A DNA stretch of 43,921 nucleotides, taken from positions 1-43,921 of the forward strand of contig JAUXED010000007.1 in the NCBI GenBank assembly GCA_030618105.1, given 5' to 3'. Both the position numbers and the translations under genes were made by a program. The notes beneath the pieces are model-generated. The model did not search any database, was not told where the DNA came from, and saw only the letters and a program-made list of their open reading frames with translations. Of the stretch, positions 1-43,921 are shown one piece after another. This DNA comes from Bacteroidota bacterium. Its GTDB lineage: Bacteria; Bacteroidota; Bacteroidia; Bacteroidales; VadinHA17. Within the stretch, counting starts at the first letter, position 1, and the number at the start of each line of letters is the position of its first letter.

Positions 1-1
1 T

Positions 2-439
2 CTGGTTGAAACATCAACTAACCTCGCTATAATTAAGTCGGAAGGGAATGAGGTTAAAATTCAGTGCCTGATGAGAAGTTCGGTGGATACTGCAAAGGAA
101 GATCTGAAAAATATGTTCATAAGCGTGTTCGAACCGGCTGGAATTGATATTGAATTTGACGGTGAATACCAAGGCTGGAAACCGAATATGGATTCAGATA
201 TCCTGAAAATAATGCAGGATGTATATAATAAAAAATTTGGCAAAATACCTGAAATAAAGGGTATTCACGCCGGTCTGGAATGTGGAATACTTGGCGGAGT
301 CTATCCAAACCTGGATATGATCTCTTTCGGTCCAACTATCCGGTTCCCGCACTCTCCTGATGAAAAAGTAAATATTGAAACAGTTGCAAAATTCTGGGAA
401 TTCCTCCTAGAGACTTTAAAGGCAGTTCCTGAGAAATAG
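2..439 (+). CDS. pepD: Aminoacyl-histidine dipeptidase, PepD/M20C family (3' part)
   Basis: The reading frame is open from the window edge to the TAG at 437-439, so only about the last 145 residues are present; family members are usually near 480-490 aa. The visible part begins LVETSTNLAII, typical of the re-entry from the lid domain into the catalytic domain. It contains HAGLECGILGG, where the His belongs to the M20 di-metal site, followed by SFGPTIRFPHSPDEKVNI, the conserved C-terminal signature. The family hydrolyses Xaa-His and other dipeptides in the cytoplasm using zinc. The in-frame ATG at 71 is internal and not the real start. The assignment is firm for M20C; exact substrate is inferred from the family. 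Confidence 0.9.
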   Translation: MVETSTNLAIIKSEGNEVKIQCLMRSSVDTAKEDLKNMFISVFEPAGIDIEFDGEYQGWKPNMDSDILKIMQDVYNKKFGKIPEIKGIHAGLECGILGGVYPNLDMISFGPTIRFPHSPDEKVNIETVAKFWEFLLETLKAVPEK

Positions 440-455
440 GATATTGTGTATGCTT

Positions 456-565
456 ACCCCCTCTTAATCTCCCCCAAGGGGGAGACATCATTGTTTTATG
501 CCTTATTGTAATTACCGGAATATGAACCAGTTGTCCCCCTCTGGAAGGGGATTCAGGGGGAGGAG
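456..565. repeat. C/G-rich imperfect inverted repeat element
   Basis: Two related arms face each other: one at about 458-489 (CTCTTAATCTCCCCCAAGGG and following) and one at about 530-564 (CCCCCTCTGGAAGGGGATTC and following). The reverse complement of the second arm matches the first at the pattern CCCCCTnAATCnCC...GGGGGAC. About 40 bp of AT-rich sequence lies between. It sits just after the pepD stop. It looks like a small non-autonomous intergenic repeat and could also act as a terminator for pepD, but no clear T-tract follows. Confidence 0.55.
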
Positions 566-670
566 AAAAAAATGGCTACAGTTAGGAGTTGTATTGCTTC
601 TCTGCCTTCCCAACTTGATGTCGCCAAATGCGATTTCAAGTTATCGAACTCATGTTAGTTTACAATAAGC
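566..670. other. Non-coding spacer, no convincing gene
   Basis: The stretch between the inverted repeat and the tandem array contains only a 28-codon frame (ATG 572 to TAG 656-658). An AGGAG-like sequence precedes that ATG, but it is part of the repeat arm. I see no recognisable protein motif and treat the stretch as non-coding. Confidence 0.4.
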
Positions 671-1016
671 GGTCAGACCGGTGGGAAAAGGATATAGCTT
701 ATATGAAATTCCAGAGATAAGTAGAAACAGAATGCTGAAGTAATTAACAACCGGTCAGACCGGTGGGAAAAGGATATAGCTTATTTGAAATTCCGGAGAT
801 AAGTAGAAGCAAAATGCTGAAGTAATTAACAACCGGTCAGACCGGTGGGAAAAGGGATATAGCTTATATGAAATTCCGGAGATAAGTAGAAGCAGAATGC
901 TGAAATATATACAATCGGTCAGACCGGTGGGAAAGAGGATATATCTTATATGAAATTCCGGAGATAAGTAGAATCAGAATGCCGAAGTAATTAACAACCG
1001 GTCAGACCGGTGAAAA
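671..1016. repeat. 82-bp tandem repeat array with a palindrome in each unit
   Basis: GGTCAGACCGG recurs at 671, 753, 835, 917 and 1000, giving periods of 82, 82, 82 and 83 bp; four full units and a partial fifth are present. The full units differ at only a few positions. Each begins with the hyphenated palindrome ACCGGTC-A-GACCGGT or a near copy (7-bp arms, one central base), followed by a conserved GGGAAAAGGATATAGCTTAT. The unit length is not a multiple of three and all frames carry stops, so it is not a coding repeat. The whole unit is repeated, so it is not a CRISPR array. The palindromes have the size of a dimeric regulator operator. Confidence 0.9.
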
Positions 1017-1092
1017 AGCAGCTTATTAGAAAAACTGACAAATGAATATATTTTTTTCGGTTCAATAGAACTTCGGGAAAATATAAATAATA

Positions 1093-1108
1093 ACGTTATT
1101 AATAACGT
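1093..1108. repeat. 16-bp perfect palindrome ACGTTATTAATAACGT (copy 1)
   Basis: ACGTTATTAATAACGT is its own reverse complement. The same 16-mer recurs at 9501-9516, and a one-mismatch copy lies at 9525-9540. Here it lies in non-coding sequence between the tandem array and the Fic gene. No T-tract adjoins it, so a terminator role is unlikely at this copy. Confidence 0.7.
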
Positions 1109-1227
1109 AATTAAATTTCAAACTATAGTATGTTGAAAACCGGAAAAGAGGCAGAAGTAAGAAGAAGTATTAAGTAGGTTCAAAAGTTAAGATGAATCAG
1201 AAATGATTAGAAAGGGAAAGATTTTGA

Positions 1228-1385
1228 TCCATAATAATGCTTTGCCCGCCGTAACGCAGTGAAGGGGGGAAGCAATCTACCAGGAACAACCGGAATGCCA
1301 AAGAAATTAACTGTCATGAACTTTACGGAAAGCCTGGAGAGATTACTTCTCCGCCTATATCGGCGGATCGCAAAATCAGTATATT
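1228..1385. repeat. Dispersed intergenic repeat with AAGCAATCT / GAGATTACTT ends
   Basis: The segment has GCCCGCCGTAACGCAGTGAA and GGGGGGAAGCAATCT on one side and GAGAGATTACTTCTCCGCC then GGCGGATCGCAA on the other. Read on the minus strand this resembles the 'TTGCGA...GAAGCAATCTC' intergenic repeats widespread in Bacteroidota. An 83-codon minus-strand frame crosses it (1207-1458), but its translation is the basic, low-information type such repeats give. I call it a repeat, not a gene. Confidence 0.45.
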
Positions 1386-1627
1386 TGTTATGCTTAATAG
1401 GTATGTGTAAATTTTGATCTGGTACTATAATCGTAATATCAGGTGTTATTGGAAACAAAAACCGGAGAATAGAAATACCGGAGGTGTGATGCAGTGATGA
1501 TGTTGTAGGAAGTCATTAAGGGAAAAAATTCCCGAACTTAAAAATCCAATCTTAAATGGAAAATATTTTCTGTTTTCATGCTCTAATTAGAATATTTTTT
1601 CTATTTTTATGTCATATGTTATAAATA
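1386..1627. other. AT-rich leader of the Fic gene
   Basis: No gene is visible between the repeat element and the Fic start. The last 70 bases are very AT-rich and include TATTTTTA at about 1601-1608, one base from the Bacteroidota -7 consensus TAnnTTTG. This is the likely promoter region, but the match is imperfect. Confidence 0.3.
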
Positions 1628-3124
1628 ATGGAAAATAATTTGCCAATTCACTTACAAGAGGTGATCTATGGTTCCTCCGATTCAGCTATTTCTAAACAAA
1701 TATCAAAACTGGAAAAAGAGAGAAAGATAAGGAAAATAGCACCCAGACTTTATTCCTCCAATTTAATTGATTCCCCGGAGGAAATAGTAAATAGAAACTT
1801 GTTTTCCATTTTGGGAAACTTGTATCCAAAGGCTGTACTGAGTCATCGCTCTGCTTTGGAATTTAAGCCCACTTCTACAAGACAGTTATTCCTCACTTAC
1901 AAATATACCCGCAAGGCAAAACTGCCTGGTGTAGTTATCCGATTTCTGGAAGGGAATGGTCCGATAGAAGGCGACATCCCATTCTCTGGTGAACTATATG
2001 TTTCACAACGGGAGAGGGCTTTTCTGGAAAATCTTCAAACATCGAGAAAGCTTGGTCCCGATTCAAAAACTTTAACCTTCCCGGAAATTGAAGATAGGTT
2101 AGAAATGATTATCAGAGTAAACGGAGAAGAGGAATTGAATAAGGTAAGAGATCAAGCCAGGTCGGTGTCTGAAGAATTAGGATTGCAAAAGGAGTTTTTA
2201 AAACTTAATAAAATAATAAGCGCGCTTCTCTCAACTCATCCCTCCAAAATATTAAAATCACCGGTTGCATCCGCGAGAGCTTTTGGAGTTCCATACGATC
2301 CGGCTAGATTAGAGCTATTTGAAATCCTGTTTCGGGAACTCAATCAACAAGAATTTAAATATATAAAGGATAAGAATATCAGTATAAAAGCATTTAGGAA
2401 TTTTGCGTTTTTTGAAAGCTATTTCTCAAATTATATTGAAGGAACAATATTCAGTGTTGAAGATGCTAAACAAATTATTGAAACTCAAAAACCTCTGCCG
2501 GCAAGAAATGAAGATTCTCATGATGTTTTAGGAACATACCAAATTGTTTCTAATCTTACAGAGATGTGCATTGTCCCACAATCAACCGGCGACATGCTCA
2601 ATATATTAAAATACAGGCACCAGGTTTTATTAGCTGCCAGAACAGACAAAAAACCAGGGCATCTTAAGGATAAGAACAACTTAGCAGGTAATACTGCTTT
2701 TGTTGATATGAGTTTGGTTAAAGGAACGATTATTAAAAGTTTTGATTATTACCAGGCTATAAAACATCCTTTCGCCAGAGCAGCTTATGTGATGTTTGTT
2801 GTGGCTGAAATACATCCATTTTTAGATGGAAACGGACGAGTAGCAAGAGTAATGATGAATGCGGAATTGGTAAATGCAAATCAAACAAAAATAATTATTC
2901 CCACAGTATACAGGGATGATTATTTAGGAGCTTTGAGGAAACTTACCCGGCAAAAGGACCCAAACCCATACATTCGAATGCTTTCTCGCGCCCAGGAATT
3001 TAGTTCGACTATTGTAGCTGAAGAAATGGATGATATGCAAAAATTATTAGAAGATAGTAATGCATTTTTAGAGCATACAGAAGGAAAACTAAAGATAAAA
3101 ACTTCAGCCAACAAATTTTTGTAA
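1628..3124 (+). CDS. Fic-domain protein with N-terminal winged-helix-like region
   Basis: The 498-aa protein carries the Fic core motif HPFLDGNGRVAR at about residues 396-407. The His is the catalytic base, and the GNGR segment binds the nucleotide phosphates. A match to the inhibitory-helix motif (S/T)xxxE(G/N) is seen as SNYIEG at about 267-272, so the protein looks self-inhibited and belongs to the class with the inhibitory helix N-terminal to the Fic core. Residues 1-60 (SAISKQISKLEKERKIRKI then PRLYS) resemble the winged helix of AbiEi-type antitoxin/regulator proteins, so a DNA-binding or self-regulatory role is possible. Fic enzymes usually transfer AMP to protein Ser/Thr/Tyr hydroxyls; the target here is unknown. 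The gene stands alone, with no partner toxin or antitoxin frame beside it. Its long upstream region with palindromic repeats could be its control region. The Fic assignment is firm; the N-terminal assignment is from pattern only. Confidence 0.9.
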   Translation: MENNLPIHLQEVIYGSSDSAISKQISKLEKERKIRKIAPRLYSSNLIDSPEEIVNRNLFSILGNLYPKAVLSHRSALEFKPTSTRQLFLTYKYTRKAKLPGVVIRFLEGNGPIEGDIPFSGELYVSQRERAFLENLQTSRKLGPDSKTLTFPEIEDRLEMIIRVNGEEELNKVRDQARSVSEELGLQKEFLKLNKIISALLSTHPSKILKSPVASARAFGVPYDPARLELFEILFRELNQQEFKYIKDKNISIKAFRNFAFFESYFSNYIEGTIFSVEDAKQIIETQKPLPARNEDSHDVLGTYQIVSNLTEMCIVPQSTGDMLNILKYRHQVLLAARTDKKPGHLKDKNNLAGNTAFVDMSLVKGTIIKSFDYYQAIKHPFARAAYVMFVVAEIHPFLDGNGRVARVMMNAELVNANQTKIIIPTVYRDDYLGALRKLTRQKDPNPYIRMLSRAQEFSSTIVAEEMDDMQKLLEDSNAFLEHTEGKLKIKTSANKFL

Positions 3125-3226
3125 GCCGCCATCTTCACCAGGTGGTTCCAAGCCTCCACCTGCCTGCCTTAATTAAGAAATTAAGTTCGCAATGATCCGG
3201 CACATAGCAGCTTTCAACTTTCTTTG

Positions 3227-3252
3227 TCCACCGTAGCTTTAGCGAAGGTGGA
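3227..3252. terminator. Hairpin TCCACC...GGTGGA between convergent genes (copy 1)
   Basis: TCCACCGTAG, then CTTTAG, then CGAAGGTGGA forms a short stem (TCCACC/GGTGGA). It lies between the rightward Fic gene and the leftward membrane-protein gene, where a bidirectional terminator would be expected. A sister copy at 40094-40119 is also between convergent genes. It belongs to an intergenic repeat family common in Bacteroidota, so termination is an inference from position. Confidence 0.45.
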
Positions 3253-3276
3253 TTAACTTTTAACTTTATAACTCTT

Positions 3277-4143
3277 TCATTCTTTATTATACAGATAATA
3301 CTCAAGCTGACTGCCATATATCCATATCTTAAACCAAATCCTGCTCCAGATAAATACCTGCTGAATGAGGAACATGATGAAGATCGTAAATCCTGTAGTC
3401 ATTCCAACGACGCCTGAAAGGAATTTGAATACAAATATCAGCAAAACGAGATTTGCCAGTAAAAGCAAATACAGTGGATAGGTTGAAAAGAACTTCCGGG
3501 ATACGAATTTTACGGAAGCCCATATCTTTTTCAAAACTTTAGTGGAATCTTCTGTAATAATCATAAACCTGGTGTAATGTGCTACAATAAGCAGGTAGAT
3601 AAATATAATAATATACAGACCGCCTCCTGTAATTGCAGCATAAAAAAGCGCCTTTTCCGATTCGGCATTTTTTCCAAGGGTTACAATTATCAGTGATAAT
3701 GGCAGGTAGATGATCAGGATTACCAATGCATGAATAATAATGAAATATAATGTTAGTCGCAGGAACCTGAAGAAGAACTTACTGCCGTTCGCGAAGAATT
3801 CTTTTCTTTCAAAAACAGCCCCGTTATCTAAAGTTTTCAGGATTCCTCCTGCCATAAAAATGCTTACAAGAAGATACAGGATTGCCAGCCAGATACCTTC
3901 TTTGAATAACAGGCTGATTGAGCCTTTTGCACTGTCCATAAATTCCTGCATTGCAGTATAATTAAAACCCTCCAGTAGCTTGTTAACCTGCAGACTTCCA
4001 TGAGCTGCATTGGTTATTACACCATAAAAAGGTATAGCCAGTGCAAGTGCGAAAAGTAGATTTATAATATATATCATGGTGGTCATCTTCAACGAACGGG
4101 ATGCCAGTCGTAATCCGGATAGATAATCTTGTATAATTGTCAT
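3277..4143 (-). CDS. Integral membrane protein of unknown function, about six TM segments
   Basis: The 288-aa protein is largely hydrophobic. Likely membrane helices are at about 23-45 (MIYIINLLFALALAIPFYGV), 80-105, 130-160, 170-195, 215-240 and 245-275. The soluble parts are short, and I see no catalytic motif. It starts with ATG 14 bp after the stop of the M1 peptidase gene and is therefore probably the last gene of the acyl-CoA synthetase-peptidase operon. The fold is reminiscent of small bacterial membrane families of unknown function found next to peptidases, but I do not recognise it and give no function. Confidence 0.8.
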   Translation of the reverse strand: MTIIQDYLSGLRLASRSLKMTTMIYIINLLFALALAIPFYGVITNAAHGSLQVNKLLEGFNYTAMQEFMDSAKGSISLLFKEGIWLAILYLLVSIFMAGGILKTLDNGAVFERKEFFANGSKFFFRFLRLTLYFIIIHALVILIIYLPLSLIIVTLGKNAESEKALFYAAITGGGLYIIIFIYLLIVAHYTRFMIITEDSTKVLKKIWASVKFVSRKFFSTYPLYLLLLANLVLLIFVFKFLSGVVGMTTGFTIFIMFLIQQVFIWSRIWFKIWIYGSQLEYYLYNKE

Positions 4144-4157
4144 GGTTCTGATTTGTA

Positions 4158-6161
4158 TTAGATGAAAATTGCGAAATTCTGAAACAGGTTTTGCATAAAG
4201 AAGAGGAATTTGATCAAGTATTTTTTGAAAACAGTTTTTTGAGGTTTAATAGCCCGGCTGTTATTCTGCAAATTGATATCTAGCATTATTTTATTCTCCG
4301 GGTCGATTATTGCACGGATAATTTTTTCAGGCTTTTCATATGAAAATTCTTTGGTTCTGCTTTTTCCGTCCCAGGTTTCAGTGATCTCTTCGCCATCTTC
4401 AAAATGGATCAGCACTTCCTGGGGCATTACCACCTCGCCAAGCCGGTGTATTACCACGGACGATTTATATATTATATTTTCATACTCGGTTTTCTTGTAT
4501 ATCAGTTTATTACCCCCGGTATCATCAATACCTTTTGGTGGAGTTAATTCCTTGTTCCTTATCCTGAGAAGCTTATAGTCACATACTTCCGATCCATACA
4601 AAGTCTGGTCAAAGAACCAGTTCATATTTTCCCCAAACCTGGTTCCATGGTTTTTTGTTACAACCTCATTCACCACATTGATAAAATCTCTTCCGGAAGG
4701 ATGTTTGAATTTCCACTTTTCAAAATATGTCTTCCATATTTCTTCGTTAGTTTTTTCTCCCACGAGACGTTCCAGGGTTGTGAACATAGTGGCAGGTTTA
4801 TTATACGACATTGAACCATAACCACCATGCTCGAATTTCCATGACGGACGGGTACTCTCAGCAATTTTCGGGTAAGCTAAACGGGTATATGATAATCTAT
4901 GATTTTCCTTATCACCGAAATGGAATTTCTTAAACCCGACAAATGATGTACCCTCACCATATACGTGATCCATTATGCGCGATTCGAAATATGTATTCAT
5001 TCCCTCGTCCATCCATGCTTCTTCAAATTCGTTAGTGGCAAGGATCCCCATAAAATAGTTATGACCGAATTCATGGATGGTTACCATTTCAGTGACCCTG
5101 AGTTCATCCGGCAGACCCCAGAGCGAACCGGCTGTAATAAAAGTCGGATATTCCATCCCCGATGAGCCCAACCCCCTGAAAGGAGGGTCGACAACTGAGA
5201 TGGTGGAATAGGGATAGGGTCCTAAATGTTCGTCAAAATATTCCAATGCAGCTTTTACTGACTCAGTATGCCGTAAAGCAAGTTGTTCATGTTCGGGTTG
5301 CAGGTAAATCTTTATATCTACATCTTTCCATTTATCTTCCACAACAATGAACCGGGGTGAGGCAGTCCAGGCAAAGTCAACTACATCCTCAGCCAGGTAA
5401 GTTACCTGCTTCAGTCCGTCTTCAACCGTTTTTTCACTTATCCGTTTCCCGGTAGCACCTACAACAAATTCCTCAGGCAGAGTTATTTCTACACGGTATA
5501 CCCCGAAGTTGGCATAGAATTCAGAATGGGCATGATACTGGTGGCAATTCCATTGTCCTTTTTCAGCATAACGCATTCCGGCCGGTTCATATACACCGAT
5601 CTTAGGGAACCATTGAGCGACTAAAAAATAATTGTCGCTGAAACCGGTACGTGCAAAGATCTTGGGTAACTTTGATCTGAACTCAATATTCAGTGTCAGG
5701 CTTTCGCCTGGCAGAACCGGATTTTCAAGTTTTACTGCAGCTACCGATTGGTCATCTTCATTATCATCATCGGGCTGAACAAATTGTATTGAATTAGTAA
5801 GGTCATTTCCTTCCGGGGTCATAATCGAAAGAATGTCAACCCAGCCCCACATTTTGGGATCTTTGGTATCAACGCCTTTTCCCCTTAACCGTCCGTCTGA
5901 CTCTTTCCAGAAAGTTGACCTGTTATTCTTAAATGCATTCAGGTACATATGAAAACGCAATTCCCTGATAGTGTCCCGCGAGGGATTTTTCCATTCGAAT
6001 GTTATAGTGCCGTCAACGATTTTTTCTACAGGATCAAGTTTTACCTTCATGTTATAATTGGCGATCCTGGAACTGAGAGCCTGACTATTGCCCGAGAATG
6101 ATACGGACCATATTAGCAGGCATGTGAAGAGAGCAGTGGTAATTATTTTTTTGCAATTCAT
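4158..6161 (-). CDS. Secreted M1-family zinc metallopeptidase
   Basis: The 667-aa protein opens with a signal peptide (basic MNCKK, hydrophobic core, likely cleavage after NSQA near 28). An M1 N-terminal beta domain follows. The zinc site is HEFGH at 363-367 with the third ligand in EAWMDEGMNTYFE, 18 residues after the second His, which fits HEXXHX18E. The M1 substrate-recognition element appears as GSSGMEYPTF in place of the usual GxMEN. The protein should act as an aminopeptidase outside the inner membrane. The last 25 or so residues (KKYLIKFLFFMQNLFQNF) are unusually hydrophobic and aromatic for the family and could anchor the protein. Only 7 bp separate it from the upstream acyl-CoA synthetase gene. 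Family assignment is firm; substrate is unknown. Confidence 0.93.
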   Translation of the reverse strand: MNCKKIITTALFTCLLIWSVSFSGNSQALSSRIANYNMKVKLDPVEKIVDGTITFEWKNPSRDTIRELRFHMYLNAFKNNRSTFWKESDGRLRGKGVDTKDPKMWGWVDILSIMTPEGNDLTNSIQFVQPDDDNEDDQSVAAVKLENPVLPGESLTLNIEFRSKLPKIFARTGFSDNYFLVAQWFPKIGVYEPAGMRYAEKGQWNCHQYHAHSEFYANFGVYRVEITLPEEFVVGATGKRISEKTVEDGLKQVTYLAEDVVDFAWTASPRFIVVEDKWKDVDIKIYLQPEHEQLALRHTESVKAALEYFDEHLGPYPYSTISVVDPPFRGLGSSGMEYPTFITAGSLWGLPDELRVTEMVTIHEFGHNYFMGILATNEFEEAWMDEGMNTYFESRIMDHVYGEGTSFVGFKKFHFGDKENHRLSYTRLAYPKIAESTRPSWKFEHGGYGSMSYNKPATMFTTLERLVGEKTNEEIWKTYFEKWKFKHPSGRDFINVVNEVVTKNHGTRFGENMNWFFDQTLYGSEVCDYKLLRIRNKELTPPKGIDDTGGNKLIYKKTEYENIIYKSSVVIHRLGEVVMPQEVLIHFEDGEEITETWDGKSRTKEFSYEKPEKIIRAIIDPENKIMLDINLQNNSRAIKPQKTVFKKYLIKFLFFMQNLFQNFAIFI

Positions 6162-6168
6162 GGTGCAG

Positions 6169-8070
6169 TTATTTTTTTATCAAAGATACTTTATTCTTTT
6201 CGTTTGTTACATTTTTAGCTTCAGGAGTATATAGAAATTCGATCAGGTCTTTGTATTGTTCCACGATCTTGCCTCGTACAATTTTCATGGTGGAGTTCAG
6301 CAGGTGGTTTTCCTGCGTAAATGCCTGGTCCGGGATCCCTATTGCACCGGGCAGCCAACGCTGGGGGAACATATCTTCATATTTCCCTCCCCTCCGGTAG
6401 GCGTTTATTTCAGATTCAATTAATTTAAGAGCAGCATTCTTTCCTTCCTTTGATGTTATATCCTGGTTGTCCTCTTTCAGTTTACGATTTATTGCCTCTT
6501 TGTCCGGAACGATCAATACTACGGTATATGGGTTCTGGTTATTATAGAGCATACATTGGTCAATATATGGCGATTGTTCAGTAAATGCTTCCTCTATTCC
6601 TTCAGGACTGTATTTTTCACCGTCATTAGATATCAGCAAACTCTTGAAACGACCAAGGATGTAAAGAAAACCATCCTGATCCATATAACCCATATCGCCG
6701 GTATACAGCCAGCCATCTTTCAAAGTTGATTTTGTTGCTTCTTCATTTTTCCAGTATCCAACCATCACATTATCACCTTTAACAATTATCTCACCTTTCT
6801 TACCAACAGGAAGTTCATTTCCGTCTTCGTCACATATCTTCAGTTCAAGATTTTGCACCAGGAATCCTGATGAACCCAGTTTATGACGTTTCAGGGCATT
6901 TGAACTAATAATAGGTGCAGCTTCCGATAGTCCGTATCCTTGGAACATCGGCATACCAATAGCGTAGAAAAACCTCTGTAGTTCAATATCCAAAAGGGCG
7001 CCACCACCAATAAAGAAATCGATCTTTCCGCCAAATCCTTCACGTATTTTTGAAAATAGTATCTTGTCGTATAAAAAAAGGAGTGGTTTTTTAAGTTTCT
7101 GGAGTCCTTTCCCTCTATTAATGCCTTCTTTATTATATGAATAGGCAATTTTCAGGGCATGATTAAATAGTTTTTCAATAACCGGTCCTTTGGCACTGAT
7201 ATTCTTTTCAATATTTTTCCTGAAGTTCTTTGCCAGTGCCGGAACACTCATAAGAAGGCTGGGTTTGATCTCCTTAATATTTCCCGGTATGTTTTTTCGT
7301 GTTTCAAATCCTGTTTTTCCAACCTTAACAGATGCAACGCTTGCTCCTTTTCCCATAAAACTGTATAATCCTGCCGTGTGTGCAAAAGAATGATCCCATG
7401 GTAGTATAAGTAATGTACAATATTCGGGCGGGATATCCATTAGGGTATATGCTTGTTCAACATTTACAACATAATTTTTATGCGATAGTATTATCCCTTT
7501 CGGGTCGGCAGTGGTTCCGGAAGTATAACAAATATTGGCATAATCATCAGGAATTAACGATTGCCATCTTCTATCAAACTCATCGCTTTTCGCTGCAAGA
7601 TATTCCTCTCCTTTCATTTTAATGTAAGAGTAAAAGATATTTTTTTCTTCAGGTTTTCCCCCATTATCTAACATAATGACTTTCTCAAGGTCTTTCAGTT
7701 CATGCTTAATAGTTCTTAATTTTGGTGCCTGGTTACCGGAAGTAATAACCATTTTAGATCCGGAATGTTCCAGCCTGAATTTAATTTCAGATGGTTCTGC
7801 AAGCATAACAGACATAGGAACATTGACTGCTCCTGCATATAGTATTCCCAGTTCGCATATCAGCCAGTCATTACGACCTTCAGAGATCAATCCGATTCTG
7901 TCTCCCTTATTAATACCGATTGAAATTAGTCCGGCTCCGAATTTTCTGGCTTCATGCCTGATCTCTGCATATGTAGCGCCTTCGTATTTATCACCTTTTT
8001 TCTCCCACATAAAAATATTATCAGAAAATTTGTTTACGCTTTCTTCAAAAAACTGTATGATTGTTTTCAT
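6169..8070 (-). CDS. Long-chain fatty acid-CoA ligase / AMP-dependent synthetase
   Basis: The 633-aa adenylate-forming enzyme activates a carboxylic acid with ATP and transfers it to CoA. The P-loop-like motif YTSGTTADPKG lies at about 182-192. Further on are QGYGLSEAAP and YTGDMGYMDQDGFLYILGR, the A5 and A7/A8 motifs of the long-chain acyl-CoA synthetase group. I chose the ATG at 8070 (MKTIIQFFEE), because the longer frame begins with a TTG at 8103 and adds residues not typical of the family N-terminus. It is the first gene of a leftward operon with the M1 peptidase and a membrane protein. It faces a lipoprotein gene divergently across about 110 bp. Long-chain substrate is inferred from overall similarity. 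Confidence 0.9.
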   Translation of the reverse strand: MKTIIQFFEESVNKFSDNIFMWEKKGDKYEGATYAEIRHEARKFGAGLISIGINKGDRIGLISEGRNDWLICELGILYAGAVNVPMSVMLAEPSEIKFRLEHSGSKMVITSGNQAPKLRTIKHELKDLEKVIMLDNGGKPEEKNIFYSYIKMKGEEYLAAKSDEFDRRWQSLIPDDYANICYTSGTTADPKGIILSHKNYVVNVEQAYTLMDIPPEYCTLLILPWDHSFAHTAGLYSFMGKGASVASVKVGKTGFETRKNIPGNIKEIKPSLLMSVPALAKNFRKNIEKNISAKGPVIEKLFNHALKIAYSYNKEGINRGKGLQKLKKPLLFLYDKILFSKIREGFGGKIDFFIGGGALLDIELQRFFYAIGMPMFQGYGLSEAAPIISSNALKRHKLGSSGFLVQNLELKICDEDGNELPVGKKGEIIVKGDNVMVGYWKNEEATKSTLKDGWLYTGDMGYMDQDGFLYILGRFKSLLISNDGEKYSPEGIEEAFTEQSPYIDQCMLYNNQNPYTVVLIVPDKEAINRKLKEDNQDITSKEGKNAALKLIESEINAYRRGGKYEDMFPQRWLPGAIGIPDQAFTQENHLLNSTMKIVRGKIVEQYKDLIEFLYTPEAKNVTNEKNKVSLIKK

Positions 8071-8142
8071 TTGTTTTGTAATTAGTATTTGTGCAAGATA
8101 CAAAAAACCCTTATTTTGTTAGGTAAATGAGTATCAATTAGT

Positions 8143-8150
8143 TATTTTTG
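8143..8150 (+). promoter_or_regulatory. Bacteroidota-type -7 promoter element TATTTTTG
   Basis: TATTTTTG matches TAnnTTTG and lies about 33 bp before the lipoprotein ATG at 8184. An upstream TTTTG at about 8115-8119 could be the -33 element, but its spacing is longer than usual. The site overlaps the TTG codon that would otherwise start a longer frame, which supports the downstream ATG. Confidence 0.45.
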
Positions 8151-8183
8151 TCTTCAGTTAATACCCATAAAAGAAGGAATGAC

Positions 8184-8645
8184 ATGAGAAAATTTATTTT
8201 TATTTTATTTGCGATTTTGATTGCATTTTCATCCTGCAAATTTGTAAAGGAAAAAGGTTGGTTTGGTCTTAAAAATGCAGATACAATGGATGCTTATCTG
8301 AGAAAACAGGATAGTCTTCATATTGCTGATTCGATCAATAAAGTTATTGCAATGCAAAAGGCAATAGAGCAGGCAAGGCAGGATTCAATAAATAATGCTG
8401 AGCAGGAGAGACTTGAAAGATTTAAGTATCACATTGTTGTTGGAAGTTTTTTAACTTCTCAGTATGCTGATGAATGGTCAGTTTATTATAATTCAATGGG
8501 TTACGGTACAGAGATACTAAAAGCCAGCAACGAATTTAATCTTGTTTCTGCCAGGAAATATGATAACATGAAGGATGCATTAATAGATCTTGGGCATTTT
8601 AAGGACACGGTTCAGATTGATGCATGGGTGTATGTTAATGAGTAG
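8184..8645 (+). CDS. SPOR-domain lipoprotein
   Basis: The 153-aa protein begins MRKFIFILFAILIAFSSC, a lipoprotein signal peptide with lipobox FSSC; the Cys at about residue 18 would be lipidated. A charged, Gln-rich helical linker follows (about 50-95). The C-terminal 70 residues (YHIVVGSFLTSQYADEWSVY onward) have the beta-alpha-beta pattern of a SPOR domain, which binds glycan strands lacking stem peptides at division or remodelling sites. The ATG at 8184 is preceded by AAGAAGGA at a good distance; a TTG at 8148 would place extra basic residues ahead of the signal peptide and is rejected. The gene converges on the kinase-like gene with only 5 bp between stops. Confidence 0.82.
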   Translation: MRKFIFILFAILIAFSSCKFVKEKGWFGLKNADTMDAYLRKQDSLHIADSINKVIAMQKAIEQARQDSINNAEQERLERFKYHIVVGSFLTSQYADEWSVYYNSMGYGTEILKASNEFNLVSARKYDNMKDALIDLGHFKDTVQIDAWVYVNE

Positions 8646-8650
8646 CCAGT

Positions 8651-9346
8651 TTATTTAAGAATTTTTCTTTTTTCGAGTATAAGGACAATTGATGTTACAA
8701 TTTCTTCATTGGTCATTGTGTTACAGTTGAAGATCAAATCAAAAATGGAATGGTCTGAAGTTTTCCCCCAGTAATAATCAAGAAATTGTTTTCGTTTTTT
8801 GTCATAATCAAGAGTAAACGGTATTGCTTCAACAATATCCATATCGCGTCTTTCCCCAACACTTTTCGCTCTCCATTCAATGTCTGCTATTAATTTAATA
8901 TGCAGGCTGTTTTTGATGTCATTTGCAATAGCTGCTCCTCCTCTTCCGACAATTATAACATTTCCTGTTTCAGCAATTCTTTTTATTACTTTGCCTATTG
9001 TATTCCTGATCTTTTTGTCGCTTCTGTAATATTTTCTGGATTGCGCTGAAAGAATTTCATCAACAATACTTTTTTTCTTATAGTCAAACACATACTGTAT
9101 CTCATCAGGGTGCAAACCAAGCTGATCGGCTGATTCGGCAAGTATCTCTTTACTTACCCAACACCACTTGTTTCTTTTCTTTTTATTATTTATTGCATCG
9201 GTAAGTTCACGTGCAATTATTTTTGCAGGGCATCCGAACTCACGGGAAATAGTAACTACCGGTCCCGGAATAAGACTGGTTTTATTCTGCTCCCTTTTTT
9301 GCAGACAATCACGTGCATACTTTGCCAAATCAATTTTTGTAGCCAT
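8651..9346 (-). CDS. Cytidylate kinase-like family protein
   Basis: The 231-aa protein matches the cytidylate kinase-like group rather than classical Cmk. After a short N-terminal helix comes VVTISREFGCPAKIIARELT, the position of the nucleotide-binding loop. Most relatives have GSGG here; this protein has GCPAK, so the loop is atypical. VIIVGRGGAAIAND is the conserved second motif, and a lid-like R/K-rich segment (WRAKSVGERR) follows. Relatives are presumed to phosphorylate nucleotides or small substrates, but the function is not established. Convergent with the SPOR lipoprotein. The family is likely; the activity is uncertain given the altered loop. Confidence 0.8.
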   Translation of the reverse strand: MATKIDLAKYARDCLQKREQNKTSLIPGPVVTISREFGCPAKIIARELTDAINNKKKRNKWCWVSKEILAESADQLGLHPDEIQYVFDYKKKSIVDEILSAQSRKYYRSDKKIRNTIGKVIKRIAETGNVIIVGRGGAAIANDIKNSLHIKLIADIEWRAKSVGERRDMDIVEAIPFTLDYDKKRKQFLDYYWGKTSDHSIFDLIFNCNTMTNEEIVTSIVLILEKRKILK

Positions 9347-9561
9347 GGGAAGTAAATTTTATATTTTTCTTGCCCTTAAATTTACAAAAAAAATGTTTTC
9401 TTGTCAATAGTCAGCACATTTTTAAATACCGGTTCATATTCTTATGAAATGTAAATTTGCAGCCATTAAGAGAGGCTATTCGAAATTCATAAAAATAATT
9501 ACGTTATTAATAACGTAATTAATGCCGTTATTAATAACGTTATTATTTTATCTAAAAAAAC
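9347..9561. other. Intergenic region between purA and the kinase-like gene
   Basis: AT-rich, without a credible frame. It holds the promoter region of the leftward kinase-like gene near its left side and the paired palindromes described separately near its right side, just downstream of the purA stop. Confidence 0.5.
9497..9540. repeat. Paired ACGTTATTAATAACGT palindromes downstream of purA
   Basis: AATTACGTTATT plus AATAACGTAATT at 9497-9520 is a perfect 24-bp palindrome containing the 16-mer ACGTTATTAATAACGT (9501-9516). A second near copy, CCGTTATTAATAACGT, follows at 9525-9540. On the minus strand the 24-bp palindrome is followed by ATTTTTATG, so it could end purA transcripts, but the stem is almost all A/T and would be weak. 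Another copy of the 16-mer is at 1093-1108. Confidence 0.7.
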
Positions 9562-10821
9562 TTAGAGTTTAACGATCTGATTTCGTTTTGGTCCCACTGA
9601 AACATAACTAACAGACACATTCAGTTTCTTTTCAAGAAATGAGATATAATTTTTTAGTTCCACGGGGAATTCACGGGGGCTTGTTATATTTGAAATGTCT
9701 TTATTCCAACCTGGCAATTCAGTATAAACAGGTTCAATATCATTATCTGTTTCGAAGGGGAAATCATAAACAATTTTTCCATTTATCTTGTAAGCTGTTG
9801 AAACTTTTATTGTTTCAAAATCTGACAGAACATCAGCTTTGGTCATAATAAGTTGTGTAACCCCGTTGATCATTATAGAATAATTGAGGGCTACCAGGTC
9901 AACCCATCCACATCTTCTTGGACGGCCTGTTGTAGCACCGAATTCAACACCTTTTTTTCTTAATTTCTCACCTGTATCATCAGTTAGTTCAGTTGGGAAC
10001 GGACCACTACCAACCCGCGTACAATATGCTTTGAATATTCCGAATACTTCACCGATAGTTTGGGGTGAAACACCCAGTCCTGTGCATGCTCCGGCACAAA
10101 TAGTATTAGATGATGTAACAAAAGGATATGAGCCGAATTCAATATCAAGCAGGGTTCCCTGAGCTCCTTCGGCAAGGATAGATTTGCCATTTTTAATAAA
10201 CTTGTTTATGAGATGTTCGGAATCAACTATATTAAAATCTTTAAGAAGTTCAATACATTCAAACCATTTTTTTTCAATCTCGTCAATTTCGTATTCATAT
10301 GTATATAACTTCAGGAGTCCTTCATGTTTTTTTCGCAGGGTTGAATATTTATCCTTAAAACCCTTAAAAATATCTCCAACCCTCAATCCGTTCCTTCCGG
10401 TTTTATCCATATATGTAGGCCCGATACCTTTCAGGGTTGACCCTATCTTTGATTTTCCCTTAGCGGCTTCAGATGCGGCATCAAGGATCCTGTGGGTAGG
10501 CAATATCAGGTGTGCTTTTTTGGAGATAAGAAGGTTTTGTTTAACGTCAATTCCAAGTTTTTTCAATGATTCAACTTCTGCCTGGAAAATGACCGGATCA
10601 AGTACCACACCATTACCGATAATATTTATCTTCTCCTTATGGAATATGCCGGAAGGGATATTGTGAAGTATATGTTTGATTTTTCCTATTTCAAGAGTAT
10701 GACCCGCATTGGGCCCACCCTGGAAGCGTGCAATAATATCATATTCCGGAGACAGCACATCAACGATTTTACCCTTGCCTTCATCTCCCCACTGAAGGCC
10801 TAATAATACATCAAGTTTCAC
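9562..10821 (-). CDS. purA: Adenylosuccinate synthetase
   Basis: The 419-aa enzyme joins IMP and aspartate using GTP, the first committed step from IMP to AMP. The N-terminus MKLDVLLGLQWGDEGKGKIV contains the GDEGKGK loop at about 12-18. FQGGPNAGHTL and GIGPTYMDKTGRNGLRVGD are present, as is the C-terminal GTP/aspartate region with TTGRPRRCGWVDLVAL. Length fits the family. The start codon is GTG: an in-frame TAG lies three codons upstream and no earlier start exists. It lies 28 bp downstream of fur and is probably co-transcribed with it; rel, fur and purA in this order are a recurrent cluster in Bacteroidota as far as I know. Confidence 0.97.
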   Translation of the reverse strand: MKLDVLLGLQWGDEGKGKIVDVLSPEYDIIARFQGGPNAGHTLEIGKIKHILHNIPSGIFHKEKINIIGNGVVLDPVIFQAEVESLKKLGIDVKQNLLISKKAHLILPTHRILDAASEAAKGKSKIGSTLKGIGPTYMDKTGRNGLRVGDIFKGFKDKYSTLRKKHEGLLKLYTYEYEIDEIEKKWFECIELLKDFNIVDSEHLINKFIKNGKSILAEGAQGTLLDIEFGSYPFVTSSNTICAGACTGLGVSPQTIGEVFGIFKAYCTRVGSGPFPTELTDDTGEKLRKKGVEFGATTGRPRRCGWVDLVALNYSIMINGVTQLIMTKADVLSDFETIKVSTAYKINGKIVYDFPFETDNDIEPVYTELPGWNKDISNITSPREFPVELKNYISFLEKKLNVSVSYVSVGPKRNQIVKL

Positions 10822-10849
10822 GAATGACTAATTATTTAAGATTCAACTT

Positions 10850-11293
10850 TTATTTCTTCTTGTCTTTACTTACACCATAAATATATAAAGAGTGATGTTG
10901 TGGTTCAAAATTGTATAATTCGCATGCAGTTTTTATTATTTCATGTATACGCGGATCACAAAATTCAGTTATTTTACCTGATTCAGTATCAATAAGATGA
11001 TCATGCTGTCCGGAATGAAAAGCTCTTTCGAACTGGGCAATATTTTTACCAAACTGATGCTTTATAACAAGATTACATTTCAGAAGTAACTCTATTGTAT
11101 TGTAAATGGTAGCACGACTAACCTTATAATTGTTTTCTTTCATATGAGCGTAAAGGGACTCAACATCGAAATGTCCGTTTACTGAATAAATTTCGTCAAG
11201 GATAGCATATCTTTCAGGTGTTTTCCGGTGCTCATTTTCTTCAAGATATTTAATAAAGATTTGTTTTACATCGTTTCTGATTTTATCACTCAT
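10850..11293 (-). CDS. fur: Fur-family metal-dependent repressor
   Basis: The 147-aa protein from ATG 11293 has the Fur winged helix ([24 protein letters not shown]) followed by the dimer/metal domain with HSGQHDHLI. Where most Fur proteins have the structural-zinc pair CxxCG after HDHLI, this one has DTESG, so the first CxxC is absent. A single Cys remains further on ([10 protein letters not shown]). The regulatory metal ligands in the HDH region are kept. Regulators of this family bind DNA with Fe2+, Zn2+ or Mn2+ and repress metal uptake; the metal here is not evident. A longer frame from a TTG at 11317 is possible but the ATG gives the normal N-terminus. It precedes purA by 28 bp. Confidence 0.9.
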
Positions 11294-11748
11294 AATAAAT
11301 AAGGGTTTTGAAAACAACTAAAAGTACAGGTTATTTTATCAATTTACAATTTATTTAGATTAAATAAAGTTTAAAATTTTACCTTATGTAAAAAGCATAA
11401 TTGGTTCTTCAGGATAATACTGGAATATTGGAATAATGGAATGTTGGAGTACTGGGTAATCCAGTGTTCCATAGACCTATCATTCCATTATTATTAAGTT
11501 ATCTGTTAAAAGTTATTGCTTGCACTCTCTGCTCTTCATACTGCAATTCTGCGATTACATTTATTAAAGAATTAACCGCCAAGTACGCTAAGGAACCGCT
11601 AAGTACGCAAAGAACAAATATTCTTATGCGAATTTTGCGCCTTCTTTGCGATCTCTGCGGTTGTTTTTTCTTCTCTTCATTCTTCCATCATTCCATTCTT
11701 CCACTATTCCATCTGACACTTATTTGTTTTATGGATGAACCTCAAAAT
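11294..11748. other. Repeat-rich intergenic region between rel and fur
   Basis: No gene is visible. The fur promoter must lie at the left end. The rest is degenerate repeats: GGAATATTGGAATAATGG at about 11421-11455 and its inverted counterpart of TTCCA blocks at about 11690-11712, flanking the AACCGC element annotated separately. Confidence 0.5.
11574..11662. repeat. 89-bp repeat with AACCGC / GCGGTT inverted ends
   Basis: The element starts with two direct copies of a 20-bp unit (AACCGCCAAGTACGCTAAGG, then AACCGCTAAGTACGCAAAG) and ends with TTTGCGATCTCTGCGGTT, the inverted counterpart of the start. Elements of the form AACCGCAAAG...CTTTGCGGTT are common between genes in Bacteroidota. It separates rel from fur-purA and could form a long hairpin in RNA. 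Confidence 0.65.
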
Positions 11749-14001
11749 TTATTTCTCAATAGTTTCCATTCTGTGAACTGATTCGATTCCTTTTATTTTG
11801 GAAATGTTCAGTAAAAGGGTATTCAGATCGTTAGTATTGTGAACATACAGGTCAACTATACCTTTAAAAATCCCGTCATTAACATTAACATTTAGTGATT
11901 GGATATTAGCACTAAGGTCTTTGGAAATAATTTTGGTTATTTCATTTATTATTCCAACCCTGTCAATTCCCACTATTTTTATTCTTGCAAGGAAAGAGAG
12001 AAGTTTGTGTGTTGTCCATTTGGCTGAAACAACATGGTTGGCTTTACTTGACAAAAGTTTTATTGCATTTGGGCAGTTAGCTTTATGAATCATCAGTTCT
12101 TTTTTAGGTGGCTTATATCCAATAACATCATCACCGGGAATTGGATTACAGCATTCAGCTATTTTATAAGGTTGATGGGATTCATCAATATTTTCGCGAA
12201 GAATGAATGGTGACTTAAGATCAAATTTTCCTGTCCCTGATTTTTTTTGTTTCTTATTTTTTTTCTTTGCTTTAGAAGATTTTCCAAATTGCAGCTGCCA
12301 ATATTTTACCAGTTTGTTTCTTGATTTTGGTTTAAGAATGGTTTTGATATTTTCGAGATCTATTAATCCCATCCCAATTTTGCTATAGAGTTCATCTTTA
12401 TATAAAACTTCGTAAGCCGGCAGTAGTTTCTTAAAGATCGTTGAATTTGGGCGAAGGTTTATATTTTTCAATTTATTTTCCAGAATATTTTTTCCTTTAG
12501 TGATCCTGTCTTTTGTTTCAGCTTTTAAGTAATTTTTAATACTGGATTTTGCTTTTGCCGTTATAACATAATCCAGCCAATTCCTTTCAGGATGCTTTTT
12601 TTCAGAGGACAATATCTCAACCTGGTCGCCACTTTGCAATGTATGGCTAATCGGGACAAGTTTATAATTAACTTTAGCACCTATAGCATGGTTCCCTATT
12701 TCGGAGTGTATCTCATAAGCAAAGTCAAGAACAGAAGCACCTGTAGGTAGTGTTTTGATGTGACCTTTAGGAGTAAATACCATTATTTCAGATGCGAAAA
12801 GATTCATTTTAAAATCATCGAGAAATTCCAGGGCATTTGAATTCGGATCTTCAAGCATTTCCCTGATCTTTTTTAGCCATTTGTCCAATTCACCTTCCTG
12901 GGACCGATCGTCTTTATATTTCCAATGAGCCGCAAATCCCCTTTCGGCAATTTCATCCATTCTTTTTGACCGGATCTGGATCTCAGCCCATTTGCCGTGT
13001 GGTCCCATTACAGTTAAATGTAATGCCTCGTATCCGTTAGCTTTTGGCGTACTTAACCAATCACGGATACGATCTGGTTTAGGCATATAAGTATCAGTAA
13101 TAATTGAATAGATATTCCAGCATTGAGTTTTCTCGGGTATGTCATTAGAAGGTTCGAAAATTATCCTGATAGCTAACAGATCATATACCTCTTCGAAAGG
13201 AACATTTTTATTATTCATTTTGTTCCATATCGAGGCAATGGATTTTGGTCTGCCGTTTATATTAAATTTTATCTTTTCTTTTTCCAGTTTATCTATTATT
13301 GGAAGTGCAAACCGGTTTATCTCAGTCAGACGCTTTTGTTCATTGGATTTTATTTTTACTGCAATGTCATCATAAAATTTGGGGTGTCTGTACTTCAGAC
13401 TCAGATCTTCCATCTCTGTTTTAATTGCATAAAGCCCAAGCCGGTGTGCAAGAGGTGCATATAAATAAGTGGTTTCGCCGGCGATTTTAACTTGTTTATT
13501 CGGTGGCAAAGAATCGAGTGTCCTCATATTATGGAGCCTGTCACCCAGTTTAATAAGTATCACTCTAACATCATCCGAAAGGGTAAGTAACATTTTCCTG
13601 AAGTTCTCGGCCTGCATGGATGATTTGTTATCAAAAATTCCTGAAATCTTGGTGAGACCATCAATTACCGATGCAATTTTATCGTTGAAGTTGTATCTAA
13701 TATCTTCCAGTGTTAGATCAGTATCCTCAACCACATCATGAAGTAATGCACAAGCTACTGATCTGGGGCCAAGACCGATTTCAGTGGTAACAATTTTAGC
13801 AACAGCAATAGGATGGAGTATATAAGGTTCTCCCGATTTTCTGCGCATACTCTTATGAGCTTCCCTGGCAATCGTAAATGCTTTTATTACCATCTCCCTG
13901 TCACCTTTTTTTCTGTGCTTTTTGCAGTTAGCCAAAAGATCCTTGAATCTCTCGTCGATAAGCTCTTTTTCCGCTTTTGTAAAAATTGATTTCTTAGTCA
14001 T
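11749..14001 (-). CDS. rel: Bifunctional (p)ppGpp synthetase/hydrolase, RelA/SpoT family
   Basis: The 750-aa protein has the full long-RSH layout. The HD hydrolase domain includes HPIAVAKIV, HDVVEDTD at about 88-95 and KLGDRLHNMRTL at about 151-162, all intact, so hydrolase activity is expected. The synthetase domain has GRPKSIASIWNKM (about 250-262) and YDLLAIRIIF (about 273-282). A TGS domain follows (VFTPKGHIKTLPTGASVLDF), then a Cys-containing linker (AECCNPIPGDDVIGY) and a C-terminal ACT domain. It makes and degrades the alarmone in response to starvation via the ribosome. The start is supported by AAGGAGATAAAATG, a strong ribosome binding site. It lies upstream of fur and purA, separated by a repeat-rich gap. 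Confidence 0.96.
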   Translation of the reverse strand: MTKKSIFTKAEKELIDERFKDLLANCKKHRKKGDREMVIKAFTIAREAHKSMRRKSGEPYILHPIAVAKIVTTEIGLGPRSVACALLHDVVEDTDLTLEDIRYNFNDKIASVIDGLTKISGIFDNKSSMQAENFRKMLLTLSDDVRVILIKLGDRLHNMRTLDSLPPNKQVKIAGETTYLYAPLAHRLGLYAIKTEMEDLSLKYRHPKFYDDIAVKIKSNEQKRLTEINRFALPIIDKLEKEKIKFNINGRPKSIASIWNKMNNKNVPFEEVYDLLAIRIIFEPSNDIPEKTQCWNIYSIITDTYMPKPDRIRDWLSTPKANGYEALHLTVMGPHGKWAEIQIRSKRMDEIAERGFAAHWKYKDDRSQEGELDKWLKKIREMLEDPNSNALEFLDDFKMNLFASEIMVFTPKGHIKTLPTGASVLDFAYEIHSEIGNHAIGAKVNYKLVPISHTLQSGDQVEILSSEKKHPERNWLDYVITAKAKSSIKNYLKAETKDRITKGKNILENKLKNINLRPNSTIFKKLLPAYEVLYKDELYSKIGMGLIDLENIKTILKPKSRNKLVKYWQLQFGKSSKAKKKNKKQKKSGTGKFDLKSPFILRENIDESHQPYKIAECCNPIPGDDVIGYKPPKKELMIHKANCPNAIKLLSSKANHVVSAKWTTHKLLSFLARIKIVGIDRVGIINEITKIISKDLSANIQSLNVNVNDGIFKGIVDLYVHNTNDLNTLLLNISKIKGIESVHRMETIEK

Positions 14002-14073
14002 TTTATCTCCTTATACAGATATAACAAAATTAGTTATTTTTACATTGTTAATACAAGTTTATTTGAAAAATTG

Positions 14074-14111
14074 GTAGTTGAGTAGTTGAGTAAGTTGAGT
14101 AAGTTGAGTGG
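14074..14111. repeat. TTGAGTA simple-sequence repeat (site 1)
   Basis: Successive GTTGAGTA and AGTTGAGTAA units run across this stretch between the T9SS protein and rel. The same motif in short arrays occurs at 17539-17564, 22166-22200 and 23201-23224. Confidence 0.6.
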
Positions 14112-14131
14112 TTACAAACCCTGACGGTAGT

Positions 14132-15625
14132 TCAGGGAAAAACAACATTCACCAGCCCTTTTCTTAAAATTTCTTTTCCTTCTCCAGTAGTAACTCTCAG
14201 GAAATAAATATAGGTTCCTTCCTGTACTATTGTGCCTCCCATGTATGACCCGTCCCAACTTTCATATGAGTCTCTGCTTTCAAAAATGATGTTTCCCCAT
14301 CGATTTTTTATTACAAGATGGTATGTTTTTGGAGTGAAGGATAGTTTTGGTTTCCAGGCATCATTTATCCCGTCGCCATTCGGGGTAAAAGCATTAGGGA
14401 TAAAGATTTTTGATTGTAATACGACACAGTTAACCGCAGTTGTGCTAATTCCACTGATACCGTGTGGATTGTCTTGTCCCTCAACTGCCTTAATAAAGTA
14501 ACAAAACTTCAAATCGTAAATCTCAAAAATTAAACTGTCAAGTTCGTTGTCTGTATAAGAAGTAACATAGACATCAACTATGTCAATAAGTTCAGAAGGG
14601 TTTACCATAGTTTTTCTGTAAACTTCATATTTTTCAACTCCTCCTTTCCATCCAATATTTGGAGTCCATGTCAGGTAGTTTAAGGCATCCTCATTATTTA
14701 CTGTAAGTATCATTGTACTTGCAATGTTCGACCTTACAATAATCCGGTTACACGGGTTAATAGCCGCCAACCTGTAATAAAATGGTGATGACAGATCTTC
14801 CGGTCTGTCGGTATAAGTAAGTATTTCTGAACTGTGATCTGCAAAATCAGCGATAGTGTCATACATTCCATTTGGATCATCTGTTCTCAAAAGTTTGTAA
14901 TGATAAATTTCAGATAACGGATCGATAGTGAATGACAGAGATACTTCACTGTTTTCAGGATTGATAGTGGCATAGTCTGCATTGATAAAACCGGGGATCC
15001 GTGGCATTTGTGTGTACTTGCAAACTTTATTGGAAGTGGAGGTTAAACCGTTTTTATGGTTGGCTTGAATATAATAACAATAGTTAACGTATGCTTCAAT
15101 TGTAGTATCTGTAAAAGAAATTATTTCAGGAGGCAGGGAATCGATAATGGAAAAAGAACCTCCATCTGTGTTTCGGGAAATATTATAGTATTCTAAGCTG
15201 TCTGCCCAGCCAATGTAAGGTGTCCATGATAAGTTAAGTTCTGCCCGGCAGGAATCGAATTGAAGAGTGAGAAAAATCGTAGTGTGTTCTTTGGTCAGAG
15301 GGCTTTCTTTATCGGGTGGGGCAAGGGCAGAAATTACATAGGATTCGGGAAAATGGTTGGCATTAGAAAAAGTATTTTCAAAATCTGTAGTAGCATCAGA
15401 TACAGTATCAACAGGTATCCATACATTATTCTGATTTATAAAAATTATATTTGCTATAACTTCGGGTGAAGGACTGGGTGACCAGTATATCCATGCATGT
15501 CCGGTGGCTGTATCTACCGTCACTCTTTTAAGATCAGGGCTGTCCGGGCGATCACCATTCTGAGCAGCTGCTCCGGAGATTACCAGGTAAAAATAAACAG
15601 AGAATAAAAGAAATTTTCTTTTCAA
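14132..15625 (-). CDS. Secreted protein with fibronectin III-like repeats and type IX (CHU-type) C-terminal signal
   Basis: The 497-aa protein has a signal peptide (MKRKFLLFSVYFYLVISGAA). Several beta-sandwich modules follow with fibronectin III-like features, including repeated LNLSWTPYIGW and LNYLTWTPNIGW segments about 190 residues apart. The last 90 residues (FIPNAFTPNGDGINDAWKPK, then KNRWGNIIFE and GTYIYFLRV) match the gliding-motility-associated/CHU C-terminal domain, the type B sorting signal of the type IX secretion system. It should be exported across the outer membrane and attached or released at the surface. The start is TTG with GGAAGAA about 6-8 bp upstream; there is no in-frame ATG nearby. 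No catalytic domain is seen, so an adhesive or structural role is likely. Confidence 0.88.
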   Translation of the reverse strand: MKRKFLLFSVYFYLVISGAAAQNGDRPDSPDLKRVTVDTATGHAWIYWSPSPSPEVIANIIFINQNNVWIPVDTVSDATTDFENTFSNANHFPESYVISALAPPDKESPLTKEHTTIFLTLQFDSCRAELNLSWTPYIGWADSLEYYNISRNTDGGSFSIIDSLPPEIISFTDTTIEAYVNYCYYIQANHKNGLTSTSNKVCKYTQMPRIPGFINADYATINPENSEVSLSFTIDPLSEIYHYKLLRTDDPNGMYDTIADFADHSSEILTYTDRPEDLSSPFYYRLAAINPCNRIIVRSNIASTMILTVNNEDALNYLTWTPNIGWKGGVEKYEVYRKTMVNPSELIDIVDVYVTSYTDNELDSLIFEIYDLKFCYFIKAVEGQDNPHGISGISTTAVNCVVLQSKIFIPNAFTPNGDGINDAWKPKLSFTPKTYHLVIKNRWGNIIFESRDSYESWDGSYMGGTIVQEGTYIYFLRVTTGEGKEILRKGLVNVVFP

Positions 15626-15714
15626 AACTATTTCTTCCGTTTTTTTATCAAGAATATTATTACAAACTTAAAAAAAATACTATTCCCGCTCTTCTTGTTT
15701 TTATAGCTATATGT

Positions 15715-15722
15715 TATATTTG
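15715..15722 (+). promoter_or_regulatory. Bacteroidota -7 element TATATTTG before CLC gene 1
   Basis: TATATTTG matches TAnnTTTG, with TTG at 15695-15697 as a possible -33 element. It ends only 7 bp before the ATG at 15730, so the transcript leader would be a few bases long; the second ATG at 15736 is an alternative start. Confidence 0.5.
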
Positions 15723-15729
15723 TCCTCTT

Positions 15730-17502
15730 ATGAAAATGAACAGGTTTATAGTAAAGCTTTTCAGATGGCGGTCTAAGCATATAGGCGACCGGCAATTTAT
15801 TTTAATTTTAAGTGTTATCGTAGGAATTGCTTCCGGTTTTGTTGCTGTGATCATTAAAAATGCTGTACGTATTATCAAAAATATTTTGACAGCAGGATTT
15901 TCAAGTGAAGGGTTTAATTACCTCTATATTGTTTTCCCGGCAATTGGTATTTTTATCGTAGTTATCTTTGTTAAATTTATACTCAAAAGGCGTGTAGGAC
16001 ATGGAATCCCTATTGTTTTACATGCAATTTCAAGGGAGAACGGGATACTTCGTTATCATAACATGTTTTCGTCTATTATTACCAGTGCACTAACTGTTGG
16101 TTTTGGTGGGTCGGTGGGACTTGAAGGACCAACAGTTGCAACAGGTGCCGCTATTGGTTCAAATCTTGGTAAATGGTTACGACTTAATTACAGCCAGGTA
16201 ATTTTAATGTTAGGCTGTGCTTCGGCAGGAGCCATGTCGGCTATATTTAAAGCTCCCATTGCAGCAATTATTTTTGCTCTTGAGGTAATAATGCTTAATC
16301 TTTCCATGTCATCTATTGTTCCTTTGTTAATATCTTCAGTAACTGCTGCCTTAACCTCATATCTTTTCCTTGGACAGGATACTGTTTATACTTTTACACT
16401 CACCGAAAATTTCAAATTGGTGGATACGCCATTTTATATTTTACTAGGACTGTTCGCGGGATTGGTTTCTGTATATTTTACAAGGGTTTATTTGTTTGTA
16501 ACTACAGCGTTCGAGAAAATTAAAATGTGGTACAACAAACTTATTATTGGTGGTTTTATCCTTGGATTATTGATTTTTCTTGTTCCGTCACTATACGGTG
16601 AGGGTTATGAAGGTATTAATAATGCCCTGAACGGAGATTATGGATATCTTTTTAATAATTCTATATATTTTGGATTAAAAGACAATATTCCGGCATTTTT
16701 CATTGTTCTGCTTGCTATAATTATTTTTAAAGCTATTGCTACTTCAGTTACTTTCAGTAGTGGAGGGGTAGGTGGAATGTTTGCTCCAACACTGTTTCTC
16801 GGTGCAAATACAGGACTTTTATTTGTTAAAGTATTGAATAAGTTTGGCCTCGATCTTCATGAGGCTAATTTTGTTCTTGTAGGAATGGCAGGCTTGATAG
16901 CCGGTGTTATTCATGCACCGTTAACTGCTATTTTCCTGATCGCGGAGATCACTCATGGTTATGCATTATTCATGCCATTGATGATTACCGCTACCATTTC
17001 ATATGCAACCATTAAAATTTTTGAGTCAAATTCGGTTTACACCATACAGCTTGCAAAACGTGGAGAGTTGATTACCCATGATAAAGATAAGGGCGCTTTG
17101 TCCCTGATGAGTGTAAAAGATCTTATTGAAGATAATTTCGATACTGTCGGACCTAATGCAACATTAGGTGATCTGGTTGAGGTAATATCAAAATCACAAA
17201 GGAATATATTTCCGGTAATAGATAATGATAATCATTTACTTGGTGTTGTATGGGTTAATGATATCAGGCATATTGTTTTCAAGACAGAACTTTATGATAA
17301 CACTTATATTCGTGACCTTATGTTTATGCCAACACCATCTGTATCACCTGATGAATCGATGGAAGATATTGCCCGTAAATTTCAAACCTCCTCTCATTAT
17401 AACCTGCCTGTACTTGAGGATGGCAAATATATTGGATTCGTTTCGAGAGCCAATGTCTTTTCCAGCTACAGGACAATAATTCGCCAATTTATGCAGGAAT
17501 AA
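15730..17502 (+). CDS. CLC-family chloride channel/transporter with C-terminal CBS domains (paralogue 1)
   Basis: The 590-aa membrane protein has about ten hydrophobic helices and then a cytoplasmic pair of CBS domains (about 450-585). Filter segments are visible: GHGIP at 90-94, GGSVGLEGP at 126-134, where E132 is the gating glutamate, and GGVGGMFAPTLFLGA. At the position of the internal proton glutamate of E. coli ClC (E203), aligned through FKAPIAAIIFALEV, this protein has V186. Valine there is typical of CLC channels, although many bacterial CLC proteins with CBS domains also have it. CBS domains commonly sense adenine nucleotides. It is followed at 118 bp by a second CLC gene in the same direction, with clear similarity along the whole length. 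Confidence 0.93.
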   Translation: MKMNRFIVKLFRWRSKHIGDRQFILILSVIVGIASGFVAVIIKNAVRIIKNILTAGFSSEGFNYLYIVFPAIGIFIVVIFVKFILKRRVGHGIPIVLHAISRENGILRYHNMFSSIITSALTVGFGGSVGLEGPTVATGAAIGSNLGKWLRLNYSQVILMLGCASAGAMSAIFKAPIAAIIFALEVIMLNLSMSSIVPLLISSVTAALTSYLFLGQDTVYTFTLTENFKLVDTPFYILLGLFAGLVSVYFTRVYLFVTTAFEKIKMWYNKLIIGGFILGLLIFLVPSLYGEGYEGINNALNGDYGYLFNNSIYFGLKDNIPAFFIVLLAIIIFKAIATSVTFSSGGVGGMFAPTLFLGANTGLLFVKVLNKFGLDLHEANFVLVGMAGLIAGVIHAPLTAIFLIAEITHGYALFMPLMITATISYATIKIFESNSVYTIQLAKRGELITHDKDKGALSLMSVKDLIEDNFDTVGPNATLGDLVEVISKSQRNIFPVIDNDNHLLGVVWVNDIRHIVFKTELYDNTYIRDLMFMPTPSVSPDESMEDIARKFQTSSHYNLPVLEDGKYIGFVSRANVFSSYRTIIRQFMQE

Positions 17503-17538
17503 TGGAAAGAAAATGAAGGAGGGAATTCGGAATGTCAT

Positions 17539-17564
17539 AACTCACCTACTCAACTTACTCAACT
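17539..17564. repeat. TTGAGTA simple-sequence repeat (site 2, inverted)
   Basis: CTCACCTACTCAACTTACTC followed by AACT is the reverse complement of the GTTGAGTAAG repeats seen at 14074 and 22166. It fills part of the short gap between the two CLC genes. Confidence 0.6.
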
Positions 17565-17604
17565 TTTATTTACTTTAAGTACTTCTTTAAATTGAAGAAT
17601 TTGT

Positions 17605-17612
17605 TACTTTTG
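17605..17612 (+). promoter_or_regulatory. Bacteroidota -7 element TACTTTTG before CLC gene 2
   Basis: TACTTTTG matches TAnnTTTG and ends 8 bp before the ATG at 17621, the same very short spacing as for the first CLC gene. No good -33 element was identified, so the second CLC gene may have its own promoter or read through from the first. Confidence 0.4.
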
Positions 17613-17620
17613 CGGCCGCA

Positions 17621-19396
17621 ATGCAAAAAATAAAAATCATACGGAGGTTTCTTACCCGGAGGTTTAATAAATTAAACCATAATCAGTTTAACTATATCCT
17701 GAGCTTTATTGTTGGGGCTCTTAGCGGACTTGCTGCTGTATTGCTTAAAAACGCCATTCATTATACTCATCTTCTTTTAACAAAAGGATTTGATGTGGAG
17801 TCGGAAAGTTTTTGGTATCTGGTGTATCCTTTAATAGGAATTTTTCTGACAGTTTTGCTTGTAAGGTATTTTGTTAAAGATGATATTAGTCATGGTGTTG
17901 CCAGGATTTTATATGCTATCTCGAAGAAGAACAGCATTATTAAGAGTCATAATAATTATTCCTCCATTCTTGCCAGTACGCTTACTATCGGGTTTGGTGG
18001 ATCGGTTGGAGCAGAAGCCCCAATTGTTTTAACCGGCGCTTCTATTGGGTCATCAATAGGCAGGTTTTTCAGGTTAAATTATAAGTCAGTAACATTATTG
18101 GTGGGTTGCGGGGCTGCCGGAGCAATAGCAGGGATATTCAAAGCTCCCATTGCCGGACTGGTTTTTACACTTGAAGTCTTAATGCTTGATCTTACCATCG
18201 CGTCTATTGTCCCTTTGCTTATTTCATCTGTAACAGGTGCAACCATAGCTTATTTCTTAATGGGAAAGGGAGTTTTATTCTCATATACGATACTGAATCC
18301 TTTCGAATTATCAAATATCCCGTTTTTTATTCTTTTAGGAGTATTTTCAGGTTTGGTTTCTTTGTATTTTACAAAAGCAAGCATGAAAATAGAATCATGG
18401 TTCGGGAATATTAACAGCCCTTACCACAGGTTATTCATTGGAGGAACTATTCTTGGACTATTGATATTTCTTTTTCCTCCTTTGTTTGGTGAAGGTTATG
18501 ATGTTATTACTTCTCTTTTAAATGGAAATACTTCTGAACTGGTTGAGAACAGTCTTTTTTATTTTATTCACGATAATTTCTGGATGATACTGGGTTATCT
18601 GGTTTTAGTTATGATCTTAAAGGTGGTTGCTATGTCAGCAACAACCGGAGGGGGAGGAGTTGGAGGTATTTTTGCGCCTGCTTTATTTATGGGAGGAATA
18701 ACCGGATTTTTTACTGCCCGTCTCATTAATGGGTTAAACTGGGTCAATGTTTCAGAAAGTAATTTTGCGCTTGTTGGTATGGCAGGTTTAATGGCCGGAG
18801 TTATGCATGCTCCTTTAACAGCAATATTTCTAATCGCGGAAATTACGGGAGGTTACGGATTGTTAATCCCTCTTATTATTACTTCCACATTTTCATTTAT
18901 TACAATTATTTATTTTGAACCTCATTCAATATATACGAAACGACTTGCAAGAAGGGGGGAACTGATAACACATCATAAAGATCGCGCAGTGTTAAGATTA
19001 ATGCAGTGGAAAAAAGAGATTGAGAAAGACCTGGTTAAGATTTATCCTGATGAAACATTGGGTGAATTGGTTAAGAAAATATCAAGTTCAAAAAGGAATA
19101 TATTCCCGGTGGTTGATGATGAGGGTTTTTTACAGGGTGTGGTATTACTTGATAATGTCAGGGATATCATGTTTAATTCCGGGATGTATGATTCTGCTTA
19201 TGTCAGGGATCTTATGATCATACCACCGGCTCAAATTTCAATAAGCGATACGATGGAAATTGTAATGAAGAGGTTTGAAGAGACAGGTGCATGGAACCTG
19301 CCTGTTACAGAGGATGGGAAATATATCGGGTTTATTTCAAAATCAAAAATATTTACAGCATACAGAAAACTTTTAATCCAGGTATCGGAGGATTAA
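17621..19396 (+). CDS. CLC-family chloride channel/transporter with C-terminal CBS domains (paralogue 2)
   Basis: The 591-aa protein aligns with the preceding CLC protein from end to end (for example NQFNYILSFIVGALSGL against RQFILILSVIVGIASGF), so the pair arose by tandem duplication. The gating glutamate is kept (E132), but the filter reads GGSVGAEAP instead of GLEGP, and the first filter loop is SHGVA instead of GHGIP. These are changes at anion-coordinating segments. The proton-glutamate position is again valine (E185-V186 in FTLEVLML). The GGGGVGGIFAPALFMGG segment and two CBS domains are present. Selectivity may differ from its partner; that is an inference from the filter changes. Confidence 0.92.
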   Translation: MQKIKIIRRFLTRRFNKLNHNQFNYILSFIVGALSGLAAVLLKNAIHYTHLLLTKGFDVESESFWYLVYPLIGIFLTVLLVRYFVKDDISHGVARILYAISKKNSIIKSHNNYSSILASTLTIGFGGSVGAEAPIVLTGASIGSSIGRFFRLNYKSVTLLVGCGAAGAIAGIFKAPIAGLVFTLEVLMLDLTIASIVPLLISSVTGATIAYFLMGKGVLFSYTILNPFELSNIPFFILLGVFSGLVSLYFTKASMKIESWFGNINSPYHRLFIGGTILGLLIFLFPPLFGEGYDVITSLLNGNTSELVENSLFYFIHDNFWMILGYLVLVMILKVVAMSATTGGGGVGGIFAPALFMGGITGFFTARLINGLNWVNVSESNFALVGMAGLMAGVMHAPLTAIFLIAEITGGYGLLIPLIITSTFSFITIIYFEPHSIYTKRLARRGELITHHKDRAVLRLMQWKKEIEKDLVKIYPDETLGELVKKISSSKRNIFPVVDDEGFLQGVVLLDNVRDIMFNSGMYDSAYVRDLMIIPPAQISISDTMEIVMKRFEETGAWNLPVTEDGKYIGFISKSKIFTAYRKLLIQVSED

Positions 19397-19429
19397 AACA
19401 AAAAAACACCGGGAAAAACACCGGTGTTT
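19396..19429 (-). terminator. Rho-independent terminator between CLC gene 2 and the DUF805 gene
   Basis: AAACACCGG at 19404-19412 pairs with CCGGTGTTT at 19421-19429 around an 8-base loop. Reading on the minus strand, the stem is followed by a T-rich run (TTTTGTTTT), so it best serves the leftward DUF805 gene. The short TTTC on the other side could help stop rightward transcripts as well. Confidence 0.75.
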
Positions 19430-19540
19430 CATTAGCTCGCTACGTTCGGTTAAGACCAGGAAAGAATGCCCATCAAGCGATACACCAGGCACTCGATTAC
19501 ATCAATTACTTATGATGCATTGATATGGGCTGATTTTCTT

Positions 19541-19915
19541 TTAATCTACAACTACTTCCTTTGGATTTGGCCCATATTCATTTTCGCCAGGTTTACTGTC
19601 TATCACCATTAAAACTAATAGCCAAATTGCTCCAATTATAGGAATCAAGGCGATTAAAACCATCCAACCACTTTTTCCAACATCGTGAAGTCGTCTAAAT
19701 GAAACTGCTAACCCGGGAATTAAAACAGCTAAGACATATAAGATATAGAATAAACCATATCCAACTCCTTCAATAGCTGTTCCTAATACATTATCAAGAA
19801 TCATTGCAACAATGAGAAAAATTATATTGAATAATGTAAACATCCAATATTCTTTTCTCCTTGCTCTTCCGCTGAATCCAGCGTAATTTTTTAATACTGC
19901 TAAATACCATTTCAT
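19541..19915 (-). CDS. DUF805 family membrane protein
   Basis: The 124-aa protein shows the DUF805 pattern: an N-terminal KNYAGFSGRARRKEYWMF signature, then three to four hydrophobic helices (about 25-45, 55-75 and 90-110). The conserved loop FRRLHDVGKSGWMVLIALIP and a short polar tail with PGENEYGPNP follow. The family is found in many bacteria as small inner-membrane proteins, and its function is not known. A terminator lies downstream at 19396-19429. The gene is monocistronic and diverges from glyA. Confidence 0.9.
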   Translation of the reverse strand: MKWYLAVLKNYAGFSGRARRKEYWMFTLFNIIFLIVAMILDNVLGTAIEGVGYGLFYILYVLAVLIPGLAVSFRRLHDVGKSGWMVLIALIPIIGAIWLLVLMVIDSKPGENEYGPNPKEVVVD

Positions 19916-20186
19916 AATTATTTATTTTTGTGATGAAGAGTTATTCAAAGCCAAGATAACATAGAATTCCGAAATAAAAAAAAACATTTAAGAATTATTA
20001 TTTGTCAGGAAATATAATAATAGATTAGAAAGTGTATCTATTAGGTTAATATTATTATATTTCATGAAGCTATGTTATAAAATTTGAGCAAATACATATA
20101 TTGCATTATGAATGACCGTTAAACAGTTTTTATTTCTTCAGTAAAAAGTTAATTTTGAAAAAAAATAATTCAGGTAAAAATTATTA
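19916..20186. other. Divergent promoter region between DUF805 gene and glyA
   Basis: Very AT-rich, with no frame of interest and no conserved riboswitch fold that I could recognise. It contains the glyA promoter candidate near its right end. Confidence 0.4.
20150..20157 (+). promoter_or_regulatory. glyA promoter -7 element TAATTTTG
   Basis: TAATTTTG matches TAnnTTTG. A TTTT at 20127-20130 stands 19 bp upstream at the -33 position. Transcription would start about 25 bases before the glyA ATG at 20187. Confidence 0.5.
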
Positions 20187-21476
20187 ATGAAAAGAGATAA
20201 ACAAATATTCGATCTCCTGTTAAAAGAAAGACAGAGACAAATAAATGGTGTTGAGCTTATTGCATCAGAAAATTTTGTAAGTCCCCAAGTGTTGGAAGCA
20301 ATGGGATCGGTGATGACCAATAAGTATGCTGAAGGATATCCCGGAAAGCGCTATTATGGTGGATGTGAAGTTGTTGATCAATCGGAGCAGTTAGCTATCG
20401 ACCGGCTAAAAGAATTATTTAATGCTGAATATGCAAATGTGCAACCACATTCCGGAGCACAGGCAAATGCAGCGGTTTATTTAGCAGTGCTTAAGCCGGG
20501 AGATACTATTCTTGGGCTTGATCTTTCTCACGGCGGACATCTTACTCACGGGTCGCCGGTAAATTTATCGGGATTGCTATATCGACCTGTTGCATATGGT
20601 GTTAAAGAGGAGACCGGCAGGGTTGACTATGATAAATTGGAGGAGATTGCCATACAGGAAAAACCAAAGCTTATTGTAGGTGGTGCATCAGCTTATTCGC
20701 GTGAGTGGGATTATCAACGAATGCGGGATATTGCAGATAAGACCGGCGCAATGTTGATGATTGATATGGCTCATCCGGCAGGACTAATTGCAGCAGGACT
20801 TTTAAAGAATCCACTTGAGTATGCTCATATTGTTACATCTACTACCCACAAAACACTTCGTGGTCCCAGGGGCGGTGTTTTACTTCTGGGAAAAGATTTT
20901 GATAATCCAATGGGTAAGACAACTAAGAAAGGAGTTATCAGAAAGATGTCAAGTATCCTTAACTCTGGTGTTTTTCCTGGCACACAGGGTGGTCCGCTTG
21001 AACATATTATTGCTGCAAAAGCAGTCTCTTTTGCTGAAGCACTTACTCCCGAGTTTAAAGAATACCAAAAACAGGTTTTGAAAAATGCAAAGGTGATGGC
21101 ACAGGCTTTTGTTGACAAAGGTTATAAGGTTATTTCAGGTGGAACAGATAACCATTCAATGCTTATCGATCTGCGGACGAAAGTTCCGGAAATTACCGGT
21201 AAAGAGGTAGAAAATATGTTAGTAAAAGCAGATATTACGGTTAATAAGAATATGGTACCCTTTGATTCACGAACACCTTTCAAAACATCAGGTCTTAGAG
21301 TAGGAACACCTGCCATTACCACACGAGGACTTAAAGAAGACCAAATGTCACCTATTGTTGACATGATTGATGAAGTGATAATGAATATTGATAATGAAGA
21401 TATTATAACAGTTGTTAGAAAGAAAGTGAATGAGATGATGAAAATTTATCCGTTATTTGCAGGCTGGGAAGAATAA
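20187..21476 (+). CDS. glyA: Serine hydroxymethyltransferase
   Basis: The 429-aa PLP enzyme converts serine and tetrahydrofolate to glycine and 5,10-methylene-tetrahydrofolate in the cytoplasm. [20 protein letters not shown] and [18 protein letters not shown] are the canonical N-terminal segments. [15 protein letters not shown] places the Schiff-base lysine at K222. [20 protein letters not shown] and the C-terminal [13 protein letters not shown] are also typical. Length is normal. It is flanked by repeats on its 3' side and appears monocistronic. Confidence 0.97.
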
Positions 21477-21483
21477 TTGGCAG

Positions 21484-21690
21484 AAAATAACAAAATACAA
21501 ATAACAAAAATCAAATAAATGCCAAATTTTTAATATCCAAATTCCAAACTTAAAAGAATGATTTTAATATTTTGAATATTGTATTTTTGAATTTGAGATT
21601 TGTTTATTCACAAAATAATTAATATTAAAGGTGTTCCCCGAAAAAACGGGGCAAGCTGTGAGATCACTTCGTTAAGTTGTTATTTGAGTT
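21484..21690 (+). repeat. Dispersed repeat family I, copy 1 (conserved core 21608-21686)
   Basis: The core, from TCACAAAATAATTAAT through GTGTTCCCCGAAAAAACGGG and GCAAGCTGTGAGATCACTTC to TTAAGTTGTTATTTG, recurs almost base for base in inverted orientation at 34220-34299. A hairpin CCCCG-AAAAAA-CGGGG lies inside the core. Weaker similarity continues to the left (CAAATAACAA, ATCAAAT and AATTTGAGATTT blocks). It separates glyA from the response regulator gene. No frame is shared between copies, so it is non-coding; it may be a small non-autonomous element or an RNA. Confidence 0.8.
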
Positions 21691-21756
21691 TTGATTAATT
21701 GGAATTTACGGTTTATCCGTGTTAGGTTTATTAAAGTCAAGGTTCAATTCGTTAAA

Positions 21757-22146
21757 ATGAGTGAAAAAAAACTGGTATTTGTTGTTGATGATGATCCTTT
21801 CATCCTGAATCTTGTTCAAAAAAGATTTGATGGGGATGAAATGAGTATCATTACATTCAATTATGGAGAAGAATGCCTTAAGCAACTGTCCAGGAATCCT
21901 GAACTTATCATATTGGATTATCTTTTTTATAAGAAAGATGAAGAGGTGATTGGAGGAATGGAAATATTTACCAGGATCAGGGAGTATAATGAGGATATTC
22001 CTGTGATCATGTTATCAGCTCAGGATAAAGGAGATGTGGTTCTTGAACTTGCAAGGAAGGGAATTGAAGACTACGTTATAAAAGATGAATCATTGATCGA
22101 CAACCTTAAGATAGCTATAGAAGAAGTTTTTTCCAAAAACGATTAA
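21757..22146 (+). CDS. Single-domain response regulator (receiver only)
   Basis: The 129-aa protein from ATG 21757 (MSEKKLVFVVDDDPFILNLV) is one receiver domain. The acidic pocket is D11-D13, the phospho-acceptor is D54 in ELIILDYLF, the switch Ser is S87 in VIMLSAQD, and the lysine is K109 in YVIKD. No output domain follows, so it would act by protein contact, as CheY-like proteins do. A longer frame from an alternative start at 21691 adds 22 residues before the receiver and is rejected. No histidine kinase is nearby. The gene lies between two different dispersed repeats (families I and II). Confidence 0.9.
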   Translation: MSEKKLVFVVDDDPFILNLVQKRFDGDEMSIITFNYGEECLKQLSRNPELIILDYLFYKKDEEVIGGMEIFTRIREYNEDIPVIMLSAQDKGDVVLELARKGIEDYVIKDESLIDNLKIAIEEVFSKND

Positions 22147-22165
22147 TTTAATTACCCCATACCTA

Positions 22166-22200
22166 AAGTTGAGTAAGTTGAGTAAGGTAAGTGGGTGAGT
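22166..22200. repeat. TTGAGTA simple-sequence repeat (site 3)
   Basis: AAGTTGAGTAAGTTGAGTAA and then GGTAAGTGGGTGAGT continue the same motif as at 14074 and 17539. It is directly left of a repeat family II copy. Confidence 0.6.
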
Positions 22201-22223
22201 GGTTTATTAATTTAAGGCTTTAG

Positions 22224-22334
22224 ACATTTTAGCATTTACTCATTTTAGCATTTACTCATTTTAGCATTTACTCATTTTAGCATTTACTCATTTTAGCATT
22301 TTAGCATTCCAAACATAAAGCACTGAATAGTTTC
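22224..22334 (-). repeat. Dispersed repeat family II, copy 1, with 16-bp tandem units
   Basis: ATTTTAGCATTTACTC repeats at 22226, 22242, 22258 and 22274 with a partial fifth unit. The right end, read on the minus strand (AACTATTCAGTG, then GTTTGGAATGCTAAAATGCT), matches the heads of the copies at 33990 and 38812. Orientation here is opposite to those. It lies between the response regulator and the permease gene. Confidence 0.75.
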
Positions 22335-22351
22335 AAAATAAAGAATATTAT

Positions 22352-23125
22352 ATGGAGTGGTATATTTATTTTGCTGTAATTTTTGTTGGTTTTGTTGCCG
22401 GGTTTATAAATACTTTAGCAGGAAGTGGTTCACTTCTGACACTTCCATTGCTAATGTTTCTTGGTTTGCCTGCTAATGTTGCCAATGGCACTAACCGGAT
22501 TGCAATATTACTGCAAAATATTGTGGGTGTCAGTACTTTTAAAAAACAGAAGGTCTTTGAGTTTAAGGAAGGTTACCGGCTTGCCATTCCGGCAGTTCTG
22601 GGTTCTGTTATTGGTGCGCAAATAGCTGTGGGGTTTAATGAAGAATTAATGAGAAAGACTATTGGCGGACTATTGCTGTTCATGTTCTTTATTATTCTAT
22701 ATAAACCTGACAAGTGGATTAAAGGACAGGTTGGCAAAACTATTGGCAAGCCTACCTTATTGCAAATGGTGATCTTTTTTTTTATTGGTATCTACGGGGG
22801 ATTTATCCAGGCAGGTGTAGGATTTTTCCTTCTTGCAGGTCTTGTTCTTGGTGCAGGCGCTGACCTGATAAAAGCTAATGCCTTAAAAATATTTATAATT
22901 CTGATATATACAATATTTGCTCTTGCGATTTTTATGATACACCACCAGGTTAACTATAAGATAGGTCTTATACTTGCGGTGGGGAATATGGCAGGAGCTT
23001 TTATTGCTGCAAAATTTGCTATAAACTGGGGGGTGAAATTTGTCAGATATGTATTGTTGATCGTAATAATTATTGCATCGGCAAAATTCCTGGGCCTTTT
23101 TGAATATATTTCGCGGTTATTCTAA
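22352..23125 (+). CDS. TauE/SafE (TSUP) family permease
   Basis: The 257-aa protein has about eight membrane segments and the family's N-terminal signature FVAGFINTLAGSGSLLTLP with ANVANGTNRIAILLQN. The second half repeats the pattern (GIYGGFIQAGVGFFLLAGLV then ANALKIFIILIYT). Members export or import sulfite, sulfoacetate and other small organic or inorganic anions across the inner membrane. The substrate here cannot be read from the sequence and no sulfur gene is adjacent. Convergent with tonB. Confidence 0.92.
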   Translation: MEWYIYFAVIFVGFVAGFINTLAGSGSLLTLPLLMFLGLPANVANGTNRIAILLQNIVGVSTFKKQKVFEFKEGYRLAIPAVLGSVIGAQIAVGFNEELMRKTIGGLLLFMFFIILYKPDKWIKGQVGKTIGKPTLLQMVIFFFIGIYGGFIQAGVGFFLLAGLVLGAGADLIKANALKIFIILIYTIFALAIFMIHHQVNYKIGLILAVGNMAGAFIAAKFAINWGVKFVRYVLLIVIIIASAKFLGLFEYISRLF

Positions 23126-23156
23126 ACCAGACAGACCAGTTACTGGTTGCTGGTAG

Positions 23157-23172
23157 ACAAGGCATGCCTTGT
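23157..23172. terminator. 16-bp palindrome ACAAGGCATGCCTTGT between convergent genes
   Basis: ACAAGGCATGCCTTGT is a perfect palindrome flanked by GTAG and ATCTAC, which extend the stem with a two-base bulge. It lies between the permease and tonB stops, where a bidirectional terminator would fit. There is no T-tract, so the role is uncertain. Confidence 0.4.
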
Positions 23173-23200
23173 ATCTACAAACATCTTCAAACTTGAAACC

Positions 23201-23224
23201 AGTACTCAACTACTCAACTACTAC
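23201..23224. repeat. TTGAGTA simple-sequence repeat (site 4, inverted)
   Basis: AGTACTCAACTACTCAACTA and CTAC is the reverse complement of the TTGAGTA arrays elsewhere in the window. It overlaps the end of tonB by a few bases. Confidence 0.5.
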
Positions 23225-24114
23225 TGAAGCAGGAAGTGGTAGGTTATTGTACCTTTCTGAAATGCTGCGGCATTGGGTTGCCTGTCAAATTTTGCTGCAA
23301 GCGCTGCTTTTTGCGCAGCTCTGAGAAGATTATTATCGAGTGTGGTTGAACCTTTTACACCAGCAGTTGCTTTAGTAACATTACCATTTTGGTTTACTGT
23401 TACCTCAACAACTACAATACCTTCAGCCTGGTAGTTATATTCCGGTTTTGGCAACGATTGGGGTGTACGTCCTGCAAGACTGTAGGATATTCCTTTATCA
23501 CCCAGACCACTTAATCTTGAGGAATGATTATCTGAATTTACTGATCCGTTTTCGCTTCCCTGGTTTTCCTGCCCGGTTGTTTCACCTTCGCCGGTAGCAG
23601 TATTATCAGTATTGTTACGGGCATTTGTAAGAGCATTCCGGGTGCGGTCAGTGATTTCCTGAATCCGTTTTTGTTCTGCAATAATTCTTTGTCTCTCCAG
23701 CTCCTCTTGCCGTTGCCTCTCAAGTTCTTCAAGTCTTTCCTGCTCAATTTTTTCAAGACGTTGTCTTTCAACCTCTTCCTCTCTTTTCCGTTTTTCCTCA
23801 AGTGCTTTAGATTCAACAGCAGGGGCTTCTTCGAAATCCTGTGTCAGAATTTCTTCTTCAGATTCCTCTGATTGAATTGCTGTTTCGGAAGGTATTGGCT
23901 CCGCTTGTTCAATTGCCTGGGTTTGTAATGTGGCAGAAGGTTCAATTAATCCCTCTCCTTCAGAGCTTGTGCCAAAATTTATTAAAATACCTTCTTCCTC
24001 TGGTAATGGGAGAGGAGTGATTAAACCAGAAAAAATAAAAAGGATAACCAACCCAACATGAAAAATCAGGGTACCTGTAATTCCCCTTCTATGTTTTATA
24101 ATAAAACCTGACAT
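23221..24114 (-). CDS. tonB: TonB-family energy transducer
   Basis: The 297-aa protein has a short cytoplasmic start, one membrane anchor (about 12-34, TLIFHVGLVILFIFSGLITP), an acidic stretch and then a long charged coiled coil (about 100-160, repeated ERQRLEE-type heptads). A Gly/Asn-rich linker leads to the C-terminal TonB domain (about 225-297: GIVVVEVTVNQNGNVTKA, then AQKAALAAKF and GTITYHFLLQ). It transmits proton-motive force from ExbB-ExbD to outer-membrane transporters. The coiled coil takes the place of the Pro-rich spacer of classical TonB and makes it look partly like TolA. It follows exbD by 2 bp in an exbB-exbD-tonB operon. Confidence 0.93.
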   Translation of the reverse strand: MSGFIIKHRRGITGTLIFHVGLVILFIFSGLITPLPLPEEEGILINFGTSSEGEGLIEPSATLQTQAIEQAEPIPSETAIQSEESEEEILTQDFEEAPAVESKALEEKRKREEEVERQRLEKIEQERLEELERQRQEELERQRIIAEQKRIQEITDRTRNALTNARNNTDNTATGEGETTGQENQGSENGSVNSDNHSSRLSGLGDKGISYSLAGRTPQSLPKPEYNYQAEGIVVVEVTVNQNGNVTKATAGVKGSTTLDNNLLRAAQKAALAAKFDRQPNAAAFQKGTITYHFLLQ

Positions 24115-24116
24115 AA

Positions 24117-24509
24117 TTATTCAGGTGTTGTTGCTAAAATCAATTTATAATTATTGTTTTTAGCAATGTTCATTACTTTTACAGCATATTCAAGTGGTAT
24201 AGACTTATCAGCATGCAATGAAATGTATATATCCGGATTATTCCCAATCTTTTGCTGTAAAATCTGTTCCAGATCATTAGCTTCAACAAGTTGGTCTTCA
24301 ATGTAAAACTGTAAATCGCGTGTTATTGATACAGTGGTAAGCGGTTTAGCGGATGTTTGATGACTGCTTTGGGGAAGCAGAAGTTTCAGAGCAGTGGGAT
24401 GTATAAGAGTTGAAGTGATCATGAAGAAAATAAGCAACAGAAATACTATGTCGGTCATTCCTGACATACTGAAGTTCGGGCTTACTTTATTTCTGGAGGT
24501 AAGTGCCAT
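24117..24509 (-). CDS. exbD: Biopolymer transporter ExbD/TolR
   Basis: The 130-aa protein has the usual layout: a short cytoplasmic N-terminus (NKVSPNFSMSGMTDIVFLLL), in which the D of TDIVFLLLIFFM is the membrane aspartate that carries protons, one TM helix (about 18-38), and a small periplasmic domain ending in KVMNIAKNNNYKLILATTPE. It pairs with ExbB to drive TonB. Located between exbB and tonB with short gaps (23 and 2 bp), so clearly one operon. Confidence 0.94.
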   Translation of the reverse strand: MALTSRNKVSPNFSMSGMTDIVFLLLIFFMITSTLIHPTALKLLLPQSSHQTSAKPLTTVSITRDLQFYIEDQLVEANDLEQILQQKIGNNPDIYISLHADKSIPLEYAVKVMNIAKNNNYKLILATTPE

Positions 24510-24532
24510 ATTTATTGAAGCTTTAAATAAAA

Positions 24533-25228
24533 CTAACTAACGGGCTCGTTAAGTAAATCCATAAATTCTGAAGTTCTTGCTTCCAGATGATATACTATTT
24601 TCTCAACTTTTGCAACAAGAATATTATATGCAAAATATGCGATAATTCCAACGATCAATCCGGCTACTGTTGTAACCATAGCAGTGTATATCCCATTTGA
24701 AAGAAGTGCAACATTGATATTACTTCCGGCGTTTGACATATCGTAAAAAGCAATTATCATCCCCATTACAGTGCCAAGAAATCCTATCATAGGAGCAGCT
24801 CCGGCAACAGTTGCAAGTGTAGGCAGACCTTTTTCGAGTTTATAGATTTCAAGTTTCCCTACATTTTCAATAGCAGCATTTATGTCGTTAAGCGGCCGGC
24901 CAATTCTTTGTATTCCTTTTTCAATCATTCTCGAGGTTGGAGAATCAATTGACTGGCATAACGTTTGAGCTGACTCGATCTTTTCATCATGAATAAAATC
25001 TTTTATCCTGTCCATGAAATTGACATCTTCTATTGATAACTTACGGATTACAAAATACCGTTCAATAAAAATATAAACAGCAATCAGTGATAAAAGGACA
25101 ATGGGGATCATAACCCAACCGCCTTTAAATGCTAATTCCCAATACGACAGGGTTAATTGTTCTGCCTCTTCGGCATGGTTTGTTACTGTGTCCTGAAGAG
25201 TGATCTGTAATAATTGAATTAAGAACAT
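24533..25228 (-). CDS. exbB: MotA/TolQ/ExbB proton channel family protein
   Basis: The 231-aa protein has three membrane segments (about 33-55, 128-155 and 173-197) and the family signature GLPTLATVAGAAPMIGFLGT with VMGMIIAFYDM, followed by AMVTTVAGLIVGIIAYFAYN. A cytoplasmic domain lies between the first and second helices. With ExbD it forms the proton-driven stator for TonB. First gene of the operon, ATG at 25228. Confidence 0.94.
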   Translation of the reverse strand: MFLIQLLQITLQDTVTNHAEEAEQLTLSYWELAFKGGWVMIPIVLLSLIAVYIFIERYFVIRKLSIEDVNFMDRIKDFIHDEKIESAQTLCQSIDSPTSRMIEKGIQRIGRPLNDINAAIENVGKLEIYKLEKGLPTLATVAGAAPMIGFLGTVMGMIIAFYDMSNAGSNINVALLSNGIYTAMVTTVAGLIVGIIAYFAYNILVAKVEKIVYHLEARTSEFMDLLNEPVS

Positions 25229-25350
25229 ATTGTTTATTGTTATCGAATTTATTTATTGCGAAATTACAAAAAAAACGAAACATAAATCAAAAAAGTATAT
25301 CTCAACGTACCGGAATTATAACTTTGTTGAACGCGTTCGCATAAATTATA

Positions 25351-28300
25351 TCATTTTTCTTTTTCATCTTCAAGTTTTCTTCTGAATATTTTGTTCCAGT
25401 ATCTTTGCATTAGTTGATCGAAATGATCAAATTCCTCCCTGTAAAAAAGTCCGACACCTTGTGTATATGGCGACCATTCATACAGTAATTTATCATTTGC
25501 TCTGGTGAAAGCTTTAACCCTGAGTTTTCCGCTTTTATTGATCTTTACGTCAACTGTAAAATCCCCAACGATATTGCTTGTATTTGTAGAGGTTTCATTA
25601 CCACCTACATCTACATTACCGTTAATACTTACCCGGTCATTTAGTAATTGAGTTGAAAGGGCTACTTCAACTTCATCTTTGGATATTTCATCACCGGGTC
25701 TGTATCTGAATCCTATATCAAAATCATTGCTGATTTGTGAAAGCCAATTGCTTAGCTGATTAGAAAGGAGTTCGCTTGTTGTTACACCTACTGCCGGGGT
25801 GTAACTTGAAGTTATAGATTGAGAGGTTGGAGGAACGTAATTTGTATTTGGCAGAAAACTATTGATAACAATCAATGACAGGAATTGTTTGCTCATTTCT
25901 TCTTGTGTGTTTATGGCATTCTGCAGGTTTGTCCTGGTTTCCTGGTCGGCGGTTGGCAATTCGATCCCAAAGTCAATTGTTGGGTTTTGAATTTTCCCTG
26001 TAAGATATAGTTGACATTCAACGGTTATTCTTCGTCTGTAATCCTCATTCAGGAAAAGTTCGTATAATGAGGCTTTGGTTTCATAAACAGCTTCTATGTC
26101 CATAATGGCTTCCAATGGGTTGCCATTCCAGGTTATTGTACCACCATTCCTGACCTTGAATTTTTTATTGATTATGTTTTGTAAGGAAAAAAGATATTCA
26201 CCCTGCTCTATTGTATAAGTGCCGAAAATATCCAATTCTCCGGGGTTATTAATTTGCAGGTTGAGATTTCCGGAACCCCTTCCATTTATATTATCACCTG
26301 TGTTGGAGTTGAAAATAAGTTGTGCTTCAGCATCAGATGTAATTTCAAGATCCAGGTTTATTTTTGGTATATTATCCCTTACATTGAGAGTTTCTGTTTT
26401 TTCTTTATCTGTATGATTTATGTTATCCACAAAGCTTACAAAATTAAATTGGTCAAGTTCTTCCTCCGAAGAAATTGGCAGAAAAAAACGAGTATTTTTG
26501 TCTGTTTTTAAGGATACCTGGATATATAGGTCTTTCGGTGGACCGCTTATATTAACTAATCCTGAACCATATGCAGTACCATAAAACCGGCTATTATGTT
26601 TTTCCCTGGTGTTCATAAGCAGGAAATTATTTGCATCTATTTTCAAATCTAGGTCGAAATTTTTGTAATAAATATTTTTGATATCCCCGTTAATAATTGC
26701 CTGGTTCCCTTCAGGATCGAATATCCTGATATCTTCAAATTTGATAATATTATCTTCAACCTTTATTTGATCAGTAAATGTGTAACGGGTATTAAAGAAA
26801 TCCAAAAGAAAAGAGGTCTTTTGCAGTTTAATAATTCCATTTGTTGTTGGTTTGGATAATGTTCCGTTTAGAATAATATCACCGGTAGCAATTCCGTTTA
26901 GTTCAGAAGAAATTTTTCTTATGAATGGCCTGAAAATATTTAATCTGAGTTTATTCAGGGAAAGAGAGAATTCAATTTCTTTACTTTCGGGTTCATAATC
27001 GCCTTTGATATTAAGAGTTTGGAGGTCGCCCCGGTCTGAAGATGCCTCCAGATGCAATTGTTCATTTATTGTGTCCCAGGCACTGGTTATTGACGTATTG
27101 CCAAGTGATTCGTTATTTATCAGAAGATCATCTATATTAATGTTTGTTTGAAATAAGGGATTATTATATAAGTTTGACAAACTGGCATCGCCGTTTATTA
27201 TACCATTTAATTGAATCTTTTCACCTTTGGAAATGGTATTTAATGATGAAAGGTTTAAGCCTTTGAATTGCAATAATAGGGTGTCTTCATATTGTTCTGA
27301 AATACCTCCATGTACTTTTAACCACTGTTCCTTATTATTGATTGAGAAGTTTTTTACCTGTATTGAGGTGGTATCTATAGTAATAGTGCCGGGATTTATT
27401 TTCCATATATTGTCTTTTATATATAGATTGGTTGGTAAAAATGAGATGTTTATTAAAGGTGTTAGCTGTTTCTGTTTATTTCTAAAGCCGGCAATGGCTT
27501 TTATTTGACTAAGTAAGTTGCGGGTTGACTGGTCATTCCAGCTTATTTCAAAACGAACAGTATCATTATTGGCATTACTTGCTATTGAAAAATTCTCCAG
27601 ATCAAGTTTATTGTTCATAACAAAATTTTTGCCAGTAAGTTTGAGAGAAAAAAGGGAATCGGAATATTCTGCATTCAACTGCATTTCAATAAGCTCATTA
27701 CCTTTATATGTGAAATTCTTTGCCTCTCCTTTAACCAGGAAGTAGTTATCAAAGGGATAAAATTTTCCTGTAAAAGTTGAATTGGGAGAAACAGCAAATG
27801 ATGGGAATAAAAATTTGCTAAGGTTTCGGGTATCTTTTAATTGGATACTATAATCAAAGTGGTTATCCGGTTTCTTAATTGTATCTGCCTCAGACAGTGT
27901 GAACGAAGGTATTATTCTTTCAAGCAAATATTTACAGGAACTTCCCAGTTGTGTGAAATTATAATTTCCGGTAATAAATGCATCGACAAAGTCGGTTTTA
28001 AGTATTACCTGATTTGTATCATTTTGGTTTAGAGCAGAAAGTGAAAAATCATATACATGGAGTTCTTCATCCATTTTTCGGTAAGTGGAATTGATCAGGT
28101 TGATCTTTCCTTCAAGATCATCAAGATTTTTGCCTATAAAATTTGCTGTAAGAAGGAAGGAAAGAAATGAATTAGTATCTTTTGGTTCAATGTATAAATC
28201 GTACAGGTTTACTTTTGGTACATTAGCTGTAAAGTCAAATTCAGGTATTTCACCTGAAAAATCCAGACTACCAAGAAAATTAAGTTCAATATTCGGATCT

Positions 28301-29802
28301 TTAATAAATACTGAACCGTCATAAGCTTTTGGTGTAAATTCGCCGGAAAGGCTAATGTTTTTATAATGATATTTATTCAGGAATAGATCAGCAATATTCC
28401 CTTCAAGGGTTGCTTTATACCTGTTTTCAGTACTAAAACCATTAACTTGAATATCCATAGTTATATTGCCTACCCTGTTAGTATTGTCAAATAATTTACC
28501 AAGGTTGAAATTGTTGGTTTTCATTTTTCCACTATATCTTATAAGCCGGGCGGTGTCAGGTTTAATTGTCAGATCTGTAGATATCAAACCCAAATCTGAA
28601 TTGAATTCTCCGTATGTAACAAAGTCATCGATAAAACCGGTAAAGTTACCGGTATAAGTTATCTTTCCGAGTTTCTCTAACTGGTTGGGCAATGATAAAG
28701 GTTTCCCATTACCTGGGGCACTTATATTTTTAATATCCTGTATTGTAGTTTTAAGGGAATCAATATCAATAAATATGAAGGTTTTGTTAATATCGGGCAG
28801 GCCGTCTAAAGCGAAGTCACAATAAACATGTGTGTTTTCACCCAAACCTGCTACTATTTGCTTTCCCTTTAAGTTTGCAATGTAACCTAAAAGATGACCG
28901 GTTAAATTGATTTTTCCGGGTATCTTGCTAATTGAAGGGGCGAAAAAACCCAGGTCCCTTGAAGTAAGACTGGATTTTTTAATATTGATGTTAAGTTTAA
29001 CATTATTTCTAAAATCTTTCAGGCTTTTATATCCATTAAAAAGGAGTTCGATTTTTTCAGCCATTAAATTTGATTGAGGGGATGCAAAATGTATTTCATT
29101 GAAGTTGAGATAATGAGGCGAAATATACATGCGGAAATCCAGGTTGCTGATCACTAAACCACTTTGTTCTCTGCATTTAAAGTTTTTTATTGTAATGTCA
29201 ATACTATCATTGTGTGTTTGCAGGTTTGTAATATCAAAATTAAGATCAGAAAGTTGTATATTTCTTGGATTAAATCCTTTACGGTCTGTTTGAGAACTAT
29301 GTTTCTTATAGGAGAAAAGTATGTTTCTGCATTCAATCGAGTGCATTCTGATTTTCCATCTAACCTTAGTTGTATCTTTTCTTTTTAGCCGGTCGGTAAT
29401 AAATTTGAGGTTTATTGTATTTGTAGAGTCGGTTATAAAGTTTATTCTGGCATCGTGGATCTCAATTTTTCTAAAGGCAATTTTCCTTTTACGCCGGTTA
29501 AACGACTTGAGATTAACTGTTATTAATTCGGAAAATAAAAGTGTATCTTGTTGCCGGTCTTCAATATATAGTTCTCTTAAAGAGATCTTTTTAAAAAAAC
29601 CTATTTTAACTTTATTAAAGGTAATCTTAGCATCAATATTTTCTGTAATATTTTCTGTAATTTTTCTTGTTAAATAATTCTGACCTGCCTGACTTTTAAT
29701 TAATATAGAAACGGATACAAGTAACCCAATGATTACAAGAAATAGGATAATTAATATTTTATATATTTTTTTAATATTTTTGAATTTTATATTATAAGGC
29801 AA
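25351..29802 (-). CDS. tamB: Translocation/assembly module TamB-like protein
   Basis: The 1483-aa protein has one N-terminal signal anchor (about 14-35, ILIILFLVIIGLLVSVSILI). Next is the AsmA-like start, in which the N-terminal helix leads to ITFNKVKIGFFKKISLRELY. Over a thousand residues of beta-strand-rich repeats follow, and the C-terminal TamB/DUF490 domain closes it (GTYTIEQGEYLFSLQNIINK, VSINGNVDVGGNE, KLLYEWSPYTQGVGLFYREE). Proteins of this group span the periplasm as a lipid-conducting beta taco or help outer-membrane protein assembly. The start is TTG at 29802; no in-frame ATG lies near the N-terminus. No BamA-like TamA gene is adjacent. Divergent from tsaD across 44 bp. Confidence 0.93.
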   Translation of the reverse strand: MPYNIKFKNIKKIYKILIILFLVIIGLLVSVSILIKSQAGQNYLTRKITENITENIDAKITFNKVKIGFFKKISLRELYIEDRQQDTLLFSELITVNLKSFNRRKRKIAFRKIEIHDARINFITDSTNTINLKFITDRLKRKDTTKVRWKIRMHSIECRNILFSYKKHSSQTDRKGFNPRNIQLSDLNFDITNLQTHNDSIDITIKNFKCREQSGLVISNLDFRMYISPHYLNFNEIHFASPQSNLMAEKIELLFNGYKSLKDFRNNVKLNINIKKSSLTSRDLGFFAPSISKIPGKINLTGHLLGYIANLKGKQIVAGLGENTHVYCDFALDGLPDINKTFIFIDIDSLKTTIQDIKNISAPGNGKPLSLPNQLEKLGKITYTGNFTGFIDDFVTYGEFNSDLGLISTDLTIKPDTARLIRYSGKMKTNNFNLGKLFDNTNRVGNITMDIQVNGFSTENRYKATLEGNIADLFLNKYHYKNISLSGEFTPKAYDGSVFIKDPNIELNFLGSLDFSGEIPEFDFTANVPKVNLYDLYIEPKDTNSFLSFLLTANFIGKNLDDLEGKINLINSTYRKMDEELHVYDFSLSALNQNDTNQVILKTDFVDAFITGNYNFTQLGSSCKYLLERIIPSFTLSEADTIKKPDNHFDYSIQLKDTRNLSKFLFPSFAVSPNSTFTGKFYPFDNYFLVKGEAKNFTYKGNELIEMQLNAEYSDSLFSLKLTGKNFVMNNKLDLENFSIASNANNDTVRFEISWNDQSTRNLLSQIKAIAGFRNKQKQLTPLINISFLPTNLYIKDNIWKINPGTITIDTTSIQVKNFSINNKEQWLKVHGGISEQYEDTLLLQFKGLNLSSLNTISKGEKIQLNGIINGDASLSNLYNNPLFQTNINIDDLLINNESLGNTSITSAWDTINEQLHLEASSDRGDLQTLNIKGDYEPESKEIEFSLSLNKLRLNIFRPFIRKISSELNGIATGDIILNGTLSKPTTNGIIKLQKTSFLLDFFNTRYTFTDQIKVEDNIIKFEDIRIFDPEGNQAIINGDIKNIYYKNFDLDLKIDANNFLLMNTREKHNSRFYGTAYGSGLVNISGPPKDLYIQVSLKTDKNTRFFLPISSEEELDQFNFVSFVDNINHTDKEKTETLNVRDNIPKINLDLEITSDAEAQLIFNSNTGDNINGRGSGNLNLQINNPGELDIFGTYTIEQGEYLFSLQNIINKKFKVRNGGTITWNGNPLEAIMDIEAVYETKASLYELFLNEDYRRRITVECQLYLTGKIQNPTIDFGIELPTADQETRTNLQNAINTQEEMSKQFLSLIVINSFLPNTNYVPPTSQSITSSYTPAVGVTTSELLSNQLSNWLSQISNDFDIGFRYRPGDEISKDEVEVALSTQLLNDRVSINGNVDVGGNETSTNTSNIVGDFTVDVKINKSGKLRVKAFTRANDKLLYEWSPYTQGVGLFYREEFDHFDQLMQRYWNKIFRRKLEDEKEK

Positions 29803-29846
29803 AAAAACGAAAAAAGTTCATAAATCTTCAATAAATCCTGAATGAA

Positions 29847-30866
29847 ATGAGTATTACTATCCTTGGAATAGAATCTTCATGTGACGATACATCTGCTGCC
29901 GTAATTCGGGATGGTTATTTGTTATCAAATTTGATTGCTGATCAGGATGTCCATAGGAATTATGGTGGAGTGGTTCCTGAGCTTGCTTCACGGGCTCATC
30001 AGCAAAACATTATTCCGGTTGTGGAACAGGCAATAAAGTCAGCGGGAATTAGTCGTGATGAAATTAATGCTGTAGCATTTACCAGGGGTCCTGGTTTGTT
30101 AGGATCCCTGTTGGTTGGAACTTCATTTGCGAAAGGACTCGCAATGTCACTGAATATACCTATTATTGAAGTGAATCATCTTCAAGCCCATATACTTGCT
30201 CAGTTTATCAGGAAAAAAGAAAAGCCTTCCGGAATTCCATCCTTTCCTTTTTTAAGTTTACTTGTTTCAGGAGGGCATACCCAATTGATGGTTGTCAGAG
30301 ACTATTTAGATATGGAAACCATTGGTCGAACAATTGATGATGCTGCCGGTGAAGCATTTGATAAATGCGGAAAAGTTATTGGATTGCCTTATCCTGCAGG
30401 TCCGGAGATCGATAAACTATCAGTTCAGGGTAATCAGGAATCTTTTCAGTTTAACAAACCAAGGATTAAAGATCTGGATTTTAGTTTTAGTGGTTTGAAA
30501 ACATCTTTTCTGTATTTTGTCAGGGACAAAGTAAAAGAGGATAAAGATTTTGTGCAAAAAAGGAAACAAGATCTGTGCGCATCTTTACAGAAAACAATTA
30601 TTGATATTTTGCTGAATAAACTTATTAAAGCTACGGAAAAAACAGGAATCAGAAATATAGGAGTTGCAGGTGGAGTATCAGCAAATTCTGCTTTACGAAA
30701 TACGCTAACAAATGAAGCGCAGAAAAGAGACTGGGATGTCTGTTTTCCGGAATTTGAATTTGCTACAGATAATGCAGCTATGATAGCTATTACAGGATAT
30801 TTCAAATTTAAGAAAGGATTGTTTTCCTTGCTGGATATTGTGCCGCTGGCAAGGATGGATATTTAA
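29847..30866 (+). CDS. tsaD: tRNA N6-adenosine threonylcarbamoyltransferase TsaD
   Basis: The 339-aa ASKHA-fold protein transfers the threonylcarbamoyl group to A37 of ANN-decoding tRNAs, working with TsaB and TsaE. ILGIESSCDDTSAAVI at the N-terminus, the metal ligands H111 and H115 in VNHLQAH, LLVSGGHTQLM, TIDDAAGEAFDKCGK and the C-terminal FATDNAAMIA are all intact. Another ATG at 29842 is out of frame; 29847 gives the normal N-terminus. It is followed by a SiaC-like gene after 122 bp. Essential in most bacteria. Confidence 0.97.
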   Translation: MSITILGIESSCDDTSAAVIRDGYLLSNLIADQDVHRNYGGVVPELASRAHQQNIIPVVEQAIKSAGISRDEINAVAFTRGPGLLGSLLVGTSFAKGLAMSLNIPIIEVNHLQAHILAQFIRKKEKPSGIPSFPFLSLLVSGGHTQLMVVRDYLDMETIGRTIDDAAGEAFDKCGKVIGLPYPAGPEIDKLSVQGNQESFQFNKPRIKDLDFSFSGLKTSFLYFVRDKVKEDKDFVQKRKQDLCASLQKTIIDILLNKLIKATEKTGIRNIGVAGGVSANSALRNTLTNEAQKRDWDVCFPEFEFATDNAAMIAITGYFKFKKGLFSLLDIVPLARMDI

Positions 30867-30988
30867 TTTTTGGCACGAAAAAAGCCGGTTTACAGAGAAA
30901 AAATTGACCGGTTAAAACAATTGGGTGAAGTAGATTTTAGTTTCTCAATACAAATATATATATTTACATTCAGAGACAATTTTATAAA

Positions 30989-31360
30989 ATGGATGTTTTA
31001 GCCCGAGAAGGATCACAAATTATTCCGTCAATAACTTTTAATCCGGCAGGAAAAATTGATATTAGTGGACGTTCCATTCACGAAGATCCATCAAATTTTT
31101 TTGATCCTCTGTGTGATTGGATTGAAAATTATTGCCAAAATCCTGCAGAAACAACCAATGTTAATATTGAATTAGAATATTTTAACAGTGGATCAGCCAG
31201 ATATATTCTGAAGATTCTTAAACGTCTTGGGCTTTTGCTTAATGATGGTAAAAAACTTATTATTAACTGGCATTATGAAGAAGGTGATGATGATATTCTT
31301 GAACGTGGTGAGTATTATGCCTCTATCATAAAAACTAATTTCAATTTTATTGAAGTCTGA
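30989..31360 (+). CDS. SiaC-family (DUF1987) regulatory protein
   Basis: The 123-aa protein matches the DUF1987 pattern: PSITFNPAGKIDISGRSIHE, then FFDPLCDWIENY and VNIELEYFNSGSARYILKIL. In characterised SiaC of Pseudomonas aeruginosa, a Thr in the corresponding YFN(T/S)-type segment is phosphorylated by the SiaB kinase, and the unphosphorylated protein activates the diguanylate cyclase SiaD. Here Ser67 and Ser69 in FNSGSA are the candidate sites. No SiaB-like kinase, SiaA phosphatase or GGDEF gene is present in this window, so the partners must be elsewhere or the protein acts differently. The ATG at 30989 follows a short AT-rich gap after tsaD. Confidence 0.82.
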   Translation: MDVLAREGSQIIPSITFNPAGKIDISGRSIHEDPSNFFDPLCDWIENYCQNPAETTNVNIELEYFNSGSARYILKILKRLGLLLNDGKKLIINWHYEEGDDDILERGEYYASIIKTNFNFIEV

Positions 31361-31400
31361 ATCCTTATTTGAATTCAATCATTCAAAAGATAAATCATGT

Positions 31401-32192
31401 TTACTTGCTGGATTTTATAAATATACGGGCTGTCAGCCTTTGTTTTAAAGACATTGGGATAATCTTTTCTATATAAAAACTTACTTTACTTAACAATCCG
31501 GGAATAATAATAAACCTTTTACGAAGCATTCTTTTAATGGCGATAGCTGCAACCCTTTTTGGTGATAAAGCTGACCATTTTCCAATTTTCCCCTGCTGAA
31601 GTGTTCTGGTTATCACGTCAGAATTTGTAATTACCGGACCGGGGCATAGAATGCTGATACTAATGTTAAATGGTCGTAATTCTTCACGTAGTGCCCTGGA
31701 AAAAGAATAGACAAAGATTTTAGTTGCAGAATACACTGTCTTATAAGGCATTGGGTAGAATGATGCAATGCTGCCCAGGTTAAGGATATAGGATGGAGAA
31801 TTCTTTTTCAGTTCAGGAAGGAATAACCGGGTTAATAACACTACTGAATTTACATTGAGGTCGATCATTTGCATATAGAACCCGGAAGATTGATTTTCAA
31901 AACGGCCAACACAACCAAATCCTGCATTATTAATCAGTGTATTTACCTCTAATTTGTTCTCAATACACCAGTTATGAATTATCTCCGGGGCTTTACTATC
32001 TGTAAGATTGAGGGTTTTATAACTGGACTTAATTCTGTATTTTACAGTAAGTTCAGCTGATAATTCTTCAAGGTTTTCACCCGGGAGTGAAATAAGTGCC
32101 AGATTCATACCTCTTTTGGCACATTCAATAGCAAGTGCTCTGCCAATTCCTTTGCTTGCCCCGGTAATTAATACGTAATAATTATTGCCCAT
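31401..32192 (-). CDS. Short-chain dehydrogenase/reductase (classical SDR)
   Basis: The 263-aa Rossmann protein has the cofactor motif TGASKGIG at 10-17, the NNAG motif at 88-91, and catalytic S141/S144 region, Y154 and K158 in YSATK. The pattern fits the 'SDR family NAD(P)-dependent oxidoreductase' group often annotated as acyl or sterol-like dehydrogenases. The C-terminal 60 residues are basic with a hydrophobic patch (RFIIIPGLLSKVSFYIEKII), suggesting membrane association as in DltE/HSD-like members. The substrate is unknown. It is the last gene of a leftward operon, 24 bp after the epimerase. Confidence 0.9.
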   Translation of the reverse strand: MGNNYYVLITGASKGIGRALAIECAKRGMNLALISLPGENLEELSAELTVKYRIKSSYKTLNLTDSKAPEIIHNWCIENKLEVNTLINNAGFGCVGRFENQSSGFYMQMIDLNVNSVVLLTRLFLPELKKNSPSYILNLGSIASFYPMPYKTVYSATKIFVYSFSRALREELRPFNISISILCPGPVITNSDVITRTLQQGKIGKWSALSPKRVAAIAIKRMLRKRFIIIPGLLSKVSFYIEKIIPMSLKQRLTARIFIKSSK

Positions 32193-32216
32193 GACTATAA
32201 CAAATCATTTCCCTGG

Positions 32217-33197
32217 TTACTCATCTTTTAACCATTCCAGGGTTTTATTAATACCTTCATGTATTGGTGTTATTTGATACCCCAACTCATTTTTCGCTTT
32301 GTTGCTTGAAATAGCCCACGAATGAAAGTATTTTTTTACCCAGACCGGTGTAATTACCGGTGGTTTGCCGGTAAGCTCAGCTAAATGTAGCTGAATTTCT
32401 GAAATAAACATAATAATTTTCAGAGGGATTTTAATCATAAATCTACTTTTTCCAATTACTTTACCAAGAGTTTCGAAAAATTCATTATAAGTTAAATTCT
32501 GACCTCCGATAATATATCTCTCGCCTGACCTCCCTTTTTTCATTGCCAGAATTAATCCGTCTAACACATCGGTTATAAATACATAGTTACCAATGCTCTT
32601 TCCGTCACCGGGTATCAGTCGCCATAATCCTTTGTTATAAAGCTTTATTAGTTTTGTAACACTGTTGCTTACTGTAAGCTCACCCGGACCATAGAGTCTG
32701 GAAGGAAGAACTATTACTACCTGAATCTTTTTTTTTGTTAATTGCCAGACCTTTTCTTCCATTATTATCTTTGATTTTTCATACCCGGTAAAAGGGAGAC
32801 TGTTACTACCTGAATTTTCTGTGACAAGATCCTTTTCAGAAGGTCCCAGCACTCCTGCGGTTGAAGTAATTACAACCTTTCTTACACCTGCTTTTATTGC
32901 AGCTAAAAGAACGTTTAAGGTACCCTGAACATTGATTTTATAATAAGTATCCCATTGTTTTGCCCATGGTCTTGCAAATGCAGCCAGATGATATACCTCT
33001 TCACACCCTTTCATCCCCTGGTAAAGTGAATCTGAATTAAGAAGATCCCCATTTTTAAAGATGACATTTTCGAAATTTATTTTTTTTGATTTTGCCGGGT
33101 TCCGTATTAATGCGTGCACAGTATTACCTTCTTCAATCAGCCTTTTTGTCAGATTTGAGCCAATAAATCCGGTTGCTCCTGTAATATATATTTTCAT
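32217..33197 (-). CDS. NAD-dependent epimerase/dehydratase (extended SDR)
   Basis: The 326-aa protein starts MKIYITGATGFIGSNL with the extended-SDR glycine motif. YHLAAFARPW is typical of dihydroflavonol reductase-like members, and the catalytic pair is Y139 and K143 in GYEKSK after STAGVLG. VVLPSRLYGPGE and a sugar-substrate-like C-terminal part follow. It probably reduces or epimerises a carbonyl or sugar compound; relatives annotated as hopanoid-associated or dihydroflavonol-like reductases are possible, but nothing here decides it. Starts 3 bp after the CPBP-like gene and is followed by the SDR, so all three form one operon. Confidence 0.9.
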   Translation of the reverse strand: MKIYITGATGFIGSNLTKRLIEEGNTVHALIRNPAKSKKINFENVIFKNGDLLNSDSLYQGMKGCEEVYHLAAFARPWAKQWDTYYKINVQGTLNVLLAAIKAGVRKVVITSTAGVLGPSEKDLVTENSGSNSLPFTGYEKSKIIMEEKVWQLTKKKIQVVIVLPSRLYGPGELTVSNSVTKLIKLYNKGLWRLIPGDGKSIGNYVFITDVLDGLILAMKKGRSGERYIIGGQNLTYNEFFETLGKVIGKSRFMIKIPLKIIMFISEIQLHLAELTGKPPVITPVWVKKYFHSWAISSNKAKNELGYQITPIHEGINKTLEWLKDE

Positions 33198-33200
33198 TAA

Positions 33201-33908
33201 TTATCGATTATTTTTTACTGTACCCATTTTTTGCTGTCTGAATAAAGCAAAATATTCGCAAGAAAGTGCCAGCCACAAATGAGCAAAAAAAGCAATCCAG
33301 ATATTCCCGTATTCAATTGTAAGTATACACAAAACAATACCAAGGGGGATTGCACCAATTACCTCCTGTATACCTTTATAGAAATGAGTGGCTGAATATA
33401 GAATTGTGTTAATTATTATTGCTGCTACAATTCCTAAATGATTCACAAGTGGGAATAGTAGTAATCCTCTGAACATAAATTCATAAGCAAGAAGATAACC
33501 TGCCCAGCTCAGGGTATTGATCAGAATAAGATAAAAACTCCAGGATTCTTTTTGTATTTGAGGATAGTTTTTTAAATTTTTCGGGTTACGGATAAGAAAG
33601 AAATTCATAGAAATAAGAAATACTCCCAGGATTATAATCCATATTAATGAACCGGCAAGCCTGTTTACATTTAAGCCAAGCTGAGATATTGTATAGCCGG
33701 GGAGCATCCAAAGAAATAATACAGGTATTAATCCGAATAAAACCATACCACAAAGTCTGATAAAGATAACCTGACGGACATTTTTTGTTTTATCACTTTT
33801 CCTATACATCTGAATGATTGAAAACAAAGCAAGCGATGAAAGTATGACATACAGAATGGGGATGATTACATTTCGCGAAAAAACTTCTCCCGTGTTTATT
33901 GGATCCAT
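33201..33908 (-). CDS. CPBP-family intramembrane protease-like protein
   Basis: The 235-aa protein has about seven hydrophobic helices. Near residues 147-155, YEFMFRGLLL fits the CPBP (Abi) motif EExxxR with Tyr in place of the first Glu. SATHFYKG fits FxxxH, and FFAHLWLALS supplies the third motif His. The family resembles CAAX prenyl protease Rce1 and acts in bacteriocin self-immunity or unknown proteolysis. The E-FMFRG variant occurs in many bacterial members, so it need not be inactive. First gene of a three-gene operon with the epimerase and SDR. The partner function is unclear. Confidence 0.78.
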   Translation of the reverse strand: MDPINTGEVFSRNVIIPILYVILSSLALFSIIQMYRKSDKTKNVRQVIFIRLCGMVLFGLIPVLFLWMLPGYTISQLGLNVNRLAGSLIWIIILGVFLISMNFFLIRNPKNLKNYPQIQKESWSFYLILINTLSWAGYLLAYEFMFRGLLLFPLVNHLGIVAAIIINTILYSATHFYKGIQEVIGAIPLGIVLCILTIEYGNIWIAFFAHLWLALSCEYFALFRQQKMGTVKNNR

Positions 33909-33989
33909 ATTTATTTCCGGGTTTTATTAGAACATAGATTCAAAAATATATATTTCAACGAACTAAAATACAATATTTGACTTTATTTA

Positions 33990-34164
33990 TAACTATTTAG
34001 TGTCTTAAGTTTGAATGCTAAAATGCTAAAATGATTGAATGAGTAAATGAATAAATGAGTAAATGAATAAATGAGTGAATGAGTAAATGATTGAATGATT
34101 AAATGAATAAAATTTGCATTTTTGCCAACTGCCTTTTGCCAATTGTGGACTGCTGATTAATTAG
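33990..34164 (+). repeat. Dispersed repeat family II, copy 2
   Basis: The head TAACTATTTAGTGTCTTAAG followed by TTTGAATGCTAAAATGCTAA matches the copy at 38812 almost exactly. It continues with many GAGTAAATGAATAAATGA units and ends in TTGCATTTTTGCCAACTGCC and GTGGACTGCTGATTAATTAG, also shared with 38812. Length differs between copies through the number of short units. Confidence 0.78.
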
Positions 34165-34199
34165 AGCCTGTCTATAAACTCTATATTTCGTTTATAAAT

Positions 34200-34433
34200 A
34201 AATAACAAATCTCAAAAAACAAATAACAACTTAACGAAGTGATCTCACAGCTTGCCCCGTTTTTTTCGGGGAACACCTTTAAAATTAATTATTTTGTGAG
34301 TAAATAATACTCAATGTTTGAAAAAACAAAATCCAAACAGCACATATTCAAGTATTTGTTTGGTTTTTTAGTCATTGAAATTTGAGATTTATTTGTCATT
34401 TGATACTTGTTATTTGGTGCTTTAATTACGAAA
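34200..34433 (-). repeat. Dispersed repeat family I, copy 2 (conserved core 34220-34299)
   Basis: The core is the reverse complement of the core at 21608-21686 with few changes, including the CCCCG...CGGGG hairpin and the block GAAGTGATCTCACAGCTTGC. The flank to the right shares CAAATAACAA, AAATCTCAAA and similar blocks with the left flank of copy 1. The family II copy next to it stands 55 bp away. Confidence 0.8.
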
Positions 34434-34524
34434 ATGCTTTACTTTATGGACAAACACTAATTAGTTGCAATTTTTGGTTTACAATAAATCCTTAAATTAT
34501 TTCAAGTTGCCGGCAAAAAGATTG

Positions 34525-34532
34525 TATTTTTG
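34525..34532 (+). promoter_or_regulatory. Bacteroidota -7 element TATTTTTG before cysH
   Basis: TATTTTTG matches TAnnTTTG and ends 18 bp before the cysH ATG. A TTG at 34507-34509 is a possible -33 element, but the spacing is shorter than typical. Confidence 0.45.
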
Positions 34533-34550
34533 TGGTTCTAAAAAACAGCT

Positions 34551-35267
34551 ATGACAGGCAACAAAATGGTTAATGAGCTAAATGAGAGATTTCAGGATTC
34601 TTCACCTGAGGAAGTAATTGGGTACTTCCTGAAAGATTTTGACGGGAAAACCGCATTTGGAACAAGTTTAGGAGCAGAAGATCAGGTATTGACCAAAATG
34701 ATCGTTGATATCGATCCCTGTACATTTATTTTTACTCTCGATACAGGAAGGTTGTTCACAGAAACATATGATTTAATCAGTAGAACTATGAATACCTATT
34801 CTGTTAAGATAAATATTTTTTTCCCTGATGCAGAAAAAGTTGAAAAGATGGTTAATGAATTTGGCATAAACCTGTTCTATGATAGTGTTAAGAAAAGGGA
34901 GCTTTGCTGTCATATCAGGAAAATTGAACCATCAAAAAGAGCTTTTTCAGGTATTAATGCATGGATTTGTGGAATACGAAGAAACCAGTCGGTTTCACGT
35001 TATGCCACGCAAGTTGTGGAATGGGATAACCAGAATAATCTTATCAAGGTAAATCCGGTTTATAAATGGACAGAAGAGCAGGTATGGGAATATATTAATA
35101 AGTATAATATCCCTTATAACCCATTGCATGATAATGGGTATCCGAGCATTTCATGCCAGCCATGTACAAGAGCAATAAAACCGGGAGAGGATGTGAGAGC
35201 AGGCAGATGGTGGTGGGAAGAACCTGAGAAAAAAGAATGTGGGTTGCATAAACATCGGAGAGAATAA
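34551..35267 (+). CDS. cysH: Phosphoadenylyl/adenylyl-sulfate reductase with iron-sulfur motif
   Basis: The 238-aa protein has the PAPS reductase fold: an FGTSLGAEDQVLTKM-type nucleotide loop (about 36-50), FIFTLDTGRLFTETYDLI, and the C-terminal catalytic ECGLH at 229-233. Two Cys pairs, C119-C120 in ELCCHIRK and C202/C205 in SCQPCTR, form the [4Fe-4S] signature of bacterial reductases that prefer APS. It reduces activated sulfate to sulfite using thioredoxin. No ATP sulfurylase (cysD/cysN), sulfite reductase or transport gene is beside it, so it is a solitary gene here. A second start at Met6 is possible. Confidence 0.93.
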   Translation: MTGNKMVNELNERFQDSSPEEVIGYFLKDFDGKTAFGTSLGAEDQVLTKMIVDIDPCTFIFTLDTGRLFTETYDLISRTMNTYSVKINIFFPDAEKVEKMVNEFGINLFYDSVKKRELCCHIRKIEPSKRAFSGINAWICGIRRNQSVSRYATQVVEWDNQNNLIKVNPVYKWTEEQVWEYINKYNIPYNPLHDNGYPSISCQPCTRAIKPGEDVRAGRWWWEEPEKKECGLHKHRRE

Positions 35268-35286
35268 TCCGAACCACGAACCTTGG

Positions 35287-35814
35287 TTACTGTGTTTGCA
35301 TTATCTCGACAACTTTTTTGTGACACAGAATATTTACCAACATCTGCAGGATAATTTCATTATCCAGATCTGATAAAAAATTTGTTAGCTTACTTTCTCT
35401 TTCCTGTTTATCTTTTATATTACTGATCTTTTTTAAATTTTTGAATTGAGATACTTTCAGTTCATTCTCAAGACTTTCCAGTAATACTTCAAATAGGAGA
35501 GATTCGGGTTTTGTACTTTTCTTTATATCGTTGGGTGCTCCTAATGTTTCGAGTTCCATGATGCATGCTTCAAGAATCTCTTTTCCGTATTTCTTTGATG
35601 CATCATAACCGCTTGAAGTTCCCATGGTATCGCGTAATGACCAGCTGCTTAAATCCTGATGGATATTCTTGATTTTAGTGATTTTTGATGAATCGTACCC
35701 AAAAACTCTTTCAAGGATCAGAATAGTGGATATTTTCCATGCTTCCAGATCGAAATCTTTATTTTCAAGTTTTTCTATCTGCTTTTTTATCAATTCAATT
35801 TCTTTTTCTTTCAT
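35287..35814 (-). CDS. Protein of unknown function, 175 aa, predominantly helical
   Basis: The frame starts with ATG and runs 175 codons. The sequence begins with a charged helix (MKEKEIELIKKQIEKLENKD) and then has DLEAWKISTILILERVFG and LSSWSLRDTMGTSSGYDASK. No membrane segment, signal peptide or catalytic motif is visible. Composition is rich in Lys, Leu and Glu and looks like a soluble cytoplasmic protein. It converges on cysH with 19 bp between stops. I do not recognise the family. Confidence 0.75.
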   Translation of the reverse strand: MKEKEIELIKKQIEKLENKDFDLEAWKISTILILERVFGYDSSKITKIKNIHQDLSSWSLRDTMGTSSGYDASKKYGKEILEACIMELETLGAPNDIKKSTKPESLLFEVLLESLENELKVSQFKNLKKISNIKDKQERESKLTNFLSDLDNEIILQMLVNILCHKKVVEIMQTQ

Positions 35815-35944
35815 TATTGTATTTGATTAGCATATTTATCAGTACTTATTACCATTCATGATAGAAAATATCCTAATAAGCTATAATAAAAATACGTTTT
35901 TTTATTAAGAAGCCGAAACAGGAACAACTAAAATTCAAATTTAT

Positions 35945-36517
35945 TCATAAAGATTGTCCGGAATAGTATTTCCGGCGTTTCTTAAATGCTTCTTTTCTGC
36001 TTCGTATGCTCATTATGGAAAAACTTACAAATAATCCTCCAATCATAATCAGGGAAACACCAGCAATAACAGAACTAAGAGTATAGCCTTCTTCGAAATT
36101 TTTTTGTAGATATAATCCAAATATTGCAGCAAAAATTATTATTAAACCAATAACCAGCGCAAAATAATCATAAATTGAATAAAGCAGGTTTGCAGTTTTG
36201 TATAGTTTTGAATTTCTGTATTTTTCAAACTGTCTCTGTGCCTGGCGTGCAGCATGTTTTCTTGCTTTCGCTTTTTCTCTTTCAACCCAGTCACGATATC
36301 TTTCCTCAGGCGTTTTTTTCGATCTGAATCCGGGTTGGTTATAGTGTTTCATTAAAAACTCATATGCTTCATTTACAAGAATAAACTTATCCTGTGCCCC
36401 GGAATCCTTATTCAGGTCAGGATGAAACTTTTTTGCTTTTTTCCTGAAAGCTCTTTTAATTTCAAGAATCCCTGAATTCGGAGAAACTTCAAGTATATTT
36501 AAATATTGACGAAGCAT
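35945..36517 (-). CDS. Membrane-anchored J-domain protein
   Basis: The 190-aa protein has an N-terminal J domain (about 1-60): YLNILEVSPNSGILEIKRAF, the HPD motif at 32-34 that stimulates DnaK ATPase, and VNEAYEFLMKHY. A long basic helix follows (KAKARKHAARQAQRQFEKY), then two membrane helices (about 115-137 and 147-168) and a basic tail. It should recruit DnaK to the inner membrane face; clients are unknown. There is no Gly/Phe or zinc-finger region, so it is not DnaJ itself. Divergent from rtcB. Confidence 0.9.
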   Translation of the reverse strand: MLRQYLNILEVSPNSGILEIKRAFRKKAKKFHPDLNKDSGAQDKFILVNEAYEFLMKHYNQPGFRSKKTPEERYRDWVEREKAKARKHAARQAQRQFEKYRNSKLYKTANLLYSIYDYFALVIGLIIIFAAIFGLYLQKNFEEGYTLSSVIAGVSLIMIGGLFVSFSIMSIRSRKEAFKKRRKYYSGQSL

Positions 36518-36595
36518 TGATAGTCTTTTTCAGAATGCAAGATAATAACATAGCTTTATAAAGTAATAAAAAAGGCAAATACTATTTAAATAAAA

Positions 36596-36650
36596 CAGGC
36601 TAAGGGCGCTTACGCTAAAGCTTCAGCCTCAGCCTTAGCCTTAGCCTTTT
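36596..36650. repeat. GCCTTAGCC low-complexity repeat with inverted ends
   Basis: GGCTAAGG at about 36598-36605 faces several CCTTAGCC units (AGCCTCAGCCTTAGCCTTAG) that end at about 36648. It sits in the divergent region between the J-protein and rtcB and could form a hairpin upstream of rtcB. The repeat unit looks like replication-slippage sequence. Confidence 0.5.
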
Positions 36651-36701
36651 ATTAAATGTTTCATATTTCTTATATTGTAGATTATTTGAAAATTGCAATA
36701 A

Positions 36702-37877
36702 ATGGAAAAGGTATTGCATATTGGCAGGCTTCCTATTAAATTGTGGTTGAATGAGATTGAAGATGGAGCCATGAAACAGGCAGTAAACCTGGCAAATCTC
36801 CCTTTTGCATTCAAACATATTGTCATTATGCCAGATTGCCACCAGGGTTATGGCATGCCTATTGGTGGTGTGCTGGCTACGAAAGGAGTTATTATTCCCA
36901 ATGCAGTTGGTGTTGATATAGGTTGCGGGATGTCGGCTGTGAGAACATCTTTGCATAATATTGAGATGAATAAACTACGCATAATTATGTCTTGTATCAG
37001 GGATCTTGTACCCCTCGGATTTAAGCATCATAAAAAAGCCCGGGATCCTGAACGTATGCCGGAAGGAAAATCCATGAAAATTGATGACTTGCCGGTTGTT
37101 TCGCGCGAATATAATAGCGCTCTTTATCAATTGGGAACACTGGGTGGCGGGAACCATTTTATTGAAATTCAGAAAGGTTCAGACGGTTTTATATGGCTAA
37201 TGGTACATTCAGGGAGTCGTAATATTGGTAAACAGGTGGCTGACCATTATAATAAACTTGCAATGAAGCTTAATGATAAATGGGGTGAATCTGAATACAG
37301 GAAATGGCAACTGGCATACCTGCCTGGAAATAGTGATGAGGGAATTATATATTGGAATGAGATGCAGTTTTGTATCGATTTTGCATTTGCAAACAGGCAA
37401 TTAATGATTGATAATATCATATCGGTATTCAGGAATGAATTTGGTGAAAAGATTAAATTTGCTCCACTGATCAATATTGCCCATAATTATGCCTCGAGAG
37501 AAAATCATTTTGGCGAACAGGTTATCGTTCATCGTAAAGGAGCTACCCAGGCTAAGAGAGGTCAAACAGGTATTATCCCTGGTTCGCAAGGCACAAACAG
37601 TTATATTGTTCGTGGTAAAGGGAATATGGATAGTTTTGAGAGTTGTTCACATGGTGCAGGAAGAGTTATGGGACGAAAACAGGCACAAAGAAGTCTGGAT
37701 CTTTCAAAAGAGATCAAAGACCTGGATAAAAAGAAAATACTTCATTCAATACGGTCAAAAAAAGATCTCGATGAAGCCCCTTCAGCTTATAAGGATATAA
37801 AGGAGGTTATGAGAAACCAATCTGATCTGGTGGAAATAATTGTTGAGTTAAAACCAATGGCAGTGATAAAAGGATAA
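36702..37877 (+). CDS. rtcB: RtcB-family RNA ligase
   Basis: The 391-aa protein carries the RtcB metal and GMP-binding set: PDCHQGYGMPIGGVLA (about 44-59), VGVDIGCGM (69-77), LGGGNHFIE, VHSGSRNIG, HNYASRENH, KGATQAKRGQTGIIPGSQGT and SCSHGAGR, in which H317 is the residue guanylylated in the reaction. RtcB joins RNA 2',3'-cyclic phosphate or 3'-phosphate ends to 5'-OH ends with GTP and Mn2+, repairing or healing cleaved RNA. It is slightly shorter than the E. coli protein. The next gene starts 5 bp after its stop, so they are co-transcribed. No archease gene or RtcR regulator is present nearby. Confidence 0.95.
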   Translation: MEKVLHIGRLPIKLWLNEIEDGAMKQAVNLANLPFAFKHIVIMPDCHQGYGMPIGGVLATKGVIIPNAVGVDIGCGMSAVRTSLHNIEMNKLRIIMSCIRDLVPLGFKHHKKARDPERMPEGKSMKIDDLPVVSREYNSALYQLGTLGGGNHFIEIQKGSDGFIWLMVHSGSRNIGKQVADHYNKLAMKLNDKWGESEYRKWQLAYLPGNSDEGIIYWNEMQFCIDFAFANRQLMIDNIISVFRNEFGEKIKFAPLINIAHNYASRENHFGEQVIVHRKGATQAKRGQTGIIPGSQGTNSYIVRGKGNMDSFESCSHGAGRVMGRKQAQRSLDLSKEIKDLDKKKILHSIRSKKDLDEAPSAYKDIKEVMRNQSDLVEIIVELKPMAVIKG

Positions 37878-37882
37878 TAGAA

Positions 37883-38797
37883 ATGGTACCTGCATATATA
37901 AAGGCGTATGAAACAGGTGTCCTTGATGAAAGGATCAGCTATGCACAGGAGCAACTTGCTGACTGTAATATGTGTCCGCGTAAATGTGGTGTAAACCGGT
38001 TGACTGGTAATAAAGGAATATGCAAAACGGGTTTCAGGGCAATGGTTTCAAGTTATAATTCCCATTATGGGGAAGAATCTCCTTTAGTTGGTAAAAATGG
38101 CTCAGGTACAATCTTCTTTACAAATTGTAATCTGCTGTGCGATTTTTGTCAGAATTTTGATATAAGTCATGAGGGAAGAGGTAATGAAGTATCTGATGAA
38201 GAATTAGCCCTGATGATGCTGCAACTTCAAAGAGGTGGTTGCCATAATATTAATTTTGTTACACCTACACATATAATACCGCAGATATTATCAGCTTTGA
38301 AGAAAGCCGTTATTGGAGGATTGAATATTCCGCTGGTATATAATTCAGGAGGATATGACCGGGTTGAAACCCTGGAGTTGCTTGATGGAATTGTTGATAT
38401 TTATATGCCCGATTTTAAGTTTTGGAATTCAGGTATCGCAGCAAGAGCTTGTGATGCAGCAGATTACCCCGAGATTGCGAAATTAGCCCTTAAGGAAATG
38501 CACAGGCAGGTGGGGAAGCTGGTTATTAATAAAAATGGTATTGCTGAACGGGGATTGCTGGTAAGGCATTTAGTACTGCCGGATGAGGCTGCAGGGACAA
38601 GAGAAATAATGAATTTTATTTCGAAGGAAATTTCATCCCGGACCTATGTGAATGTTATGTCACAGTATTATCCTTGTGGTAAAGCATATAAACATCAAGA
38701 ACTTAGTCGGAGAATAACATCAGAAGAATATTACCAGGCACTTATGAATACAAAAGAAGCCGGTATTACAAGGTTGGATAATCTTAATTTTAAATAG
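37883..38797 (+). CDS. Radical SAM protein, PflX-like (COG1313 type)
   Basis: The 304-aa protein has the radical SAM cluster motif CxxxCxxC as CNLLCDFC (C82, C86, C89). An N-terminal Cys-rich segment, DCNMCPRKCGVNR with a later Cys in KGICKTG, may hold another cluster or zinc. IFFTNCN, VTPTHIIPQIL, VYNSGGYDRVETLELLDGIV and YMPDFKFW are hallmarks of the uncharacterised PflX-like group, related to pyruvate formate-lyase activating enzymes. The substrate is unknown. A Shine-Dalgarno-like AAAGGA overlaps the end of rtcB, and the ATG is 5 bp past its stop, pointing to translational coupling. A link to RNA repair is only suggested by this arrangement. Confidence 0.9.
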   Translation: MVPAYIKAYETGVLDERISYAQEQLADCNMCPRKCGVNRLTGNKGICKTGFRAMVSSYNSHYGEESPLVGKNGSGTIFFTNCNLLCDFCQNFDISHEGRGNEVSDEELALMMLQLQRGGCHNINFVTPTHIIPQILSALKKAVIGGLNIPLVYNSGGYDRVETLELLDGIVDIYMPDFKFWNSGIAARACDAADYPEIAKLALKEMHRQVGKLVINKNGIAERGLLVRHLVLPDEAAGTREIMNFISKEISSRTYVNVMSQYYPCGKAYKHQELSRRITSEEYYQALMNTKEAGITRLDNLNFK

Positions 38798-38811
38798 AAT
38801 ATTAAATTTCG

Positions 38812-38944
38812 TAACTATTCAGAGTCTTAAGTTTGGAATGCTAAAATGCTAAAATGATTAAATGAGTAAATGTTAAAATGACTGTAATGGCTAATTTTAT
38901 TATACTTTACATTTTTGCCGACTATGGACTGCTGACTGATTAGT
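38812..38944 (+). repeat. Dispersed repeat family II, copy 3
   Basis: TAACTATTCAGAGTCTTAAG then TTTGGAATGCTAAAATGCTA is shared with 33990 and, inverted, with 22334. The central short units are few here (GAGTAAATG, TTAAAATG). The tail TTTTTGCCGACTATGGACTG is shared with the copy at 33990. Confidence 0.75.
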
Positions 38945-38978
38945 TACTAAATTTCAAATATAAAACACGGATAAATCT

Positions 38979-40031
38979 ATGAAAGAAAAAGTACGTACAG
39001 GTTTAGCTTCTTATGGAATGTCGGGCAGGGTTTTTCATGCACCCTTTCTTAAAACCAATCCAAATTTTGTTTTGAAAAAAATTGTTGAAAGGAAACCAAA
39101 AGGCTCAAAAGAAAAATATCCGGAAGTGGAGATTGTACAAAGCTATAAGGAGCTAATAGATGATAAAAATATTGACCTCGTTATTGTTAATACCCCGGAC
39201 CAAACCCATTGGGAATTAACGAAGAAAGCACTGGAAGCAGGTAAACATGTTGTTGTCGAGAAACCTTTTGTTGTGGAATCTTCGAAAGGAGAAGAACTTA
39301 TTAAAATAGCTGAAGAAAAAAATTTGATGCTTAGTGTTTTTCAAAATCGAAGGTGGGATGGTGATTTTATGACAGTGAAAAAAGTAATAGAAAAAGGTTG
39401 GCTGGGAAGATTAGTGGAGTATGAAGCTCATTTCGACCGGTTCAGGAATTTTATCAAAGAGAATACCTGGAAGGAAGAGGAGGGAAAAGGTACGGGAATA
39501 ATATATAACCTGGGTTCACATTTAATTGACCAGGCACTTGTTTTGTTTGGATTACCTGAAGTGGTAAATGCAAACATCCGTACATTTCGTGATGGAGGGA
39601 AGGTAAATGATTATTTTGATATCCGGCTTGAGTATGAAACTTTCAGGGTGATATTAAAGTCATCGTATTTGGTTCGCGAACAGGGACCCAAATACATATT
39701 GCATGGAACCAGCGGGTCGTTTGTGAAATCCGGTACCGATCCGCAGGAGGAAATGCTGGATAAATGTGTTCTGCCGGTTGGTAATGAGTGGGCAAAAGAA
39801 GAGGAAGGACAGTGGGGGTTGTTAAATACAAATATTAACGGTAATGATGTAAGGAAAAGGATTGAAACCCTGCAGGGGAATTATAACGAATTCTATAATA
39901 ATATATATAAGGCGATTAAGGAAGACGAGGAGTTGGCGGTCAAACCCGGTGAGGCTTTAGATGTTATCAGAATTATTGAAATGGCAATAAGGAGTAACCG
40001 GGAGGGGAGAGGTTTAAAATTAAAAATTTAA
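38979..40031 (+). CDS. Gfo/Idh/MocA-family oxidoreductase
   Basis: The 350-aa protein has an N-terminal Rossmann domain. The start RTGLASYGMSGRVFHAPFL is the variant seen in the YdgJ/YhhX-like branch, followed by VIVNTPDQTHWELTKKALEA and GKHVVVEKPFVVE with the EKP lysine. A C-terminal beta-sheet domain holds RRWDGDFMTVKKVI and YNLGSHLIDQALVLFGLP, including the GSHLID His/Asp typical of the catalytic site. It uses NAD(P) to oxidise or reduce sugars or polyols; the substrate is unknown. Monocistronic, downstream of a repeat family II copy. Confidence 0.92.
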   Translation: MKEKVRTGLASYGMSGRVFHAPFLKTNPNFVLKKIVERKPKGSKEKYPEVEIVQSYKELIDDKNIDLVIVNTPDQTHWELTKKALEAGKHVVVEKPFVVESSKGEELIKIAEEKNLMLSVFQNRRWDGDFMTVKKVIEKGWLGRLVEYEAHFDRFRNFIKENTWKEEEGKGTGIIYNLGSHLIDQALVLFGLPEVVNANIRTFRDGGKVNDYFDIRLEYETFRVILKSSYLVREQGPKYILHGTSGSFVKSGTDPQEEMLDKCVLPVGNEWAKEEEGQWGLLNTNINGNDVRKRIETLQGNYNEFYNNIYKAIKEDEELAVKPGEALDVIRIIEMAIRSNREGRGLKLKI

Positions 40032-40093
40032 AATTAAAAATTAAAAAGTTACATACAGGACTGAACCTAACTCGAAACCCGAAACCCGCTTCG

Positions 40094-40119
40094 TCCACCG
40101 TAGTGGTAACGAAGGTGGA
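40094..40119. terminator. Hairpin TCCACC...GGTGGA between convergent genes (copy 2)
   Basis: TCCACCGTAG, TGGTAA, CGAAGGTGGA forms the same stem as at 3227-3252 with a different loop. It lies between the rightward oxidoreductase and the leftward DUF4405 gene, again a convergent pair, which favours bidirectional termination, though this is an inference. Confidence 0.45.
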
Positions 40120-40137
40120 TAACGCGTAACTCTTTGG

Positions 40138-40911
40138 CTACTTTTTATATTCATTAATTATTTTCTCAATATCACTCATTCTAAAACCATAATCTCTTTT
40201 TAGCAATCCGAGTCTTTGATTATCAGAAACAGACTCAGGGATATTAAGTTTTTTCTTAATATAATTTGATGGAACATCATTGGCTAAAGATACTTCCCCG
40301 ATAGTCATATAACCCCTGATCTCAATATCCGTATCAGAATGATTATGCCTTTCATGGGAATCTTCGGTTTCTTTTAATATAACACTATCATCATTTTCTG
40401 TTATGCTCTTATTTTTACTGTATTTTGCAACGACATCATCATCTTTTATAGCAGCTTTATTATCATGTATATCCGTTATTTCTGTATCTGATATAATGTT
40501 TTCATCTGTTACCAGTCGTCCTTGCCCTTGTATTATTTCACCTATTTCAGGTTTTACAAAAAAAGCAAAGAGAAAAAGAAGGGCACTGGTAAAAACAAAT
40601 ATACTTGTAACTAGTTTACGTGCTAATGTTCCACTGACCAGTTTACGAAATAGAGATAAAATCAATTTCCAGTGAAAAATAGTATGTAACAACAGCAGTC
40701 CCAATAAAACAAATGCAATAACAAGATGAATAGCACCCCATTCATGCCTGTCCATATTAAAAAAATAAAGTTCAACATTTTCCCCATACTTAATCCATCT
40801 GTCATGTCCGGGAATTAATACGTATTTCATCAGTAAACCTATTCCTGCAATAGCTGCCATGCAGAGAAACATTAAAGAATCGATTAAGAAATTAATTTTT
40901 GACTTAGACAT
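40138..40911 (-). CDS. DUF4405-type cytochrome b-like membrane protein with C-terminal helical domain
   Basis: The 257-aa protein begins with membrane helices at about 8-28 and 60-85, with histidines placed as in haem-binding DUF4405 proteins (DRHEWGAIH and LLHTIFHW), and has a third helix at about 100-118 (FVFTSALLFLFAFFV). A polar Asp/Lys/Asn-rich linker of about 70 residues follows, then a small helical domain (about 200-257: YMTIGEVSLANDVPSNYIKK, then KRDYGFRMSDIEKIINEY). That C-terminal module accompanies DUF4405 or cytochrome-like domains in other bacteria as far as I recall, and its function is unknown. A role in electron transfer is possible. No partner oxidoreductase gene is adjacent. 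Confidence 0.78.
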   Translation of the reverse strand: MSKSKINFLIDSLMFLCMAAIAGIGLLMKYVLIPGHDRWIKYGENVELYFFNMDRHEWGAIHLVIAFVLLGLLLLHTIFHWKLILSLFRKLVSGTLARKLVTSIFVFTSALLFLFAFFVKPEIGEIIQGQGRLVTDENIISDTEITDIHDNKAAIKDDDVVAKYSKNKSITENDDSVILKETEDSHERHNHSDTDIEIRGYMTIGEVSLANDVPSNYIKKKLNIPESVSDNQRLGLLKRDYGFRMSDIEKIINEYKK

Positions 40912-41425
40912 AATTCATATAATTTTTTAAATATAATTATTATTTTTTTGTTTTGTGCAATGGGATAACCAAAAGCAGTTTAAAATAATCATATTTGGTC
41001 TTCTATATATTACAACACACGCATATTATGGGTTACAAAATAATTTTGTCCAAATAATATAACACTGCAACAGAAATGTAAATAATATACCTGTAGATTT
41101 ATATATTATTCTTTTCTTTTCGATAATCAACTAAAACAGGCATACCATTATAATTATTATGGATATTCTTTTCATACGTTTAAATCTTTTATGTTAGTGA
41201 CAAGGTTACTTATATTTTCTACCTTTTTACAAGTTCAGTGGTATTTGTTACTCGCTCCCACAAAAACCCATGGCGCAAACCCGCTCGTGAACTTCCATGT
41301 GAAAAAATCCGGATACTGTTGCGCAACCGTTATTTAATCATTTTTATTTGTGCATTAATAATACATGGAAGTTTCATTTTGATTTTTTTTATTGGTTTAA
41401 AATAACAATTTATTTGTAATGTGTA
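40912..41425. other. AT-rich intergenic region with a long-range inverted repeat
   Basis: I see no gene in this 514-bp stretch. The left part is AT-rich and must carry the DUF4405 promoter; TATATTTA at about 40929-40936 (minus strand) is a near match to the -7 element. The right part holds AACTTCCATGT at 41290-41300 and its exact reverse complement ACATGGAAGTT at 41363-41373, with TTGCGCAA-type palindromic sequence between. Confidence 0.5.
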
Positions 41426-43246
41426 TTATCTCTTTGGCTCATAAATGTAAACAATTAAATCGTCCAGCAATACCTTTTTTTTCCCTCTATGCCATAAATA
41501 CACTTTTAAATTATCTTCTTTAGTTCGTACTTCAGGAGTTAAGTAATCAATTTTAATTTCGTTCCATTCATTATATTTAATTTCCTCTTTTTTAATCCCT
41601 AAGGCACGATAATGATATGGCTTATTCTTGTAATGAAAGCTAACTATTAATAAAGGAGGTTCTTCATTATATTTTTCAGGGATAAATACCCTTGCAGATC
41701 CCTGAATCCAGGCGTGATCATGGTCAGTTAAATCTTTATATTTTATATCAATTCCAGGAGAAAACGTATTGTTTTCATCCATGATAAATACTCCCTTTGT
41801 ATTTGTTGTTGCATCTGTTCTTTCTCCAAAGAAATTCTGATAAAGTATTTTCTTGTTATAATCTTCTTCGTTAATAAAATGCTCAAAAGTTTCCACTGAT
41901 CTTTCTACTAAAAGTAATTTCTTATCATTTTCACAAACTTTTGTTTTACCAAATATTGCAAAATAGTACTCCATAGTCATTCTTTCTTTGCTGATGACAT
42001 TATTTTCAAATTGCCATGTTTGAAATAAATTGAGTGTGATAAAAAATAAGCCAATGGAAATAACTATAAATCTACTTACGACCGATGCTAATTTCACTTT
42101 TTCAATAAAATACCCTAATGGTATAGCTAATAATACATAAGCAGGAACTAAGGATCTGGAGCTGTAGCTCCCTCCTGCATACCACCATGTGGTCCAGCTT
42201 GATGTTATATAAATATCTACTATTATAAATGCAGATATTGCAAAAAATACGGGTCGGTTTTTTTTGTACAGATAATACAAACCTATAAATGAAAAGATCA
42301 TAACAGGAGTATAAACAAACCACCCTTTCCTAAAACTAAATAAAAATTTTATGATATATGGCGATATAAGGTCTAATCCTTCTCCGGCATTTGTATAAGA
42401 GTAAAATAGATATTGTCCTGTAATTGACTTCCAATATAGAAATTGTGGTAAAAGGACGATAAAGATACAAGTGATAACTGTTATTAAATGAGAAAAATGT
42501 GTCTTAAATAGTTCAAATTTGTTTTTGTGAAAATTTTGTTTGGAATACCACAACAAAGGGATTAGAATACATACTACCTCAGAAGGTCTGATTAGAGTAA
42601 TAAAACCAACAGATAAACCAATAATAATTGCATATTTTAATTTTTGCTTTTTGTACCATTCGATTGTATAATAAGTAAGTATAGCATAAAATGTAAAAAG
42701 AAAATTATGAGAAAGTAATGTTCCGTCAAAAGCTGTTAACTGGAAATAATTAGTGCCAAAAAAGATTATTACCAGGATGATACAGGTTGTAAAATGACTA
42801 AAGAAATGCAGTAATACTTTTGAAAAAAAGATTAATCCTATTATAGCATATATCAATCCACCAATGGCAATTGAATACTGATAAGGAAGAGATAACCCAT
42901 CAGCCGGATAACCGAGAGGCTCAGCAATTAAATGAGCAAGAAAGAAAAAAGGAGAATAGAGTATTGATAACCCCATTGTATATTTCATCACCCAATTCCC
43001 GTTATCAAGTTCAATTGCCTGATAAAGAGTTGCAGTTGGATCATAAGCACTTATCAGGTTAGTTAACCATTCCTGATTACTCAGGCTTAGATCATGATAA
43101 ATGTATTTTGCCGGTAGATATAAATAGTAACCAAATACATCCCAAGTTAAAATGTTTAATGGCTCGAAGAAAAATCTAAATACTACTAAAACCAGGCCTA
43201 GTAATAATATCAGGTGTTTATATGAATAATTGTTTACTATATTCAT
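41426..43246 (-). CDS. Multi-spanning membrane protein, GT-C glycosyltransferase-like
   Basis: The 606-aa protein has about ten to twelve membrane helices in residues 10-420 and then a soluble C-terminal part (about 440-606) rich in beta strands (VFIMDENNTFSPGIDIKYKD, LIVSFHYKNKPYHYRALGIK). Early in the first loop, TWDVFGYYLYLPAKYIY places an acidic residue where GT-C enzymes such as ArnT/PMT-type transferases keep a catalytic Asp. The overall pattern suggests transfer of a sugar from a lipid-phosphate donor on the periplasmic side. The tail may be a carbohydrate-binding-like domain. No other glycan gene is nearby, so the role is open. Confidence 0.7.
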   Translation of the reverse strand: MNIVNNYSYKHLILLLGLVLVVFRFFFEPLNILTWDVFGYYLYLPAKYIYHDLSLSNQEWLTNLISAYDPTATLYQAIELDNGNWVMKYTMGLSILYSPFFFLAHLIAEPLGYPADGLSLPYQYSIAIGGLIYAIIGLIFFSKVLLHFFSHFTTCIILVIIFFGTNYFQLTAFDGTLLSHNFLFTFYAILTYYTIEWYKKQKLKYAIIIGLSVGFITLIRPSEVVCILIPLLWYSKQNFHKNKFELFKTHFSHLITVITCIFIVLLPQFLYWKSITGQYLFYSYTNAGEGLDLISPYIIKFLFSFRKGWFVYTPVMIFSFIGLYYLYKKNRPVFFAISAFIIVDIYITSSWTTWWYAGGSYSSRSLVPAYVLLAIPLGYFIEKVKLASVVSRFIVISIGLFFITLNLFQTWQFENNVISKERMTMEYYFAIFGKTKVCENDKKLLLVERSVETFEHFINEEDYNKKILYQNFFGERTDATTNTKGVFIMDENNTFSPGIDIKYKDLTDHDHAWIQGSARVFIPEKYNEEPPLLIVSFHYKNKPYHYRALGIKKEEIKYNEWNEIKIDYLTPEVRTKEDNLKVYLWHRGKKKVLLDDLIVYIYEPKR

Positions 43247-43336
43247 TATTATTATTTATAGGATTCTGTTTATCGTTGACACAACACTGTGTTATCTGAT
43301 TTTTTGGTCAGCATAAAATGAAGCTATATTCTAAAT

Positions 43337-43921
43337 TTATTCTCCGAGATGCCGGATGACACCGTATTTCCGGGGCACCACAAGATCTGCCTTTCTGGCC
43401 GGTTGGTCTTCTTTTATTGTGTAATCAATATCCATAATTTCTATAAACTCCGCTGTATAGTCCTTTAGCACACCTGAATATTTAAATATTTTCTCACCTT
43501 TAATCAACTCAAGCACCACCCTATGACCAATATATCTTTCCAGCAACGGCTCGAAAGAAGTTCCCACAGAACCCATAAATTCTTTTTGTATCTTAGAGAT
43601 ATATTTATCCTGAGAAGTTAATACTGCCCCTGCAGGAGTGGTTCTTTTAGCCTGACTGATTGACAGATTCAACACCTCCATCACCGAATCTTTTACTGTT
43701 TTGAAAACGTTTTGTATTTTTCTTTTAAGCTTTCTTAAAGCTCTGGGATGATAAGTTCTTTTTAATTCTTTCTCCCTGTCTTTTTTAGCACCTTTATTTA
43801 ATTCGTCATGGTAGCGAATTAATGCCTGGATATTGGAATACTCATATTTATATAAAATATAACTCGCCTCATCGTCTCCATTTTCATCTTTGTAGTTGGT
43901 CGAATAAGTAAACTCCAACCC
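43337..43921 (-). CDS. Protein of unknown function (5' end beyond window)
   Basis: The frame is open to the window edge (GGG codon at 43919-43921), and the TTG at 43918 is not a credible start, so the N-terminus is missing. The visible 194 residues have a charged helical N-terminal part (KGAKKDREKELKRTYHPRAL, LRKLKRKIQNVFKTVKDSVM) and a beta-rich end (YIGHRVVLELIKGEKIFKYS, AEFIEIMDIDYTI) somewhat like an Sm-type small barrel. No signal or membrane helix is seen in this part. I do not recognise the family. Confidence 0.7.
   Translation of the reverse strand, partial: GLEFTYSTNYKDENGDDEASYILYKYEYSNIQALIRYHDELNKGAKKDREKELKRTYHPRALRKLKRKIQNVFKTVKDSVMEVLNLSISQAKRTTPAGAVLTSQDKYISKIQKEFMGSVGTSFEPLLERYIGHRVVLELIKGEKIFKYSGVLKDYTAEFIEIMDIDYTIKEDQPARKADLVVPRKYGVIRHLGE

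Follow-up and report, generated by a model that had tools for sequence, protein, structure and literature searches.

An 82-bp tandem array in a Bacteroidota genome appears to be the local form of a dispersed, palindrome-ended intergenic repeat

Results

Architecture of the array and its surroundings

The window, that is, the whole stretch of 43,921 nucleotides that was analysed, is the complete contig C133 of a 2.39-Mb draft genome of a Bacteroidota bacterium (genomes, contigs and loci are designated G, C and L below). The array is bounded by an M20 peptidase gene and a Fic gene within an intergenic stretch (420-1640) that is a patchwork of several repeat families, and 616 bp that contain other repeats separate it from the Fic gene. 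Another dispersed repeat with a CTCCCCCAAGGGGGAG hairpin directly follows the M20 peptidase gene (448-572). Palindromic TAATAACGTTATTA repeats, which are frequent in the genus, occur at 1083-1118 and 9496-9545, and 1258-1415 is part of an interspersed repeat that is abundant in the genus.

The array itself spans 668-1011 and consists of five 15-bp palindromes enclosing four cores (Table 1), with spacings of 82, 82, 82 and 83 bp between palindrome starts. Tandem Repeats Finder (TRF) reported 670-1012 with a period of 82, 4.2 copies, 91 % matches and a score of 584. The preliminary description had placed an array of 82-bp repeats with perfect palindromes at 671-1016; the array and its 82-83 bp spacing are confirmed, the limits are corrected here, and the perfect 15-mer ACCGGTCAGACCGGT makes up only three of the five palindromes. 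The other two deviate at position 2 (AGCGGTC... in palindrome 1 and ATCGGTC... in palindrome 4).

Table 1 Features of the array and its immediate flanks in the window
Feature	Position	Strand	Basis
Left flank; common to the full copy in the corresponding G006 interval, partly to copies elsewhere	634..667	+	
Palindrome 1, AGCGGTCAGACCGGT	668..682	+	sequence, palindrome search
Core, unit 1, 67 bp	683..749	+	TRF, alignment
Palindrome 2, perfect 15-mer	750..764	+	sequence, palindrome search
Core, unit 2, 67 bp; as lone query gives 20 matches in genus	765..831	+	core search
Palindrome 3, perfect 15-mer	832..846	+	sequence, palindrome search
Core, unit 3, 67 bp	847..913	+	sequence, alignment
Palindrome 4, ATCGGTCAGACCGGT	914..928	+	sequence, palindrome search
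Core, unit 4, 68 bp	929..996	+	sequence, alignment
Palindrome 5, perfect 15-mer, closing end of the array	997..1011	+	sequence, palindrome search
Right flank module; several element copies have all or part	1012..1103	+	

When the window was searched for the palindrome with up to 3 mismatches, 11 matches were obtained (the five sites on both strands and a further match with 3 mismatches at 23126), compared with an expectation of 0.17 and a maximum of 2 in 100 shuffles, so that chance does not account for the array. Pairwise identity among the cores is only 87-94 %, which argues against an assembly duplicate and, as the "spacers" are so alike, bears out the earlier statement that the array is not CRISPR-like. 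It is also non-coding as described before, since a period of 82/83 is not a multiple of 3. The palindromes do not, as had been proposed, lie on the same face of the DNA. At 10.5 bp per turn, 82 bp corresponds to 7.81 turns, so that each unit shifts the phase by about 69 degrees, which amounts to 240 degrees across the array, the later palindromes standing at 291, 223, 154 and 120 degrees.

Distribution of the element in the genus and beyond

Both the palindrome and the unit recur as dispersed intergenic copies elsewhere in the genome and in genus g1. Outside the array, the usual form is a palindrome, a core of about 68 bp and a second palindrome, 96-98 bp in all. A profile model was built from 28 copies (the four window units, 23 other genus copies and a single copy from a possibly misbinned contig with the title Cloacimonadota) and 40 genomes were searched with it, 103 candidates per genome being scored. 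There were 28 matches of at least 65 bits, all of them in genus g1 and in six of its seven genomes (G006 10, G000 9, G002 4, G004 3, G003 1, G005 1 and G001 none), a count that is not independent because 27 of the 28 were in the training set of the model. Among the 33 relatives outside the genus, the top matches reached 33.6 bits (G051) and 31.9 bits (G045) and were short hairpins holding the 11-mer of the palindrome; G014, also outside the genus, gave a 93-base match of 23.4 bits (E-value 0.07). In a DNA search of 60 relatives, with up to 12 candidates scored per genome, all seven genus genomes gave matches (G001 only a 34-base piece), and one of the 53 others gave a single 25-base match. The motif CGGTCWGACCG occurs 69 times in the seven genus genomes compared with 6 times for the reversed control.

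Of the 20 matches that the palindrome-free core query (67 bases) recovered in the genus, 16 are full copies in which both end palindromes can be recognised (the right one of G006:C366 has 4 mismatches). In G003:C229 the left palindrome is decayed, and the remaining three matches are fragments of the broken locus G004:C313; this search was not exhaustive, as the copy at G000:C13 was missed. By the model search, full copies number 1-10 in each of six genomes, with none of 65 bits in G001. The array in the window is the sole tandem cluster among the fetched loci, although short-read drafts may hide others. At L099 (G004:C313) and L096 (G004:C215), element copies are broken up by other sequence.

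None of the 28 copies overlaps an open reading frame (ORF) of at least 90 aa by more than 20 bases. The genes beside them are varied and include, besides those of the window, a nucleotidyltransferase gene (L070) and a pyruvate-formate-lyase-like gene near the G002:C206 copy. At the places with a left neighbour, the 3' end of that gene points at the element in 17 of 23 (p = 0.035), and in 14 of 19 after related places had been collapsed by hand (p = 0.064), a weak tendency. Solo palindromes were seen as well: three lie in L083 (G001:C115) at 1978, 6411 and 9714, two of them some 20 bp ahead of the start codons of minus-strand ORFs (2024-6391 and 6443-9694) for large proteins rich in repeats, and the third precedes a similar start whose ORF leaves the stretch.

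Copy number at corresponding loci

The two genes that bound the array and the Fic gene in the window, encoding the M20 peptidase and a 288-aa protein without a Pfam match, also bound an interval in G006. There, one full and one broken copy of the element were found together with a pyruvate-formate-lyase-like gene, a radical-SAM gene and a ParE-like toxin gene, and none of the seven ORFs scanned in that interval matched Fic. In G002, one copy lies 445 bp beyond a pyruvate-formate-lyase-like gene, the latter being 94.9 % identical. The three loci are probably orthologous counterparts, which falls short of proof because the flanks of the element are also common to other copies.

The preliminary description had suggested a variable-number repeat controlling the Fic gene. 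The number of units does differ between these probable counterparts; a tie to Fic is not visible. A phased operator array regulating Fic, or a partition site, would account for the operator-sized palindromes, their near-constant spacing and their location upstream of the gene. We nevertheless regard both as very improbable, since the same element adjoins many unrelated genes, other repeats intervene before the Fic gene, a spacing of 82-83 bp does not correspond to an integral number of turns at 10.5 bp per turn, and the G006 interval carries the element with no Fic match among the seven ORFs scanned. For a partition or plasmid-like site in particular, no element match was found in 72,556 plasmid records, and a plasmid origin was rejected. 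Phage records (50,697) likewise gave no match, and viral contigs gave no paired match.

The four window units were no nearer to each other than to some copies from other species and formed no supported clade in the phylogenetic tree, and a recent local duplication is therefore not demonstrated. The flanks beyond the palindromes are common to some copies in several combinations. The palindromes may thus not be the true borders of the element, and a longer mobile block was considered and rejected, as no single border was found.

Conservation of palindromes and core

When the 16 full copies were compared (G003:C229 and the three G004:C313 fragments having been dropped beforehand), departures from the majority letter were rarer in the palindromes (26 of 480) than in the core (123 of 1088; p = 2e-4). 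At the inner 13 positions, the left palindrome departs at 1 of 208 (p = 4e-9 against the core) and the right palindrome at 11 of 208 (p = 0.009), and the two outermost positions of each end account for 14 of 64. The alternative raised at the outset, a genome-wide filler repeat whose palindrome shows no conservation beyond that of the remaining unit, therefore holds by half: the repeat is dispersed, and its palindromes are conserved.

This pattern was not seen between copies that have stayed in place. In three kilobase-scale syntenic pairs from different species (L074/L113, L103/L113 and L092/L114), there are 9 mismatches in 90 palindrome positions and 8 in 204 core positions, a difference in the opposite direction (p = 0.06) from small numbers. 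Two further pairs had been left out of this count. Adding G006:C20a/G000:C13, which share about 260 bp, gives 10 of 120 against 11 of 272 (p = 0.09). The comparison of the window with G006:C596, an array against a single copy, gives 3 of 30 in the palindromes against 10 of 68 in the core for unit 1, and 3 of 30 against 12 of 68 for unit 4. Resident palindromes thus show no sign of protection in syntenic pairs, except that the window pair leans weakly that way. Ends that are conserved among dispersed copies and not in place are more easily reconciled with recognition while the element moves or recombines than with an operator of the host.

The centre base of both palindromes is A on the same strand in all 28 copies, so that the two ends are direct repeats, and their inner halves are nearly uniform while the outer halves vary. 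The four bases after the left palindrome, the only position counted, are GTGG in 17 copies, GTAG in 7, GTTG in 2 and others in 2. In the array, the inner palindromes resemble joined inner halves of the element ends, as would be expected if ends had recombined. Solo palindromes made up of two outer halves are present as AGCGGTCAGACCGCT in L097 and ATCGGTCAGACCGAT in L104.

These features could also point to site-specific recombination, in which the palindrome would serve as the site, and the 82-bp unit would be a minimal cassette without coding content, inserted, excised and stacked by a site-specific enzyme to give zero, one or four units. The co-oriented centres, the contrast between inner and outer halves and the solo forms with two outer halves are all consistent with it. 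However, homologous recombination yields identical products, a double-stranded circle of 82 bp would be very small, and no recombinase could be tied to the sites. Moreover, L071 (G006:C36) with one unit and L097 (G004:C284) with none, only AGCGGTCAGACCGCT, match over 949 bp at 96 % on their right sides and their left flanks do not align, so they are not a clean pair with and without the unit. We consider this explanation improbable, if less so than an operator.

Search for a mover

The Y1_Tnp domain gave 14 matches, which are distributed over all seven genus genomes. In the fetched stretches of these draft genomes, no palindrome was found near any of the 14 (up to 2 mismatches at 13 loci and up to 3 at L115). 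Mobilisation by a RAYT was rejected on this basis, with the reservation that the drafts are incomplete and a RAYT may be missing from them. No transposase was seen in a non-exhaustive reading by eye of the ORFs near neighbouring palindromes in L070, L113, L083 and L099, of which one ORF was also scanned. When the flanks of 11 copies were joined and searched for an empty site or a target duplication, two spanning matches were present among those listed and neither was clean.

Integron attC cassettes were also considered, as a flanking repeat had initially looked attC-like. The integron integrase model TIGR02249 (scored in pieces) gave no match above its cut-off in the seven genomes; the best candidate, the one rescored as a whole protein, reached 198.7 against a cut-off of 265 and passes a XerA model, and integron cassettes were rejected on this basis. 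Two Y1 proteins deserve mention in their own right. In L115 (G000:C181; 121-3861), an IS200-like Y1 transposase domain lies in frame within an Eco57I/MmeI-type restriction-modification protein, and a shorter Y1 protein in L155 (G006:C517; 1291-2058) has a start similar to that of the L115 protein.

Folding of the element as RNA

A transcribed RNA element was weighed as well, in which the paired ends would form a stem in mRNA, or the minus-strand palindromes would act as weak terminators, and the array would tune read-through or decay. Two units fold better than shuffled sequences on both strands (z -3.6 to -5.2), end-to-end pairing is kept in 93.9 % of cells, and the covariation score exceeded that of all 500 shuffles, although related sequences can reach such a score without structure. 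The orientation of left neighbours, with the 3' end facing the element, agrees with this proposal, as do three terminator-like minus-strand sites in the array (four in the region versus 1.1 in shuffles). Against it, a stem is the consequence of a repeated palindrome, and two-sided changes were observed at one pair only, the second outermost, where they largely track subfamily. Hairpins of single palindromes fold no better than shuffles, no Rfam match reached the gathering threshold in the window, and the three syntenic pairs show no better preservation of the palindromes than of the core. An RNA function is therefore unlikely in our judgement, though the least unlikely of the alternatives discussed.

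Comparison with known repeat systems

The element resembles REPINs in its paired short palindromes, its extragenic and dispersed occurrence, its singlets as remnants and its tandem clustering. PMC3116915 describes tandem clusters in Pseudomonas fluorescens SBW25 that reach four REPINs with an additional REP. The REPs of a REPIN are inverted, whereas here the pair is direct by its centre base and each member is palindromic in itself; outer and inner halves are mirror-like, so that only the centre base reveals the orientation. The tetranucleotide tag of REPINs (GTAG or CGTC) is not constant here, and unlike in REP-RAYT systems no RAYT flanked by the palindrome was found among the 14 Y1_Tnp matches of the draft genomes. 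Copy number differs too: REPs usually exceed 100 copies, compared with 1-10 full copies per genome in six of the seven genomes of this genus. According to PMC3733652, CGTC-tagged REPs also occur in Bacteroidetes, apparently without a dedicated transposase, and they are the closest precedent for the absent mover; the present element differs from them in having no CGTC beside the left palindrome and in its stem and dimer arrangement. BIMEs, as presented in PMC2817692, share the occurrence of palindromic units amid other repeats in mosaic intergenic regions, but their REPs alternate in orientation, whereas a single orientation prevails throughout here.

MITEs such as the Correia elements are short, non-autonomous and intergenic and have terminal inverted repeats. 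The ends of the present element are likewise terminal inverted repeats (14 end-to-end pairs, paired in the large majority of cells given above) and are direct repeats at the same time. As for other MITE traits, no clean target-site duplication was found among the matches listed for the 11 joined flanks, and no parent transposon was seen among the ORFs of the four loci viewed. The element works like a REP/REPIN or a MITE and is assigned to neither named family. A full-text literature search for the 11-mer, REPINs, BIMEs and MITEs of Bacteroidetes, which does not cover most subscription papers, revealed no description of this family; the papers that contain the 11-mer are unrelated by their titles.

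The 11-mer CGGTCAGACCG was present in 233 of 395 sampled genomes across the phylum. Over 198 of the 395 rows, and against a reversed control whose different dinucleotides make the comparison rough, it occurred 94 times compared with 121 in the 98 genomes of the same class or nearer (81 compared with 121 without G000) and 267 times compared with 136 in the next 100 genomes, from other classes. There is thus no excess near the genus and a modest excess further out. Single genomes stand out with counts, 11-mer and control respectively, of 13 and 0 (G000), 18 and 3 (G073), 15 and 2 (G282), 11 and 1 (G156) and 10 and 0 (G194). By title, 28 of 95 stretches with the 11-mer are from Hymenobacter (80 of the 95 stretches were scanned), where it occurs in paired, dispersed compound hairpins of REPIN-like layout (L157 and other loci), with a different core and, in those displayed, long compound hairpins. 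The shared 11-bp palindrome can be a chance match among many REP families. Our full-text search found no literature on Hymenobacter with extragenic palindromic repeats.

A separate repeat of about 140 bp, sharply delimited on its right side, stands before unrelated genes in L070, L071, L078, L097, L102, L111, L194, L263, L269-L273 and L276. Among 17 distinct copies that extend to the right end in the loci searched, 11 end in TATAATGTT and 15 in GTT. It contains TTG, about 20 bases and TAATTTG, which we take to be a promoter of the Bacteroidota type, and judged by this motif the repeat is a possible mobile promoter.

Discussion

We favour, with reasonable though not high confidence, the reading of the array as a genus-restricted, non-autonomous repeat of REP/REPIN-like or MITE-like kind that has been tandemly amplified here. 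In this reading, an intergenic element with two near-palindromic 15-bp ends and a core of about 68 bp, seen at full length only in one genus of Bacteroidota, would have, or would once have had, its ends recognised by an enzyme. A single element would have given rise to the four units of the window by recombination or slippage between palindromes; behind this step stand its product, the array, and the single full copies at the probable counterparts in two relatives. Resident copies would then decay, and effects on neighbouring genes would be incidental, if there are any. Several results count against this reading: the low copy number for a REP family, the 14 Y1_Tnp matches with no palindrome near them in the fetched stretches, the absence of a clean empty site among the matches listed for the joined flanks, the flanks that some copies have in common, and the window units that form no supported clade. 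The syntenic comparison, moreover, is based on three pairs, and the window pair leans the other way.

The array has the look of a short, old repeat that has accumulated locally and is otherwise scattered among the genes of one small group of uncultured Bacteroidota. It is closer to known palindromic repeats of bacteria than to a dedicated switch for the Fic gene, and such a repeat is of an ordinary bacterial kind. An eye-catching array would in this way be explained as the tandem form of a dispersed repeat. The comparison used here offers a simple test for similar cases, as ends that are conserved among dispersed copies and not among syntenic ones indicate that they are recognised when the element moves, rather than serving the host as an operator. 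Should an enzyme acting on these ends be found, the element could represent a further REP-like system, one that the RAYT model does not cover.
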